Notes under the pieces: generated by a model
What the model was told of the DNA's origin: nothing
The model's database searches: none
What the model saw: the letters and a program-made list of their open reading frames with translations, nothing else
Position numbers and translations under genes: made by a program
Part shown: piece by piece, positions 1 to 64,000 of the stretch
How positions within the stretch are numbered: the stretch's first letter is position 1
How the letters are laid out: each line of letters begins with the position of its first letter
Assembly: GCF_010586825.1 (NCBI RefSeq)
Contig: NZ_JAAAGB010000005.1
Coordinates: 186,001 to 250,000, forward strand
Source: Draconibacterium mangrovi
GTDB taxonomy: Bacteria; Bacteroidota; Bacteroidia; Bacteroidales; Prolixibacteraceae
Direction: 5' to 3'
DNA length: 64,000 nt

Positions 1-94
1 GGCGATCTTATTCCATTCGGCTTGGTGTTGTTTTTCTGTACTCTCTCAGGAAATATTCTGTATAATTGGGCTTTGCGGATAAAAGTGTAACCTC

Positions 95-847
95 TTACCA
101 GATTCCACTCAAACCATCTTCCAACGCTTTTTGGTAGCGTTCCATATTAAAAGAATACAAGTACGGCGATTTGTGTGCACCGCCTGTTTTCCGTTCTTTT
201 AACTTATCAAGAATATTGTAGTTTAACATTTTGCGCTGAAAATTGCGGCGGTCCAGATCGCGGCCAAGAATCGTTTCATAAAGTGTCTGAAGCTCGGGCA
301 TGGTAAATTTGCGGGGTAACAGTTTTAAACCAATGGGTTGTTGGCTAAGCTGTAAACGCAAGGTGCTAATGGCATTCTCTATAATTAGTTTATGGTCGAG
401 CAGCATCGAAACATCGGTGTTTAAAGAAACCCAATCGCAATGGTCGGAAAAAAGGTCGGGGGTTGGTTTTACTTTCCTAAAGTCAACCAAAGCATAAAAT
501 CCTACAGAGATAAAACGTTTGTCAAAAAAACTCTTGTCTGGCTTTATGCCTGCCATGTCGGCGTCGAATATCGCTTTATTCGATTTTGATCTGTCGGGAT
601 CGCTAAATACCTTAAATTGTTTTAAAAACAGCTTGTCAAGTCCGGTGCGCTCTTTAACTATGCGTTGCGCAGCCTGCTCCAACGTTTCATCGTATTTTAA
701 AAATCCTCCGGGGAGTGCATATTCTTTTGAATATTTTAAATGCAAAAGCAAAACTTTAAGCTCGTTGTTATTAAATCCAAATATCACGCAGTCGAGTGAT
801 ATATGATTCATGTACTCTGTTGAGTTAAATGGCTTGGTCTCTGTCAA
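95..847 (-). CDS. Nudix-winged-helix transcriptional regulator (NrtR/AraR-like)
   Basis: 250 aa. The N-terminal Nudix fold (about 15-145) is followed by a winged-helix DNA-binding domain (about 155-245, with the conserved RKFTMPELQTLYE and R-NFQRK stretches). This is the layout of NrtR and the Bacteroidetes arabinose regulator AraR. The Nudix box starts at G48 and keeps E54, R62, E66 and G69, but the catalytic REx-EE pattern is broken by I63 and R67. The domain therefore probably senses a ligand (a sugar or ADP-ribose-type effector in this family) rather than hydrolysing one. It is divergent from the GH3 gene across a 185-bp gap holding overlapping inverted repeats at 924-945, so control of the GH3/esterase genes and of itself is the likely role (inference). 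The effector cannot be read from sequence. Confidence 0.88.
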   Translation of the reverse strand: MTETKPFNSTEYMNHISLDCVIFGFNNNELKVLLLHLKYSKEYALPGGFLKYDETLEQAAQRIVKERTGLDKLFLKQFKVFSDPDRSKSNKAIFDADMAGIKPDKSFFDKRFISVGFYALVDFRKVKPTPDLFSDHCDWVSLNTDVSMLLDHKLIIENAISTLRLQLSQQPIGLKLLPRKFTMPELQTLYETILGRDLDRRNFQRKMLNYNILDKLKERKTGGAHKSPYLYSFNMERYQKALEDGLSGIW

Positions 848-923
848 AGTCTTTAATTTTTATGCTTACAAATTAGAAAAAATTCTCGAAGTATTAAGTG
901 AATATGTTTTAAAATATAATAAT

Positions 924-945
924 GTGTCGCAATGACACTAGGTGT
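924..945. promoter_or_regulatory. Overlapping inverted repeats, candidate operator of the divergent regulator
   Basis: GTGTC-N5-GACAC (924-938) overlaps ACAC-TAG-GTGT (935-945), so GTGTC/GACAC half-sites recur three times in 22 bp. The site lies in the only intergenic region shared by the Nudix-type regulator and the GH3 gene. A TATATTCG sequence just downstream (about 959-966) loosely resembles the Bacteroidetes -7 box. Operator function is inferred from symmetry and position only. Confidence 0.45.
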
Positions 946-1032
946 GAAATTTATTTCTATATTCGACGTCGTAGATAAAACATATAGATAAACTAAAACA
1001 ATAAATTTTTAATTAGAACTAAATCATTCACC

Positions 1033-3462
1033 ATGATCGGTAACAAACTAAAACTAAACAGTGTGCTAGCCCTCATTATACTATTTCTTGTATCAGGTAG
1101 TCTGTCGGCAAGTGTTTCACAAAAAAGCGTAAAAGAAATCGTTAAGTCGATGACTGTGGAGCAGAAAGCCCAGTTGGTAATTGGTACTGGAATGTATTTC
1201 CCTTTACCCGATTCCATTCGCGAAAAAATGCCTCCGATGTTTGGCGGCGATCTCGATACCAGCACTCCTTACGGAAAAATGGTAGAAAAAATCAGGGGAT
1301 ATTTGCCCGGAACTGCCGGAGTTACTGCAGAATATACTAGTTTGGGAGTTACGAGCCAAACTCTGGCTGATGGTCCTGCAGGATTGCGCATCAGTCCAAT
1401 CCGCGAAGGTGAAACCGATACTTATTATTGTACAGCTTTCCCGATTGCAACTGTGTTGGCTTCATCGTGGGATACCGAGTTAGTAGAATCGGTTGGAAAA
1501 GCGATGGGTAAAGAGGTGCTGGAATATGGTGCCGATGTTCTTTTAGCACCTGCATTGAATATCCAGCGCGATCCATTGTGCGGACGAAACTTCGAATATT
1601 ATTCGGAAGATCCGCTGGTAGCTGGAAAAATGGCGGCTGCCATGGTAAAGGGTATCCAATCGAATGGCGTGGGAACTTCCATCAAACACTTTGCAGTAAA
1701 CAATCAGGAAACCAATCGTATGTCGGTTGATGTTGTGGTTGGCGAACGCGCATTACGCGAGATTTACCTGAAAGGATTTGAGATTGCAGTAAAAGAAAGT
1801 GAGCCATGGACAGTGATGTCGTCTTACAATAAAGTAAATGGAGTTTATACTTCAGAGAGTCATGATCTGTTGACTAAAATTCTTCGCGATGATTGGGGAT
1901 ATGGAGGATATGTAATGACCGACTGGGGTGGTGGCAGCGATGTTGTTGCACAAATGAAAGCTGGAAATGATATGATCCAACCGGGTTCGCCGGAGACGAT
2001 TAAAACGTTGATTGAAGCTGTTGAGTCTGGAAAACTGGATGAATCAGTCTTGGATACAAATGTTGAGCGTATTCTAAATATCATGGTTGAAACACCACGT
2101 TATAATGGATATAAGATTTCAAACAAACCAGATTTGAAAGCGCATGCTGAAGTAACACGCCAGGCCGCTACTGATGGTATGGTATTGCTTGAAAACAACG
2201 GCGCACTTCCTTTTGCAAAAAACATTAAAAATGTGGCTGCATTTGGAAATACTTCGTACGATTTTATTTCAGGAGGAACAGGTAGTGGCGACGTTAACGA
2301 AGCTTACACCGTTTCGTTGTTGGAAGGCCTGCAAAATGCCGGTTACAAAACTTACGACGAACTTAAAAACACTTACGAAACCTACATGGAAGAAGCGAGT
2401 AAAGCGCAGGATAAATCCAAAAACTTTATTGCTGCTTTAATGGGTGGTAAAATTCCTGTTGAAGAAATGGCCTTGGATGCATCGATTGCAGAAGAGATGG
2501 CTACAAAAGCTGATATTGCTTTAATCACCATCGGTCGAAATGCCGGAGAAGGTGGCGACCGTGAAGCTGTTGAAGGTGATTTCTATTTGAATAAAAATGA
2601 ACAGGACCTGATAAAAACCGTTACGGAAGCTTTCCATGCAAAAGGTAAAAAAGCGGTGGTTATTCTGAATATTGGAGGCGTTGTTGAAACCGCCAGCTGG
2701 AGCAATATTCCTGATGCCGTACTTTGTGCCTGGCAACCGGGACAAGAAGGAGGTAACTCGGTAGTTGATGTTCTTTCAGGAAAAGTAAATCCATCAGGAA
2801 AACTGGCGCAGACTTTCCCCGTGAAATACGAGGACGGTTCATCTGCGGATAATTTCCCGGGCGAGGCTGTAAAAGTTGATGGAGCAGAAGATAATACTGC
2901 CGACCAATCTGGTTTCTCGATGATGCGCCGTGTGCCTTGGGAAGTGGTTTACGAGGAAGATATTTACGTGGGTTACCGTTATTTCAATACTTTCGATGTG
3001 CCGGTTGCCTACGAATTCGGATACGGAAAGTCATACACAACATTCGAGTATAGCAATCTGAAATTAAGCGACAAAAAATTTGATGGAAAAGTCACTGTGG
3101 CTATTGATGTGGAAAATACCGGAGATGTAGCGGGTAAAGAAGTGGTCCAGGTATATGCCAGCGCTCCTGGTAAATCGCTTGAAAAGCCGGAAGAAGAGCT
3201 GGTAGCCTTCGGAAAAACAGCTTTGTTAAAACCGGGCAAATCGGCAACACTTACCTTTGATATTGATGCTGCACTTTTGGCTTCGTTTGATGAAGAAAGT
3301 ACAAGCTGGATAACAGAAGGCGGCGATTATACCATCAAAGTTGGAGCTTCTTCAACCGACATTAAAGAAAAAGCAACATTCTCAGTTGCCAACGATATTG
3401 TAGTTGAAAAGGTATCAAAAGCAATGGTGCCTCAAAAAGATTTTGAAAAAATGCATAGGTAG
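1033..3462 (+). CDS. Secreted GH3 beta-glycosidase (beta-glucosidase/xylosidase type)
   Basis: 809 aa with a Sec signal peptide (about 1-26). The GH3 N-terminal TIM barrel spans about 35-350. D297 in VMTDWGG is the nucleophile, and the substrate-binding KH pair of IKHF is at 218-219. The alpha/beta sandwich domain (about 375-620) carries the GEGGDR motif, where E506 is the probable acid/base. A fibronectin III-like domain occupies about 680-790. The enzyme would release terminal beta-linked glucose or xylose from oligosaccharides in the periplasm; specificity is not readable. It is the first gene of a plus-strand run with a carboxylesterase and a second GH3, and faces the Nudix-type regulator. 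A stem-loop follows the stop codon. Confidence 0.93.
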   Translation: MIGNKLKLNSVLALIILFLVSGSLSASVSQKSVKEIVKSMTVEQKAQLVIGTGMYFPLPDSIREKMPPMFGGDLDTSTPYGKMVEKIRGYLPGTAGVTAEYTSLGVTSQTLADGPAGLRISPIREGETDTYYCTAFPIATVLASSWDTELVESVGKAMGKEVLEYGADVLLAPALNIQRDPLCGRNFEYYSEDPLVAGKMAAAMVKGIQSNGVGTSIKHFAVNNQETNRMSVDVVVGERALREIYLKGFEIAVKESEPWTVMSSYNKVNGVYTSESHDLLTKILRDDWGYGGYVMTDWGGGSDVVAQMKAGNDMIQPGSPETIKTLIEAVESGKLDESVLDTNVERILNIMVETPRYNGYKISNKPDLKAHAEVTRQAATDGMVLLENNGALPFAKNIKNVAAFGNTSYDFISGGTGSGDVNEAYTVSLLEGLQNAGYKTYDELKNTYETYMEEASKAQDKSKNFIAALMGGKIPVEEMALDASIAEEMATKADIALITIGRNAGEGGDREAVEGDFYLNKNEQDLIKTVTEAFHAKGKKAVVILNIGGVVETASWSNIPDAVLCAWQPGQEGGNSVVDVLSGKVNPSGKLAQTFPVKYEDGSSADNFPGEAVKVDGAEDNTADQSGFSMMRRVPWEVVYEEDIYVGYRYFNTFDVPVAYEFGYGKSYTTFEYSNLKLSDKKFDGKVTVAIDVENTGDVAGKEVVQVYASAPGKSLEKPEEELVAFGKTALLKPGKSATLTFDIDAALLASFDEESTSWITEGGDYTIKVGASSTDIKEKATFSVANDIVVEKVSKAMVPQKDFEKMHR

Positions 3463-3478
3463 TGGGACTTGGTTAAAT

Positions 3479-3510
3479 ACTCTCTCCCTGGAATAGTTCA
3501 GGGGGGGAGT
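3479..3510 (+). other. Intercistronic stem-loop
   Basis: A 12-bp stem (left arm 3479-3490, right arm 3499-3510, two G-T pairs) with an 8-nt loop lies 17 nt after the GH3 stop. It is not followed by a T-run, so it resembles an mRNA-stability or attenuation element more than a standard intrinsic terminator. Confidence 0.5.
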
Positions 3511-3576
3511 TCCCTTATCCTTAACCTGTGAATAAAACAACCTTTTAAGACTAAACAAATTGTAAACCTACTACCT

Positions 3577-5136
3577 ATGAAAAACGTTCGCGTGACTTTG
3601 TTTTTTTGTAGTGCCTTGTTTTTTTGGGCATGTTCAACTCAAACACCCCAACAAATTAAAGATAGTGTAATCCTTGCCGACGGAACGGTAAGTGGTTCGT
3701 TTGATGAAAGCACCGGAATTACCACTTTTAAGGGAATTCCTTTTGCCGCTCCTCCTGTGGGCGATTTGCGCTGGAAAGCTCCACAACCTGTTGAACCCTG
3801 GGAAGGAGTGAAACAATGCACAGAATTTTCAGCCAGCCCTATACAGTCAACTCCAATGCCGTTTAGTATGTGGACACAAGAGTTTATAGCTCCCAGGGAG
3901 CCGTTAAGCGAAGATTGCCTTTATCTGAATGTATGGACTCCGGCCAAAGATGCTACTGAGAAGCGTCCGGTTTTCGTATACATTTATGGCGGTGGTTTTT
4001 CAAGTGGCGGAAGTGCTGTTCCGATTTACGATGGTGAAGAAATGGCCAAAAAAGGCCTTGTTTTTATAACTATAAACTATCGTGTAGGAATTTTAGGATT
4101 TTTGGCACATCCGGAACTGACTGCTGAATCGCCAAACAACGCTTCAGGAAATTATGGTTTGCTCGACCAGGTTGAGGCTTTGAAATGGGTGAACAAAAAT
4201 ATTGCTTCTTTTGGCGGCGATCCAAACAATATTACCATTGCGGGTCAGTCGGCCGGAGCGGCCAGTATCAATTATTTGGTGGCAAGTCCTTTAACAAAAG
4301 GATTGATTCATCGTGCGATTGCAGAGAGTGGTGGTACCGTTTTTGCAACGAATGCATTGGGTCGAGGCGGTGATCTTAAAGCCGGTGAAGAAACAGGTGT
4401 AAAATTCGCCGAGTCATTGGGAGTATCATCCCTTGAAGAATTACGTGCCAAAAGTACAGAAGAGATTTTGATAGTCAGAGGTGGCGGAATTCCCATTGTT
4501 GATGGTTATTTTTTGCCAAAACCGGTAAGAGAGATCTTTGCCAACGGTGAACAAAACGATATTCCGGTAATTATTGGTTGGAATGAAGATGAAGGTTTTG
4601 GACCTCCACCTGTTTCTGCAGAACAATTTAAATCCAATGCTAAACAACTATTTGGTGATATGGCTGATGAGTTTTTAGCTAAGTTTCCAATCAACTCTGA
4701 TAAGGAGGCAATTGCAATTCAGAACGATTTGGGAGCATTGCAAACTTTTGGTATTCAGTCGTACAAATGGATGCAGCTGCAAAATGAAAAGGCAACATCA
4801 AAGGTGTTTATGTACCGTTTTGAGCGCGATGTTCCTTACGCCGATGGAATGAGCGACTTTGGGGCATTCCATACCGGAGAAGTGCCGTACGCCTACAATA
4901 ACCTGAAAATGAGTCCGCGCCCGTGGACCGAGGCGGATTATGAATTGGCCAACCTGATGTCGGATTACTGGGTGAATTTTGCAACTTCAGGTGATCCAAA
5001 TGCGGAAGGATTACCAGAGTGGGAAGCAGCAACTCCCGATAATCTGAAAGCGATGCATTTTAACACCACATCGGTATGTGGCGATTTGCCAAGTATTGAA
5101 TTGCTCAAATTTCTTGATACATTTTATTCCAACTAG
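3577..5136 (+). CDS. Type-B carboxylesterase lipoprotein (alpha/beta hydrolase)
   Basis: 519 aa. The signal peptide ends in a lipobox (FWAC, C19), so the protein is probably membrane-anchored. Full-length carboxylesterase family features are present: the N-terminal FAAPPVGDLRWKAP block (about 56-69), SEDCLYLNVWTP (111-122), the GGG oxyanion hole (138-140), the nucleophile S225 in GQSAG, an acid E339 in GWNEDEG and the catalytic H432 in AFHTGE. It hydrolyses carboxylic esters; acetyl or hydroxycinnamoyl groups on plant glycans are plausible given two GH3 neighbours. The next GH3 starts 27 nt downstream, so these two are co-transcribed. The substrate is inferred from context only. Confidence 0.88.
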   Translation: MKNVRVTLFFCSALFFWACSTQTPQQIKDSVILADGTVSGSFDESTGITTFKGIPFAAPPVGDLRWKAPQPVEPWEGVKQCTEFSASPIQSTPMPFSMWTQEFIAPREPLSEDCLYLNVWTPAKDATEKRPVFVYIYGGGFSSGGSAVPIYDGEEMAKKGLVFITINYRVGILGFLAHPELTAESPNNASGNYGLLDQVEALKWVNKNIASFGGDPNNITIAGQSAGAASINYLVASPLTKGLIHRAIAESGGTVFATNALGRGGDLKAGEETGVKFAESLGVSSLEELRAKSTEEILIVRGGGIPIVDGYFLPKPVREIFANGEQNDIPVIIGWNEDEGFGPPPVSAEQFKSNAKQLFGDMADEFLAKFPINSDKEAIAIQNDLGALQTFGIQSYKWMQLQNEKATSKVFMYRFERDVPYADGMSDFGAFHTGEVPYAYNNLKMSPRPWTEADYELANLMSDYWVNFATSGDPNAEGLPEWEAATPDNLKAMHFNTTSVCGDLPSIELLKFLDTFYSN

Positions 5137-5163
5137 AACTATACAAAACGAAATAACCATATT

Positions 5164-7479
5164 ATGAAAAAACTGAAAATCATATCTGCAGCCTTTCTTT
5201 TTGCAGCTTTGTTTACTGGCTGTGGCCCCAAGTGGAGTGAAGAAGAAACGGGAGACTTTAATCTTGTTCATAACGAAGGTGGAGCAACTTTGGGGTATTC
5301 CCCAAAATCGGGAGTAGCACTTCTTACTGATGGAGGTTATGCATTTAAAGATTTGAACAAAAACGGCGAACTGGATGTGTACGAAGACTGGCGTAAACCG
5401 GTTGACGAACGTGCAAAGGATTTGGCTTCAAAAATGTCGGTGGAACAAATTGCCGGATTAATGTTATACAGCGGGCACCAGTCTATACCTGCCGGAGGTG
5501 GTGGTTTTGGTGCCGGAACATACATTGGAAAATCGTTGGCCGATAGTGGCGCAAGATCAAGCGATCTCACCGATCAGCAAATAAAGTTTCTTACCGAGGA
5601 CAATCTTCGTCATGTGTTGATTACTACCGTTGAAAGTCCGGGCGTGGCTGCGCAATGGAACAACAACATGCAGGCTTTGGTTGAAGGCCTTGGTTTGGGA
5701 ATTCCCGGAAATACAAGTACCGACCCGCGCCACGGAACCAAAGCGGAAACCGAATACAATGCCGGTGCCGGTGGAGATATTTCAATGTGGCCAACTACAT
5801 TGGGTTTGGCAGCCACTTTTGATCCTGCGGTAATGAAAAAATTTGGAGAAATCGCCTCGATCGAATACCGTGCTTTGGGAATTGCAACTGCACTTTCTCC
5901 ACAGATCGATTTATCAACTGAACCGCGCTGGAGTCGTTTTAGCGGAACAATGGGGGAAGATCCAGGTTTGGCAGCCGACCTCACGCGTGCTTATGTCGAT
6001 GGATTTCAAACATCATCAGCGGCTAAAGAGATTGCCGGTGGTTGGGGTTTTGAAAGTGTAAATGCCATGGTAAAACACTGGCCAAGTGGTGGCCCTGAAG
6101 AAGGTGGCCGCGATGCACACTTTGGTTATGGTGCGTATGCGGTTTATCCCGGAAATAACCTTTCCGATCAGTTAAAACCGTTTACCGATGGTGCTTTTAA
6201 ACTGGATGGCCCAACCGGAAAAGCCACAGCGGTTATGCCTTATTATACCATCTCATACAATATCGATCAGAAGAATGGCGAAAATGTAGGAAATGCCTAC
6301 AACAAATACATCATCACTGATTTGTTAAGAGGTGAATATGATTACGATGGCGTGGTTTGTACCGACTGGATGATAACTGCAGATGCTGCAAATGTGCACG
6401 AATTCAGGGGAAAATGTTGGGGCGTTGAAGATCTGACGATTGCCGAGCGTCACTATAAAGTAATTGAAGCCGGTGCCGACCAGTTTGGCGGAAATAACGA
6501 AAAAGGACCCGTTTTGGAAGCTTACGAAATGGGCGTTAAAGAACATGGCGAAGAATACATGCGTAATCGGTTCGAGCAATCAGCGGTTCGTTTGCTGAAA
6601 AATATTTTCCGCCCGGGACTTTTTGAAAATCCTTACCTGGTTGTTGCCGAATCGGAAGAAATTGTAGGTAACCCGGAATACATGAAAGCCGGTTACGAAG
6701 CGCAGCTGAAATCAGTGGTGATGCTAAAAAACAAGGATGGCGTTTTGCCGCTTGAGAAAAAGTTGAAAGTATATATTCCACAAAAATATACACCTGCCGG
6801 AACCAACTGGTTTGGTATGCGCAGCGAAGAAAAATGGAGCGACGCGGCGAATATGGATATGGTAGCCAACTATTTCGAGGTTGTTGATGCAGCAGAAAAG
6901 GCAGATGTGGCAATTTGTCTGATCTCAAGTCCGCAAGGCGGAACAGGCTACTCGCTTGAAGATAAGGAAAAAGGTGGTAACGGATATGTTCCAATTTCAC
7001 TTCAGTACGGACCGTATACTGCCGAGTATGTCCGTGAGGAAAGTATTGCAGGCGGAAGCCCGTTCGAAGACTTTACCAACAGAAGTTATAAGGGTAAATC
7101 AACCGAGGCAGCTAATGTTTACGACATGAAAGTGGTGAACGAGACCAAAGCAAAAATGGGCGATAAACCAGTAATTGTGGTGGTAAATGTGGCCAATCCG
7201 TTTATTCCGGCCGAGTTTGAAAAAAGTGCTGATGCTATTTTAATTCACTGTGGTGTGCAGGATCAGGCGATCATGGATTTGGTTACAGGTAATGCAGAAC
7301 CATCGGGTTTGCTGCCTTTCCAGTTACCTGCCAACATGAAAACGGTAGAAGAGCAGTTTGAAGACGTGCCGCGCGACATGGATTGTTATACCGATGAAAT
7401 GGGCAATGTATACGATTTTGCCTATGGATTGAACTGGAGCGGAATAATAAACGACGAAAGAGTAATTACATACAAATAA
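5164..7479 (+). CDS. GH3 beta-glucosidase-type lipoprotein (ExoP-like)
   Basis: 771 aa. The lipobox FTGC puts the acylated cysteine at C20. An acidic loop rich in Asp/Asn (about 60-76, DLNKNGELDVYEDW) resembles a calcium-binding loop and is common in the ExoP-type branch of GH3. The TIM barrel follows (about 80-510), with KHWPSGG at 304-310 and the nucleophile D401 in VVCTDWM. The alpha/beta sandwich is at about 530-760. Unlike the first GH3, it has no C-terminal fibronectin-like domain. Expected activity is exo-hydrolysis of beta-glucans or oligosaccharides. It follows the carboxylesterase by 27 nt and ends in a strong terminator at 7497, which closes the transcription unit. Confidence 0.92.
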   Translation: MKKLKIISAAFLFAALFTGCGPKWSEEETGDFNLVHNEGGATLGYSPKSGVALLTDGGYAFKDLNKNGELDVYEDWRKPVDERAKDLASKMSVEQIAGLMLYSGHQSIPAGGGGFGAGTYIGKSLADSGARSSDLTDQQIKFLTEDNLRHVLITTVESPGVAAQWNNNMQALVEGLGLGIPGNTSTDPRHGTKAETEYNAGAGGDISMWPTTLGLAATFDPAVMKKFGEIASIEYRALGIATALSPQIDLSTEPRWSRFSGTMGEDPGLAADLTRAYVDGFQTSSAAKEIAGGWGFESVNAMVKHWPSGGPEEGGRDAHFGYGAYAVYPGNNLSDQLKPFTDGAFKLDGPTGKATAVMPYYTISYNIDQKNGENVGNAYNKYIITDLLRGEYDYDGVVCTDWMITADAANVHEFRGKCWGVEDLTIAERHYKVIEAGADQFGGNNEKGPVLEAYEMGVKEHGEEYMRNRFEQSAVRLLKNIFRPGLFENPYLVVAESEEIVGNPEYMKAGYEAQLKSVVMLKNKDGVLPLEKKLKVYIPQKYTPAGTNWFGMRSEEKWSDAANMDMVANYFEVVDAAEKADVAICLISSPQGGTGYSLEDKEKGGNGYVPISLQYGPYTAEYVREESIAGGSPFEDFTNRSYKGKSTEAANVYDMKVVNETKAKMGDKPVIVVVNVANPFIPAEFEKSADAILIHCGVQDQAIMDLVTGNAEPSGLLPFQLPANMKTVEEQFEDVPRDMDCYTDEMGNVYDFAYGLNWSGIINDERVITYK

Positions 7480-7496
7480 AACCATTCAGTTTTCAG

Positions 7497-7525
7497 GGGC
7501 CTTCGGAACTTCCGAAGGCCCTTTT
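7497..7525 (+). terminator. Rho-independent terminator after the GH3 gene
   Basis: Perfect 11-bp GC-rich stem (7497-7507 with 7511-7521), 3-nt loop, followed by TTTTATT. It lies 17 nt after the GH3 stop. Confidence 0.93.
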
Positions 7526-7563
7526 ATTCCAAAACTTGAATCAGCTAAACCAAATCTGCCAAT

Positions 7564-7607
7564 GCTTTATTCGTACAGGAACAGATGTGCGAAATTTCGA
7601 ATAAAGC
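7564..7607 (+). promoter_or_regulatory. 10-bp inverted repeat in the leader of the DUF5916 gene
   Basis: GCTTTATTCG at 7564-7573 is repeated as its exact reverse complement at 7598-7607, with 24 nt between. The structure ends 22 nt before the chosen ATG (7630). It could be a leader hairpin that influences translation or a dyad operator; there is no T-run after it. Confidence 0.5.
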
Positions 7608-7629
7608 TTTAGGCCGCAACCAAAATAAC

Positions 7630-9867
7630 ATGAAAAGGACGTTCATTTTAAAACTAATACCGCTTGTATTATGCGTGTTTGGTTCCATCATCGTGTTCGG
7701 GCAGGACGTTATACAAATTGCCAAAAATGATGGAACTGTAAATTTCGATGGTGTGCCCGACGAAGCCTTCTGGCTAAAGGCACGACAGTTTGAACTGATT
7801 ATGCACATCCCCAATTTTGAAGCTGCACCAAGCGAGGAAACAAAAACCTACATCAGTTACGATGATAATTATTTTTGGGTAGGCGCTTTCCTGAATTATA
7901 AAAATCCGGAGAACATCGTTTCTACCAGTAAAAAGCGCGACGAGAAATCAAAAAACCCCGACTCGTTCGGAATTTTATTAGATACCTACGATGATAACGA
8001 AAATGCGCTGGCTTTTTGTACCATGCCCGCAGGACAGCGTATTGATTTTGCCGTATCAAACGATGCTCAAATGATGCCCAGCATATACGGAGCATCTTCA
8101 TTAAACTACAGCTGGAACACATTCTGGGATGTTAAAACAGCTCGTACCGCAACCGGCTGGGCGGTTGAAATGCGGATTCCGTTTTCCAGTCTTCGTTTTC
8201 AGGAAGTAGATGGACGCGTACAAATGGGATTGTTGATTAACCGTGGGGTAAGCCATAACAATGAAGTGGATACGTATCCGGCTACCGATCCGAAATACGG
8301 CCGGCTGTCATCCAACAAACCATCGCTGGCACAAACGATTGAACTTTCGGGTGTGGAAAGCAAAAAACCTGTTTATGTGGCTCCTTATATCACTACCGGT
8401 GTAGAACGAACCAACGACCTGAATGAGGATGAAACGGCTTTTGATTCATCAAAAGACAATAAACTTACCGGCGGGGTTGATATCAAATACAGCCTCACCA
8501 GCAACCTTACCATGGACCTTACTTTTAACACCGATTTTGCACAGGTGGAAGCCGATGATGAACAGGTGAATCTTACACGTTACGCACTGTTCTTTCCAGA
8601 GAAAAGGATGTTCTTTCAGGAGCGATCCAGCATTTTCGATTATAAACTAAGCGGCCCAAGTAAGTTATTCTACAGTCGCCGTATTGGTTTGGATGAGGAT
8701 GGTTGCCTGACGCCAATTTTGGGTGGTGCGCGGTTAACCGGTCGTGTTGGTAAATGGGACATGGGTTTTATGGATATGCAAACGCAAAAGAATAATGGAA
8801 ACCCATCGGAAAATTTTGGTGTGTTACGTTTTCGCCGCCAGGTAATCAATACCAATTCGTATGTGGGGGCTATTATCACTTCCCGGGTTGGTGCCGATAT
8901 CAACGATTCGTATTCTTACGGTGTTGACGGTATTTTCCGCATTTTTGGCGACGACTACATTGAAGCTGGCGTGGCTCAGACCACCGATCCCGAGGGCACT
9001 GATTTTTCGGGGGGCATTGAAAATACATTCTATCGTGCATCGTGGCAACGGCGAAGCGAGGAAGGTTTTGCATACGATTTATCTTATGCATATACGGGCG
9101 AGAATTTTGATCCCCAGGTTGGATTTTTATCAAAATTCGCCACTAAAGGGCCACGTTTAAAATTTCAGTACGGCTGGCTCCCAGGTGCCGGGTCGAAACT
9201 TTTTAAATACAGTATTGACGGAACTTTTTACGAATCGTACCGTGTTACCGACGGAGGCCTGGATACCGGTATGTACGGGCCGGGCTTTAGTTTAAATACC
9301 AAAAAAGGTTGGTTTGTAAACCTGGATTTGAATTACCGCATTGAAGGTGTTGATGAAGAATTTGAACTGGATGATAATGTTGTTGTTCCGGCCGATAAAT
9401 ATAAAACGTATACCAGCCGGATGACATTGATGTCGCCGGTTTCAAAGCCCCTTTCTACAACTGTAATGATGTCGGGTGGTCAGTTTTACGATGGTAATAA
9501 TGTTACTGCAACGGTTGAGCCCATTTATAATCTTTCGGCCAGTTTGCAACTCTCTGCTTATTACAACTTCAGCCATGTGGTTTTTGCCAACCGGAACCAG
9601 GAAATGAATGCGCATGTAGGGCGCCTGAAGTTTTTATACATGTACAACACAAAGCTGTCGTTTAGTTCATTTTTACAATACAATAGCGTTAACAATGTAA
9701 CGGTTGCCAACTTCCGCCTGCGTTATAATCCAAAAGAAGGAAATGATCTGTACGTTGTGTACAACGAAATACGACCAACAAGCGATTATGTTGACAATGG
9801 TTTGGACGAACCCCAATTCTTAAACCGGATCTTTCAGGTGAAATATGTTTATACTTTCCAGCTATAA
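7630..9867 (+). CDS. DUF5916 outer-membrane protein with N-terminal CBM9-like domain
   Basis: 745 aa from the ATG at 7630. An in-frame upstream ATG at 7585 would add 15 residues before the signal peptide (MKRTFILKLI...), so 7630 is preferred. After signal cleavage near residue 24 there is a CBM9-like beta-sandwich (about 30-210; TYISYDDNYFWVG and WAVEMRIPFSSLRF are typical). A long region with alternating aromatic and polar residues then ends in ...VKYVYTFQL, a C-terminal aromatic signature of outer-membrane beta-barrels. This matches the DUF5916 family, common in Bacteroidetes and of unproven function. A glycan-related outer-membrane role is suggested by the CBM9-like domain and neighbours. 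It is flanked by terminators on both sides, so it is probably monocistronic. Confidence 0.85.
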   Translation: MKRTFILKLIPLVLCVFGSIIVFGQDVIQIAKNDGTVNFDGVPDEAFWLKARQFELIMHIPNFEAAPSEETKTYISYDDNYFWVGAFLNYKNPENIVSTSKKRDEKSKNPDSFGILLDTYDDNENALAFCTMPAGQRIDFAVSNDAQMMPSIYGASSLNYSWNTFWDVKTARTATGWAVEMRIPFSSLRFQEVDGRVQMGLLINRGVSHNNEVDTYPATDPKYGRLSSNKPSLAQTIELSGVESKKPVYVAPYITTGVERTNDLNEDETAFDSSKDNKLTGGVDIKYSLTSNLTMDLTFNTDFAQVEADDEQVNLTRYALFFPEKRMFFQERSSIFDYKLSGPSKLFYSRRIGLDEDGCLTPILGGARLTGRVGKWDMGFMDMQTQKNNGNPSENFGVLRFRRQVINTNSYVGAIITSRVGADINDSYSYGVDGIFRIFGDDYIEAGVAQTTDPEGTDFSGGIENTFYRASWQRRSEEGFAYDLSYAYTGENFDPQVGFLSKFATKGPRLKFQYGWLPGAGSKLFKYSIDGTFYESYRVTDGGLDTGMYGPGFSLNTKKGWFVNLDLNYRIEGVDEEFELDDNVVVPADKYKTYTSRMTLMSPVSKPLSTTVMMSGGQFYDGNNVTATVEPIYNLSASLQLSAYYNFSHVVFANRNQEMNAHVGRLKFLYMYNTKLSFSSFLQYNSVNNVTVANFRLRYNPKEGNDLYVVYNEIRPTSDYVDNGLDEPQFLNRIFQVKYVYTFQL

Positions 9868-9897
9868 ATCATAAATATTTAGTAAAAGAGGGGAGAA

Positions 9898-9931
9898 GCG
9901 GGTTTACAAGCTTTTGTAAGCCTGCTTTTTT
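9898..9931 (+). terminator. Rho-independent terminator after the DUF5916 gene
   Basis: 12-bp stem (9898-9909 with 9914-9925, two G-T pairs), 4-nt loop, then six T. It lies about 30 nt after the stop codon. The rest of the gap to 10158 shows no supportable gene. Confidence 0.88.
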
Positions 9932-10158
9932 ACTGGGAATGGAGCACGGAGGAAGGGAAAATTGTATAAGTAGTGGCAGATTGTATAATAGTTTCTCCTC
10001 AAACAGAGATAAAGTTAGAATTAGCTACCAACCCAAATGTTACATAATACCTCTGCCAATACTTATACAAAATGGTGAATGTTGTTTTACATCAAAAGTT
10101 AATCTGTTAAATGAGGCATCTAATTACGAGTAATTTATTTACCTCAAGCCAATCCGGA

Positions 10159-10824
10159 TTATCTTTTTTGTATACGTGTAGTAAAATCACCAATAATATT
10201 TTCATACTTTCTTAAAACCCTGTCCCAAGGTCGGAATAGTTCGTCTGATTTAACACTAGTTCTTGCAGAGCCACTATATTCACTATTTAATTTCACTTTA
10301 TATGTAAGAGGATTTGAATTAGCTAATTTTAAAATAAGCCTGGTTCTAATTGTATTTTGCATGAAACTTTGAACAGACCATGCTGTTCTTAAGTAGCTGG
10401 TTTCCTTGTCACTGACTTCAATAGCATCAAAATAGTCAGTTACAATCATATATACCAATTTCCAGGCTTCATCCTCTGTTAAATCCGGATTTACTACTAT
10501 TTCAAAATCTACATTCGATTGATCTGTCTGAATAGATGCAATTTCTGAATCATCTTTTTGCATATCAAAAAAGAAAACTTTCGGAGCCTCAGGGCCTCCT
10601 TTTTTTCCACATAAAGTAGTTTCATACATGAGAAAACCTGGTTTGGTCGCCCGGACATTGTAACATTCTTTTGCGTCGAGTTTTAATGTATACGAGCCGA
10701 TACCTGCCTTTTCTCCGTTGACAAAAATTTGTGCATCAGGTTCTGATGTCGAAATTCTTGTTTTTTGAGCTGATACTTGAGAAATAGCAATGAAAAATAA
10801 AAAGAGTAAAATAATTGATTTCAT
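10159..10824 (-). CDS. Secreted PEGA-domain protein of unknown function
   Basis: 221 aa with a clear Sec signal peptide (about 1-19, cleavage after VSA). Residues about 20-95 form a small PEGA-like beta domain (TSEPDAQIFVNGEKAG followed by YTLKL and VRATKPGFLMYE), a fold often found in surface or periplasmic proteins. The rest (about 100-221) is alpha/beta, ends in basic residues, and matches nothing I recognise. It is convergent with the DUF5916 gene and divergent from the GH105 gene, so it appears to be a single transcript not obviously tied to glycan breakdown. Codon use looks like that of its neighbours, although the gene is more A+T rich. Confidence 0.7.
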   Translation of the reverse strand: MKSIILLFLFFIAISQVSAQKTRISTSEPDAQIFVNGEKAGIGSYTLKLDAKECYNVRATKPGFLMYETTLCGKKGGPEAPKVFFFDMQKDDSEIASIQTDQSNVDFEIVVNPDLTEDEAWKLVYMIVTDYFDAIEVSDKETSYLRTAWSVQSFMQNTIRTRLILKLANSNPLTYKVKLNSEYSGSARTSVKSDELFRPWDRVLRKYENIIGDFTTRIQKR

Positions 10825-11218
10825 AATTGTAATTTAAATGTTAAATAAATAATTATGTATAACCGGGAAAGAAACAAAAGGTTTATAGGTATTTTATTAA
10901 AAGTGTTGTCAGGTATAATAACCGGCTTATTATGAATGTGTTTCTCTTAATGTTTACCAACGTCTATATACAGCACATTATGTTTAGCCATTACAAGTTA
11001 TAACTGATAAGTATAAACAAGTATAAAACACCATTGTCTCCACCTAAGAGACAAACTATCAATAAGTTTAAAATACATTTATTTCTGTTTCAGCTAATAA
11101 AAAGACTTGATAAACCTGATTTTACCTGTTTTGTGAATAGCTTCCCGCGATATAATACATTTTTACTTTTGAAAATCTTGCGGTTAGATTAGTTTTGTTA
11201 TTAAACAAAATTAAACCA
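10825..11218. other. Divergent intergenic region (PEGA protein / GH105), 394 bp
   Basis: A+T-rich with no supportable ORF. It holds a perfect TAnnTTTG box at 11164-11171 for the GH105 gene and a 7-bp inverted repeat (TTGTCTC-N7-GAGACAA) at 11034-11054. Nothing else was recognised. Confidence 0.6.
11164..11171 (+). promoter_or_regulatory. Bacteroidetes -7 promoter box of the GH105 gene
   Basis: TACTTTTG matches the TAnnTTTG consensus exactly and lies 47 nt before the ATG at 11219. No clear TTTG -33 element is seen at the usual distance. Confidence 0.5.
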
Positions 11219-12400
11219 ATGAGAGCATTTTCAATTATCTTCCTGATTGTTGCCCTGATCGGATGCAATTCAAAAAATACCAAACAAAATTCAGCAAAAA
11301 CAACCGAACCTTTGTGGTCGGTAAAATTTGCCGAAACCGTATTGCATGAAGCCGACAGTCTGATCTATTATAAACGCGATAATCCTAAATTCGAGTACGA
11401 TTTTGCCTTTTTGGGCGATGCCATATATAAGCTTAAGGATATTGATCCGAAATATGGCGCTTACCTTAAAGATTATATTGATTTTTTCGTGAACGAGGAT
11501 GGCAGCATCAACGAATACAAGATTTCGGATTATAACATCGACCGTGTGCGGCCCGGTAACAGCATCGTTACGTTGTACCAGGATTATGGCGACGAGAAAT
11601 ACCGCCTGGGGGCAGAAACACTGGTAGCGCAAATGAAAAGTCATCCGCGCACAAATTCGGGCGGTTTTTGGCATAAAAAAATATACCCCTATCAAATGTG
11701 GTTGGATGGTTTGTACATGGCCTCTCCGTTTTTGGCTCGTTATGCCAAAGAATTCGATCAGCCGCAATGGTTTGATGAAGTGACTTTTCAGTTGCAGGAA
11801 GTGTATAAACATACCCTCGACGAAAAAACGGGGCTGGTTTATCATGCCTGGGACGAAAGTCGCGAGCAAAGCTGGTGCAACAAAGAAACCGGCCAGTCGA
11901 AACACTTCTGGAGCCGTGCAACCGGCTGGTACATGATGGCTTTGGTTGATGTGCTGGAAAATCTGCCTGAAGATCATAAAGACAGGGAAACACTGATCAC
12001 TATTCTGAATGATTTGAGTGCAGCTATTCTGAAGGTTCAGGATGCGGAAACAGGATTGTGGTACCAGGTGATGGATAGAGGAGGCGAAGACCGCAACTAC
12101 CTGGAAGCATCTGGATCGGCAATGTTTATCTACGCATTTGCCAAAGGAGCTAAAAACAACTGGCTGCCGCAGGATTATTTTGACATCGCTGATAAAGCTT
12201 TCGACAGTTTAGTTGAAAACCTGGTTACGGAAGATGAGAATGGATTTGTAACTTTAACCAATACTTGTGGCTCTTGTGGTTTGGGAGGAAATCCGTATCG
12301 CGAAGCCGATTATAACTACTACGTTACTGAAAAAAAAGTGGATAACGACCAAAAAGGTGTTGCTCCTTTGATTGTGGCTGCCATTGAATTAAATAAATAG
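11219..12400 (+). CDS. GH105 unsaturated rhamnogalacturonyl hydrolase, lipoprotein
   Basis: 393 aa from the ATG at 11219; the reading frame also opens at a TTG 24 nt earlier, which would spoil the signal peptide. The lipobox LIGC puts the lipid on C16. The (alpha/alpha)6-barrel features of the GH88/GH105 group are visible: D109 in NIDRVRPG and D163 in WLDGLYM occupy the positions of the two catalytic aspartates of YteR, and WSRATGW (231-237) lines the active site. It removes the 4,5-unsaturated uronic acid left by a polysaccharide lyase at the non-reducing end. The DUF4861 gene follows after 18 nt, so the two form an operon. Confidence 0.88.
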   Translation: MRAFSIIFLIVALIGCNSKNTKQNSAKTTEPLWSVKFAETVLHEADSLIYYKRDNPKFEYDFAFLGDAIYKLKDIDPKYGAYLKDYIDFFVNEDGSINEYKISDYNIDRVRPGNSIVTLYQDYGDEKYRLGAETLVAQMKSHPRTNSGGFWHKKIYPYQMWLDGLYMASPFLARYAKEFDQPQWFDEVTFQLQEVYKHTLDEKTGLVYHAWDESREQSWCNKETGQSKHFWSRATGWYMMALVDVLENLPEDHKDRETLITILNDLSAAILKVQDAETGLWYQVMDRGGEDRNYLEASGSAMFIYAFAKGAKNNWLPQDYFDIADKAFDSLVENLVTEDENGFVTLTNTCGSCGLGGNPYREADYNYYVTEKKVDNDQKGVAPLIVAAIELNK

Positions 12401-12418
12401 AATCAAACAAAACCGAAA

Positions 12419-13282
12419 ATGAAGATGAGAAGATTAGTACTGCTGTTATTTGCTGTTGTTCTGATTGCAACGGCTCAGGCACAAAATAAAACCGATGTAA
12501 GTTTATTTATGCGCTCGGACAGTTTGCAACAGAGCGAAATTAGCGCCGAATCGGGCGATCTGTACAATACAATCGGGCATCATGGTCCGGCTGTAGAGAA
12601 CGAGTGGATGGCCCTGCGCATTTATTTTAGCGATAAAGTGGCTATTGATGTTTATTCGAAAGCTAAACCTCAGCTTGAACTACGGGAAAAAGTGTGGTAT
12701 CCAACGGCTGAAGATCAAAAAAACGGTTGGGGAGCCGATTATTACAAAGCCGGCGAAACCGTGGGATTGGGTGGCGTACGTCTTTGGGACGGCGAGAAAG
12801 TTATTCGGTTGAATCCGGTTTCAAACCGTACGGCTCGCGTAGTAAAAGAACCTACCTGCTCGTACATGGAAATGTTATCGGAAGATGTGCCTTACAAGGG
12901 GCGGAAAATTGATGTGTTGGTGCGCGTTACGGCTTATTCGGGCGAACGAAATGCCAAAGTGGATGCTTTTGCCTTAACCGACGAACCCGTACAATTTGTT
13001 ACCGGGGTGAATTACCACAAAGGGCAGGAGATTTACAAAAATGACGGATTGATTGCCACCTGGGGTTTACATCCGGAAGATGTAGCTGCCGAACTGGTTG
13101 AGTTAGGCGCAGCTATAATGTACGATCCGGCTGATTTTGTAAAAACTAAAGACGATGGTACGCAGTTTCTTCTCATCAGCAAACCGGGCAAACAATTAAC
13201 AACCTGGATATCGTCGGCTTGCGGTCGTGAAGCGGAGATCAATACCATGGAAAAGTTTATCGGCTTTCTTGAAAAGCGATAA
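12419..13282 (+). CDS. Secreted DUF4861-like protein
   Basis: 287 aa with a Sec signal peptide (about 1-21, ATAQA cleavage). The sequence resembles DUF4861, a beta-rich family found almost only in Bacteroidetes polysaccharide loci. Recognisable stretches are GHHGPAVENEWMALRIYF (about 53-70), KVWYPTAEDQKNGWGADYYK (about 84-103) and GLGGVRLWDG. Conserved His, Glu, Trp and Tyr in the first two could form an active site, but no catalytic machinery is proven from sequence. Operon coupling to a GH105 enzyme suggests a role on the same uronate-containing oligosaccharides. The family assignment is by recall and should be checked by profile search. Confidence 0.7.
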   Translation: MKMRRLVLLLFAVVLIATAQAQNKTDVSLFMRSDSLQQSEISAESGDLYNTIGHHGPAVENEWMALRIYFSDKVAIDVYSKAKPQLELREKVWYPTAEDQKNGWGADYYKAGETVGLGGVRLWDGEKVIRLNPVSNRTARVVKEPTCSYMEMLSEDVPYKGRKIDVLVRVTAYSGERNAKVDAFALTDEPVQFVTGVNYHKGQEIYKNDGLIATWGLHPEDVAAELVELGAAIMYDPADFVKTKDDGTQFLLISKPGKQLTTWISSACGREAEINTMEKFIGFLEKR

Positions 13283-13344
13283 GTGAATATAAATCGATCT
13301 GAAATAAAGAGTCTTATACCGAAACTGGAAAAAGCTATCCGGAG

Positions 13345-13574
13345 GGTTAAACAAAAGTTTAAAGCAAAAAACAATTTTGAGGCTTAAACTTTTGTTTAAA
13401 CGCCGGCGGAGCTCCGGTGAAGGCTTAAAAGTTTGTTTAAACGCTTCCGGTCTTCCTTTTGAGGCTTAAACGTTTGTTTAAACCTTGTCGGGCGTTCCTT
13501 TTGGGCTTTAAACGTTAGTTTAAGCCCTGACCGGCAAGTTTTTGCCTTTTAAACTTTAGTTTAAGAGTAAATTC
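13345..13574. repeat. 41-bp tandem array of palindromic units
   Basis: Four complete units of exactly 41 bp start at 13381, 13422, 13463 and 13504; a fifth, decayed unit starts at 13545. Each opens with a roughly 21-bp near-palindrome of the form GGCTTAAAC-N4-GTTTAAAC and continues with about 20 bp of more variable, CCGG- and CTTTTG-containing sequence. A further palindrome core in opposite orientation sits at 13345-13365. The period is not a multiple of three and no ORF spans the array. It fills the 331-bp gap between convergent genes (DUF4861 and GH43), where it may stop transcription from both sides. It lacks the conserved repeat/unique spacer pattern of CRISPR. Confidence 0.85.
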
Positions 13575-13613
13575 AGGAATTTTTTTCTGATTGACATTGA
13601 ATATTTCAAGGTT

Positions 13614-14609
13614 CTAAGGCTTATAGGGCCCAACAATTACCAGTTTATCGCCCGAATCATCCACCTCGAACAAATGAGGAATCCGAACATAACGACCGTT
13701 TACATCTTTATGACTGTGTGCCGACAGGAGTAATTTACCCTCGAAAGTACGGAACAGCATACCGTGCCCAAAGTTTGGAGGTGTAACAGGTTCTTTCTCC
13801 TGTATCCACGGGCCATACAAAGTGCCACTTTCGGAGTAGGCAACACCCTGAACATAATCGCTAAAAACCCAGCTGGTCCATAACATGCCCAGCTTACCGG
13901 TTTGCGTTTCGAATAACCATGGTCCGTCGGTAACTTTATTTGGGATGATGTTTCCCTGCTCATCTTTTTCGCGGCTCCATGGCGAGTCGTGTGCACGAAA
14001 TAAAACCTTTCCTTCACCAATCGTTCCCGAGAGATCCGGTTTTAGTTCGATCTTTTCAATGGTGCCGTTCCAGTTTTGCAGCCACTCGTAGCAATAAACC
14101 ATGTACGGTTTTCCGTCTTTATCCACCCAAAATGTTCCGTCTAAAGTGGGTTTATCGGCCGGCAGATAAGTCGGGTCCTTCATCGGAACATAAGGCCCGT
14201 CGGGTTTATCGCTTACCAAAACATGACTGGCTCGTCGCTCGATCTCATTTCCTCTAACCGTATCGATAATCACATTGCGGTTAGTAAAAGTGGCAAAATA
14301 GTAGTACTTGCCGTTGTATTGATGCAATTCGGCCGCCCAGATCATAGGGCGCGGTCCCATCCACGAATCAGGATCGGTTTGTGCCACCACGAAAGGGCCG
14401 GTCCACCATTTCAGATCTTTACTTTTCCAAAGCAATCCGCCCGTTCCGGTCATGTAATAAGTGGCGGTATTTTTATCGGCCAGAATGCACGGATCGCTCA
14501 ATCGAATGGAGTCCAGAGGAATATTCTCTTTCACTTCGGGTTTCCGGTTTTGTGCAGAAAGGGGAACAATTACGGCGATTAAAAATAATAGCGTTAAAAG
14601 TCTTTTCAT
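13614..14609 (-). CDS. GH43 family glycosidase (arabinofuranosidase/xylosidase type)
   Basis: 331 aa with a Sec signal peptide (about 1-20). The five-bladed beta-propeller of GH43 is indicated by three acidic catalytic positions: the general base D39 in LSDPCILAD, the pKa modulator D157 in TLDGTFWVD, and the probable general acid E234 in DGPWLFE. It would remove arabinose (or galactose/xylose) from side chains. It is the last gene of the nine-gene minus-strand operon, 39 nt after the GH105 gene, and its 3' end faces the 41-bp repeat array. No accessory domain is present. The exact subfamily cannot be set from sequence reading. Confidence 0.85.
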   Translation of the reverse strand: MKRLLTLLFLIAVIVPLSAQNRKPEVKENIPLDSIRLSDPCILADKNTATYYMTGTGGLLWKSKDLKWWTGPFVVAQTDPDSWMGPRPMIWAAELHQYNGKYYYFATFTNRNVIIDTVRGNEIERRASHVLVSDKPDGPYVPMKDPTYLPADKPTLDGTFWVDKDGKPYMVYCYEWLQNWNGTIEKIELKPDLSGTIGEGKVLFRAHDSPWSREKDEQGNIIPNKVTDGPWLFETQTGKLGMLWTSWVFSDYVQGVAYSESGTLYGPWIQEKEPVTPPNFGHGMLFRTFEGKLLLSAHSHKDVNGRYVRIPHLFEVDDSGDKLVIVGPYKP

Positions 14610-14648
14610 TGGTTTCAGTTTATGCCGTTATCAATTCAGGCGGAGCTG

Positions 14649-15773
14649 CTATTTACACAATTTGTAAACTTCGCTACCGGCTAAAAGGAAACAGCCCAAA
14701 CCGTAATCTTCAAAATCGGGTTTGCTGGTGTAAGTTACCGGTTGCCCGTCTTTTGGCTCTTTTCCGGTTCCCTGCACATAGCCTAAAAATCCATCTTCAT
14801 GAACCGATTCAGTGGCCAGTGCATTCCAACCTTTAGTAATAGCCGGGATGTATTTTTTTGCGCTCAAAATACCATTGTTCACTCCCCACGCCATGCCGTA
14901 TACAAACATCGATGTGCCGCTTGCCTCTTTGCCCCCGTAATTGTTCGGGTCGTGCAGACTGGCATTCCAAAAACCATCTTCGCGCTGAATGGGAAGAACG
15001 GCTTTCATCATCTCCTTGTAGGTTTTCAGGTATTCTTTGTAGTGCGGATCATCTTCGGGTAAAATATCCATTACCCGAACGAGAGCGGCCACCACCCAGC
15101 CGTTTCCTCGGCTCCAGTAGCAATCTTCGCCGTTTGGCTCTGTGTAGGGCGGTGTAAAATCGGCATCGCGCCACCACAAACCATCTTTTTTATTGTACAA
15201 GCCCTGCGTAACTTTTGTGTCCATATACATTTTGTACATGCGCTCCGAGTACTTGCTGTCTCCGGTAAGTATGGCCAGTTTGGCAAATACCGGCATGGCC
15301 ATTTGCAGCGCATCAATCCAGTCCCAGTCGTCAGTTTTATCGGTTTTGAGCATCAAATCTACCGAGGCTTTAATGTCTTTTATGCGCTCCGGTTTTTGTT
15401 CGATGTTATACAAATCGATATAAGTTTGTCCGGCGCACTGGTTGTCGGCATTTCGCGAATCAGAACCGTATCGTAATCCCCATTTATGAGACTCGCCCCA
15501 GTCGATCGCGTATTGCAAATAGGCCGGATCGGGTTTTATGGAATACAAGGCCATTAATCCTTCGTAATACACCGCGCGGGTCCACAGGTTGCTGGGACGT
15601 TCTTTGTTTGTGATCACGTTCACCCCCGGATCTGGCCACTTTTTCATCAGGTGGGCATTGGTCTGTTCCATTTTTTCTATTACATCAGCTTTTGATGGAA
15701 GTTGTTGCGCGTTCAGCAGGTTAACTGATCCTGCTATGAGGCAGCTGATTAGTACAATTATTCCTTTTTTCAT
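14649..15773 (-). CDS. GH105 unsaturated rhamnogalacturonyl hydrolase (YteR-like)
   Basis: 374 aa with a Sec signal peptide (about 1-22). It is the closest of the three GH105 proteins here to YteR: D110 in NADNQCAGQ and D154 in WIDALQM match the two catalytic aspartates, and WSRGNGW is at 220-226. It cleaves the delta-4,5-unsaturated galacturonyl-rhamnose bond of lyase-generated RG-I oligosaccharides, probably in the periplasm. It is followed by GH43 (39 nt) and preceded by the GH105-CE12 fusion (96 nt, the widest gap in this operon; no terminator seen there). Confidence 0.9.
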   Translation of the reverse strand: MKKGIIVLISCLIAGSVNLLNAQQLPSKADVIEKMEQTNAHLMKKWPDPGVNVITNKERPSNLWTRAVYYEGLMALYSIKPDPAYLQYAIDWGESHKWGLRYGSDSRNADNQCAGQTYIDLYNIEQKPERIKDIKASVDLMLKTDKTDDWDWIDALQMAMPVFAKLAILTGDSKYSERMYKMYMDTKVTQGLYNKKDGLWWRDADFTPPYTEPNGEDCYWSRGNGWVVAALVRVMDILPEDDPHYKEYLKTYKEMMKAVLPIQREDGFWNASLHDPNNYGGKEASGTSMFVYGMAWGVNNGILSAKKYIPAITKGWNALATESVHEDGFLGYVQGTGKEPKDGQPVTYTSKPDFEDYGLGCFLLAGSEVYKLCK

Positions 15774-15869
15774 ATGATAAAAATAGTTTGATTTAAAAGT
15801 GGTTACCGCATTTTATGCTTGTGATCTCCCCCCCGATGTTTTACAGTTTCTTTACTGATTTTGAATATT

Positions 15870-18479
15870 TTAGTTACCATCAGGTTTGATTAGGTCATAG
15901 TTTGGGCTGTCGGGCCAGAAAAAGTTTTGCCAGCTATCCGGCTGTTTAGGATCGAAAGTTTTCCAGTCGTCAATAATGTATTTTTTTAACTCGTTATCAT
16001 TGTCGATAAGTTCCTGAACAACGCATTTTGCCAGTTCGTAAGCCCCGTAAGGACTAAAATGTGTATTGTCTGCCAAGGGGTTATCCTGGTTGGGGAAAGT
16101 GTTGGCAGGGTAGTGAACAAAGGCTTTTTTTGAGTTTTCTACTCCCAAACTTTCGTAAAAATACTTACTCATTACATTGAGGTCGATGAGAGGAATATTT
16201 TCCCGGGCTGCCAACTGGCGCACAGCATCGGGATATTCTTCGAGTGTATTCACTATTTTGCCTTTTTCATCAAATTTTCTTCGGTTGGTTGAACTTACCA
16301 ACACGGTTTGGGCTCCTTTTTCTTTAGCCGATTTGATGTAGAAACGGAGTTCATCCTGGTAAGTGGTATACGGTTCTACATGGTTGCCACCTGGTTTTTG
16401 ATCATTGTGTGCGAATTCAATAAAAAGATAATCGCCAGGTTTTATCAGGCTTATTATTTTTTTTAGACGATTTTCGCGTCTGAATGCTTTTAGGGTTTCA
16501 CCCGATTCGGCATAATTGGCGACTACAATTTCCGGTTTTAAAAAGCGTGTAAACATTTGTCCCCACGATGCCCACGGCTCGTATTCCTGATCAACCACTG
16601 TTGAGTTTCCGGCCAGGTAGATTACCGGTAAATCGTTGGCCTCCTCAATTATTATTGACGATACGCAAGGGAGGGGACCGTTAAATTCAAGAGTTAGGCA
16701 GTCATCCCAGTTCAGGTATGTCATTTCCCGTGTTTTCCGGTGAATCTCCTCAGTGGCATTAATTTGTGGCGAGCGGTGATCAACAACAATGGTTTTGCTC
16801 ACGATCTCGCCTTTTTTTGTTTGAATATTTTCAAGCATTAAACGGCGCGATTCCGCTTTTACAGTGGTAGCAGTAGCTTCCCTGGTATTTCCCAGTGTTA
16901 ATGTAATCTTGTAGCGGCCTTCACGTACATCAAACTGGAAATAAAACGGTGCATCGGAACTGATCCAGTCATCGCTTGCTTTGTTTGATCCATTCTTCTG
17001 ACCTGTCTTTAAAGCAACCTCACTAATGATTCCAAAACCATTCTCTTTTGAATACGATGTTGCAGGAGTTAAAGCCTGAAAGCCATCGGCTACTTTTCCG
17101 TTTCCAAAATCAAATCTCCATTCACTCTTTTTTTTTTCGGTATAAAACTGAAGCGAGCTGTCGTTAATTCTGATGTCGTGTGTTTTTACCAGTTCTATCA
17201 TTTCTGCTCCAGCCAGGATAACAGGGCCGTATCCGTGAGCGGCGAATACGTTAACCGGACGATAATAGTAAAATGCAGGATCAAAACCCATGCCTGTTCC
17301 CACGCAGGTACCTTCAACCTGTCCTTTTTCGTTCACTTTTGTTGATACGGCATTCCAGGCCAGGCAGGCTACCGGACCATAAACTTTTGCATCAACATAA
17401 CCACGGTTAATGGCCCGAGCAATTGCATAGGTATAAATGGCTGTAGCCGATGTTTCCAGGTACGTATCGTTCCGGTCGATCAGCTGATGCCAGAATCCTG
17501 TTCCATCCTGGTAACCGGCCAATCCCTTTATGTGGCGTTTTAACAGGTCGAGCACCTTATCTCTATCCGGATAATCTTCCGGAAGTACTTCAAGCAATTC
17601 TACCAGTGTCATTACAGCCCAGCCGTTGGCTCTTCCCCAGTGAAACTGCGGATGTTCTTCCATATCCATTATCCAGCCGTGCATGTAAAGCCCCTTTTCG
17701 TAATTGAACATACGATTTGAAAATTGTAACACCTGTTTCACGGCATCATCAAAATATTTATTGTCGCCACTGTAACTACCCATTTGTGCCAATGCCGGAA
17801 CGCTCATAAACAGATCGTCGAGCCACAGGGAATTGGGTTGCGGACGATTGCGTGCCAGTGTATTGTCCTCAAAACGAAATTGTTTGTTGCTGATGTAATC
17901 GATGTAACTTTTTATTCTACTGTCCAGATTTTGGGCTTTTCCGCTGTTGCTTGCTTTAATCATGGCTGCACAAATGGCTCCGCAATCGTCGAGTGCGTGA
18001 GGGTGAACGGAGCGGTACAAGGCGTATTGTGCGCCTGGGTTTTGTTCTTCAACCTTTGTAAACGCATCCAGCGCTTTACCCATAAAATTGAGCCTTTCGC
18101 TGGTATAAGCTGCGTACTTCGGATCTCCCGAAGTTTTACTCGCGAGTAACATGCCGGCATAGGTAACTCCCCATTCATAACTGTTTAACCGAAAGTCTCC
18201 CGGCATAAAAATGGTATTTTCATCCACTTTTGAAAAATCAGTAATTTCTTCCCCGGTATTTTTATTCTGGAGTTTGGCAGGGGTGCTTTCATTTAAATAG
18301 TTATAAACTTTATCGATGGTTTTTATAATATCGTCTACATCCGGTTTTCCGTAAGGGTTGGGATAATCCGGTTGAAGCAGATGCAGCGGAGTAGTTACAT
18401 CATTTACTTTTTGAGCCGATACTGTCAAGCCGAACAAGGTGCAAATAACAGTAAAAATGGTAATTAATTTCTTATTCAT
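15870..18479 (-). CDS. GH105-CE12 fusion: unsaturated uronyl hydrolase plus rhamnogalacturonan acetylesterase
   Basis: 869 aa, secreted (signal peptide about 1-22). Residues about 45-435 are a GH105-type (alpha/alpha)6 barrel: D164/D165 in HALDDCGA and D221/D222 in LWLDDLFM cover the catalytic aspartates, and WGRANGW is at 281-287. Residues about 450-610 form a beta-rich linker domain like that found N-terminal to some CE12 esterases (EWRFDFGNGKVADGF). Residues about 618-830 are an SGNH esterase: S626 in GNSTV, G660 in AESGET, N692 in HND, and D804/H807 in DNTH. One polypeptide can thus deacetylate RG-I and remove its terminal unsaturated uronate. Both active sites look intact. It sits between the tandem CE12 gene and GH105. 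Confidence 0.88.
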   Translation of the reverse strand: MNKKLITIFTVICTLFGLTVSAQKVNDVTTPLHLLQPDYPNPYGKPDVDDIIKTIDKVYNYLNESTPAKLQNKNTGEEITDFSKVDENTIFMPGDFRLNSYEWGVTYAGMLLASKTSGDPKYAAYTSERLNFMGKALDAFTKVEEQNPGAQYALYRSVHPHALDDCGAICAAMIKASNSGKAQNLDSRIKSYIDYISNKQFRFEDNTLARNRPQPNSLWLDDLFMSVPALAQMGSYSGDNKYFDDAVKQVLQFSNRMFNYEKGLYMHGWIMDMEEHPQFHWGRANGWAVMTLVELLEVLPEDYPDRDKVLDLLKRHIKGLAGYQDGTGFWHQLIDRNDTYLETSATAIYTYAIARAINRGYVDAKVYGPVACLAWNAVSTKVNEKGQVEGTCVGTGMGFDPAFYYYRPVNVFAAHGYGPVILAGAEMIELVKTHDIRINDSSLQFYTEKKKSEWRFDFGNGKVADGFQALTPATSYSKENGFGIISEVALKTGQKNGSNKASDDWISSDAPFYFQFDVREGRYKITLTLGNTREATATTVKAESRRLMLENIQTKKGEIVSKTIVVDHRSPQINATEEIHRKTREMTYLNWDDCLTLEFNGPLPCVSSIIIEEANDLPVIYLAGNSTVVDQEYEPWASWGQMFTRFLKPEIVVANYAESGETLKAFRRENRLKKIISLIKPGDYLFIEFAHNDQKPGGNHVEPYTTYQDELRFYIKSAKEKGAQTVLVSSTNRRKFDEKGKIVNTLEEYPDAVRQLAARENIPLIDLNVMSKYFYESLGVENSKKAFVHYPANTFPNQDNPLADNTHFSPYGAYELAKCVVQELIDNDNELKKYIIDDWKTFDPKQPDSWQNFFWPDSPNYDLIKPDGN

Positions 18480-18522
18480 ATCGTTTTTGATTTTTGTAAT
18501 CAGTGTTTAGATTCATTATAGT

Positions 18523-20031
18523 TTAATACAAATTCGTATAGCCTCTTAACTTACACTCTCCTAAATTTTGTATCTCTTCGGTAAGCGTGAGGGCATTAAA
18601 TCGGGCACCGTAAACATTTGTGTGAGTATGATCACCCGGAAAAAACTGCTTTACAATTTTTGGCCCCATGGCTTCATACTCAACGGCAATAGCGTTGTTT
18701 AAATCAATAAAGAATGCTTTTTCTGCTTTGGCTGCCTCTTTTGCCCATTTGCCGTAATTGTCATCTACCCTTTCTACTTTTCCGTTAGGCCATTCATTTC
18801 GTGGAATTTGTGAAAGTACAATAACAGATACTCCTTTAGCTTTAGCATCCTGTATGTATTTTTTTATGTACCAGCCATAGGTGTGAACGGTTTCTTTCGA
18901 ACCATCATCGCGGATAATTTCCATCGTCTCATCGCCAGTCCCGGGTAGTGATCCCCTGTATTTGGGTTTGTCGAGGTTGCCGCCGTCGTTGTGTCCAAAC
19001 TGGATGATTAAGAAATCGCCGGAATTTAACTGTGCCAGCACCTCATCCCAGAGGCCTTCGTACTGAAAACTTCTGCTACTTCGGCCTCCACGTGCTTTGT
19101 TTAAGATAAGAAGGCGTGTAGTATCCATATAATTGTAGAGTTCGCGGCCCCAGCCAATAATCTCATCGTTTCCATTGGCAACGGTTGAGTCTCCGATTAT
19201 AAATACCTTTTTCTTTACCGGGAAGTTTATTTTAGGATTTGTCAGCAAATAATCTTTCAGGTAACATTCATCCGATTTTTTTAGTTCCTCAACAATAAGG
19301 GTGGCCGCAAGCACTGCGCCTTTTGCCGAAGTATGGGTATGATCTCTTTTAAAGAAATATTGACCGGTGACGGCATCTTCGCCCAATTTTTCCATGGCAG
19401 TTGCCATTTTTTCATTCAGGTTGATAAACTCAACTTCTTCTAAATTGGCCACTTCTTTGGCCCATAATCCATATTTCGTATCATTTCGCGGAACCTGGCC
19501 ATTTTCCCAGTCATTTCGCGGAATAGGCGACATAACAACCGGTATTGCTCCTTTTGCTTTGGCTTCGGCAATGTACTGCCTGATGTACCATCCGTAAGTA
19601 TGAACAATTTCATGAGCACCGGTTAGCATATTATCAATCTCTTCCGTGGCGTCGCTAATTCCATAAATGGTACCGCGTGCTCTAAAATCGTCGTTTATTG
19701 GGCCATCATCGTTGTGACCAAACTGCATAAACAAATAATCGCCGGGTTGTATTTTCCGGAGTACTTCATCCCATAAACCTTTACTTCGGAAAGTACGACT
19801 ACTGGTACCTCCTAGCGCGTGGTTCTCTATGTTTACTCTGCTCGTATCGAAAAACTGAACCAGAGGATCGCCCCAGCCCCAAAGTCCGCCGGCCCCGTCG
19901 CCGCGTCCGTTTTTTACAGTTGAATCGCCTATGATATATATGGTTGGTTTTCGGTCCGAATTTTCTTTTTCAATTTCTTTACATCCTGCAAAAAAACAAA
20001 GAACCAGAATAATATTAAGAACTCGTCTCAT
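18523..20031 (-). CDS. Tandem-duplicated CE12 rhamnogalacturonan acetylesterase, lipoprotein
   Basis: 502 aa. The lipobox FAGC puts the lipid on C17. Two complete SGNH/CE12 domains lie head to tail. Domain 1 (about 29-252) has S37 in GDSTV, N107 in GHND and D230/H233 in RDHTH. Domain 2 (about 274-492) has S282 in GDSTV, N348 in GHND and D467/H470 in GDHTH. Both retain every catalytic block and share long identical stretches (for example HTYGWYI and GLWDEVL), so this is an internal gene duplication with both copies likely active. It removes acetyl groups from the galacturonate of RG-I, exposing the backbone to the GH28 and GH105 neighbours. The GH105-CE12 fusion follows after 43 nt. Confidence 0.9.
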   Translation of the reverse strand: MRRVLNIILVLCFFAGCKEIEKENSDRKPTIYIIGDSTVKNGRGDGAGGLWGWGDPLVQFFDTSRVNIENHALGGTSSRTFRSKGLWDEVLRKIQPGDYLFMQFGHNDDGPINDDFRARGTIYGISDATEEIDNMLTGAHEIVHTYGWYIRQYIAEAKAKGAIPVVMSPIPRNDWENGQVPRNDTKYGLWAKEVANLEEVEFINLNEKMATAMEKLGEDAVTGQYFFKRDHTHTSAKGAVLAATLIVEELKKSDECYLKDYLLTNPKINFPVKKKVFIIGDSTVANGNDEIIGWGRELYNYMDTTRLLILNKARGGRSSRSFQYEGLWDEVLAQLNSGDFLIIQFGHNDGGNLDKPKYRGSLPGTGDETMEIIRDDGSKETVHTYGWYIKKYIQDAKAKGVSVIVLSQIPRNEWPNGKVERVDDNYGKWAKEAAKAEKAFFIDLNNAIAVEYEAMGPKIVKQFFPGDHTHTNVYGARFNALTLTEEIQNLGECKLRGYTNLY

Positions 20032-20070
20032 ATTGAAAGTTTTATGAATCCCTGTGAGTAGTTTTTATTG

Positions 20071-22980
20071 TTAGTTGCGTAAACCGAAATAGAAATATAA
20101 GGTACGTTTTTTCGGTTTGTCCATCTTATTCAGTTCTCCGGCAGGTCCCAGATTCCAGGTATCGTTGCTGATTCCCATGGCTAGTTTGGTGCCGAGTGGA
20201 GGAATGCCGTCGAGGAAAGAAATATCGCCTTTTGGCAACACCGGGTAATTCCTTGGCCCGGAAATTCCATAAAAATCAAAGAGGCGCACAAATAGGTTCT
20301 CTTCTTGTGCTACAACCGTAAATTTCCCATAAACGGTATTGAATTCCATCCACGAAACATCGGCAAAATAACCTTTAAACTGAGGGTATTGCCAGTTGTT
20401 ATCGCCGGGCAGTACATTGTTGTACAAACGCTGAAAAACATCGAGACGGCCGCCCTGTAAACGGTTTTTCCAAACATGCGCCGGTCCTTCGCCCAGCCAT
20501 TTTGCACTGATGATATCCGATTCCGGGAAATCAAAACTGATACCGGTAAAATACTGTTCGCCTTCTACCTGGTATTCGTAATCAAGCTGCAGCCAGCCAC
20601 TGTTGTACATGGTCCACGACAGTTGTTTGATGTCGCCGTCATAAAGCATGTTTAAACGGTAACTGTTTTCATTTTTGCTCTGTTCAATAGCATGTAGTTT
20701 GGCATTTCCACTCACCAATACCGGTCCGTTAGAAAAGGGTAGAGGCAGACCAAAATCATTAGCAAGCTTCCGGATTGTACCGTCTTTTTTACTAAAAGTA
20801 ACAGCAATTCCCGAGGCTTTTAGCGTGATCAGCGAATCGTTTTCATTCACCTCAACCGACGAACTGATGTTGGTATCGCCTTCCTGGCGTTCAATTGGTA
20901 AAATATTATCTTCCTCAATTCCCAGAGCTTTCAGAGCTTTTAAACGCTCTTCTTCGCTTTCATTCAGGTCTTTTTCAACCAGTTTAACCACCTGGTTGGC
21001 ATTGCCGTCGGTTTTCCAGCTCCAGCAGTATATTTCGTTGTTCGATGGATCGAAAGCACGTAGGTACAATGCATCGTACTGTTTGTAATTGGCAGGCAAA
21101 TCCAAATCCAGCTTGCCTTTTTGAACCGGAGCCACATCGGGGCTTTCTGCCGTTCCACTTTTTATTACTTTATGGAATGCGCCACGTTGTTCGGGCAGAC
21201 TAAAATCTACCAGCTGCCATTCAAAACGCACCTCGTTCAGGTTGGTAAAATGATAGCGGTTTTCCAATGGAATACTGCCATCAAAATCTTCAGGAAGTTT
21301 TTCCATTTTAATTTTCACCGGGCTATAAATCTCGCGCATGGCATAAAAGCTGCCTTCCTTTTCACGATGCGGACCAACCAGGCCGTCGGGAGCATTTACA
21401 CGATTGGCATCAATAACATAATTCATGTCGGTGCGCACCAGGCCTTCGTCGGCGAGCACCCATGAAAATCCACCTGCCGATCGTTCCGAGTTCCAGAACA
21501 ACTCCCAAAAATCGGCCAATGCTGTGGCACCGCCGCCATCGTCCTGAGCATGCAGAAACTCGGTGGGCATGTATATCAGGCCTTCTTCCAGTATTTTTTT
21601 CGAGCTGTAATAATTTTCGTAATGGTTGCAGTCGATTCCGTTAAAATCGTTTCCGGGGCGGTGGTGCGCATGAATTACCGGCCGTTTCGAGGGGTCGTAG
21701 AAACCATAATCGTCGTCTAATTCTTTATTGGTGCCACCTTCGTTTCCGTTGCTCCAGAAAATAATGGAAGGATGGTTAACATCGCGAATCACCATTTCCT
21801 TTACCAGCTTGCTACCCGATTCGGTATCGTAAGCATTTTGCCAGCCGGCCAGTTCATCCAACACATAAAGTCCTAATGAGTCGCAGTACTGAAGAAAAGT
21901 TTTATCCGGAGGGTAGTGTGCACAACGAACCGCATTCATGTTCATGGTTTTAAGCAGTTTCACATCGTCAAGATCGATTTTCGGATTGATACAACGTCCG
22001 GTTTCGGGCCAGAATACGTGGCGGTTTACCCCTTTCATTTTAATCTTTGTGCCGTTCAGGTAAATACCGTCTCCTTCGCGTATTTCAATGGTACGGAAAC
22101 CAAACTTTTCAGAGAGTTCGTAAGTGGTTTCACTTTCATTTTTAAGACTTACTTTTACTGTATACAGATTTGGTGTTTCTGCTGTCCATGTTGCGGGATT
22201 GCTTATGTCGCACGACAACTCTACCAGCGAATCACCTGCTGAAATCCTTTGCCGGCAGGTTTGTATCAGATCTCCTTTACTGTCGAGGATTTGGGCCTCG
22301 ATCACCTGGTCGGCTTTCACATCAACCGGGAAAGTTTCCATTGAAAACGATCCGTCGGCCTGTGCATTAATGGCTATCCGGTCGATATAGCTTTGCGGAA
22401 CTACTTCCAGGTATACGGGGCGGAATATTCCTCCGAATATCCAGTAATCGGCGTAACGTTCGGCATGGTTCACCGATGCATTCGACGACCATTTGTCTAC
22501 CTTAACTTCCAGCAGATTTTCTCCGTTGGCCTTCAGTTTGTCGGTAATGTCATACTTAAACCGGTAGAACGATCCCTGATGAATTGGGCCGGCCAGTTCT
22601 CCATTAATCTTCACTTCGGTGTCGGTCATCGAGCCTTCAAAAACGACAAAAATACGTTTGTCGTTCCAGTTTTCCGGCAGGCTAAACCGGTGTTTGTACA
22701 GACCACTTTCTTTCGCGAATTCAAACTTTTTACCGTAGGTGCGGTAATCGCGGCCATAATCATACTCGCCAAAACCTTGTTGCTCCCAGTGCGACGGTAC
22801 TTCAATTTTTGTCCACACACCACTCTTTCGGCCTGTAGTGCAGAAGAAATCCCATGCGACGGTGTTTTCATTGTCGGTGCCCGACAGGTATTTAATTTCT
22901 TTTTTCTGAGGATTTGCCCAGCCGAAAGTAACAAGTGCGGCAAGGAGAAATGTTACGGTAGTTTTTATCAGTAGTTTCAT
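20071..22980 (-). CDS. GH2 beta-galactosidase-type glycosidase
   Basis: 969 aa from the ATG at 22980. The frame also opens at a TTG (22998) that overlaps the GH28 stop; the ATG gives a normal signal peptide (about 1-22) and a 10-nt intergenic gap. Domains are the sugar-binding jelly roll (about 40-195), an immunoglobulin-like domain (about 200-300), the TIM barrel (about 300-600) with acid/base E414 in SNGNEGG and nucleophile E474 in MPTEFLH, and C-terminal beta-sandwich domains including a small-chain-like region (about 715-965). It would release beta-galactose from galactan or arabinogalactan side chains of RG-I; beta-glucuronidase activity is a less likely alternative. Confidence 0.88.
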   Translation of the reverse strand: MKLLIKTTVTFLLAALVTFGWANPQKKEIKYLSGTDNENTVAWDFFCTTGRKSGVWTKIEVPSHWEQQGFGEYDYGRDYRTYGKKFEFAKESGLYKHRFSLPENWNDKRIFVVFEGSMTDTEVKINGELAGPIHQGSFYRFKYDITDKLKANGENLLEVKVDKWSSNASVNHAERYADYWIFGGIFRPVYLEVVPQSYIDRIAINAQADGSFSMETFPVDVKADQVIEAQILDSKGDLIQTCRQRISAGDSLVELSCDISNPATWTAETPNLYTVKVSLKNESETTYELSEKFGFRTIEIREGDGIYLNGTKIKMKGVNRHVFWPETGRCINPKIDLDDVKLLKTMNMNAVRCAHYPPDKTFLQYCDSLGLYVLDELAGWQNAYDTESGSKLVKEMVIRDVNHPSIIFWSNGNEGGTNKELDDDYGFYDPSKRPVIHAHHRPGNDFNGIDCNHYENYYSSKKILEEGLIYMPTEFLHAQDDGGGATALADFWELFWNSERSAGGFSWVLADEGLVRTDMNYVIDANRVNAPDGLVGPHREKEGSFYAMREIYSPVKIKMEKLPEDFDGSIPLENRYHFTNLNEVRFEWQLVDFSLPEQRGAFHKVIKSGTAESPDVAPVQKGKLDLDLPANYKQYDALYLRAFDPSNNEIYCWSWKTDGNANQVVKLVEKDLNESEEERLKALKALGIEEDNILPIERQEGDTNISSSVEVNENDSLITLKASGIAVTFSKKDGTIRKLANDFGLPLPFSNGPVLVSGNAKLHAIEQSKNENSYRLNMLYDGDIKQLSWTMYNSGWLQLDYEYQVEGEQYFTGISFDFPESDIISAKWLGEGPAHVWKNRLQGGRLDVFQRLYNNVLPGDNNWQYPQFKGYFADVSWMEFNTVYGKFTVVAQEENLFVRLFDFYGISGPRNYPVLPKGDISFLDGIPPLGTKLAMGISNDTWNLGPAGELNKMDKPKKRTLYFYFGLRN

Positions 22981-22990
22981 AGCTAATGTT

Positions 22991-24889
22991 TTAATCAATT
23001 TGGATAGAAAAGTTTTTCCCTTTTACCTCAATAATGACCTGGCGCGTATTTTCCTGGTACGACCAGTTATTGGCGCCATAAATACTTTTGGGTTTGGTTG
23101 CGCGGTTAGCCAAAATGGTGTAGTCATGGTCTTTCTGACCTTTCACCTCTATCATATTTCCGTTCTGGCTGGTAATTACCTCTACTTCCGAGTAGTAAAA
23201 TCCATCACCAAGCGGTTCGTAAAAATGCAACGAGGCATCTTTTTGTTTCAATATATACAGACTGAATTTCTCCGAATACAAGGTACTGTCTCCATCAACC
23301 AGCGCTTTGGTTTCTGTTGGATTGACTGGAATAATAACAGCATCTACATTGCTATTGATGGCTTGAAATTGTTCTTCAAGCGTTTGTTTTGCTGCTTCCT
23401 GAACCGGTTGTGAATTAGTTTTAATTAATTTAGGTTGCTCAATATTATCGCATTCCGTTAGTGCAATGGACTGGCCGGTTGCCGTTTTTAGCACAACATC
23501 ATTCATCGTCCAGTTGCTGGCGTAACTCAGCTGGCCACTTTCTTCGGCTTCAACCAAAACATTTTCGAAGGTAATGTCGTGAATATGACGTTCGGGGTAA
23601 GCGTTGGCATAAAAAGCGCGTTCAGCCTTTTCTACTTTAATATCGCTGAGTTTGATGTTCCTGAACTCCGGAATTCCCTTTTCTTCAGGAACAACACGCT
23701 GGCTCAGCACCCGCCAGCGGTCTTTGATTTCTTCTTCAGGAATATCGTCGGGAATGGTGCAGTAGCTGTACTCGGGGTACCAGTTGAGTTCAAAATGAAA
23801 CGGGTTGGCCACGTTCTCCATTTTTATGTCGTGAAAGTGGATGTTTTCGATAACTCCACCACGTACTTTTGCCGATTTAAACCGGATGCCGATATTTGTG
23901 CCAATGGCTTTTAATCCATACACTTCGATGTTACGCATGCCGCCCGAGGTCTCACTTCCTAAAGTTATTAATCCATGACCGGCGCGTGTGATGCAGTTGC
24001 GGTAAACGATATTCTCTGCAGGGCGGTTTACGCGCAATCCGTCAGCATCTTTACCGGCTTTTATGCAGAGGTTGTCGTCGTTGCAATCGATGTCGCAATT
24101 TTCCACCAACACATCTTTTGACGAGTCAGTATCAATCCCATCGGAACTTGGTCCGTGGCCGCCAATATTGTTGCGAACCACCAGTCCTTCGACATGCACG
24201 CGGGTACTGTAGGTCAGTGAAATGGTCCAGAATCCGGCGCGTTTTACGGTAAAATCCTTAAGCAGCACATCTTCCGATTTCCAGATAACGACTGGTCGCA
24301 CACGCTCGCAATCATAATCAACCGCCCAGCGAATCCCTTTATCTTTGTACTCGCCCCACATGCCACCACTGTATTTTGGGTCGCCCCAGAATTTATCCCA
24401 CCAGTATTTGCCGTTTCCATCAATCACTCCTTTTCCGGTAATGCGAACATTTTTCTCGTCGTAAACATTGATCAATGCTGCCGGCCATTCCATTTCAATT
24501 CCGGCGATGCGGGTCCATTTTCGTGGGTAATAATCGTTGTTTTGAACGGCCTGAATTACAACGCCCTCTCCGATATGAAGCTCCACATTCGACTTTACAA
24601 AAAGGGCCCCCGATAAATAGGTTCCTGCCGGGAAAATTACTTTGCCCCCCCCGGCTGTTGCCGCCGCATCAATGGTTTGCTGAATGGCTTTGGTTGCCAG
24701 CGCTTCTCCGTCTGCAACTGCACCAAAATCGGCAACATTAAAAGTTTTGTCAGGAATTGTAGCGAAGGTGTCGTTATAAAAAATGCTTTCCAAATGTTTT
24801 ACCAACTCGCTTTTGGTATACTTTTCTGCTTCCCGGGTACACGAGAAAGCTAAACTCAAAACCATTAATGCAAACAACTTCTTAATCAT
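22991..24889 (-). CDS. GH28 polygalacturonase/rhamnogalacturonase-type lipoprotein
   Basis: 632 aa. The lipobox AFSC puts the lipid on C17. The right-handed beta-helix of GH28 occupies about 48-445. The catalytic signature is complete: D253-T-D255, the D271/D272 pair, H305 in GHG, and the R336-x-K338 pair. A C-terminal extension of about 150 residues (480-632), beta-rich and unlike GH28 cores, is of unknown function. The enzyme hydrolyses alpha-1,4- or alpha-1,2-galacturonide bonds; with GH106 and CE12 in the same operon, exo-action on RG-I is more likely than on homogalacturonan. It is separated from the GH2 gene by 10 nt. Confidence 0.9.
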   Translation of the reverse strand: MIKKLFALMVLSLAFSCTREAEKYTKSELVKHLESIFYNDTFATIPDKTFNVADFGAVADGEALATKAIQQTIDAAATAGGGKVIFPAGTYLSGALFVKSNVELHIGEGVVIQAVQNNDYYPRKWTRIAGIEMEWPAALINVYDEKNVRITGKGVIDGNGKYWWDKFWGDPKYSGGMWGEYKDKGIRWAVDYDCERVRPVVIWKSEDVLLKDFTVKRAGFWTISLTYSTRVHVEGLVVRNNIGGHGPSSDGIDTDSSKDVLVENCDIDCNDDNLCIKAGKDADGLRVNRPAENIVYRNCITRAGHGLITLGSETSGGMRNIEVYGLKAIGTNIGIRFKSAKVRGGVIENIHFHDIKMENVANPFHFELNWYPEYSYCTIPDDIPEEEIKDRWRVLSQRVVPEEKGIPEFRNIKLSDIKVEKAERAFYANAYPERHIHDITFENVLVEAEESGQLSYASNWTMNDVVLKTATGQSIALTECDNIEQPKLIKTNSQPVQEAAKQTLEEQFQAINSNVDAVIIPVNPTETKALVDGDSTLYSEKFSLYILKQKDASLHFYEPLGDGFYYSEVEVITSQNGNMIEVKGQKDHDYTILANRATKPKSIYGANNWSYQENTRQVIIEVKGKNFSIQID

Positions 24890-24908
24890 ATTCTGATTTT
24901 TTGTCAGT

Positions 24909-27047
24909 TTAAAATGTGGGTGAAATATTTTCCCATTTTACATTCCATTTTCCATCTTTCGGAAATCCCGGGTTCTCTTCTGTGCAACCATCCCATCCGG
25001 CGCACATCATTCCAATGGTAGTAAGCAGTCCTCCGTTTCCGGGCAGGTAAATTCTTAATCTGTCATCCTGGAAATTGTGACCGTTTTTCAGGTAGGTATT
25101 TTTTTGCACATCCTTCAGTAAAAACTCCAGTGCCATTTCTGGTTCACCTAATCGCGTGGCGCACATAGCTGCCATTGGATAGTCCCACCCCCAGGTTCTT
25201 TCCCAGTTCCATTTTTTTGCAATTACGTGCATGGTATTGCGCATAATCTCCTGATCAACTTTATCCCATCGGGGGAGAATGCCAAAAGTGCCAAGAACCA
25301 TAGGATGGTCTCTCATCAGCTCCGGATTGGTATAGGAATCAGTTGCTCCCTGGATCCCCAGATAAACATCTTCATTTTTATCCGGAGTAGCCAGGTTTAA
25401 TCTCACATTTTCCCATTCTTCTTCTTTTGGTTCTCCAAGGCGTTCTTTCCATGTTTGTGCAGTTGTTAATCCCCAATACCAGTAGGCCAGTTCAAAAGGA
25501 GGATTGGAAGTTGTTTCGCGCGGCCAGTGTTCTTGTGCCGGAATTAACGGCGGTGCCAGATCGTAGCGATTTAGTTCAGCATTCCAAACCGGGAAATCGG
25601 CCATAAATTCAGCCGTTTCAAAAACCAGTTTTTTGTATTTGTTCAAAATCTCTTCCGATGGATTTTGGCGGTACATTTGTTCTGCAAACCAAATAATATG
25701 TGGTTGTTGCCAGATGAGATACGATCCAATCGATGATGGACTGTTTTCATGGTCGGGCCCCTGCATTTTCTGCCACCGTATGCCTTTGTATCCCTGATCG
25801 ACAGCTGTTTGTCGTGCTTTGTTGTACATCTCGTCGTAGAAGTCAATTTGCTTCACCACTAGTTGTTCGCGTTGCCACTGTGCAAAATGGGCGATATGCC
25901 ACCAATGCATTTCCATGTGGTACTTGCCGAACCAGCTGTTGAAGGTTAAACCTGTTTCCTGTGGAGGCCGCGATCCTGAACTTTGTATTTTAGTGAGGTA
26001 CTGCGAAAGTACAGTCCGGCGTTCGAGTTCTTTGGCACGCGGATCGGTACAGCCCGAAAAATCAACAACACCTCCGTTTTCCCAAAAGGCTTTCCAGCTT
26101 TTTATGTTATTTGCTTTTGTTTCTTCAAAAGATATTGGTTTATTTTTATTTGGTTCAGGAGCGAACAGGCAATTAAATTCCAGTGTTTCACCACTTTTGG
26201 GCTGAAGTGTAAATTCGTGCTGAGCCTGCATTTTAAAAAGTGCATTGCCTTGCCAGTTTACGCTAACTTTATAATTGTCATTATCCAGGTTACGGTTGAA
26301 GATCACCGAGTTTTCTCCTGCCGGTAACATCTCAGTTTGATGTTTGTCGGGCGATTGAAAATCATATCCGGGATGGACGTGAATGGGCACTGCATAAGGA
26401 AATTTCCACTGAACAGCCAGTTGTCCCGTTGCAATTAACGGCGACTCAATTTTTGCCGAAATCTGATCCTGATTCTGATGACAGTACACTTCCACTTTTA
26501 CCGGTTGACTTTCAAAATCAAAACTGCTGGTAATTTTTCCTGTCCACATATCCAGATTATGAACGGGATTTTTAATATCCTGTATGGTGGCTTTATCGCC
26601 ACTTTCTTTGGTGAGCACAAAACCGATTATTCCAAGGTGCAGACGATGTGGATTTTCTCTAAAATAATTGCAGGCAGCTTGTTTCCTGGCCTCATCAGTA
26701 ATTTGATGACGATAAGGAACCTGACGTCCCTGAACTTCATAATATTTCAGGGTTTCCGACCATTCATAAGCTTCTGAGTTTGGTGTGGTGTGCCACCCCC
26801 AGTTGGATTGGGTGCCCAAAGAAACACCGTCGTGGTAGTCGTGATAGAATGTTTGAAGTCCGGTAATATCGGTGGTAAAGGCAAACTCCCCGTTACCAAC
26901 TGACAGCGATGCCAGCGGATCGAAATTTTTAACAACCACATTATTTCTGCTTACAAGTGCTTTGCGGTCGATCAGCTTATTTTCGTTCTGAGTGGTGCAG
27001 GAAATGAGCAAAATAATCAGAAATATAAAGGTTGTTAATTGTTTCAT
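24909..27047 (-). CDS. (alpha/alpha)6-barrel glycosidase-like lipoprotein, GH65/GH95-like
   Basis: 712 aa. The lipobox LISC puts the lipid on C17. An N-terminal beta-sandwich (about 35-310) precedes a helical barrel (about 330-700), with a C-terminal pattern (WGWDYPMAAMCATRLG, then YLPGNGGLLTTIGMM) reminiscent of clan GH-L/GH-M-type families such as GH65 and GH95. Candidate catalytic acids include the Glu residues in WPRETTSNPPFELAYW (about 525-540), but I cannot assign them. It is locked in the RG-I operon between GH106 (9-nt gap) and GH28 (19-nt gap), which argues for action on an RG-I oligosaccharide linkage not covered by its neighbours. The family call is tentative; this is the least-explained enzyme in the operon. 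Confidence 0.6.
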   Translation of the reverse strand: MKQLTTFIFLIILLISCTTQNENKLIDRKALVSRNNVVVKNFDPLASLSVGNGEFAFTTDITGLQTFYHDYHDGVSLGTQSNWGWHTTPNSEAYEWSETLKYYEVQGRQVPYRHQITDEARKQAACNYFRENPHRLHLGIIGFVLTKESGDKATIQDIKNPVHNLDMWTGKITSSFDFESQPVKVEVYCHQNQDQISAKIESPLIATGQLAVQWKFPYAVPIHVHPGYDFQSPDKHQTEMLPAGENSVIFNRNLDNDNYKVSVNWQGNALFKMQAQHEFTLQPKSGETLEFNCLFAPEPNKNKPISFEETKANNIKSWKAFWENGGVVDFSGCTDPRAKELERRTVLSQYLTKIQSSGSRPPQETGLTFNSWFGKYHMEMHWWHIAHFAQWQREQLVVKQIDFYDEMYNKARQTAVDQGYKGIRWQKMQGPDHENSPSSIGSYLIWQQPHIIWFAEQMYRQNPSEEILNKYKKLVFETAEFMADFPVWNAELNRYDLAPPLIPAQEHWPRETTSNPPFELAYWYWGLTTAQTWKERLGEPKEEEWENVRLNLATPDKNEDVYLGIQGATDSYTNPELMRDHPMVLGTFGILPRWDKVDQEIMRNTMHVIAKKWNWERTWGWDYPMAAMCATRLGEPEMALEFLLKDVQKNTYLKNGHNFQDDRLRIYLPGNGGLLTTIGMMCAGWDGCTEENPGFPKDGKWNVKWENISPTF

Positions 27048-27056
27048 ACTATAGGT

Positions 27057-29900
27057 TTAATCAACGGTTTTTAGTGATATCTTAGAAATAGTAACTGGTC
27101 CCAACAATCCCGAAGGCTGTGGTTCCCAGTTTGCTGCAGTAAAAGTGCCGTCTGTACCAACATTTTCTCGTTCGTGAGCTGCAAAATTAACGTTATAGAA
27201 TTTCTTATAGTTCACCTTTTTTTTATCCATATCGATAATGCGGTTGGCCATCAGGTTGGTTACCTTTAGCTCAAGTGTATTTTGTTCTTGTAGCACTTCT
27301 TTTGGCAGAACAATTTGAAAAACCGGCCCTATCAGTGTGCATATCTTCTCTCCGTTCAGCCACACTTCGGCAGATTCGTGTACTTTGCCTAAATCAAGCA
27401 AATAATTGTTATGACCATTATCGGCGATCTCAAAATTGGTTTTGTAGCTTACAGTACCGGAGAACTTTTGCAGCTCTGCCGATTGTAATGACCATGATTT
27501 TAAAGCATCTGTTTTATACGAAGCCGGTAAAGTGGGGCCTCCTTTTTCAAAGGAAATTTTCCACTCGCCGGTCAATTCCGTTTTTGTATCTGCTTGTTCC
27601 CAGAGTGAATAATCTTCAGCTTCAACCTGGTTCGAATACCATTGCAGAATCAATGTTTCGCCGGGTTTTAATTGAAGGTAAACTTGTGTTTGTCCGTCAC
27701 TATTTCTTTGAGTAAGTGCTTTGCCAAAAGTGTTATTCATTGGATTAAACCAAACCGCTGATTTCCCTGATTTCTGCAGTGTGAACCATTTATCCACCTC
27801 ATTTTCGGTCCAGTTTGAAATGAAATAGCAGGTTCTATCCGCACGATCAACTCTGTTGTGCCAAAGACCTTGCTGAGCCAGTTCTTCACCGTAAATTCCG
27901 GTTGCATTTAACAGGCTCTGTACATTATTCCCAACCATGATTTTACCATTGCCAATTGAAGCCGATTGGTAATTTCCTTCTGTTTTAAATTGAAGTTCAT
28001 GAACTAGCTTTTTGATCTCAGCTTGTTGATTTTCAAAATTGTTTAATCCCGGAACTTTTGTCGGTATTTCATTTTCAAAGATTACAGTTGCTCCGTTTTG
28101 TGCCAGTGAAAAAAGGTGTTTTAAGGTCTCCAATGGAATTGTGGTACAAGCCGGAACGATAATGGTTTTGTAGGAAGCTCCGGCAGATTGAATTTCTCCA
28201 TCAGAGAAATTTAACTTCCTGATTTGTCTATCGGAAATATAATCGAACGAATACCCCTCAGCAAGGAGATTGTTGCTGATTTTTGCAGTCAGTTCTTCGT
28301 TGCTACCTCCAAAATGTGGAAGGAAATTCCGGTCTCTTCCCGTCCACGCATCGTAAATGGGAAAATACAAAAGTATGTCGTTATCTGGCGTTGAATTCTG
28401 CATAAAAGACTGGCAGTTGGCAATGTATTCATTTACCACTTTTAAATCGTTCCACCAGGTATTTGTTGGTGCAAACTGAACAGCAGCGTAAAACATCCAT
28501 CCGGGCCATTTTTCTTCCAAAGGCGAGTAAGGTGTGCCATGGTAAACGATGTGATTAACACCATTACGCAGGTAATTGTCGGCATTTTGTTTAACATCGG
28601 CCAGCGTGCTTAAAAAGTGCTCGTTGAGCCAGGTGGCAGCCTCGCAGGCAATTAACGGTTTGCCCGAAGTATGCCCGGCAGAACTTGCCATTTTTATGCG
28701 CATCGGGTTAGTCCCTTCGGTTTCGGGAATGTGGCTGGCTTCGTACAGATCGAGAATGGCAGCCGGTGAACCGTGTGCCTGGTTGCGGATGATAGCATTA
28801 TGCGATTCGGCCCAATCTGCCCAGACAATAGTGAATTTTTCCAGCAGCAGATCAGAAATTGTTTCGCGGTAATCGCACAAAATACGCTGGTTGGTTTCTT
28901 CGTCCAAATCGCCAAAAAGAGCCGGCAGTTTTGTTTTTAAATCGTAGCCTCTGCGTTTTTCAAACTCTTCAAAAAACAGGGGAGTCCAGTTGGCATCGCC
29001 GTAGGCATCGTCCACTTCGTATGAGTCGTTAAAAAATGCCCGAAGTCCGGACAAATCGGTGTTTTGGGCATTTTTATCAAAATCAGACAAAAACAACTTT
29101 GTTGCTTCTTCCGAAAAATGGTCGATAACATTTCCTTCGCCACCGGTTCCCGCCCGCTCTACCATTTTGCCGTGCCAGCCCTGAAAAACTGCATATAAAT
29201 CCCAGTTACCTTCGGGAGCTGTCCAATCGAGAATCCCGTTGGCGTTAACGAAATTAGTCAAGTCAATAGTTTCTCCATGTTCGTTATAAGCCATTAACGT
29301 TTGCAATGGCAGCGGCTTTTCAAAACGTACCTGATCGAGTGCTAATTCCTGCAGATTTGTATTGCTGCTAATGGGGAATTTTACTTCCGAAATATCCACT
29401 TTTTTATTTACGGCACGCACCAGTGACGGCTGGATAAACTCAACTTTTTCCTTTAGTTGTTCGCCTGTTTTTAAGTGGTAGTTTTTATACTGAACGTTTT
29501 TGCAGGCGTGTTCTGCATCAATCCACGGACCTCCAAAAGGCCAACCCGATGCATTGGCCAGATCGACACCCAAACCAAGGCGCTTAGCTTCTTGTAAGGT
29601 GTATTCAAACATTTCCATCCACTTTTCAGATTGGAATGAAATGGATTTGTCCTCGTCGCCTTTCACATCGTAAATGGGCGTAATTTCTACACCACCAAAT
29701 CCGGCTTTGGCTAGTTCTTCGAGATTGGCTGTTAAGTTGGTTTTATCCACAGCACTTCCGTGCCACCACCAGCGTGTCCATGGTTTGGTTTCGTTGGTTT
29801 GTTCCGGCCATTGCGGAACGGTTTTTTCCCCGCACGATGAGAGTACCAGGATGATGAAAATTAGAATGAACGATCGGTTTAGTTTTGTTGCTTGTGTCAT
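27057..29900 (-). CDS. GH106 alpha-L-rhamnosidase lipoprotein
   Basis: 947 aa. The lipobox LSSC puts the lipid on C23. The GH106 hallmark is near the N-terminus: PWTRWWWHGSAVDK (40-53), then GGVEITPIYDV (69-79) and NASGWPFGG. The central barrel (to about 500) and later beta-sandwich domains, ending in a jelly roll with VWLNGEKICTLIG (about 855-867), follow the usual family layout and length. It removes alpha-L-rhamnose from the non-reducing end of RG-I or RG-II fragments by an inverting, calcium-assisted mechanism known for the family. It lies second in the operon, 24 nt after GH42. Confidence 0.9.
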   Translation of the reverse strand: MTQATKLNRSFILIFIILVLSSCGEKTVPQWPEQTNETKPWTRWWWHGSAVDKTNLTANLEELAKAGFGGVEITPIYDVKGDEDKSISFQSEKWMEMFEYTLQEAKRLGLGVDLANASGWPFGGPWIDAEHACKNVQYKNYHLKTGEQLKEKVEFIQPSLVRAVNKKVDISEVKFPISSNTNLQELALDQVRFEKPLPLQTLMAYNEHGETIDLTNFVNANGILDWTAPEGNWDLYAVFQGWHGKMVERAGTGGEGNVIDHFSEEATKLFLSDFDKNAQNTDLSGLRAFFNDSYEVDDAYGDANWTPLFFEEFEKRRGYDLKTKLPALFGDLDEETNQRILCDYRETISDLLLEKFTIVWADWAESHNAIIRNQAHGSPAAILDLYEASHIPETEGTNPMRIKMASSAGHTSGKPLIACEAATWLNEHFLSTLADVKQNADNYLRNGVNHIVYHGTPYSPLEEKWPGWMFYAAVQFAPTNTWWNDLKVVNEYIANCQSFMQNSTPDNDILLYFPIYDAWTGRDRNFLPHFGGSNEELTAKISNNLLAEGYSFDYISDRQIRKLNFSDGEIQSAGASYKTIIVPACTTIPLETLKHLFSLAQNGATVIFENEIPTKVPGLNNFENQQAEIKKLVHELQFKTEGNYQSASIGNGKIMVGNNVQSLLNATGIYGEELAQQGLWHNRVDRADRTCYFISNWTENEVDKWFTLQKSGKSAVWFNPMNNTFGKALTQRNSDGQTQVYLQLKPGETLILQWYSNQVEAEDYSLWEQADTKTELTGEWKISFEKGGPTLPASYKTDALKSWSLQSAELQKFSGTVSYKTNFEIADNGHNNYLLDLGKVHESAEVWLNGEKICTLIGPVFQIVLPKEVLQEQNTLELKVTNLMANRIIDMDKKKVNYKKFYNVNFAAHERENVGTDGTFTAANWEPQPSGLLGPVTISKISLKTVD

Positions 29901-29924
29901 CGGCAGAAGTAGTTTATCATTGAT

Positions 29925-32027
29925 TTATTTTGTTTTCCAGACCAATACACCAGCAGTTGGAATGGTTGTGTCGCCAATAAGAATTTCGGTACCGGCAGGT
30001 AAATCCATGTTATAGTTAATGTTCGAATAGTTTACGGCAATTCCGTACCCATCGCGGTATTCCACCATAACACCTTTTGGGTAATCTTTTACATCGATAT
30101 CAAGGCGGTCATAAAGTTTATCCAGAACTGCACGTTCCAGTTGGCCATCGTGACTGTCGGCACCGACATAGGTAACTGTTCCTTTGCCTAACTTATTAAA
30201 CGTTACAGCTGTTTTTCCGGTATAATAATCGCCGCTAAAAGTTCCCCAGGTTTCGGTGCCGTTGTTGGTGTGCATAATGTCGCCCCAGGTTGTCCAGGCG
30301 TATTTTTTATTGTCCATTATAACTGTGTCGGGTGCAAAAGGACGGAGCAAATCATAGAACTCAATTTCGCCACCGATCAGTTCGTAAAGCGGCTCGGCAT
30401 GTTTTGCCTGCCACAGATGTCCGAACTCATCCTGGTGCCCCGTGCGAACCGACATTACCAGGTTGCCGCCATCTTTTACATATTCAGTTAACTTGTCAAT
30501 CAGCTCTATACTCATTTGCTGATACGCCGGAGCAACAATTACCGGATATTGTGAAAAGTCCATAGAGTCGCGGACAAAATCCACCGGTGCACCAAATGCT
30601 TTTAATGCTTTATAGTACTTCAGCACATGGCCTTCGGTATCCCATGTCGAATTTTGTTTGTTGTTGTTTATGGCGACTGTATTGTCCGGATCATACAAAA
30701 TGGCTGTCTTCCGGTTTAAATAGTCTTTCGGAATTTGCCCATCAGAAGGATTGTTACGAAGCACTTCTATTTCGTCGATAAATTTTTCGTATTCTAAGCC
30801 GCCCGGTGTAGGCGTTACGCCATCGGGGCCAACAATGCCGTAATGATACTGCTCGTAGCCATAAATGGGGGCACGAAAACGGTAGGTACAGGTGAATTTA
30901 CTACCTCCGGCAAATACATGCCACAACCACAGTCGCACTGCTCCGGGTAAAGGTTGCGAGTTGATCGAGCCCCAATTAACCTGTCCGGGTTGCAGCTCCA
31001 TAACACCATAAATCGGTGTTAGCGGCCTGAAGTAATCGTTGGCCATGGCAATGCGCGAGTATTCGCCCACGCGGTAACCTTTTGGGCCAATTCCGGTATG
31101 TTCGCCATAAACCATGTAGCGGGTGTAGGTAATAAAATCCAGTTCTTTGCTGGCGCCTGCATAACGCGCATCGTAATAGGGGATGTAATTGGTGGTAATC
31201 CACTGGTTGGGATTGGCATATTGTCGAATTACTTTTGCCTGGTCATCCAGAAAACTTGAGGTTTCGTAATCGCAAAAACGGCTGTGATCCAAACGTTGGT
31301 ACAGGTTCATTCCCCATTGCGAGTGTTTCGGAATGTTTATCTGGTCGAATCGGGTGTAAGTACCGCTCCAGAAGTTGGTTCCCCATGCTTCATTCAACGC
31401 TTCAATGTTACCGTATTTTTCTTTTAACCATGCTCTGAAACGTTTTTGGGCATCTTCGCCGTAATCCACATTGGCAGCAGGTTCGTTGTCCAATTGCCAG
31501 CCAAATATCCGGTCGTCGTTTCCGTAATGTTTGGCCAGTTCCTCAATCATTTTCAGTGAATAACTGCGGTAATATTCGTTGGAAAAGGAGGCGTGCTGGC
31601 GCGATCCGTGATCCATTTTTGTTCCGTTTTCGTGCTGTTTCAGAATATCGGGGTGTTTGCGTACCAGCCAAACCGGCGGGGTAGCCGTTGAGGTGCACAT
31701 TACCACTTTTAGCTTGTATTTGTCGGCCAATTCCACTGCCCGGTCGAGCCACGCAAAATCGTACACGCCTTCTTCCGGCTCCAGTTGTGCCCACGCAAAC
31801 TCGGCAAAGTGGGTAAACTCAAATCCCATTTCGGCCATCTTTTTAATATCGCGTTCCCACTGACTTTCGTCCCAGTGTTCGGGGTAATAATAGGCACCGA
31901 CCGATGTTAATTCTTCGGGCGGGAAATAAGTGCCCTTATTTTGTGCGAAACTGTTGAATAAAATAAAATGACTAAGAATAAAATAAACCAGAATGAATTT
32001 GGAGTTGAAAATTGAGTTGGTACCCAT
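29925..32027 (-). CDS. GH42 beta-galactosidase, first gene of the RG-I operon
   Basis: 700 aa with a Sec signal peptide (about 1-28). The GH42 TIM barrel begins at GAYYYPEHWDESQWERDI (44-61). The acid/base E182 lies in LDNEPA and the nucleophile E344 in GVMELQPG. A glutamine amidotransferase-like trimerisation domain (about 430-640) and a small C-terminal beta domain follow, as is usual for GH42. It releases beta-1,4- or beta-1,3-galactose from pectic galactan oligosaccharides. Its promoter should lie in the 449-bp gap upstream, shared with the divergent kdgF-like gene. Eight downstream genes follow with gaps of 9-96 nt. Confidence 0.9.
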   Translation of the reverse strand: MGTNSIFNSKFILVYFILSHFILFNSFAQNKGTYFPPEELTSVGAYYYPEHWDESQWERDIKKMAEMGFEFTHFAEFAWAQLEPEEGVYDFAWLDRAVELADKYKLKVVMCTSTATPPVWLVRKHPDILKQHENGTKMDHGSRQHASFSNEYYRSYSLKMIEELAKHYGNDDRIFGWQLDNEPAANVDYGEDAQKRFRAWLKEKYGNIEALNEAWGTNFWSGTYTRFDQINIPKHSQWGMNLYQRLDHSRFCDYETSSFLDDQAKVIRQYANPNQWITTNYIPYYDARYAGASKELDFITYTRYMVYGEHTGIGPKGYRVGEYSRIAMANDYFRPLTPIYGVMELQPGQVNWGSINSQPLPGAVRLWLWHVFAGGSKFTCTYRFRAPIYGYEQYHYGIVGPDGVTPTPGGLEYEKFIDEIEVLRNNPSDGQIPKDYLNRKTAILYDPDNTVAINNNKQNSTWDTEGHVLKYYKALKAFGAPVDFVRDSMDFSQYPVIVAPAYQQMSIELIDKLTEYVKDGGNLVMSVRTGHQDEFGHLWQAKHAEPLYELIGGEIEFYDLLRPFAPDTVIMDNKKYAWTTWGDIMHTNNGTETWGTFSGDYYTGKTAVTFNKLGKGTVTYVGADSHDGQLERAVLDKLYDRLDIDVKDYPKGVMVEYRDGYGIAVNYSNINYNMDLPAGTEILIGDTTIPTAGVLVWKTK

Positions 32028-32476
32028 AATTGAAATTTAAGTTTAGATTATCATGTTTTTATATGACGTAAAGAATTCCGAAGATATCTAATTAAGAGGA
32101 ATTTATTAAGTAATAAATGCCCGAAAATCACAATTTTTTCTCCCTTTTTAACATGTGTTTTTTTCGTTTTTATTTTCTCGAATTTCGACAAGTTTTTTTG
32201 AAAAATTTGAAAATGAATATCCTGAGTTTTCTGTAAATGGGAGAGTTCTGGATATTGTTGGGAATGAAGTTCAGAATAACTTAAGGCAAAAAATGAATGA
32301 GTAACAAATTCGAAGTCAAATTGAGACCTCGATTCACTTATTCCCAAAAGGAACTTTGATTTACTGTATTTTTAGCGACCCATTTTCCTGTAAAGTTGAA
32401 GATCTCAATACTTTTAAGGTTGTTGAAAATCTTTTAGTTTTGTAGTATCAACCGTATAAAATTTAACCGATAAGTT
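32028..32476. other. Divergent promoter region of the RG-I operon and the kdgF-like gene, 449 bp
   Basis: Strongly A+T rich with long T tracts (about 32132-32210). A 98-codon minus-strand frame at 32051-32347 has no recognisable features and low-complexity composition, and is not called. The region holds the kdgF-side -7 box (32435) and, on the minus strand, a TATCTTCG sequence near 32072-32079 that weakly resembles a -7 box for the GH42 operon. No clear regulator site was found. Confidence 0.5.
32435..32442 (+). promoter_or_regulatory. Bacteroidetes -7 promoter box of the kdgF-like gene
   Basis: TAGTTTTG fits TAnnTTTG exactly, 35 nt before the start codon. The -33 region (CTTTTA near 32411) is only a weak match. 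Confidence 0.5.
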
Positions 32477-32806
32477 ATGGCAAGCGAGAAAGTATTTAAA
32501 AACAGTAAACGCTGGGAAGATCTTGGCGATGGCGTGGCGCGTCAGATTATGGGCTGGGACAACCAGATTATGATGGTAAAAGTAAAATTTGAAAAAGGTG
32601 CCGTGGGTGCCGAACATTCGCATTTTCATACACAAACTACTTATTGTGTTAGCGGCAAGTTTGAATTTACCATGGACGGCGAAAAAGTAATTGTTGAGCC
32701 CGGCGACGGTTTGTATATAGAGCCGAATATGTTACACGGAGCGCTTTGTTTGGAGCCCGGAATTCTGATCGATGTTTTCAGCCCGGTTCGGGAAGATTTT
32801 TTGTAA
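32477..32806 (+). CDS. kdgF: KdgF-type cupin, 4,5-unsaturated uronate linearisation
   Basis: 109 aa, single cupin domain without a signal peptide, so cytoplasmic. It closely follows the KdgF pattern: WEDLGDGVARQI near the N-terminus, the metal-binding H47/H49/Q53 in HSHFHTQ and H87 in PNMLHG, and the C-terminal D-V-F-x-P-x-R-E-D-F-L signature. KdgF converts 4,5-unsaturated monouronates, the product of GH105/GH88 enzymes, to 5-keto-4-deoxyuronate ahead of the KduI/KduD/KdgK/KdgA route. It stands alone between the RG-I operon and the xyloglucan sensor, transcribed away from the former. Its location matches the three uronyl hydrolases in this window. Confidence 0.88.
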   Translation: MASEKVFKNSKRWEDLGDGVARQIMGWDNQIMMVKVKFEKGAVGAEHSHFHTQTTYCVSGKFEFTMDGEKVIVEPGDGLYIEPNMLHGALCLEPGILIDVFSPVREDFL

Positions 32807-32832
32807 GAACTGAAGGATTGAATGCGCGGTAA

Positions 32833-32870
32833 CTTTGTGAAACTCTGTGCCTCCTTTGTGCAGCTTTGTG
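32833..32870 (+). repeat. Phased TTTGTG short repeat
   Basis: Four T(T/C)TGTG copies end at 32839, 32849, 32860 and 32870, a period of 10-11 bp. Similar CTCTGTG/CTTTGTG runs are, from memory, scattered through intergenic DNA of many Bacteroidetes. No coding potential. Confidence 0.55.
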
Positions 32871-32924
32871 GTTAATTCTTTTTTCTAAAACTGATAACTG
32901 CGACTGAGCACTTGCAAGAAACTT

Positions 32925-32958
32925 GAACAGATCTCTGGCTGCGTTTCGAAATGACAGG
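32925..32958 (-). repeat. Bacteroidetes-type interspersed intergenic repeat
   Basis: Read on the minus strand it contains TGTCATTTCGA, then CGCAGC, then AGATCTGTT. This pattern resembles a short repeat I recall from between genes in many Bacteroidetes genomes. One copy only is seen in this window, so repeat status rests on recall. Confidence 0.45.
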
Positions 32959-32981
32959 AGTGTTTAAGCTTTTGCCATACA

Positions 32982-35900
32982 CTAAGAGAACTTGTCTTTT
33001 ACATCATCTGATAGATCGTTTGTGGTTTTTCGGTTTTTTTCGATGTATTCCGATGGCAGCATTTCGTATTCTTTCGAGAAGTACTTTGAGAAATAACGCG
33101 GATTATTGAATCCAACACGATAAGCTACTTCCGAAACCGAAAGCTGACTTGTTTCGAGGAGATGGGCCGCTCGTTTTAATCGAATAACGCGGATGAATTC
33201 GATGGGTGTTCGATCGGTTAATGCTAACAGCTTTTTATAAAGACTTACGCGGCTCATAGCCATTTCAGCACCAAAATCTTCAACAGTAAAAGAGGCTTCT
33301 GAAATATTGTCTTCAACAATTTTCAAAGCCTTTTTGATAAACTTCTCGTCCTCTGAGTCTACCTTTATTTTTTCAGGATTTAATCCTGTCATCGACTGGA
33401 ACGAAACACGCAATTGTTCGCGCAAGCGTAGCAGGTTTTCAATTCGTGATTCCAGCACCTTAAAATCAAAAGGTTTGGTGAGGTAGGCATCGGCACCCGA
33501 TTCGTAACCTTCGACAACCGGCGCAGTATCGGTTTTAGCCGTTAACAGAATAACCGGAATATGTTTGGTTTTCCTGTTCGATTTAATCTTGGTACACAGT
33601 TCAACGCCATTCATTTCGGGCATCATCACATCGCTTATCACAATATCGGGTAACTGTTTTTCAAAGCCAGCCCAGGCTTCTGCTCCGTTTTCGGCTTCGA
33701 TAATATTGTATCGGTCTTTAAAGTTTTCCTTCAAATAAAAACGCAAATCGGAGCTGTCTTCCACAATAGCAAGTGTTTTTTTCTCGCGGTCGTACGCCGG
33801 AACTTTTTCGCTTGTAGTTGATGTTGGCTGTTTGTAGGTTTTGCGTTCTGTCACTTCAAGCTCCTTGTTGGCGGCTATTTCTTCTTCGGTAAATAAATCC
33901 ACAGGAATCTCCACAGTGAATCTACTTCCTTCGTTTAGCTGGCTCTCCACATTTACATCGCCACCAAGCAGCGTAACGTATTCTTTTACCATCGACAAAC
34001 CAATTCCAGAGCCCTGGTTAATTTCGGTTCCGGAATGATCTGTTTGGTAAAAGCGGTTAAAAATTTGCATCTGTTGCTCGGGAGCAATACCAATTCCGGT
34101 ATCAGATACTTTTACTGTTAAAACCGGCTTTTCGGCCGATGAATTCAGGTTAATATCCATGCCGATTTTGCCTCCGCTATTGGTGAATTTGCAGGCATTT
34201 GTTAGCAGGTTGGTAAATATTTTATCGGTTTTGTCTTTGTCAAAATAGGTGTACAGGCTTTTGTGGTTGCTTGAAAAGCTGAACGTGATATTTTTGCTTT
34301 CCATCAGGTCTTCAAACGATGCTGAGATCTCTTGGATAAAACCTATTATTTCGCCCCAGTCTTTATTCACTTTAATTTTTTGAAGCTCCATTTTTCTGAA
34401 ATCGAGCAACTGGTTAACCATGGCCAATAACCGGCGGGCATTTCGCTGAATAAGAATAAGGTGTTTCTTGTCGTCGTCGTTTTTACTGTGTTCGATTAGT
34501 TTATCGATGGGGGCTATAATCAGCGAAAGTGGTGTGCGGAATTCGTGGCTGATATTGGTGAAAAACTTGGTTTTCAAAGTGTCAACCAGGTGGATCCGTT
34601 CGGCCTCGCGGTGTTCCTGTTCTGCTTCAAATTTCAGGCGCTGGCGTTCGGCTAAAATCTTCCAGGTAATGAATAACAAGCCTGCGATAATCAGAATGTA
34701 AAGCAAGTAGGCGTAACTGGTTTCCCAAAATGGCGGCAGAATATTGATGCTCAAAGGAGGGGTCATTTCACGCCAGTTGGAATTATCGTTGCTCACCCTG
34801 ATTCGCAGCTGGTATTCACCTGAATTAAGGTTGGTAAATGTAAGTTCGTGCATGCCACGATTTACTTCCAGCCACTCGTCGTTGAAACCGCTCAACTGGT
34901 ATTGAAAGGTGTTTTTCTCCGGATGGAAATAACTGAGCGCCGTAAATTCTACGGAGAACACATTCTCTTTGTGTTTCAGCGAAATTTGATTGCTGTAGGT
35001 AATCGATTTATCCAGAATAATCCGTTTTCGGAAAGGCTCGTTAACTTTTATGTTTTGATTGAATACTTTGAAGTTTGTAAGTACGATTTTTTCGTCAGGC
35101 GTTTGAACAACAATGTCTTCGGGCTTAAATAGATTGAAACCGTTGGCACCTCCAAAAATCAATTCCCCGGAGCGTGTACGGTAGGCTGCTTTTTGGTTAA
35201 ACTCGTTACCCTGCAGACCATCCTGCAATCCAAAGTTCTCGACGTCAACTTCCAGCTGATTGATGGGCAGTTGATGTGAATAATTTTCAACACTGATCTT
35301 TGAAATCCCTTTTAACGTTGCAATCCAAAGGTTGCCGTTTTCGTCTTCCTGAATGGTTTTTATATTGGAATTGGCCAGTCCGTCGGCTTCTGTAAAAACT
35401 TTAAAAGTGCCCTGCGTTTTATTTAAAACGTTTAATCCCTGAGTGGTTGCCACCCAAATTAAACCGCGCACATCTTCGTGGATGTCGTTTGCATTGTTAT
35501 CGCTTAACTGTCCGGGTGTGCTCGGATCGGGACTGTAGTGCGTAAAACGTTTGGTATTCAGGTTCAAAACATCAAGCCCATCCGAAGTTCCCAGCCAAAG
35601 GTTTTGCTCGCTGTCCTCCATTATCGACATGATAAAATTGGAGCCTACAGAATTGATATCGCTCGATGTATAATGGATAAACTGTTCGTTTGTGCGGTTG
35701 AAAAGATTCAGCCCTCCGTTTAATGTGCCAACCCACAGGTTTTGTTTCGAGTCTTCAAAAATTGACCAAACGCGGTTGTCCGACAATGAATTAGGATTTT
35801 CCGGTATATGCAGGTAATGTTTAAATGTCGATCCGTTGAAACGGTTTAATCCGCCCTGGTAAGTTCCGGCCCACAATGTTCCTTTGTTGTCGATGTGCAG

Positions 35901-37196
35901 CGCGACAATTACGTTTGCACTGATGGAGTTGGGATCGTTGGCATCGTGCAGGTAACTTTTAAAGGTGTTATTGTTGCGGTTAAAATAAATCAGTCCGCCA
36001 CCGTTTGTACCAATCCAAAGATTTCCCCGGTTATCCTCAACAAAACAGTTTACATCGTTGTAGGGAAGGCTGTTTTCTACCTCGGCCGAGTATCGGTAGT
36101 GGTTGAAGTGGATAAGGTTTTTGTGGTAATAGCTAATCCCTTTTTTATAGGTGCCCGCCCAAATAATATCTTCATTATCACGATACAGGTTGGTGATGCT
36201 GTTTTGCGCTATTCCAAGTGGATTTTGGCTATTGTTTTGCAAAACCGTTATGGTTTTATCCTGTTTGTTTAGGATGTTAATTCCTCCGTGGTCGGTACCA
36301 ATCCAAATAGCTCCGTTATTGTCTTCAAGAACCGACGAAACCATATTGGTAGAAAGTTTAAAAGTAGACGACGACTGCGTGTATGTACTTATTTTTTTGG
36401 TTTGATGATCAAGAAAGAACACGCCATAAGGCAGGCCGGGTGAATAAATCCAGATATCGTTGTCGGAATCTATGAAAAGCTGGAAAGTATTGAATTCATT
36501 CAAAACTTCTTCACCAAGGAAAAAAGTTTGCTCGGTTTGTTTTGTTTCCGGGTTGATTTGCAACAGCTCTCCGACTTTTGATACCACCCATATCATGTGG
36601 TGGGTATCTTCTGTAATATAGCTTAAGGAGTTGTCGTAATTCGGTCGGTCAATTTTCGATACAAACTGAATGGAATCAACCGTTTGATTTGCCGGATTAT
36701 ACTTGTACATACCGTAGTTGGAGTTCAGCAGCCAGGTATTGTTTTTACTGTCGATAAAAAAGGATTGCAAACCCGAGATGGGAATGTTGGTGTTATGGTA
36801 ATTTTCGCCCGGTGCGGAAAAACTTTCGAGTACCGGGTCGTAAACCGTAAATTCGGAATAGGAGCGAAGCCATAAACGGCCGTCGAAGTCTTCAAACAAG
36901 TATTCAATTCCATTAAACGGGATAGAAGTGCTGTCGTTAATGTCGTGCAGAAATGTTTTAAAACCCGATCCGTCGTAACGGTTTAAACCTTGCGCCGTAC
37001 CGAACCACATAAATCCTTGTTTATTTTTTAGTATGACTTTTATTTCGTTGTTAGACAGCCCGTCGTTTATGTTGATGTGCATAAATTTGTAAGGCTCATT
37101 ACCCGGAATGGAAACAGCTTGCGAACCTAGTGCAGGCAGGAATAGAAGGGCAATAACAAATAAAAACTGTAAGGTTTTATAAGGTAAAAACTTCAT
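32982..37196 (-). CDS. Hybrid two-component system sensor/regulator (HTCS) of the xyloglucan locus
   Basis: 1404 aa, one-protein two-component system. A signal peptide (about 1-27) leads to a periplasmic sensor of about 14 beta-propeller (Reg_prop) repeats (about 40-690) and a Y_Y_Y domain (about 755-820). A transmembrane helix follows (827-847). Inside the cell come HisKA with the phospho-accepting H884 in NISHEFRTP, HATPase with the N-box at 996-1001 and DTGIGIAP, a receiver with D1189 in ISDVMMPE and K1241, and an AraC-type HTH (about 1300-1390). All signalling residues are intact. Such proteins bind an oligosaccharide in the periplasm and activate the adjacent PUL. It is the last gene of the locus, after a terminator, so it probably has its own promoter. 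Confidence 0.95.
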   Translation of the reverse strand: MKFLPYKTLQFLFVIALLFLPALGSQAVSIPGNEPYKFMHININDGLSNNEIKVILKNKQGFMWFGTAQGLNRYDGSGFKTFLHDINDSTSIPFNGIEYLFEDFDGRLWLRSYSEFTVYDPVLESFSAPGENYHNTNIPISGLQSFFIDSKNNTWLLNSNYGMYKYNPANQTVDSIQFVSKIDRPNYDNSLSYITEDTHHMIWVVSKVGELLQINPETKQTEQTFFLGEEVLNEFNTFQLFIDSDNDIWIYSPGLPYGVFFLDHQTKKISTYTQSSSTFKLSTNMVSSVLEDNNGAIWIGTDHGGINILNKQDKTITVLQNNSQNPLGIAQNSITNLYRDNEDIIWAGTYKKGISYYHKNLIHFNHYRYSAEVENSLPYNDVNCFVEDNRGNLWIGTNGGGLIYFNRNNNTFKSYLHDANDPNSISANVIVALHIDNKGTLWAGTYQGGLNRFNGSTFKHYLHIPENPNSLSDNRVWSIFEDSKQNLWVGTLNGGLNLFNRTNEQFIHYTSSDINSVGSNFIMSIMEDSEQNLWLGTSDGLDVLNLNTKRFTHYSPDPSTPGQLSDNNANDIHEDVRGLIWVATTQGLNVLNKTQGTFKVFTEADGLANSNIKTIQEDENGNLWIATLKGISKISVENYSHQLPINQLEVDVENFGLQDGLQGNEFNQKAAYRTRSGELIFGGANGFNLFKPEDIVVQTPDEKIVLTNFKVFNQNIKVNEPFRKRIILDKSITYSNQISLKHKENVFSVEFTALSYFHPEKNTFQYQLSGFNDEWLEVNRGMHELTFTNLNSGEYQLRIRVSNDNSNWREMTPPLSINILPPFWETSYAYLLYILIIAGLLFITWKILAERQRLKFEAEQEHREAERIHLVDTLKTKFFTNISHEFRTPLSLIIAPIDKLIEHSKNDDDKKHLILIQRNARRLLAMVNQLLDFRKMELQKIKVNKDWGEIIGFIQEISASFEDLMESKNITFSFSSNHKSLYTYFDKDKTDKIFTNLLTNACKFTNSGGKIGMDINLNSSAEKPVLTVKVSDTGIGIAPEQQMQIFNRFYQTDHSGTEINQGSGIGLSMVKEYVTLLGGDVNVESQLNEGSRFTVEIPVDLFTEEEIAANKELEVTERKTYKQPTSTTSEKVPAYDREKKTLAIVEDSSDLRFYLKENFKDRYNIIEAENGAEAWAGFEKQLPDIVISDVMMPEMNGVELCTKIKSNRKTKHIPVILLTAKTDTAPVVEGYESGADAYLTKPFDFKVLESRIENLLRLREQLRVSFQSMTGLNPEKIKVDSEDEKFIKKALKIVEDNISEASFTVEDFGAEMAMSRVSLYKKLLALTDRTPIEFIRVIRLKRAAHLLETSQLSVSEVAYRVGFNNPRYFSKYFSKEYEMLPSEYIEKNRKTTNDLSDDVKDKFS

Positions 37197-37255
37197 CTTC
37201 GGTTACTATTGTTCATGTAAATCAGTCCTGCTTCCGACTTTGTGCTAATGTAAGC

Positions 37256-37296
37256 ATAAAAATAAAAACGGGAAACAGAAAGGCATTCTGTTCCCC
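37256..37296 (-). terminator. Rho-independent terminator between GH31 and the HTCS gene
   Basis: On the minus strand an 11-bp stem (37286-37296 with 37270-37280, one mismatch/wobble) with a 5-nt loop is followed by GTTTTTATTTTTA. It separates structural genes from the sensor gene. Confidence 0.8.
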
Positions 37297-37364
37297 TTAA
37301 TTCGAATCAACTAAACTAAACTTGCTTGCTTATTCCCTGAGTTATTTTAAAGTCGAACTCAGGT

Positions 37365-40202
37365 TTACAGTTCTATGGTAATTTCTTCTCCTGTATAGTT
37401 TACTGTTTTTACATTACTTGCTTTACCAAGCATAGCGACCGGTTTATCGCGCGAAACTGTGATGATTCGGAATTCGCGGTTGTTAACCATTTCCGGATAT
37501 TTGCCGTTTCGAGTGCCAATAACCAGGCTGTTATCACTTTCTGAATACGTAAATTCGATAGTACTGAAGGCGCCACCTTCGTATGCGTAAGTTGTACCTT
37601 CATCTTCGTACAATTTAAACGAAGCATCTTTTCCGGTGTACACATAAATATCGATCGGTGCACCTTTTTTCTCGTCGGTGTACTGAATTTCAGGTCCTAC
37701 AGGAATGATAGAACCTTCGCGTACAAACAGCGGCATTCTTTCGTAAGGCGCTTCCACGCTCAATTTCTGGCCACCTGCAAGGAATTCACCTGTGTATAAA
37801 TTGTACCATCCACCGTTGTTCGGGAAGTATACATCGCGTTTTGTTGCATTGTATTCGTAAACCGGGCAAACCAGCAACGATTGACCAAACATAAACTGAT
37901 CGCCAATATTCAACACGCGGCGGTCGTCTGAAAAATCCATTGCCAAACCACGCATTATTGTGTAATCGTCGTGATAAACTGCACCGGTTAAACTGTAAAT
38001 GTATGGCATTAAACGGTAGCGCAATTTGTTATAGTACAACATCGATTTATACGCAGGATGATTTTCAGGGGCAATGTTGTAAATCTCGCGGTACGGATAC
38101 TGGCCGTGTACCCTGAACAACGGTGCAAAAGCTCCGAACTGGTACCAGCGGGTATTCAACTCGCGCCATTCATTCATTGCTTCGCTGCCTTCGGTGGCAC
38201 GCTCAAATTTCTTTTGTACACAGAAACCGCCAATGTCCATTGTCCAGTAGGGGAGTCCAGACATTGAGAAGTTGATACCCGCGGAAATCTGAGCTTTCAT
38301 ATCTTCCCAGGTAGTGCCAATGTCGCCACTCCAGGTAGTTGTTCCGTAACGTTGCATACCTGCAAAACCTGACCGGGTAAGAATAAACACACGGTCTTTC
38401 GGATTTTCTTCGCGCTGACCTTCGTAAATTCCTTTGGCGTTCATCAGTGCAAAGGCGTTAAAATATTGGGTTGATGATCCCAAAGCAGTCGGGTTCATCA
38501 ACGCTTTTCTATAATCCATGCTGGCATTCGACAATACATCAGGTTCTGTTGCATCGAGCCACCACGAGTCAATTCCCATTGAGAATAAGTGCTCGTTAAT
38601 CTGTTCCCAGAATAGTTTTCTTGCTCCTTCGCTGTAGGCATCGTAGAACGAACCAATGTAACCCGGATAAATCCAATCACGGATACTGTCGTTAATAGCT
38701 TGTTTATACATCCAGCCATTTTTGTCGAATTCATTGTAATGCTCGGTTCCCAAATAAAATTTAGGCCACACGGAAATCAAGATTCGTGCATGGTTGTCGT
38801 GCACCATATCGATCATTCCTTTTGCATCAGGGAAACGTGCTTTATCGAACTCCTGGCTTCCCCATTTGTCAACTTCCCAGTACGACCAGTCCTGAACGAT
38901 GTTGTCGATAGGAATTTCTCTTTTTCTGAATTCTTTCAAAGTGCTTTCCAGTTCTTCCTGTGTTTTGTAGCGTTCGCGACTTTGCCAGAAACCCATCGAC
39001 CATTTTGGCATTACCTGTGCTTTTCCGGTAATTGTACGGTAGCGGCTGATCACATCGTCCATGCTGTTTCCTTTCATGAAATAGTAATCGATCTGATCAC
39101 CCATTTCAGAGTAAAAAGAGATGTCGTCCTGTAATTCAGGAGCAACCGGCGATAATGCTTTTAATCCGATGTACGAAACACCACCATCAGGAATCCAGTC
39201 CAGTTTTACGTGGTATTTTTCACCGGCTTTCATATCGTACTGGAATTTAGCCACCGATGGATTCCATGCTGTCCTCCATTTATCGGCCATTAATTCGCCA
39301 TTTACCCAGATTTTTGTGTAACCTGCATAATACAACAGGAAGCGGAATACTCCACTTTCTTCCGGTTGAATGTCGCCTTCCCAAACAATACGGGCGTGAT
39401 TAAAATCAAAGCCTTCCGGAAAGTTCTCAATTGTTTCCAGGTTTTCGTAATCGATGGTTGACTCAACACGGCTCGTGAAAACGTGATCGTTTTCGTTATT
39501 ATCGATGTAAGTAGCAGTTAACCCACCTTCTTTTCCATCGGCATCGAATAGTTTGAACTGATCGATCTGACCATAAGGACGAGGATCGCCAAAACGCGAT
39601 AACGAGTAATTGTCCCACAATAAACCGTAGTTTTTTGTTGATACAACAAATGGTACCGAAACTTTTGTGTTGTACTGAAATAGCTCCTCGTTTTTGCCTT
39701 TGTAGTTCATTTCGTCGGCCTGGTGTTGCCCAAGTCCGTACAAAGCTTCATCGTCTGACGATTCGAAAACCTGACGGGTTGAATAAGCACTTATGCCATC
39801 AACTTCAATCGGTTCGAACCATTTTCCTCCGTTTCCCTTTTCCTCAAGAATTGGATTTCCATTCTCATCCAGAAAATCGATTTCGCCGGTTTCTGTTGAT
39901 ACCTTAACTTTTGTTTTTGCTGTTGAAATGATGAGGTAGTCGTCATTTTCTTCAACTACAAAAGGAACAGTTTCGTTTTGAGGTAGTGCAATAAGACTTT
40001 CCTTGGTTGAAAATGTTTTTGTGGCGCTTGCCGACACCTTGATGATCTCGTCGTTTACGGGTGTGATCTTAATGGCCTGTGCCTGTTGTTTGCCGGCTTG
40101 CTGAGGGTAAACAATTACGGCTTCTCCTGTTTGCTCCCAGTTGGTTGTAGAACAAGAGATTGCGAATATACTTAGCAGAACTGCTATAAAAATTTTATTC
40201 AT
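37365..40202 (-). CDS. GH31 alpha-xylosidase with PA14 insert, lipoprotein
   Basis: 945 aa. The lipobox AISC puts the lipid on C17. The N-terminal beta-sandwich is interrupted by a PA14 domain (about 225-350, TKIWVNGELMADKWR), an arrangement typical of xyloglucan alpha-xylosidases such as CjXyl31A and the B. ovatus enzyme. The TIM barrel (about 390-720) has the nucleophile D550 in WWLDATEPD and acid/base D627 in TWSGDIG. Two C-terminal beta-sandwich domains end the chain. It removes alpha-1,6-xylose from the non-reducing end of xyloglucan oligosaccharides, probably in the periplasm. It lies 110 nt downstream of the BACON-GH5 gene. The PA14 insert and gene neighbours make alpha-xylosidase far more likely than alpha-glucosidase. 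Confidence 0.92.
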   Translation of the reverse strand: MNKIFIAVLLSIFAISCSTTNWEQTGEAVIVYPQQAGKQQAQAIKITPVNDEIIKVSASATKTFSTKESLIALPQNETVPFVVEENDDYLIISTAKTKVKVSTETGEIDFLDENGNPILEEKGNGGKWFEPIEVDGISAYSTRQVFESSDDEALYGLGQHQADEMNYKGKNEELFQYNTKVSVPFVVSTKNYGLLWDNYSLSRFGDPRPYGQIDQFKLFDADGKEGGLTATYIDNNENDHVFTSRVESTIDYENLETIENFPEGFDFNHARIVWEGDIQPEESGVFRFLLYYAGYTKIWVNGELMADKWRTAWNPSVAKFQYDMKAGEKYHVKLDWIPDGGVSYIGLKALSPVAPELQDDISFYSEMGDQIDYYFMKGNSMDDVISRYRTITGKAQVMPKWSMGFWQSRERYKTQEELESTLKEFRKREIPIDNIVQDWSYWEVDKWGSQEFDKARFPDAKGMIDMVHDNHARILISVWPKFYLGTEHYNEFDKNGWMYKQAINDSIRDWIYPGYIGSFYDAYSEGARKLFWEQINEHLFSMGIDSWWLDATEPDVLSNASMDYRKALMNPTALGSSTQYFNAFALMNAKGIYEGQREENPKDRVFILTRSGFAGMQRYGTTTWSGDIGTTWEDMKAQISAGINFSMSGLPYWTMDIGGFCVQKKFERATEGSEAMNEWRELNTRWYQFGAFAPLFRVHGQYPYREIYNIAPENHPAYKSMLYYNKLRYRLMPYIYSLTGAVYHDDYTIMRGLAMDFSDDRRVLNIGDQFMFGQSLLVCPVYEYNATKRDVYFPNNGGWYNLYTGEFLAGGQKLSVEAPYERMPLFVREGSIIPVGPEIQYTDEKKGAPIDIYVYTGKDASFKLYEDEGTTYAYEGGAFSTIEFTYSESDNSLVIGTRNGKYPEMVNNREFRIITVSRDKPVAMLGKASNVKTVNYTGEEITIEL

Positions 40203-40312
40203 TATTGTAGCGTGTTAATTTGTGCTATATTTTGATGATTGATCTCTTCTTTTTTATTCGTTCATAATTGCCTTAACGGCCACTATTCGGGTTTGTTACT
40301 TTGCTTGTAAAT

Positions 40313-41794
40313 TTAAAATGGATACGAACCGTCGGCAGCTCCTTTTATTAGGCTATTGTACGAAAGCGTATCGATAATTTCATAACTGTTCCGGTCGATT
40401 AAACCGTTGTCCCAACAAAATGGTACCAGTCCATTGTTTTTGGCTTTTCGGGCAACTGTTTCCATAAAATAGGCCCGTGATTCATTGTGTTTCTCTTGCC
40501 ATCCTTCAGGATACATCGACAGATCGCGGTAGATGCTTCCAAATTCGCCCAAAATTACAGGAATTCCGTTGTCTACCAATTTGGCTTTCATTTTTTGGAA
40601 CTGCGATTCCACCACATCTTCTTCGCCCCAATTGGCATTGCGGTCGTCGGCGCCTTCAACATGGTTCGGTTCGCCCCAGAAATAGAACATTTTTCCCCAG
40701 CTTGCATCTTCATCCAATCCACAGAAATTCCAGGGTGTATAATAGTGCACTTCGGCCAATAAACGATCTTCAACCCGGTCGGTTGGCATCGTCATAAACT
40801 GGTCGGCTTTATCAATATCGGTATTTGGTGCCTGAATGATCAGGTTACGGTAAGCGTTTCTTCCTCCGGTTGAGCGAACTGCATCAACAAAGGTTTGCAT
40901 GTACACGTTCAATACATCAACATTTTTCTGCTCATCTGCATTTGGTTCGTTGGCTCCGGCAAAAATCAGGTGCTCGTTGTAATCGCGGAACCTTATGGCA
41001 ATCTGTTTCCAGATAATTTCTAGTTTGTTGTTTACTGCTTCCTGGTTCTCCGGAATGCAGTTTTGTTCCATCCAGCCTCCATCCCAGTGGATGTTCAGAA
41101 TGGCATAAAGATCATTGTCGATACAATAATCGACTACTTCCTGTACGCGGTCGAGCCACGATTCTTTTATTTTGTAAGAAGTTTGGTCTTCCAGATACCG
41201 GTCCCATGCACAGGGCAAACGAACGGCACTAAATCCTGCATTTTTAACAGCAGCCATTAATTCGTTTGTAGCCTTTGGGTTTCCCCAGGAGGTTTCGCCA
41301 CCAATTGCTTCCAGGGTATTTACCATGTTCCAGCCCACTTGTATTTGCGAGGCCAGTGCTATGGCATTACTATTCATTCCGGTCATATCGGCGGCAATTG
41401 AATCCGGATTTTCAGGATCTATACTTTCAGGTTCTTTTGCTTCCTGTGTTACTGCAATTGTAATTGTTGAAACATCTTCAGCAGAGATGCTAATAGTGGC
41501 CGTTCTTTCTTCTTCAACGGTGTTGGCTTCGGCACTGATATTAATGGTAGCGTTGTTTTTGCTGGTTTGCAAGGCCGAGGTACACCACGACGCATTGCTG
41601 CTGATGTTCCAAGTGGTATTCGACGTGATTGAAATCGTTTCGGTGCCACCGTTCTGATCAAAGTTCAAACTCAGAGGAGTTGCCGATAATTCAGGAGTAA
41701 AATCATCGGGAGGGTTTACGGGGCTGTCATCATCGCCACACGATCCCAGTGTAACGACAAAAAGTAAGAGTAATAATCGAACAGTTAGCTTCAT
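40313..41794 (-). CDS. BACON-GH5 endo-xyloglucanase (GH5_4-like), surface lipoprotein
   Basis: 493 aa. The lipobox LGSC puts the lipid on C19, followed by Asp residues (DDD at 21-23) of the kind that act as a surface-export signal in Bacteroidetes. A BACON domain (about 36-117) and a Pro/Glu-rich linker lead to the GH5 TIM barrel (about 140-490), with acid/base E283 in GANEPN and nucleophile E417 in ILGEFGS. This is the same architecture as BoGH5A, which cuts the xyloglucan backbone at the cell surface. Endo-xyloglucanase activity is therefore the best call; mixed-linkage or cellulosic beta-glucanase is the alternative. It lies between the glycan-binding protein (a terminator precedes it) and GH31. 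Confidence 0.92.
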   Translation of the reverse strand: MKLTVRLLLLLFVVTLGSCGDDDSPVNPPDDFTPELSATPLSLNFDQNGGTETISITSNTTWNISSNASWCTSALQTSKNNATINISAEANTVEEERTATISISAEDVSTITIAVTQEAKEPESIDPENPDSIAADMTGMNSNAIALASQIQVGWNMVNTLEAIGGETSWGNPKATNELMAAVKNAGFSAVRLPCAWDRYLEDQTSYKIKESWLDRVQEVVDYCIDNDLYAILNIHWDGGWMEQNCIPENQEAVNNKLEIIWKQIAIRFRDYNEHLIFAGANEPNADEQKNVDVLNVYMQTFVDAVRSTGGRNAYRNLIIQAPNTDIDKADQFMTMPTDRVEDRLLAEVHYYTPWNFCGLDEDASWGKMFYFWGEPNHVEGADDRNANWGEEDVVESQFQKMKAKLVDNGIPVILGEFGSIYRDLSMYPEGWQEKHNESRAYFMETVARKAKNNGLVPFCWDNGLIDRNSYEIIDTLSYNSLIKGAADGSYPF

Positions 41795-41832
41795 GCTGAT
41801 AATAATAGATAGTGGTTTTTATTCTAAAAATG

Positions 41833-41866
41833 TAATAAAACCTACGGAGTGTAAAAGCTCCGCAGG
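41833..41866 (-). terminator. Terminator or attenuator inside the xyloglucan locus
   Basis: On the minus strand a 9-bp stem (41858-41866 with 41841-41849, one wobble) with an 8-nt loop precedes TTTTATT. It is placed right after the glycan-binding gene. Partial read-through would give more SusCD/binding protein than enzyme. Confidence 0.75.
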
Positions 41867-41876
41867 TTAATTGTTG

Positions 41877-43715
41877 TTAGTACAATTCAATTTTATCAAT
41901 GGTTGCGGTAACGGCCTCCATGTCGCTTATGTCGGCTCCCATTCCTGCAACGTCGATTACAAATACAACTACACCTTCTGCTGCTGTTCCCGGAGCATAC
42001 GAAACGGTATAAGTTCCATCGCCGTTAACGGTAATAACGTCTCCGTTTCCGTTCGGATTCCAGTCAGAATCGGCATAATACATCGATGTGTTATAACTTC
42101 CTGCAGCGCCTTCGTTTAAGGTCACTCCGCTTAAAGTGAAAGTAACATTGATGCTATTGTTAAACGCTATTTCGCTTTTGTCAAGTCCCGGATCAGAAAC
42201 GGTACTTCCATACTCGTTAAATATTTCTAATCGGAGGTTGCCGTTGCTTTCCAAATCGCCAATTACCAGCTTGCTGTTATCGAATGCAACTTCGGTTCCC
42301 TGTGGTTCTTCGCCGCCGTCGCCACCTGCTCCTGGCACAAGATGATAGGCCATGTATTCGGGTTTATCGGAACTAATTGCACCAACCCACATTCCGGTAA
42401 CATTTCCGGCCGGATCTTTTTCAATTTGCAGAATACGTAGCTGATTGTTGGCATCAGCAGCAAAACTTGCCCAGCCAATTAATGTAAATGAAGGAACTGT
42501 TACATCGAATGAGTAAATACCTTTTTCATCAATCGAATACGTTCCGGCAGTTTCTGTTCCGTCAGGCGTTACAAAAACCACTGAGTTATCGGCAGAATTC
42601 ATTGTCATCGAAAAGTTGCCATACACATCGGTGTCAGGTGTTCCCAGCCAATCAGGGTAATCTTCAGGAGCTTGCCAGCCGTTCATCATCGAACCGTCGA
42701 GGTTTGCCCAATCCAGTGGATTACTTTCTGAAAGTTTCCAAACAATATTGGTGTTTACAGTTTGGGAAATATCTTCCTGCCATCCATCGGGTAATGTTGG
42801 TTCCGGATCTTCAGTTACTTCAGGTACCCAACTGTCGGCATATTCCTGGCTGATGTAGTTGTATACCAACAAACATGGTCCTTCGCCTGATAATGCTTCA
42901 TCACGAAGTGCGGCCAGCTGCATTGTATTTTCAGTAAGCGACATTATTCTCAGAGCGCCCCAGTTTACAACCTGTCCGTCGCGGCCTTCGTCGTGTAACG
43001 GAGCGGCATCGGTCATGCTCAGTGTTTTTGCATCAGCATCCAGGAAGTAAGTTCCCTGTTCAGATCCTCTTGATGAAATCATCAGGTGATCGGCCGAAAC
43101 ATTAGCTCCACCAATCAGATCGAAAGTCATGGTTCCGTAATCGCCCTGACCCATTAGCCAAGAGTTGCCCGGCCAGTCAGGATTCCAGTTCCAGCAGTCG
43201 GCGCCGTAACATCCGGCATCGCCACCGGCTAACCAGCCGTTTTCAGTTCCGTAGAAATAAAGCGGGCCTCCAAAATATTTACTTACTCCATTCTCATCAA
43301 GGTCGAGTAACCATGTTTTTGAATTACCAACACCACCTGAAAGCATTTCCCAAAGCGGGTCGTTCACATAATTCAGGTTCATGGTGGTTAATGTTAACTT
43401 GAACGTATCGGCCTGAACATAACCGCCCGGGCTTTCAACACCGTAAACAAACTTGTAGTCACCTGAGAAAGGAAGTTTTACTGTATCTTCTAATGCAGTA
43501 GTGCGTCCCATTGGTGTTTGCCAAAGTGGTGTAACATTGGGTGTAAGACTTTCGAGAATGATCATGTTCGGATCATCCGGATTTTGGGTGATGCTGTAAT
43601 TCAGCTGATCTTTTGTTAAAATATCACTCATCGAGTAATCTTCAGGTTGACAGGCGGTAAAAGCCAGAATCAATCCTAAAAGAGCTGTATATAGATTGAA
43701 TTTTTTTGTTCTCAT
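41877..43715 (-). CDS. Surface glycan-binding lipoprotein (SusE/SGBP-position)
   Basis: 612 aa from the ATG at 43715; the frame also opens at a TTG 24 nt upstream inside the SusD stop region, which is less likely. The lipobox FTAC puts the lipid on C22, with acidic residues soon after (PEDYSMSD). A PKD/Ig-like N-terminal domain (about 40-115) is followed by a Trp-rich region (for example WNWNPDWPGNSW), suited to stacking on glycan rings. A Gly/Glu linker near residue 465 precedes a C-terminal beta-domain (about 475-612). No catalytic motif is present. Its place directly after SusD (11-nt gap) makes it the surface glycan-binding protein that captures xyloglucan. Confidence 0.82.
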   Translation of the reverse strand: MRTKKFNLYTALLGLILAFTACQPEDYSMSDILTKDQLNYSITQNPDDPNMIILESLTPNVTPLWQTPMGRTTALEDTVKLPFSGDYKFVYGVESPGGYVQADTFKLTLTTMNLNYVNDPLWEMLSGGVGNSKTWLLDLDENGVSKYFGGPLYFYGTENGWLAGGDAGCYGADCWNWNPDWPGNSWLMGQGDYGTMTFDLIGGANVSADHLMISSRGSEQGTYFLDADAKTLSMTDAAPLHDEGRDGQVVNWGALRIMSLTENTMQLAALRDEALSGEGPCLLVYNYISQEYADSWVPEVTEDPEPTLPDGWQEDISQTVNTNIVWKLSESNPLDWANLDGSMMNGWQAPEDYPDWLGTPDTDVYGNFSMTMNSADNSVVFVTPDGTETAGTYSIDEKGIYSFDVTVPSFTLIGWASFAADANNQLRILQIEKDPAGNVTGMWVGAISSDKPEYMAYHLVPGAGGDGGEEPQGTEVAFDNSKLVIGDLESNGNLRLEIFNEYGSTVSDPGLDKSEIAFNNSINVTFTLSGVTLNEGAAGSYNTSMYYADSDWNPNGNGDVITVNGDGTYTVSYAPGTAAEGVVVFVIDVAGMGADISDMEAVTATIDKIELY

Positions 43716-43726
43716 CTGTTTAGTTT

Positions 43727-45316
43727 TTAAAAGTTCCAACCTGGATTTTGAATTAATACACCATCCGATAAACTAATCTGACTTTGTGGAATCATTTGAA
43801 ATCCTCTTGTTTCAGTAAAGTTTTGTTTCGAAATAACTTTTGTCATTTCAGCACCACCGTCTAATACTCTGGTGTTTACTGCAAGCGCATCGCCGGCAGC
43901 GTCGAGTCCCTGACGTAAAAGATCCCAGTAACGAATTCCTTCAAAGGCGAATTCGAGACGACGTTCTTTCAAAATATTTGCTTCTGATACTGCAATGCTG
44001 CCCAATCCTGCACGTTCACGAACCTGATCGAAATAGGTTTGAGCATTTGTGCTTCCCAGCTCAGCAGCCATTAATAATACATCGGCATAACGCATTACCA
44101 CGTAATCCTGGAATTGACCGATCATAAAGTTTGAAGCACCGTTGGCTTCAGGAATCGAATGACCGTCGGGATACGACATTGGCGTGTACTTTTTAATCGC
44201 ATATCCGGTGTACTCGCGTTGGTCTGAATTATCGAAATCCAAGCCTTCTTCGGCAACTGCGATAATCGATGCTGTTTTACGGGCATCGGTTTCCTGGTAA
44301 GTATTGTACAATGCAGGAAGCACAGTACCGGCACCCCAGCCTTGTCCGTAAGGAGAGAACGACTGCGTGCGTAGTCCGTACATTACCATCCAGTGGTTAC
44401 CATCGGTATTTCCGTTATAATCGGAAGTGATGTTGTATTTCACTGAAAATACAGTTTCGGCGTTGTCTTTACCGGCGTAAGTAGTTACCAAATCGTCGCC
44501 GGCTTCGTTAACTGTTGTAGAAGCCGCCGGCCAAAGATTTTTGAATTCTTCGATCAATGAATAATTTCCGCTGGCAATAACATCTTCCAATCCCTGAAGT
44601 ACTTCTGCTTTTGTTACTCCCGGAAGATCGGTACCGTAAAAACCGGTGTAAAACAGGTAAACACGCGCTAACATGGCTTTTGCAGCCCATTTGTTGACAC
44701 GGCCCGGACTAACAGTTTCGGCACCATTGGCAGCAGCAAACTGTAAATCTTCGGCAATTACCTGGTAAGTTGCTGCAGGATCAGACTGCGGAATATTATC
44801 GTTCGAAGGCTCGGTTAAAAGCGGAATACGCTCAAACAAACGAACCATATCGAAATAAGAGTAAGCTCTCAGGAATCTGGCTTCAGATTCTACGGCGTTA
44901 CGGGCAGCTTCGTCACCATCCCATTCAATCTGATCCATTTTCTGAATCAGAACATTGGTACGGTAAATCGCTTTGTAATACGCTTTCCATGTATCGTTAA
45001 ACAAGTCAACATCGCCGGGTGAACGGGAAATATCAGATTCATCGAGTAACTGATAGTTATAGCTGTCGACATAACCGGTACCTCCAAAACAGTTGTCAGA
45101 CAAAACCTCAGAAACAACCGGGAAGGCTACACCATTGGCATAAATAACCTGAACACCGTCGTAGCAACCTACCAGTGCCATATCGGCATCGGCTTTGGTT
45201 TTATAAAAGTTCGCATCAGTAAGCGAAGTAATTGGCTCGCTATCTAAAAAGCTTTCAGAACACGAAGCCAGTAAAATGGCTGCAAAAGCCGCTATATATA
45301 TTTTAAGTTTATTCAT
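43727..45316 (-). CDS. SusD/RagB family outer-membrane glycan-binding lipoprotein
   Basis: 529 aa. The lipobox LASC puts the lipid on C19. The SusD signature begins straight after with SFLDSEPITSLTDANFYKTK and continues through TPR-like helices (AVESEARFLRAYSYFDMVRLF, about 125-145). The C-terminal block ERRLEFAFEGIRYWDLLRQG is typical of the family. It forms the hinged lid over the SusC transporter and helps load oligosaccharides. The gene lies 18 nt after susC and 11 nt before the glycan-binding protein, a normal PUL order. The ligand is xyloglucan by association with GH5/GH31; sequence alone does not set specificity. Confidence 0.95.
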   Translation of the reverse strand: MNKLKIYIAAFAAILLASCSESFLDSEPITSLTDANFYKTKADADMALVGCYDGVQVIYANGVAFPVVSEVLSDNCFGGTGYVDSYNYQLLDESDISRSPGDVDLFNDTWKAYYKAIYRTNVLIQKMDQIEWDGDEAARNAVESEARFLRAYSYFDMVRLFERIPLLTEPSNDNIPQSDPAATYQVIAEDLQFAAANGAETVSPGRVNKWAAKAMLARVYLFYTGFYGTDLPGVTKAEVLQGLEDVIASGNYSLIEEFKNLWPAASTTVNEAGDDLVTTYAGKDNAETVFSVKYNITSDYNGNTDGNHWMVMYGLRTQSFSPYGQGWGAGTVLPALYNTYQETDARKTASIIAVAEEGLDFDNSDQREYTGYAIKKYTPMSYPDGHSIPEANGASNFMIGQFQDYVVMRYADVLLMAAELGSTNAQTYFDQVRERAGLGSIAVSEANILKERRLEFAFEGIRYWDLLRQGLDAAGDALAVNTRVLDGGAEMTKVISKQNFTETRGFQMIPQSQISLSDGVLIQNPGWNF

Positions 45317-45334
45317 AATTCTTTCCCTCCGTTT

Positions 45335-48300
45335 TTAAAATTTTACGTTTACACCAACAAGGAAGGTTCTCGGACGTGGGTAATACCCAAGGTCGACACC
45401 TGCCGAACCGTTTTCAACTCCGTAACCAATTTCCGGGTCCATTCCGTTGTACTTGGTAAAAGTGAAAGCGTTTTGAACAGAACCGTAAACCCTGAACTGG
45501 CTCAGGTAATTGCTATTAATCAGTTTTGAGAAGTCGTAACCCATCGTGATGTTACTGATACGCAAAAAGTCGCCGTCTTTGATAAAAATATCAGAGAACA
45601 GGTAGTTAATGTTGGTTTCAGTTACACGAGGAATTGTAGTTGATGTTCCTTCTCCGTGCCAGCGATTCAGAATTTCGGTGGTATAATTGCTTTTGGCATT
45701 GGTGTGGTTGCGGTACGACTGAACCAGTTGGTTACCGACAACACCGTTGGCCGACAATGAGAAATCAAATTCTTTATAATCGAAGCCTAAATTAAATCCA
45801 AAAGTGTAATCCGGATTCGGATCACCGATCATTACTTTATCAGCGTCATTAATAGTACCGTCGCCATTCTGGTCGATATAACGCAGGTCGCCAGGTTGTG
45901 CAGATGGTTGAATAACTGCTCCGCTTGAACTGGTGTTCGAGCTTACTTCTTCAACATTCTGGAAAATACCATCGGTTTCCCATCCCCAGAAATATCCGAT
46001 AGGATAACCGGTTTCGGCGCGGTGGTAGAATTCGAGGGAGTTATCGTATAACATATTTGTTAAACCGTGCACGATTCCGTCGGAAGTTGGTACATCGGTC
46101 ACTTCGTTTTTGTTATAAGCAATGTTACCGCTTACGTAGTATCTGAAATCGCCGATGTTGCTGTTCCACGACAGTGCAAGTTCAACACCGGTGTTTTTTA
46201 CGTTACCTCCGTTAATGTATGGAGCATTGGCACCGGCAGTAGCCAAAATCGGTGCTTCAAGCAACCAGTCTTTTGTGCTTTTGTTGTACCAGTCGAAATT
46301 AATACCCAGTTTGCTGTCGATCATTCGGGCATCGAAACCAAGGTTGGTTTGTTCTGATGTTTCCCAGATTAAGCTTGGGTTAGCCAAACGACTTGGGTAA
46401 GCTCCCGGAGTATTTCCGGAGGCATCGAAATCGGCCGTACCAAAGTAATAGTTGGTATTTGATGTAGTAATAGGTGCCAAATATTGCCATGCACCAATGC
46501 TTTGGTTACCAACCTGTCCCCAGCTGGCTCGTAGTTTAAAGAAATCGAGCACATTACTGGTTGATTCCATAAAGTCTTCGTTCGACATTACCCATCCTAA
46601 CGATACCGACGGGAAGTTACCCCAGCGATTGCTTTCTTCGAATTTCGAAGAACCATCGCGACGGAATGTAGCGTTGAATAGGTATTTTTCCTGGTAGTTG
46701 TAACTTAAGCGGCCAAAATACGAAAGTAGCATTGATTCATCGAATGGCCCGCCGCCGTATCCTAATAAAGTAAGGTCGGTATTGGTAGTATTATCGATAT
46801 AAGCATGATCAAGATCTGAAATAATCAGGTCGGAGTTACTGGCATTTACCCACGAACCGCGGTTGCGGTAAGCAGAAGTACCAACCATTGCCGAGAATGA
46901 ATGATCGTTAATGCTGTAATCGTAAGTTAAAATGTTATCCCAGGTTAAGGCTAAACCTTTACTCATACTTTGGCTGGAGCCGTCGTGTAAGCGGAATGCG
47001 TAAACCGATAGTTCATAAGCAGGTCGGTAAGAACGACCTTCGCTAACGTAATAATCAAAACCTAATGTGGTTTTATATTTCAGATTTTTGAGTGGCTGAA
47101 ATTCAAAATAAATATCACCAAAAACTTTTTGGTTATTGTTTTTGCTTTGGTTATTCAACATCATTTCTGCGTACGGGTTGCTTTCTCCAATTGCCCATGG
47201 TTCCCACACTTCGCCATTATACATTACATTGGCACCTTCGGTATTGTTAAGGTAGTTGCCATCGTCGTCGTACATAGGCAGGAAAGGACTAACACCAAAT
47301 GCGCCGCGCAGTGTATTATTGTACTGGTTTCCAACACCGATTCCGTTGCTTTCAACATAACTCATGGTAAGATGCTGACCAACTTTCAGAAAACCTTCGT
47401 ACAATTTATGTTCTGAATTGATACGTAAATTGTAACGTTCGTAATCCGAAACATCAGGTCCGCCTACAATTCCTTCCTGTTCAGTGTACGACATTGAAAC
47501 AGAGTAGGTAGAATTATCATTTCCACCATTTATCCCCAGGTTGTAGTTTTGCGTAACTGCATTTTCGTAAAACATTTCATCCATCCAGTCGGTACCTTCA
47601 CCCATAGCAGCTATCTCGTCGGCAGTGAAATAGGGAACTTTACCCGAATTGATGGCTGTTTCGTTCATGATAACTGCATATTCTTTCGAATTCAGCAGAT
47701 CAACTTTACGAGCCGGATTTTGAATTCCATAATAAGCATCGAACGAAATTTGTGCTTTCCCTTTTGAACCCGATTTGGTAGTAATAAGTACAACACCGTT
47801 TGCTGCCTGCGAACCGTAAATGGCTGCCGAGGCGGCATCTTTTAATACGTCGATACTTTCGATGTCGGCGTTGTTCAAATACGAAATGTCTCCGGTTTGA
47901 ACACCGTCAACTACATAAAGCGGTCCTGAATTCCCGATGGTACCCAAACCACGAATGGTAACTTTTAAACCGGCACCCGGCTGGCCCGAGGTAGACGTAA
48001 TTTGTACCCCAGGAGTTTGTCCCTGTAATGCTTGTAAAGCACTGGTGGTATTTCTTTTCTGAAGATCTTCACCGTTTACCTGAACGGTGGCACCGGTCAA
48101 TAATTTCTTTTTCTGTACACCGTAACCCACCACTACAACTTCTTCCAAACCAACAACGTCGGGCTCTAAAGCAATGGTGAAATTGGTTTTTCCGACAACC
48201 GGAATTTGTTGAGCAACAAATCCTACAAAAGATACCAGCAGGACATCTTCTTCGTTAACTGTCAGATTAAAAGTTCCGTCGATTGAAGTAACCGTTCCGC

Positions 48301-48514
48301 TTGTAGTTCCCTGTACGAAAATTGAAACACCGGGAAGAGTTTCACCGGTTTCAGCTTCGGTAACTGTCCCTGAGATTTGTTTCTCATTGGATTGGGCCAG
48401 CGCTTGATTTGCAAATAAAATAGTCAAAACCAACAAGATAGTACTGAATAGCACTTTTGCTAATTTTGCTACGGAGTTTAACGAAAAACTCCAGCAACTG
48501 CATGTCTTGTTCAT
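45335..48514 (-). CDS. SusC/RagA TonB-dependent oligosaccharide transporter
   Basis: 1059 aa. The N-terminus has a longer-than-usual leader (a Cys/Ser-rich stretch about 1-16 before the hydrophobic core 20-40, cleavage near ALAQ). The carboxypeptidase-like regulatory domain (about 45-120) starts with ISGTVTEAETGETLPGV, followed by the TonB box-like region (EEVVVVGYG), the plug (about 125-245) with the SusC motif PLYVVDGVQ, and a 22-strand barrel ending in an aromatic-rich strand (FLVGVNVKF). It imports glycan fragments across the outer membrane using TonB energy. It is the first gene of the xyloglucan locus; candidate promoter at 48602-48639. Confidence 0.96.
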   Translation of the reverse strand: MNKTCSCWSFSLNSVAKLAKVLFSTILLVLTILFANQALAQSNEKQISGTVTEAETGETLPGVSIFVQGTTSGTVTSIDGTFNLTVNEEDVLLVSFVGFVAQQIPVVGKTNFTIALEPDVVGLEEVVVVGYGVQKKKLLTGATVQVNGEDLQKRNTTSALQALQGQTPGVQITSTSGQPGAGLKVTIRGLGTIGNSGPLYVVDGVQTGDISYLNNADIESIDVLKDAASAAIYGSQAANGVVLITTKSGSKGKAQISFDAYYGIQNPARKVDLLNSKEYAVIMNETAINSGKVPYFTADEIAAMGEGTDWMDEMFYENAVTQNYNLGINGGNDNSTYSVSMSYTEQEGIVGGPDVSDYERYNLRINSEHKLYEGFLKVGQHLTMSYVESNGIGVGNQYNNTLRGAFGVSPFLPMYDDDGNYLNNTEGANVMYNGEVWEPWAIGESNPYAEMMLNNQSKNNNQKVFGDIYFEFQPLKNLKYKTTLGFDYYVSEGRSYRPAYELSVYAFRLHDGSSQSMSKGLALTWDNILTYDYSINDHSFSAMVGTSAYRNRGSWVNASNSDLIISDLDHAYIDNTTNTDLTLLGYGGGPFDESMLLSYFGRLSYNYQEKYLFNATFRRDGSSKFEESNRWGNFPSVSLGWVMSNEDFMESTSNVLDFFKLRASWGQVGNQSIGAWQYLAPITTSNTNYYFGTADFDASGNTPGAYPSRLANPSLIWETSEQTNLGFDARMIDSKLGINFDWYNKSTKDWLLEAPILATAGANAPYINGGNVKNTGVELALSWNSNIGDFRYYVSGNIAYNKNEVTDVPTSDGIVHGLTNMLYDNSLEFYHRAETGYPIGYFWGWETDGIFQNVEEVSSNTSSSGAVIQPSAQPGDLRYIDQNGDGTINDADKVMIGDPNPDYTFGFNLGFDYKEFDFSLSANGVVGNQLVQSYRNHTNAKSNYTTEILNRWHGEGTSTTIPRVTETNINYLFSDIFIKDGDFLRISNITMGYDFSKLINSNYLSQFRVYGSVQNAFTFTKYNGMDPEIGYGVENGSAGVDLGYYPRPRTFLVGVNVKF

Positions 48515-49348
48515 ACGAATAGATTTAATTTATTAAAGTTTATTGTTTGCGATCAGCTTTTCTGATTTTCATCTTCCTGCCGATTAAAATTTAGTATGGC
48601 GTAAAAGTAGAATGGAAGAGAAGGTAAAGCCTGCAAAAATGTTTTGGTTGTGTGTTCAATTTATACATAGCTACTGTGCAGAATGTTAAAAATAGGTGAT
48701 TGTTTTGTAAATTGGGTATTTTGGAAATAGCTGTTAATGGGCTGGTATGTGTGTTGTTAGGGCTTGTTGGTTTGTGTCGTTATTTGAAGAGTTTTTAATG
48801 TATTGGGGAAGTAAGTATCCGGCTTATTTACTTGCCTGATGGTTGAATAATGAGGTAGAATCTGAATTCGTGTAATTTGGTTGTGAAACCCGAATTTAGT
48901 ATTTTGACAAACCTGAGTATTAGAAATGGTTCGATAACAAACGACAAGTGGCAATACTAAAATTAACGAAGAGTTTTTAGTCTCTGACAAATATTTGACA
49001 ATCCTCATTATTGTACTTCTGATTTTGATCCGGATATGAATATTGGCAAAAGATATAATTGCTTTAAGAACTCCTTTTATCCAAACCAACATAAAGCTCC
49101 CAAAGAAGGAGGTTTATGCTAAACCTGTTTAATATGTATTGTACCCTAGAGTGTAATAAGTTGTTTTATAGGAGAAATGCAGATGATCAAAAAAAAATCT
49201 GTTTTTTTCCATTGTGTCATTTAAACGTATTGAGATATTTGTAGTCTAAGCCGCATCCTGATTTTGTAATCACAGTTAAATTGATGTTTTCATACTCAGG
49301 AGGCTTTAATGCGAAATTTCGATTAATTAAATTTATAAAAACTAAAAA
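48515..49348. other. Divergent intergenic region between susC and the amidohydrolase gene, 834 bp
   Basis: The longest gene-free stretch in the window. A 111-codon minus-strand frame at 48757-49092 was not accepted: no signal, no domain, and a skewed composition. The susC side carries a weak promoter match. The amidohydrolase side (49250-49348) has no consensus box that I can defend. No repeat or RNA gene was recognised. Confidence 0.5.
48602..48639 (-). promoter_or_regulatory. Candidate susC promoter
   Basis: On the minus strand TTTTTG (48634-48639) and TACTTTTA (48602-48609) resemble the -33 and -7 elements of Bacteroidetes promoters, but the 24-bp spacing is longer than the usual 19-21 and the last -7 base differs. 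It is about 88 nt upstream of the start codon. Confidence 0.35.
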
Positions 49349-50350
49349 ATGAAAAACCTGATCTTGTTGACTATTTTTCTATTTGGAGTGTCTGCTTTTT
49401 CTTTCGGTCAAAATGCTGATAAAGTAACCCGCCAACCTGTTATCGATATGCATGTTCATGTTTCAAAGGTGAGGCCTGGTTCAGGTCCTTTGTGCCCCTG
49501 GTTTTTAAGCGATATGCCCGGCGCCGATCCGCAAGAAGAATTTGGCTTCGGACAAGTTATGAATTCTGATTGCCTGGATCCGCTTCCCGCAGCAGCCACC
49601 GACGAAGAGATGAAGAATGAGATTACCGGTCGGATAAAAGAAATGAACATGACCATGGTTTGTTTTGGCGATCCCGGAGTTATACGTAGCTGGATGGCCG
49701 AAGTACCTGAAGGCAGAATCATTCCCGGAATAAGCCCGGGACAATTGACCGTTGAGCAATTCCGCGATTCACTGGAAAGTGGTTTTTATAAATATATGTC
49801 TGAGGTTGCACCTCAGTATCAGGGAATGTCGCCAAGCGATATGTCGCTCGACCCTTATTTTGCCGTTGCTGAAGAACTGGGTATTCCTGCCGGAATTCAT
49901 ATGGGAACCGGAGGCAATGGAATGACAAACATTAATAACCCTAAATATCGTGCATCTCTTGGAGATCCTTTCCTTTTGGAAGACCTGCTGGCACGTCATC
50001 CTAAACTGAAGGTTTGTGTTCAGCACGCCGGTTACCCCATGATCGACAACATGCTTGCTTTGATGGGAGCCAATGCGTATGTATATGTTGATATTTCGGG
50101 AATGATATGGAGTTACCCGCTCGACGATGTAAAGGAATATATCAGAAGGCTGGTACAGGCCGGATTTGGTAAACGTATTATGTACGGAACCGATTTTATG
50201 ACCTGGCCACGCATGATAGAAACGTCGATGGGAGTGATTGAACACGCACAATTTTTATCAGATGACCAGAAAAGAGATATTCTCTTTAACAATGCAGCCC
50301 GCTTTTTCAGAATGGATAACAGCGATTTCGATTGGCCTGAAAAATTATAA
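49349..50350 (+). CDS. Secreted amidohydrolase-2 family metal-dependent hydrolase
   Basis: 333 aa with a Sec signal peptide (about 1-21). The TIM-barrel amidohydrolase-2 fold is shown by metal ligands H35 and H37 in DMHVHV, H184 in GIHMGTG, H226 in VQHAGYP and D282 in MYGTDFM. Relatives act on cyclic or aromatic acids (ACMSD, resorcylate decarboxylase) or on lactones, mostly in the cytoplasm, so an exported member is unusual. It leads a plus-strand unit with two CE1 esterases (98 nt downstream, with a hairpin in between). A role on an acid released by the esterases, or on a lactone bond, is inference. Confidence 0.82.
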   Translation: MKNLILLTIFLFGVSAFSFGQNADKVTRQPVIDMHVHVSKVRPGSGPLCPWFLSDMPGADPQEEFGFGQVMNSDCLDPLPAAATDEEMKNEITGRIKEMNMTMVCFGDPGVIRSWMAEVPEGRIIPGISPGQLTVEQFRDSLESGFYKYMSEVAPQYQGMSPSDMSLDPYFAVAEELGIPAGIHMGTGGNGMTNINNPKYRASLGDPFLLEDLLARHPKLKVCVQHAGYPMIDNMLALMGANAYVYVDISGMIWSYPLDDVKEYIRRLVQAGFGKRIMYGTDFMTWPRMIETSMGVIEHAQFLSDDQKRDILFNNAARFFRMDNSDFDWPEKL

Positions 50351-50393
50351 ATCCGACCGCGTTTATAAACGCCATGGTCAGGTTAGTTAGATA

Positions 50394-50419
50394 GAAGATC
50401 CGGTTTTGGCCGGATCTTC
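50394..50419 (+). other. Perfect intercistronic hairpin
   Basis: 10-bp perfect stem GAAGATCCGG (50394-50403) with 50410-50419, 6-nt loop; no T-run follows. It sits between the amidohydrolase and the first CE1 gene, so it is more likely an mRNA processing or stability element than a full terminator. Confidence 0.6.
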
Positions 50420-50448
50420 CAAAGATATTAAACCAATAAACTAAAAAA

Positions 50449-51585
50449 ATGAAGAAAAAACTTTTCCTTGCACTATTTTGCTTTTTTGTAGTTCTGGGAT
50501 CCAATGCCCAGGAATTGGCAAATTTTATGGGACGCACGCCAGTACTTTCTCCTGAGTTTGGAGAAAAGACTGTTACTTTCCGAATAGCAGCGCCCGATGC
50601 CAAGTTAGTACGCCTCTATGGCTCGTGGATGGAAGCCCGAAATTCATCTGTTAACATGATGAAAGATACCGCCGGTGTTTGGTCGGTAAGTGTTCCAACT
50701 CCATCGTCCGAACTGTATACCTACAACTTTATAGTTGACGGTTTGGTGGTTAACGATTCCCGCAACGTGTTTATGCAGCGCGATGGAACCCGTTACTTAA
50801 GTGTGTTGCTTGTTCCGGGCGAACACACTGAGAACTACTTTGAGGCCAATGAACACGGAAATCTTTCAAAAGTTTGGTACGATTCGCCAACAATTGGCAC
50901 AAAGCGCCGAATGTTTGTTTATACGCCATACGGTTACGAAACAAGTGGCGAAGATTATCCGGTGTTATACTTGCTGCACGGTGGTGGTGGCGACGAAGAC
51001 GCGTGGAGTACTATGGGACGTGCCCGTCAGATTTTGGATAACCTGATTGATAAAGGGCTGGCAAAACCAATGATTTGTGTAATGCCAAACGGAAACCCCG
51101 GGCAGCAGGCTGCAAAAACTCAGCTACTCGAAGAAAAGCCATTCGACAGGAGAGATCCCGAGAATGCCGACCTGTATGTTAAAAGTATTGTAACCGATAT
51201 CATTCCTTATATCGAGAGTCATTACCGGGTTATTGGAAAACCTGAAGCCCGCGCAGTTTCCGGACTGTCGATGGGAGGTGGACATACGCTTGCGGTTACT
51301 CGTTTATTTCCGGGTACATTCGATTACATCTGCCCGCTGAGTATTGGTGTGCGGGGAGATGCAGCTGATATCGACAAACAATTCCAGGCAGTAAAACAAG
51401 GTGGCTATAAATTATACTGGTTTGCATGTGGCGAAAGCGATTTCCTTTGGGAAATGGCTAAAGAAATGGATGCTGCCTTAACCCGAAACGGGCTGGAACA
51501 TACTTTTTATGTTACCGATGGTGGCCATACATGGGCAAACTGGAGAAAGTACCTGAATACCTTTGCTCCACTTTTATTCAGATAA
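50449..51585 (+). CDS. CE1-type esterase with N-terminal E-set (CBM48-like) domain, copy 1
   Basis: 378 aa with a Sec signal peptide (about 1-20). An Ig-like E-set/CBM48-like domain (about 25-122) precedes an alpha/beta-hydrolase esterase domain of the Esterase D/CE1 group (about 140-378). The catalytic triad is readable: S274 in GLSMGG, D331 in GESDF and H360 in GGHTW. LLHGGGGDEDAW (175-186) forms the oxyanion loop. Relatives include feruloyl and acetyl-xylan esterases. A close paralogue follows 34 nt downstream. It would free hydroxycinnamoyl or acetyl esters from plant polysaccharides; which one is not decidable here. Confidence 0.9.
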   Translation: MKKKLFLALFCFFVVLGSNAQELANFMGRTPVLSPEFGEKTVTFRIAAPDAKLVRLYGSWMEARNSSVNMMKDTAGVWSVSVPTPSSELYTYNFIVDGLVVNDSRNVFMQRDGTRYLSVLLVPGEHTENYFEANEHGNLSKVWYDSPTIGTKRRMFVYTPYGYETSGEDYPVLYLLHGGGGDEDAWSTMGRARQILDNLIDKGLAKPMICVMPNGNPGQQAAKTQLLEEKPFDRRDPENADLYVKSIVTDIIPYIESHYRVIGKPEARAVSGLSMGGGHTLAVTRLFPGTFDYICPLSIGVRGDAADIDKQFQAVKQGGYKLYWFACGESDFLWEMAKEMDAALTRNGLEHTFYVTDGGHTWANWRKYLNTFAPLLFR

Positions 51586-51595
51586 ATAATATTAA

Positions 51596-52828
<1,233 letters not shown>

Positions 52829-52852
52829 AATACTAACCAAAACCATAAAATT

Positions 52853-54532
52853 ATGAAGACTAACAGAAGAAACTTTTTTCAAACCATGGGAGCGGGAGCT
52901 GCCGGATTTGGCCTGGTTTCAGCACTTCCGCTTGCTTCATGTGCAGTCCCGGCTGAATCGGAAGCTGCTGACGATGACGAGCAAATACTTTTTATTGGCG
53001 ACGATATTGCCATTGCCAATACCGCTTACGGAAAAGTAAAAGGTTTTATACTTCGCGGAATAACACAGTTTCGCGGTATTCCTTACGGCGCTGATACCGG
53101 TGGCAAAAACCGTTTTATGCCTCCGCAAAAACCGGAACCATGGGATGACATTAAACCTGCAGTGTGGTGGGGAAATACAGCGCCGCAGTTAATGGACGGC
53201 CGTTATGGCAACGCTTATTCTTCGTTTGTTGACCACTGGAATTACGATGATGTAAGCGAAGATTGTTTGAAACTAAATGTGTGGACACCGGCTCTTGATG
53301 CCAACAAACGCCCTGTTATTGTGTGGTTGCATGGTGGCGGTTATACCAACGGAAATGGTATTGAGCAGGATGGATACATGGGCGAAAACCTTAGCCGAAA
53401 AGGCGATATTGTTTTTGTTTCGATCAACCACCGCCTGGGACCGATCGGTTTTTCTGACCTCTCGGGAGTAGGTGGCGAAAAATACAAAGACTCAGGAAAC
53501 GTTGGTGCACTCGATATGGTAGCCGCACTGGAATGGGTGAACCAGAATATCGCCAATTTTGGTGGCGACCCGGTCAATGTTACCATTATGGGCCAGTCGG
53601 GAGGAGGAGCAAAAGTATGTACCGTTGCCGCCATGCCTGCAGCAAAAGGATTGGTGCATAAAGCTGTTCCGCTGAGTGGTTCAACTACCGAGGGCATGAA
53701 TCAGGGTTATGCACAAAAACTTGGAGAATACGTATTAAAAGAAGCCGGTTTACAAGCTTCGGAAATTGATAAACTACAGGAAATTCCCTGGAAGGAATAT
53801 ATTCTTATTGCCAACAGAGCCAGTCAGAAAATGCGGGAAGAGGAAGGTGGAAGCGGATTGATGCGTATAGGATTTGCCCCGGTGGCTGACGGAGTAAACA
53901 TTCCAAAAGGAACATTTTATTCCGAAGCTAATGGTGTTTCTTCCGATGTACCAATGCTGATCTGTACAACTTTCCACGAGTGGGGAATGGCACGGACAAT
54001 GCCCGAAATGGAAAAAATAACAGCTGATGAAGCTAAAGAAATGTTGAAGGACCGTGCAGGTTTCAGAGGGGGCTTGGGCGACAAAGCACCGGAAGTGTAC
54101 GATGCATATGCAAAAGTATTTCCAGATGCCAAACCAATTGAAATTATGACGCTGGTAGCCAGTAACCGGAAGGGTGCGGTAGAAACAGCAACAGCTAAAA
54201 GTAATCAGCAAGCCCCGGTTTACATGGCCTGGTTTGGATGGGAACCACCGTTGTTTAACAACCGCATGCGGGCCTTCCACTGTCTCGATATTTGTTTCTG
54301 GTTCTACAACACCGACCTGATGTTAACGCACACAGGCGGTGGCGCACGACCAAGAAAATTGTCAGAAAAAATGTCGGATGCCTTGCTTGCATTTATGAAA
54401 ACCGGCGACCCGAATTGTAATACGTTGCCGGAGTGGCCAACATTCACTGTTGAAAACGGGGAGCTTATGATCCTTGATGATGTATGTGAAGCGAAAAACG
54501 ATCCGGATCGCGAAGCAAGAGAATTATTGTAA
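52853..54532 (+). CDS. Tat-exported type-B carboxylesterase lipoprotein
   Basis: 559 aa. The N-terminus has a twin-arginine motif (NRRNFFQ, R5-R6) and a hydrophobic stretch ending in the lipobox LASC (C30), so it should be folded in the cytoplasm and exported by Tat. Family motifs: FRGIPYGA (73-80), SEDCLKLNVWTP (135-146), the GGG oxyanion hole (161-163) and nucleophile S249 in GQSGGGA. The probable catalytic His is in FHCLDICFW (about 475). It is a larger, distinct relative of the carboxylesterase at 3577. Operon partners are two CE1 esterases, making an ester-bond-cleaving cluster. Tat use by one member only hints at a cofactor or folding need. Confidence 0.88.
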   Translation: MKTNRRNFFQTMGAGAAGFGLVSALPLASCAVPAESEAADDDEQILFIGDDIAIANTAYGKVKGFILRGITQFRGIPYGADTGGKNRFMPPQKPEPWDDIKPAVWWGNTAPQLMDGRYGNAYSSFVDHWNYDDVSEDCLKLNVWTPALDANKRPVIVWLHGGGYTNGNGIEQDGYMGENLSRKGDIVFVSINHRLGPIGFSDLSGVGGEKYKDSGNVGALDMVAALEWVNQNIANFGGDPVNVTIMGQSGGGAKVCTVAAMPAAKGLVHKAVPLSGSTTEGMNQGYAQKLGEYVLKEAGLQASEIDKLQEIPWKEYILIANRASQKMREEEGGSGLMRIGFAPVADGVNIPKGTFYSEANGVSSDVPMLICTTFHEWGMARTMPEMEKITADEAKEMLKDRAGFRGGLGDKAPEVYDAYAKVFPDAKPIEIMTLVASNRKGAVETATAKSNQQAPVYMAWFGWEPPLFNNRMRAFHCLDICFWFYNTDLMLTHTGGGARPRKLSEKMSDALLAFMKTGDPNCNTLPEWPTFTVENGELMILDDVCEAKNDPDREARELL

Positions 54533-54572
54533 ACGAATATTGAGTTTAACCAATTATTTTATTTCTGTTAAT

Positions 54573-54600
54573 GCAGGGGGAATTTTTCTCCCTGTATTTT
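54573..54600 (+). terminator. Stem-loop terminator/attenuator before the MBL gene
   Basis: 9-bp stem (54573-54581 with 54587-54595, two G-T pairs), 5-nt loop, followed by ATTTTAATT. It lies 40 nt after the carboxylesterase stop and ends 18 nt before the MBL start, so read-through may be needed for MBL expression. Confidence 0.6.
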
Positions 54601-54618
54601 AATTATAAACAACTTACA

Positions 54619-55554
54619 ATGAGCAGACTTGTACTCTTGATTTTTATTTTGTTGAGTTCTTCTGTATTTGCACAATCGATTCAAAAAGGGCCTTACACGG
54701 TTACGGAAATAGCAAAAAGCGTTTACCACTTTGAAGATGGTAACGACAGTAATCCTCCCGGACTTGTTTTGAATGACGATGGACAAATGAAGAGCATGAA
54801 CAATTGCTCTGATATGTATTTAATTGTTGGGACCGAAAAAGCACTGCTGATTGATCTTTCCAATACTGTGAAATGGGACAGTACTGCCACCGAATCGCTA
54901 CGGTTGCTGGTATATGAGCGAGTTGGTGACAAAAAGTTTTATATCACAATTACGCATAACCATGGTGATCATTTAGGAATGCTACCGGCTTTTGTTGATG
55001 ATGAGAATGCCAGTTTCTGGATACCAAAAGAAGAATTTAAAGGAAAGGACATTTTCCCTGTAGGCAGAACTACTTTTTTCCCTGAAAATGCATCTATTGA
55101 TCTGGGAGGAGGATTTGTGATTAACACAACTGAAGTACCGGGACACACAGCCCATTCAACGCTATTTTTTCTGAAAGATAAAGACCTTGTTTTTTCGGGA
55201 GATGCAAATGGATCCGGAACCGGAGTTTGGCTTTTCAACGAAGAAAGTTTTTATACTTATAAAGCTGCGATTAATAAACTGATTGCTTACATCGAAAATC
55301 CGGCTAATCATATCGATCTGGAAAAATTACGCATTCACGGAGGACATGCCTGGCAAAGTGCAGAACTGGGCCAACTCACTTCTCAGTATATTTACGATAT
55401 GCAAACGCTAATGCAGGAAATGGCAAAAGGACAGGTGAAAACAGAACCCATGTCTTCTTCATTCCTCAAATTTCTGGATACTAATTTTAAGTACGGAACA
55501 GCTACAATTACATGGAATAAGGAGGCAGCCGAACGATATTCAAATTCAGATTAG
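54619..55554 (+). CDS. Secreted MBL-fold metallo-hydrolase
   Basis: 311 aa from the ATG at 54619; the frame extends 48 nt upstream through the stem-loop, but only the 54619 start gives a clean signal peptide (about 1-19). Zinc-binding motifs of the metallo-beta-lactamase fold are complete: H113-N-H115-G-D117-H118, H176 in PGHT, D195 in FSGD and H240 or H243 in IHGGHAW. The family includes lactonases, glyoxalase II and sulfatases. It lies at the end of the esterase cluster. A lactone or thioester substrate is possible; none can be read from sequence. Confidence 0.82.
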   Translation: MSRLVLLIFILLSSSVFAQSIQKGPYTVTEIAKSVYHFEDGNDSNPPGLVLNDDGQMKSMNNCSDMYLIVGTEKALLIDLSNTVKWDSTATESLRLLVYERVGDKKFYITITHNHGDHLGMLPAFVDDENASFWIPKEEFKGKDIFPVGRTTFFPENASIDLGGGFVINTTEVPGHTAHSTLFFLKDKDLVFSGDANGSGTGVWLFNEESFYTYKAAINKLIAYIENPANHIDLEKLRIHGGHAWQSAELGQLTSQYIYDMQTLMQEMAKGQVKTEPMSSSFLKFLDTNFKYGTATITWNKEAAERYSNSD

Positions 55555-55633
55555 GAATAGGTGGATCAATATTGCTACTTATCATTTAAAGAATATTCTC
55601 AAAATATCTTCTCTAACATATAAATTAAAGGCT

Positions 55634-55703
55634 TGGAAAATTTGGATATAAAAATATTTTCCACTTGCTTTACTGGAAAATATATTCATTAGAATATTTT
55701 CCT
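55634..55703. promoter_or_regulatory. Two tandem 30-bp palindromes, probable TetR operator
   Basis: TGGAAAAT starts at 55634 and 55674, and its reverse complement ATTTTCC(A) ends at 55663 and 55702. Half-sites recur every 20 bp in alternating orientation, giving two 30-bp palindromes 40 bp apart. The inner pair ATATTTTCCA (55654-55663) and TGGAAAATAT (55674-55683) is a perfect 10-bp inverted repeat; the final half-site lacks its last A. The array ends 6 nt before the TetR start codon, so autoregulation is likely (inference). Confidence 0.75.
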
Positions 55704-55708
55704 GCTCA

Positions 55709-56344
55709 ATGGATGTAAGAGAAAAAATATTGTCAACGGCAACAGAAGAGTTTTTAAAAAATGGCATAAAATGTATGTCGGTGCAAAAGCTTGTGGAGCC
55801 ACTCGGAATTTCAACAAAAACATTTTACAAGTATTTCAAGAATAAAGAGGAACTACTTGAGGAGGTTTTGACATCGCTTTACATTCAGCAGTTTAAGGTA
55901 TTAAAAGAAGACTCGAACACCGAGAATCCGATTCATCTGTTATTGCAAATCTGGTCGACGGCTTTTCTGCGCGAGAATAATGTGAATTATCAATTCTACA
56001 ACGATTTGCAGTACTACTATCCTGAAGTTGAAAGCAGAGTTGAAAGAAAGGTGGGAGAGGATTTCTGGACAGAGTTTCGGCAGCTGATAAACAGGGGAAT
56101 TGAAAATGATCTATTTCTGAAAAACAGCCAGCCGGATGTGGTATTGGAAGCCATTTCTGTGCTGTACTCCGTTGCTGTAAAAACCGAACAATTCGGGAAG
56201 TTTGGATTGTCTCCTAAAATCATTTTTCAGAATACCCTGGCTGTTCTTATTCGCGGAATTTGCACTGCCAAAGGTCTTGATGATTTCGAAAAATATAATC
56301 AATCAATTTTTGCTAATAACCAGAGTTCGATAACATCAAATTGA
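55709..56344 (+). CDS. TetR/AcrR family transcriptional regulator
   Basis: 211 aa. The N-terminal HTH of TetR proteins covers about 5-50: EKILSTATEEFLKNG, then MSVQKLVEPLGISTKTFYKYFKNKEELLEEVL, where the recognition helix is ISTKTFYKYF (about 33-43). The C-terminal all-helical half binds an unknown ligand. The start at 55709 is directly after the palindromic array at 55634-55703, which leaves almost no leader. It lies between the esterase/MBL unit and the small-protein-GH3 pair (24 nt to the next start), so it may control either. No efflux pump gene, the most common TetR target, is nearby. Confidence 0.9.
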   Translation: MDVREKILSTATEEFLKNGIKCMSVQKLVEPLGISTKTFYKYFKNKEELLEEVLTSLYIQQFKVLKEDSNTENPIHLLLQIWSTAFLRENNVNYQFYNDLQYYYPEVESRVERKVGEDFWTEFRQLINRGIENDLFLKNSQPDVVLEAISVLYSVAVKTEQFGKFGLSPKIIFQNTLAVLIRGICTAKGLDDFEKYNQSIFANNQSSITSN

Positions 56345-56368
56345 ATTATAAATTTTAAAACTAAACTT

Positions 56369-56740
56369 ATGAAAACGATGAAAATTCTTTTGACGTCTTT
56401 ATTTTTTCTTGCCGTTACATTCGCAACAATGGCACAGGATACAACTACTGATTATTTTGCCGGCGACTGGAACGTTATGGTGAAAGGTACTCCAAACGGT
56501 GATGCGGAAATGGTGATGCATCTGGAGCGGGTTGATGGAAAACTTGTTGGCGAAATGCGGGTGGAAGGTCTTGATCCATCGAAGTTTCGTGATGTTACGG
56601 AAAAAGAAACGGAAATTACAGTTTCTTATTTCGCGATGGGATACGATATAAGTATAAACCTGAAAAAGGTTGATGAGAATAACCTGAAAGGAAGTTTATT
56701 GGGCATGTTTGATGCAACCGGCGAAAGAAAATTGGACTAG
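56369..56740 (+). CDS. Small secreted protein of unknown function
   Basis: 123 aa with a Sec signal peptide (about 1-22, cleavage after TMA). The mature part of about 100 residues is predicted beta-rich: YFAGDWNVMVKGTPNGDAEMVM, then LVGEMRVEG, and finally LKGSLLGMFDATGERK. This pattern (a W near the start, alternating strands) recalls small lipocalin-like or calycin proteins seen in Bacteroidetes, but I cannot assign a family. It lies between tetR (24 nt) and the BglX-like GH3 (39 nt), so all three are probably one transcript. No catalytic residues are evident. Confidence 0.7.
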   Translation: MKTMKILLTSLFFLAVTFATMAQDTTTDYFAGDWNVMVKGTPNGDAEMVMHLERVDGKLVGEMRVEGLDPSKFRDVTEKETEITVSYFAMGYDISINLKKVDENNLKGSLLGMFDATGERKLD

Positions 56741-56779
56741 TTGTTTCAATTCGATAAATAATATAGAACACTGAAACTT

Positions 56780-59083
56780 ATGAGAAAAATAGCACAAAAG
56801 CGTGTTGCTCACATTTTAAAAACAGTACTTTTCTCTGTACTTCTCCTATCGTTTCTGACTGGGGCGGCCCAGGATACGGAAATGGATAAATTTGTTGACG
56901 ACCTGATGTCGAAAATGACCTTGCAGGAAAAACTGGGACAGATCAATTTATCATCCGGAAATGTCGGTGCTATTCTTGCTGGCGGCGGAGGTCTGGAGGA
57001 ATCCATAAAGAAAGGCGAAATCGGTGCAACCGGCGGTTTTACGTTTGGAGCCATAAAAGGTTCGCAGGAGGCTGCTCAGGAATCGCGTTTAAAAATCCCC
57101 TTACTTATTGGTTTAGACGTGATTCATGGTCACACAACAATTTTTCCAATCCCGCTGGGTTTGTCGTGTACCTGGAATACACAGCTGATCGAAAAAAGTG
57201 CGCGTATTGCCGCTACCGAAGCCAGTGCTTCAGGAGTTTGCTGGACCTACTCGCCAATGGTTGACATTTCACGTGATCCACGTTGGGGACGCGTTTCTGA
57301 AGGATCGGGCGAAGATCCATGGTGGGGGGCGCAGGTAGCAAAAGCCATGATTCGTGGTTACCAGGGCGACGACCTTTCAAAAAGTAATACGATAATGGCT
57401 TGTGTGAAACACTTTGCGTTATATGGTGCTGCCGAAGCCGGTCGCGATTATAACACGGTTGACATGGGACATTTGACCATGTTCAATCATTATTTGCCGC
57501 CTTACAAAGCCGCTTTCGATGAAGGAGCAGGTAGTGCGATGTCGTCATTTAATGTAATCGACAATGTGCCGGCAACAGGAAACAAGTGGTTAATGACAGA
57601 GGTACTTCGAAATCAGTGGGAATTTGATGGTTTTGTAGTTACTGATTATACCGCTATAAACGAAATGACTAACCATGGTTTGGGAGATTTAAAAGCGGTT
57701 TCCGCTCTTGCATTAAAAGCCGGAATCGACATGGATATGCAAGGTGATGGCTTTATCGGAACATTGGAAGAATCATTAAATGATGGTTCGGTTACAATGG
57801 CTGATATTGACAGGGCTTGTAAATTGGTTTTGGAAGCCAAATACAAACTGGGATTGTTTGATAATCCTTACAACTATTTGGATGAAAGTCGTGCCGCAAA
57901 AGAATTGTTAGCGCCGGAACATTTGGCTGCTGCTCGCGAAATTGCAGCTCATTCAATGGTTCTGTTGAAAAACGAGAACCAAACTTTACCACTGAGAAAG
58001 GAAGGAAAAATAGCAGTTGTAGGGCCACTGGCTACTGCCAAAGCTGATTTGTTGGGCGCCTGGGTGATGGTTCGCGAAGAAAGTGTGATCTCTTCAGTTG
58101 TTGAAGGAATTAAAAATGTTGGTGGCGAGAACGTGGAAGTGGTTACCGCAAAAGGAGCTAATATAACCGATGATCCTTATTTGAAACAAGGTTTGGTATC
58201 GCCGTACGCAGCTTACATGGGAGTAAAAATGGAAGAAGAAACCCGCACTGCGCAGGAAATGATTGATGAGGCACTGGAAGTTTCGTCGGACGCAGATGTA
58301 ATTGTTGCGGTTTTGGGCGAGTCGGCTGCCATGTCAGGAGAAGCTTCAAGCCGTGCCGATATTAGCATTCCCGAAAGTCAGCGCGATTTGTTAAAGGCGC
58401 TATTAAAAACAGAAAAGCCGGTGGTTTTGGTTTTGGTAAATGGTCGTCCGCTTACCATTCAGTGGGAAAGCGAAAATGTACCTGCAATTCTGGAAGCCTG
58501 GGCACCGGGCTCAGCGGGCGGAAATGCCATTGCAGATGTATTGTTTGGCGACTACAATCCTGCAGGAAAACTGACCATGACCTTCCCGCGCAGTGTAGGA
58601 CAAATTCCGGTTTATTACAATTCTTTAAATACAGGCCGCCCTTTCGATGCGGTTAATAAGTTTACATCGAAATACCTCGATATTCCAAATGATCCACTCT
58701 TTCCTTTCGGTTATGGTTTAAGTTATACAACCTTTGAGTACGGTGATATTCGTTTGAACAAAACAGCGCTTAATGGTGAGGAAAAATTGCTCGCAACAGT
58801 AACGTTAACCAATACCGGCGACAAAGCAGGCGAGGAAGTTGTTCAATTGTATATTGGCGATCCGGTGGCCAGCATTTCGCGCCCGGTAAAAGAACTGAAA
58901 AACTTTCAGAAAGTGATGCTTCAGCCGGGTGAGAAAAAAGATGTAACTTTTGAAGTTACCACAGAAGATTTAAAATTCTATAATTCTGATCTGAATTATG
59001 ATTGGGAATCTGGCGAATTTAAGCTATTCATTGGAACATCATCGGCTGATGTTAAGACATCATCTTTTGTTTGGAATAAATAA
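56780..59083 (+). CDS. bglX: GH3 beta-glucosidase, BglX-like
   Basis: 767 aa with a Sec signal peptide (about 1-31). The TIM barrel (about 36-360) opens with FVDDLMSKMTLQEKLGQI and has KHF at 210-212 and the nucleophile D289 in VVTDYTAI. The alpha/beta domain (about 385-620) contains the SGEASSR motif that carries the acid/base in BglX-type enzymes. A fibronectin III-like domain (about 665-760) ends the chain. It is a different GH3 branch from the two at the left end of the window. Expected action is exo-hydrolysis of beta-linked gluco-oligosaccharides in the periplasm; it could supply the beta-glucosidase missing from the xyloglucan locus. A terminator follows. Confidence 0.92.
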   Translation: MRKIAQKRVAHILKTVLFSVLLLSFLTGAAQDTEMDKFVDDLMSKMTLQEKLGQINLSSGNVGAILAGGGGLEESIKKGEIGATGGFTFGAIKGSQEAAQESRLKIPLLIGLDVIHGHTTIFPIPLGLSCTWNTQLIEKSARIAATEASASGVCWTYSPMVDISRDPRWGRVSEGSGEDPWWGAQVAKAMIRGYQGDDLSKSNTIMACVKHFALYGAAEAGRDYNTVDMGHLTMFNHYLPPYKAAFDEGAGSAMSSFNVIDNVPATGNKWLMTEVLRNQWEFDGFVVTDYTAINEMTNHGLGDLKAVSALALKAGIDMDMQGDGFIGTLEESLNDGSVTMADIDRACKLVLEAKYKLGLFDNPYNYLDESRAAKELLAPEHLAAAREIAAHSMVLLKNENQTLPLRKEGKIAVVGPLATAKADLLGAWVMVREESVISSVVEGIKNVGGENVEVVTAKGANITDDPYLKQGLVSPYAAYMGVKMEEETRTAQEMIDEALEVSSDADVIVAVLGESAAMSGEASSRADISIPESQRDLLKALLKTEKPVVLVLVNGRPLTIQWESENVPAILEAWAPGSAGGNAIADVLFGDYNPAGKLTMTFPRSVGQIPVYYNSLNTGRPFDAVNKFTSKYLDIPNDPLFPFGYGLSYTTFEYGDIRLNKTALNGEEKLLATVTLTNTGDKAGEEVVQLYIGDPVASISRPVKELKNFQKVMLQPGEKKDVTFEVTTEDLKFYNSDLNYDWESGEFKLFIGTSSADVKTSSFVWNK

Positions 59084-59119
59084 AATTCACTGGAATTTAA
59101 TGACATAAATGAAAACATG

Positions 59120-59147
59120 AAAGGAGCTAAAGCTCCTTTTTGTTTTT
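59120..59147 (+). terminator. Rho-independent terminator after the BglX-like gene
   Basis: AAAGGAGCT pairs with AGCTCCTTT (59120-59128 / 59131-59139), followed by TTGTTTTT. In practice the stem would open to a larger loop. It is 37 nt after the stop codon. Confidence 0.85.
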
Positions 59148-59183
59148 ATTACAATAAGCTGTCTCATTTGCTCGAAGTATTTG

Positions 59184-59191
59184 TATATTTG
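59184..59191 (+). promoter_or_regulatory. Bacteroidetes -7 promoter box of the serine hydrolase gene
   Basis: TATATTTG matches TAnnTTTG exactly, downstream of a terminator and 75 nt before the next start codon. A TTTG at 59167-59170 is nearer than the usual -33 distance. Confidence 0.45.
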
Positions 59192-59265
59192 GCTGAATAA
59201 AATAAAAACCAGGTAATACGAGTCCTGAGCCTAATCGCAAAACGGGCTATAAAAAATTTAAACCG

Positions 59266-60558
59266 ATGAAAAAGGTCACACTACTTTTTACTTTACTACT
59301 ATTCATTTTTGGTTTGTCAAATGCACAAACCAGCTCTATCTTAAAGTCGCACAAACTGGAACAAATGCCTCCGGAAAGCGCCGGTATTTCTGTTGAGCGT
59401 TTAGCACGAATCGATAAAATGTGTGAAGAGGAAGTTGCCAATGGTAATCTCCCGGGAATTGTGTCGTTGGTTGCACGTAACGGAAAGATCGTTCACTGGA
59501 AAGCATACGGAGTTGCCAACGCTGCCGGAGATAAAATGGAACGCGATGCTATTTTCCGTATCGCTTCGCAAACAAAAGCCATTACATCAACAGCAGTAAT
59601 GATGCTGTGGGAGGAAGGCAAATTTCAACTTGATGATCCGATTTCGAAATACATTCCTGAGTTTAAAGGTCAGCAGGTTCTTACCAATTTCAGATACATC
59701 GACACTACCTGGACAGGAGTACCTGTAAAAAATGAAATTACCATTCGTCATTTGTTATCGCATACTTCGGGGATTGGTTATGGCGTAATAGATAGCGATG
59801 AACGTTTTCAGATGTTATACAAAAAAGCCGGAGTGACCGACCTGTTTACCACGGAAAATATTACGATTGAAGAGAGTGTGAAAAAACTGGCGAAAATGCC
59901 TTTGCATCACGAACCTGGTGCGCAGTTTACTTACAGCGAAGGATTGGATGTGTTGGGATATTTCATCGAGATCGTTTCGGGAATGCCATTCGATAAGTAC
60001 CTGAAAACACATATTTTCGATCCGCTGGAAATGGAAGACACCTGGTTTTACCAGCCCAAAAACAATATCGATCGTGTAGTTGATGTTCAGCACCCGGTTA
60101 ACGGTGGATGGGAAAAATATCCGGTAACTTTTTACGATACCGATTACCCCGTAAAAGGAGCCAAAACATTTTTCTCGGGAGGAGCCGGTTTGTCCAGCAC
60201 TGCAAAAGACTATGCCATTTTTCTGCAGATGTACCTAAACGGTGGAGAATATAACGGAGTGCGTTTGTTGAGCCGGACCACAGTCGATCTTATTCTTTCG
60301 AATCAGATTGGTGAAGTTTGGGGTGATTCCGATACTAAATTCGGGTTGGCTTTTGAGCTGTTAACAGCAAAAGGACAGCATAAAGGCGGTATGGGAAGCA
60401 TGGGAACTTTTAACTGGGGTGGTTACTTTAATACCCAGTATTTTGCCGATCCTGAAGAAAACGTAATTGGTATAATTATGAAACAAACACAAGGTCCGGT
60501 TAACGATGTTACCGGTTGGAAATTTCGCCAGTTGGTATTTCAAACCATTGATGATTAG
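59266..60558 (+). CDS. Secreted beta-lactamase/transpeptidase-fold serine hydrolase
   Basis: 430 aa with a Sec signal peptide (about 1-20). The class C beta-lactamase/penicillin-binding-like fold is complete: S101-x-x-K104 in ASQTK, Y223 in TYSEG (Tyr-Ser-Glu instead of the usual Tyr-x-Asn), and an H-K-G-G motif in place of KTG (about 375-378). Such variants are common among esterases and D-aminopeptidases of this fold, so an esterase is more likely than antibiotic resistance. It has its own candidate promoter and terminator and is not clearly tied to the GH3 gene before it. In a region rich in esterases, a carbohydrate-ester role is possible but unproven. Confidence 0.85.
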   Translation: MKKVTLLFTLLLFIFGLSNAQTSSILKSHKLEQMPPESAGISVERLARIDKMCEEEVANGNLPGIVSLVARNGKIVHWKAYGVANAAGDKMERDAIFRIASQTKAITSTAVMMLWEEGKFQLDDPISKYIPEFKGQQVLTNFRYIDTTWTGVPVKNEITIRHLLSHTSGIGYGVIDSDERFQMLYKKAGVTDLFTTENITIEESVKKLAKMPLHHEPGAQFTYSEGLDVLGYFIEIVSGMPFDKYLKTHIFDPLEMEDTWFYQPKNNIDRVVDVQHPVNGGWEKYPVTFYDTDYPVKGAKTFFSGGAGLSSTAKDYAIFLQMYLNGGEYNGVRLLSRTTVDLILSNQIGEVWGDSDTKFGLAFELLTAKGQHKGGMGSMGTFNWGGYFNTQYFADPEENVIGIIMKQTQGPVNDVTGWKFRQLVFQTIDD

Positions 60559-60589
60559 CGCTTAAAAGAAAGCCGAAAATATAAATTTG

Positions 60590-60637
60590 AAAAGCAGTAA
60601 ACAGATCTCTTGAAAGGTCTTTTTACTGCTTTTTTTA
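60590..60637 (+). terminator. Rho-independent terminator after the serine hydrolase gene
   Basis: 12-bp outer stem (60590-60601 with 60622-60633) extended by a weaker inner helix, ending in a long T-run. It lies 32 nt after the stop. Confidence 0.88.
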
Positions 60638-60697
60638 TGGGTATAACATCCGTTTTTCGATTATTAAACAACTTGTTAAGTGCGTGTTAACACTTCT

Positions 60698-60728
60698 TTC
60701 GTTGTACATATTGTTCATTTAAATTTGT
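60698..60728 (+). promoter_or_regulatory. Promoter of the PQQ-propeller gene
   Basis: TAAATTTG (60721-60728) is an exact TAnnTTTG box; TTTCG (60698-60702) lies 18 bp upstream and approximates the TTTG -33 element. The start codon is 46 nt downstream. A TTGTACAT direct repeat (60703 and 60726) overlaps the box and could bind a regulator. Confidence 0.5.
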
Positions 60729-60774
60729 ACATTTATAAGCAAAACAACCGAAATTAACTGTAATTCAATTCCTT

Positions 60775-62130
60775 ATGAAACAAATGTTCAAAATTTTAAG
60801 GGGTATTTCTCCTTTCTTTCTATTCTTCTTTATGCTGTCGGCCTGTTCCACAAACGAGTGGCCTCAGTTATATGGCCCAAACTCGAATATGGTGATCCAA
60901 ACGGATGGGTTACCAACTGAGTGGAATGATAGTTTAAACGTAAAGTGGACTGCCGATCTGGAAGGTGAAGGCTGGTCGTCGCCAATTGTACTGGGGGATA
61001 AAATTTTTATTTCATCATCGGTATTGATAAAAGAAGCTGAAAAACCCGAACCTAAAGAGGAGGCCCAACCACAAGACGGGCAACCGGCTCCGGTAGATAA
61101 GAGCTACGAGACAGCCATTTATCGCTGGCAACTCAGTTGTTTGGATGCGAAAACCGGAAAACAACTTTGGAAACAGGTTTCTTTTGAAGGCAATCCGCGA
61201 ATTAACAAGCATGTTGGAAGTACCTATGCCTGCGAAACGCCGGTAACTAATGGAAAATATGTTTACGCTTACTACGGAATGGTTGGAGTGTATTGTTACG
61301 ATTTAAGTGGAAACCTGATCTGGACAAAAGATCTTGGAGCTTATCCTACTTTAAACGGATGGGGAACAGGAGCTTCGCCGGTAGTTTATAACGGACTGCT
61401 TTATGTTTTGGTTGATAACGAAGAAAGCTCGTTTTTAGTGGCACTTGATGCGGCAAACGGCGAAGAAAAATGGAAGATAAACCGCGACGAAACAACCAAC
61501 TACTCAACACCAGTGATCTGGAAAAATGTAACTGGTACCGAGCTGGTTGTAATGGGTAAAACAGCTCGTTCGTACAATCCTGAAACCGGCGACCTGATCT
61601 GGCAGATCAATGCCGGTGGTAATTTTGCAATTCCTACTCCCGTTTTTGATGAGGAATTTATTTATTTCGGAAATGCCGGAGGACCACAACAAACAACATC
61701 TTTATTTGCCGTTAAGGCCGGAGCAAAAGGCGATATTTCTTTGCAGGATGGAGAAACATCAAATGAATGGGTAGCTTGGTCGAATGCGAACACCGGTATT
61801 TCAAATCCATCGCCGGTTCTTTATAACGGAATGATTTACGTTTTATCAAGCAGAGGTGGTGATATAAGTTGTGTTAATGCAGCAACCGGTGAAGTTTTGT
61901 ACCAGAAAAAAGTGGAAAAAGTTGGTGCGTGTTGGGCTTCACCATGGATTAATAACGACAATTTATATTTTTACGATGAACGCGGAATAACACGCGTTGT
62001 AAAAACCGGAAGCGAGTTTGAAGTTTTAGGCGAAAACAAGCTGGACGATAAATTCTGGGCATCGGTAGTACCAACTTCAGATGCTTATGTTTTTAAAGGT
62101 GTAGAAAAGATCTACTGTGTAGGATTATAA
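60775..62130 (+). CDS. PQQ-like beta-propeller lipoprotein
   Basis: 451 aa. The lipobox LSAC puts the lipid on C24. The mature protein is a PQQ-type beta-propeller built from repeats of the form D-A-x-T/N-G-x-x-x-W (for example CLDAKTGKQLWK, ALDAANGEEKWK, YNPETGDLIWQ, CVNAATGEVLYQ). A Lys/Glu/Pro-rich insertion sits at about 85-105. No calcium or PQQ-contact residues of alcohol dehydrogenases are apparent, so it is probably a structural or binding propeller related to BamB-type or uncharacterised Bacteroidetes proteins. It stands alone between terminators; the role is unknown. Confidence 0.85.
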   Translation: MKQMFKILRGISPFFLFFFMLSACSTNEWPQLYGPNSNMVIQTDGLPTEWNDSLNVKWTADLEGEGWSSPIVLGDKIFISSSVLIKEAEKPEPKEEAQPQDGQPAPVDKSYETAIYRWQLSCLDAKTGKQLWKQVSFEGNPRINKHVGSTYACETPVTNGKYVYAYYGMVGVYCYDLSGNLIWTKDLGAYPTLNGWGTGASPVVYNGLLYVLVDNEESSFLVALDAANGEEKWKINRDETTNYSTPVIWKNVTGTELVVMGKTARSYNPETGDLIWQINAGGNFAIPTPVFDEEFIYFGNAGGPQQTTSLFAVKAGAKGDISLQDGETSNEWVAWSNANTGISNPSPVLYNGMIYVLSSRGGDISCVNAATGEVLYQKKVEKVGACWASPWINNDNLYFYDERGITRVVKTGSEFEVLGENKLDDKFWASVVPTSDAYVFKGVEKIYCVGL

Positions 62131-62154
62131 TAAGAACCATGACAATTGATAATA

Positions 62155-62184
62155 AAAAAGCCTCGCAATTCTGCGAGGCTTTTT
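62155..62184. terminator. Bidirectional terminator between the propeller gene and dps
   Basis: Perfect 13-bp stem AAAAAGCCTCGCA (62155-62167) with its complement (62172-62184), loop ATTC, with A-runs upstream and T-runs downstream. It serves both converging genes. Confidence 0.93.
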
Positions 62185-62204
62185 GTTTTTTCTATCTTGA
62201 TGTA

Positions 62205-62651
62205 TTATGCCAGGAATGATTCCAGCATCCAAATTTCTTTTTCAGTATGTCCGATCCAGTCGCTCATCAATGAGGCGGTACCTTCGTCGTTGTTTTCTCC
62301 GGCAACTTCAAGAATTTCGGTAAAGCTATTCAGGAAGTATTTCTGGCTTTCCAAAACACTGTTTACAGCTGGTTTTGCTTCCGAAACGTTGGCTACTACA
62401 TCCAGTTTCGCGGTTTTTAAGTAGTCTTCGAAAGTGTGCAACGGCTGACCACCCAACATTAAAATACGTTCTGCAATTTCATCTACAACATCAGAAGCCT
62501 GGTTGTAATACTCTTCAAAACGGGCGTGTAATGCGAAGAACAATTGTCCTTTAATGTTCCAGTGTAATCCGCGAAGGTTTTGATAATGAATTTGATAATC
62601 TGCTAGTAACTGATTCAATTTCTCTACTGTAATTTGATTTTTTGCTTTCAT
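62205..62651 (-). CDS. dps: Dps family DNA-protecting ferritin-like protein
   Basis: 148 aa, four-helix ferritin-like protein with no signal peptide. The Dps ferroxidase pattern is present with exact spacing: H30 in HWNIKG, H42, E46 (Asp in E. coli Dps), D57 and E61 in DVVDEIAERIL. The dodecamer oxidises iron with hydrogen peroxide and stores it, and some members coat DNA. The protein lacks the Lys-rich N-terminal tail of E. coli Dps, so DNA binding may be weak. It is divergent from an OxyR-type gene, the usual peroxide-controlled arrangement in Bacteroides. Confidence 0.93.
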   Translation of the reverse strand: MKAKNQITVEKLNQLLADYQIHYQNLRGLHWNIKGQLFFALHARFEEYYNQASDVVDEIAERILMLGGQPLHTFEDYLKTAKLDVVANVSEAKPAVNSVLESQKYFLNSFTEILEVAGENNDEGTASLMSDWIGHTEKEIWMLESFLA

Positions 62652-62722
62652 AATATGTAATTTTTAATTTATTAAACTTTGTTGTTTTAATTCGTTGTTT
62701 TGTTTCTTTCAACACTTCAAAG

Positions 62723-62772
62723 ATACTATTAGTAGTATTTATTATATTTATGGCATTATTAGTAATACTTAT
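62723..62772. promoter_or_regulatory. Candidate OxyR operator in the dps-oxyR gap
   Basis: A perfect inverted repeat ATACTA-TTAG-TAGTAT (62723-62738) and a TATTAGTAATA palindrome (62757-62767) are embedded in an 18-bp direct repeat (62725-62742 and 62755-62772; 3 mismatches) with a 30-bp period, about three helical turns. The right copy ends 4 nt before the OxyR start codon. Its A+T-rich, spaced-dyad layout fits OxyR binding on one DNA face, but the half-sites do not follow the E. coli consensus closely. Confidence 0.6.
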
Positions 62773-62775
62773 GCT

Positions 62776-63717
62776 ATGAATATTGCACAACTTGAGTATC
62801 TGAAAGAGTTATATGTGTTCGGATCGTTTTCTTTGGCCGCCGACCGGCTGGGAGTTACACAGCCCGCATTAAGTCTGCAAATACAGAAACTGGAAGAGGA
62901 ACTGGAATTTAAATTGATCGACCGCACAAAACGGCCATTTCAATTTACCGATGAGGGGAAGGTGTTTTACGAGAAGTCGCTGGAGATTTTAAAGCAGATC
63001 GAGGCGTTAAAACAAATCTCAATTAATATCAGCGAAGAAGTAAGTGGTAACCTGAAAGTTGGTATAATTCCAACACTGGCTCCTTACCTGGTTCCGCTTT
63101 TTATTCATCAATTAGGTAAAGATTATCCGGCTTTGCAACTGGAAATTTACGAGCTAAAAACAGAAGAAATTATTGATAATATCAAAATGGGTGATATCGA
63201 TTGTGGTATTATTTCTACCCCGGTTTCGGCAACAAATATCTCGATAACGCCACTGTTTTACGAACGTTTTTATGCCTACTTGTCCGAAGATCATCCCTTG
63301 TTTGAACAGGATTCCATTGATATTAAATCAATCAACCGGGAAGATATCTGGTACCTTGAAGAGGGGAACTGTTTTCAGAACCAGGTCAACTCGATTTGTC
63401 AGATCAACCCGCAAAAGAAAAACAAACAATCATTGGTGTATCACAGTAATTCTATCGAATCGTTACGGCGTATTGTGGAGAACAAAAGCGGTCTGACATT
63501 TATTCCCGAGTTGGCCACTATAAATATTCCGGCCGAGCAGGAAGAGCTGATCAAAGAAATTGTGCCAAATGAACCCGTTCGCGAAATCAGCCTGATAACT
63601 GCCAAACGTTTTGCGAAAGAAAGGCAGGTTAATGCTTTGCAGGAGGTAATAAAAAGCAGTATTCCGGCGCGTATGCTTCAACAACCTGAAGGGGGAATTA
63701 TGGATACACTCATATGA
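62776..63717 (+). CDS. oxyR: OxyR-type LysR hydrogen-peroxide regulator
   Basis: 313 aa from the ATG at 62776. An upstream in-frame start at 62695 would run through the operator and add 27 hydrophobic, non-homologous residues, so it is rejected. The LysR HTH is at about 1-60 (QLEYLKELYVFGSFSLAADRLGVTQPALS). The redox pair C199 and C208 has the same residue numbers and 8-residue spacing as in E. coli OxyR (GNCFQNQVNSIC), so peroxide sensing by disulfide formation is well supported. The target is the divergent dps gene and itself. The protein ends shortly before the 42-bp repeat region. Confidence 0.93.
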   Translation: MNIAQLEYLKELYVFGSFSLAADRLGVTQPALSLQIQKLEEELEFKLIDRTKRPFQFTDEGKVFYEKSLEILKQIEALKQISINISEEVSGNLKVGIIPTLAPYLVPLFIHQLGKDYPALQLEIYELKTEEIIDNIKMGDIDCGIISTPVSATNISITPLFYERFYAYLSEDHPLFEQDSIDIKSINREDIWYLEEGNCFQNQVNSICQINPQKKNKQSLVYHSNSIESLRRIVENKSGLTFIPELATINIPAEQEELIKEIVPNEPVREISLITAKRFAKERQVNALQEVIKSSIPARMLQQPEGGIMDTLI

Positions 63718-63791
63718 TTCTTCGTGAAAATTTTGATTTCCACCTTCTCGCAGCTTTGAAACACTAAAGCCACAAAAATTTCTTGTTTGTT

Positions 63792-63950
63792 GCAGCAGTG
63801 CGGGAAGGTCGCCACACTATTTTTTTACTTGCCGCAGCCGTGCGACAAGCGAGCCAACAAGTTTTTTTGCTCGCCGCAGTTGTGCGACAAGCGAGCCAAC
63901 AAGTTTGCTGGCTAATTGCACGGCTGCAGGAAGCCTGTAATCAGCGAGTT
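63792..63950. repeat. 42-bp tandem repeat array
   Basis: Two near-identical units of 42 bp start at 63831 and 63873, flanked by decayed units in register (about 63792 and 63918). Each unit has a GCCGCAG...GTGCGACAAGCGAGCCAACAAG core. The last decayed unit also contains an inverted form (GCACGGCTGCAG, 63918-63929). The 42-bp period keeps a frame open with a 14-residue repeat (AAVVRQASQQV...), but that frame lacks an ATG and is not called as a gene. The rest of 63718-64000 shows no gene. Confidence 0.8.
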
Positions 63951-64000
63951 ACAACGGGTGGAAATTTGAGTGACTAGTAAAACCGTATTGTTCAGCAACT

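Follow-up and report, generated by a model that had tools for sequence, protein, structure and literature searches.

A tandem pair of 28-bp palindromes before a tetR gene of Draconibacterium mangrovi as a probable autoregulatory double operator

Results

The window, that is, the whole 64,000-nucleotide stretch of Draconibacterium mangrovi DNA that was analyzed, contains a tetR-family gene preceded by two palindromes and followed by genes for a 123-aa protein and a GH3 beta-glucosidase (Table 1). The regulator carries an N-terminal PF00440 helix-turn-helix (HTH) domain (E 1.8e-11, 44 bits against the Pfam cut-off of 24), with its recognition helix at about residues 36-42 (S-T-K-T-F-Y-K). An AlphaFold2 model (mean pLDDT 83.8) has the all-helical TetR fold, and its best PDB matches belong to the TetR family. 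The 123-aa gene lies 24 nt behind tetR, and its product has no Pfam or NCBIfam match.

Table 1. Features of the tetR locus, in window positions.
Feature	Position	Strand	Description
Operator palindrome 1 (putative)	55635..55662	+	GGAAAAT-N14-ATTTTCC, GGAAAATTTGGATATAAAAATATTTTCC
TTTG, candidate -33 element	55641..55644	+	20 bp before the -7 element
Linker between palindromes	55663..55674	+	12 bp, ACTTGCTTTACT
Degenerate -7 element	55665..55672	+	TTGCTTTA, 4 of the 6 fixed letters of TAnnTTTG
Operator palindrome 2 (putative)	55675..55702	+	GGAAAAT-N14-ATTTTCC, GGAAAATATATTCATTAGAATATTTTCC; over predicted transcription start and leader
tetR-family repressor	55709..56344	+	211 aa; Pfam PF00440 and fold
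123-aa protein	56369..56740	+	apparent N-terminal signal sequence; next gene after tetR
GH3 beta-glucosidase (BglX-like)	56780..59083	+	after the 123-aa gene; likely operon member

Both palindromes are perfect and 28 bp long, "palindrome" referring to the seven outer bases per arm (GGAAAAT/ATTTTCC). The forward half-sites lie at 55635-55641 and 55675-55681 and the reverse ones at 55656-55662 and 55696-55702. A sequence-only reading of this DNA had described half-sites alternating every 20 bp in two 30-bp palindromes 40 bp apart, with 6 nt left between the last of them and the ATG. The four half-sites, the 40 bp between palindrome centers and the 6 nt to the tetR start codon were all confirmed, but the spacing is not a uniform 20 bp, the half-site centers being 21, 19 and 21 bp apart; the reverse half-sites start 2 nt past 55654 and 55694, the positions given in that reading; and the exact unit is 28 bp. 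Extending palindrome 2 to 30 bp would set T against T at the outermost position (55674/55703), a mismatch. When up to three mismatches were tolerated, the full pattern had a single match in the window, and none of 100 dinucleotide shuffles contained it.

Close homologues of the TetR occur at five further places in the same genus (83% identity twice, 54% twice in one genome, and 48%) and in a second family, where Mucilaginibacter is a named relative, at 37-40% protein identity. Conservation upstream of orthologues, a check named beforehand, was found in both families: each of the clade's 16 readable loci, with proteins as little as 37% identical, has the tandem 28-bp pair immediately ahead of the start codon. 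The array ends 2-13 nt from the start codon across these loci, with the starts of G1020, G1071, G014 and G1008 uncertain. Every palindrome is 28 bp long (one apparent 27 is a tie that also has a 28-bp form), GGAAAAT is nearly invariant over the 64 half-sites, and the A/T-rich N14 interior varies freely. The linker measures 12 bp in six loci, 11 bp in seven, and 10, 9 and 17 bp in the others. A seventeenth locus (L128, G957:C247) was left out of the 16 because it is cut by the contig start; its first palindrome is missing and the contig begins with AGATGTGTATAAGAGACAG, which resembles leftover Nextera adapter.

A blind pattern search of 37 genomes of the genus and 395 of the phylum returned only tetR-linked places and one stray match (G010), with 0 control matches. 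The 395 phylum genomes yielded one new genome, in which the site lies 9 nt before a TetR of the same clade. In these searches the array is restricted to the tetR locus of this TetR clade. The sequence-only reading had proposed a genome scan with the palindrome for defining a regulon, and no wider one emerged: among the matches listed for 15 array-bearing genomes, exact 28-mers occur at the tetR locus only, and a wider regulon was rejected on that ground. One-mismatch matches were near the reversed-control level in most genomes and above it in G014 and G000. Because the exact 28-mers listed sit at tetR only, the regulator appears to be local and autoregulatory.

The gene for the 123-aa protein is kept behind tetR in all loci of the genus. 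Efflux genes, as in AcrR/MtrR-like systems, were not found in the putatively regulated operon, where the downstream genes encode the 123-aa protein with GH3 or GH106, or GH20. One genome has two copies of the array with different downstream genes. Genome G013 carries two tetR plus 123-aa cassettes (L097 and L098), one followed by a GH106 rhamnosidase and the other by an enzyme that is GH3-like by sequence.

The primary promoter consensus of Bacteroidota is TAnnTTTG at -7 with TTTG near -33 (PMC7366714). Perfect TAnnTTTG elements are present in 6 of the 16 arrays. In four of them (G1002, G936, G1020 and G1071) the element starts 2 bp after palindrome 1, and the degenerate TTGCTTTA of the window lies in the same register; in G885 and G1023 it falls inside the left arm of palindrome 2, which there deviates from the operator consensus (GGAAAATTA). 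Where the linker lacks TAnnTTTG, TATATTTG/A is found in the left arm of palindrome 2 instead, and G159 has TATATTTA in that arm. The left arm of palindrome 1 reads GGAAAATTTG and hence contains TTTG, which is conserved at the candidate -33 position in the six loci of the genus. Matches to a sigma-70-type promoter were at chance level only. About 36 nt separate the end of the window's -7 element from the ATG; with transcription predicted to start at about 55676-55679, the leader would measure about 30 nt. For comparison, leaders in B. thetaiotaomicron have a median length of 32 nt, and about 3.7% are shorter than 10 nt (PMC7366714).

The near absence of a leader had earlier suggested leaderless translation. 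We found this unsupported, because the position of the -7 element predicts a leader of some 30 nt; what the 6 nt measure is only the gap between operator and ATG. A leaderless mRNA would have its -7 element in TATTTTCC at the right end of palindrome 2. The array does end near the start codon in all loci, and in several distant homologues TAnnTTTG ends 4-7 nt before the start. However, TATTTTCC shares just 4 of the 6 letters of TAnnTTTG and is itself fixed by the operator, and the perfect elements of the six homologues lie in the linker or the left arm of palindrome 2, so that a leaderless tetR mRNA in the window is unlikely.

Upstream of 171 more distant TetR homologues, 28-bp palindromes are in excess (65 loci against 9.6 ± 2.9 in shuffles, z 19), with a sharp peak at 28 bp that concentric lengths of 24-32 bp follow. 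TAnnTTTG most often lies 1-5 or 14-19 bp behind the palindrome. The GGAAAAT tandem array was not found among distant homologues, where single 28-bp palindromes with other half-sites were found instead. When half-sites were counted with a consensus that leaves positions 2 and 6 free (5.6 of 185 loci expected from mononucleotide shuffles), they fell into classes matching residues 36 and 37 of the regulator. The TK class has GGAAAAT, position 2 being G and position 6 being A in 56 of 56 half-sites. The KK class has mostly GGAAACT (C at position 6 in 163 and G at position 2 in 135 of 180 half-sites), and the KR class has GAAAACT (A at position 2 in 53 of 58). In the tree, TK is one clade (support 99). 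An independent-pairs test has just 3 changes at residue 37 and 1 at residue 36 to draw on, too few for significance. Since the residue 36/37 classes are largely clades, the residue-to-base match is a correlation, confounded with phylogeny.

The palindromes might also be the site of another regulator with the adjacent TetR a bystander, and a neighboring site alone is no proof of TetR binding. This seems very unlikely, given that in both families, and beside differing neighboring genes, the array occurs with this TetR clade alone, and that half-site class follows recognition-helix class.

The classes also differ in their neighbors: at KK and KR loci the next gene is TolC-type-like in 14 of the 16 read (three tested by Pfam) and a second TetR in the other two, whereas GH20, GH3 or GH106 genes follow at the TK loci read. 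Some KK-class tetR mRNAs (L017, L025, L031 and L034) may be leaderless or nearly so, because these are loci at which TAnnTTTG ends 4-7 nt from the likely start codon. The genome of the window itself encodes a KK-class paralogue (L206, G000:C11:1275439-1276039) with two GGAAACT-type 28-mers 88 bp apart, and about ten relatives have similar far pairs at 79-103 bp.

Discussion

We read the array as an autoregulatory double operator of the adjacent TetR repressor, blocking the promoter that tetR would share with its downstream genes, and give this reading a probability of roughly 0.85. That a TetR operator lies here had been proposed before, and conservation upstream of orthologues together with absence of the array elsewhere in the genomes supports it. 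The repressor would very probably switch off its own operon at the array. It would bind both palindromes, probably as two dimers on each, palindrome 1 covering the promoter spacer and -33 side and palindrome 2 the transcription start and leader. Because the palindromes overlie these parts, exclusion of RNA polymerase from the promoter of the tetR, 123-aa protein and GH3 beta-glucosidase genes would be the simplest reading of repression, and a ligand would presumably release the repressor. The direct block that the sequence-only reading had offered as its other option fits the position of the -7 element relative to the palindromes. Counting against our reading are the degenerate -7 element of the window and the downstream cargo, which differs between families.

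That palindrome 2 acts in RNA, as a leader hairpin controlling tetR translation or termination, is hardly credible: it lies mostly within the predicted leader and could form a 9-bp stem, but its folding does not stand out from that of shuffles (z -1.16, with 24 of 200 shuffles folding as well), no terminator was found at the locus, and palindrome 1, which matches it in half-sites and length, precedes the predicted start and so would be absent from the transcript.

Under the double-operator reading, the number of dimers can be judged from site length. The sites of TetR-family proteins binding as two dimers measure 22-32 bp (28 bp for QacR), those of single-dimer binders 15-17 bp (PMC4150764). 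Because 28 bp fits the former class, two dimers per palindrome are likely on length alone. The array would then take up to four, against the two cooperating dimers proposed in the sequence-only reading. The inner self-symmetry of single half-sites equals the column expectation, with sequence favoring neither dimer number. The helical phasing first seen between the palindromes is not strictly kept over the 16 loci, and since linker length ranges between 9 and 17 bp, cooperation between palindromes through fixed phasing is not indicated.

More tentatively, and at somewhat less than even odds, TetR regulators of Bacteroidota would share a fixed 28-bp operator and a code in which the choice of T or K at residue 36 determines whether half-site position 6 is A or C, and the choice of K or R at residue 37 whether position 2 is G or A. 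The clade of the window would then be a branch with an altered code, an operator duplicated around the -7 element and a shift from efflux operons to glycoside hydrolases. If the match is causal, the operators of many uncharacterized Bacteroidota TetR regulators would be predictable from the recognition helix, and with just two residues and two bases involved it can be tested with these. We found no described TetR operator in Bacteroidota in the literature searched, and the array offers, for a TetR regulator beside glycosidase genes in this phylum, a map of operator and promoter that can be tested.

Among known systems, the nearest solved folds are fatty-acid and steroid TetR regulators such as FadR (Bacillus, Thermus) and KstR2, with TM-scores of about 0.6-0.7 and 14-22% identity, which does not imply likeness of ligand. 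QacR, CprB and the other TetR proteins that bind 22-32 bp as a pair of dimers (PMC4150764) have the TetR fold and N-terminal HTH in common with the window's TetR, and the QacR site is 28 bp long, as are all palindromes of the clade. Unlike QacR and CprB, the clade has two tandem palindromes around one -7 element, with other half-site letters and other cargo; dimer number is compared here by site length only. The KK and KR TetR/AcrR-type repressors of Bacteroidota TolC-type efflux operons resemble the clade in having a 28-bp palindrome in the same register, with an AAA core, shortly before a -7 element. They differ in their half-sites (GGAAACT or GAAAACT), in having mostly one palindrome at the promoter and in their outer-membrane efflux cargo, as against glycoside hydrolases. 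The array is thus very probably a TetR self-repression device of an already known kind, and its wider operator geometry and the match to the recognition helix are the most interesting part.
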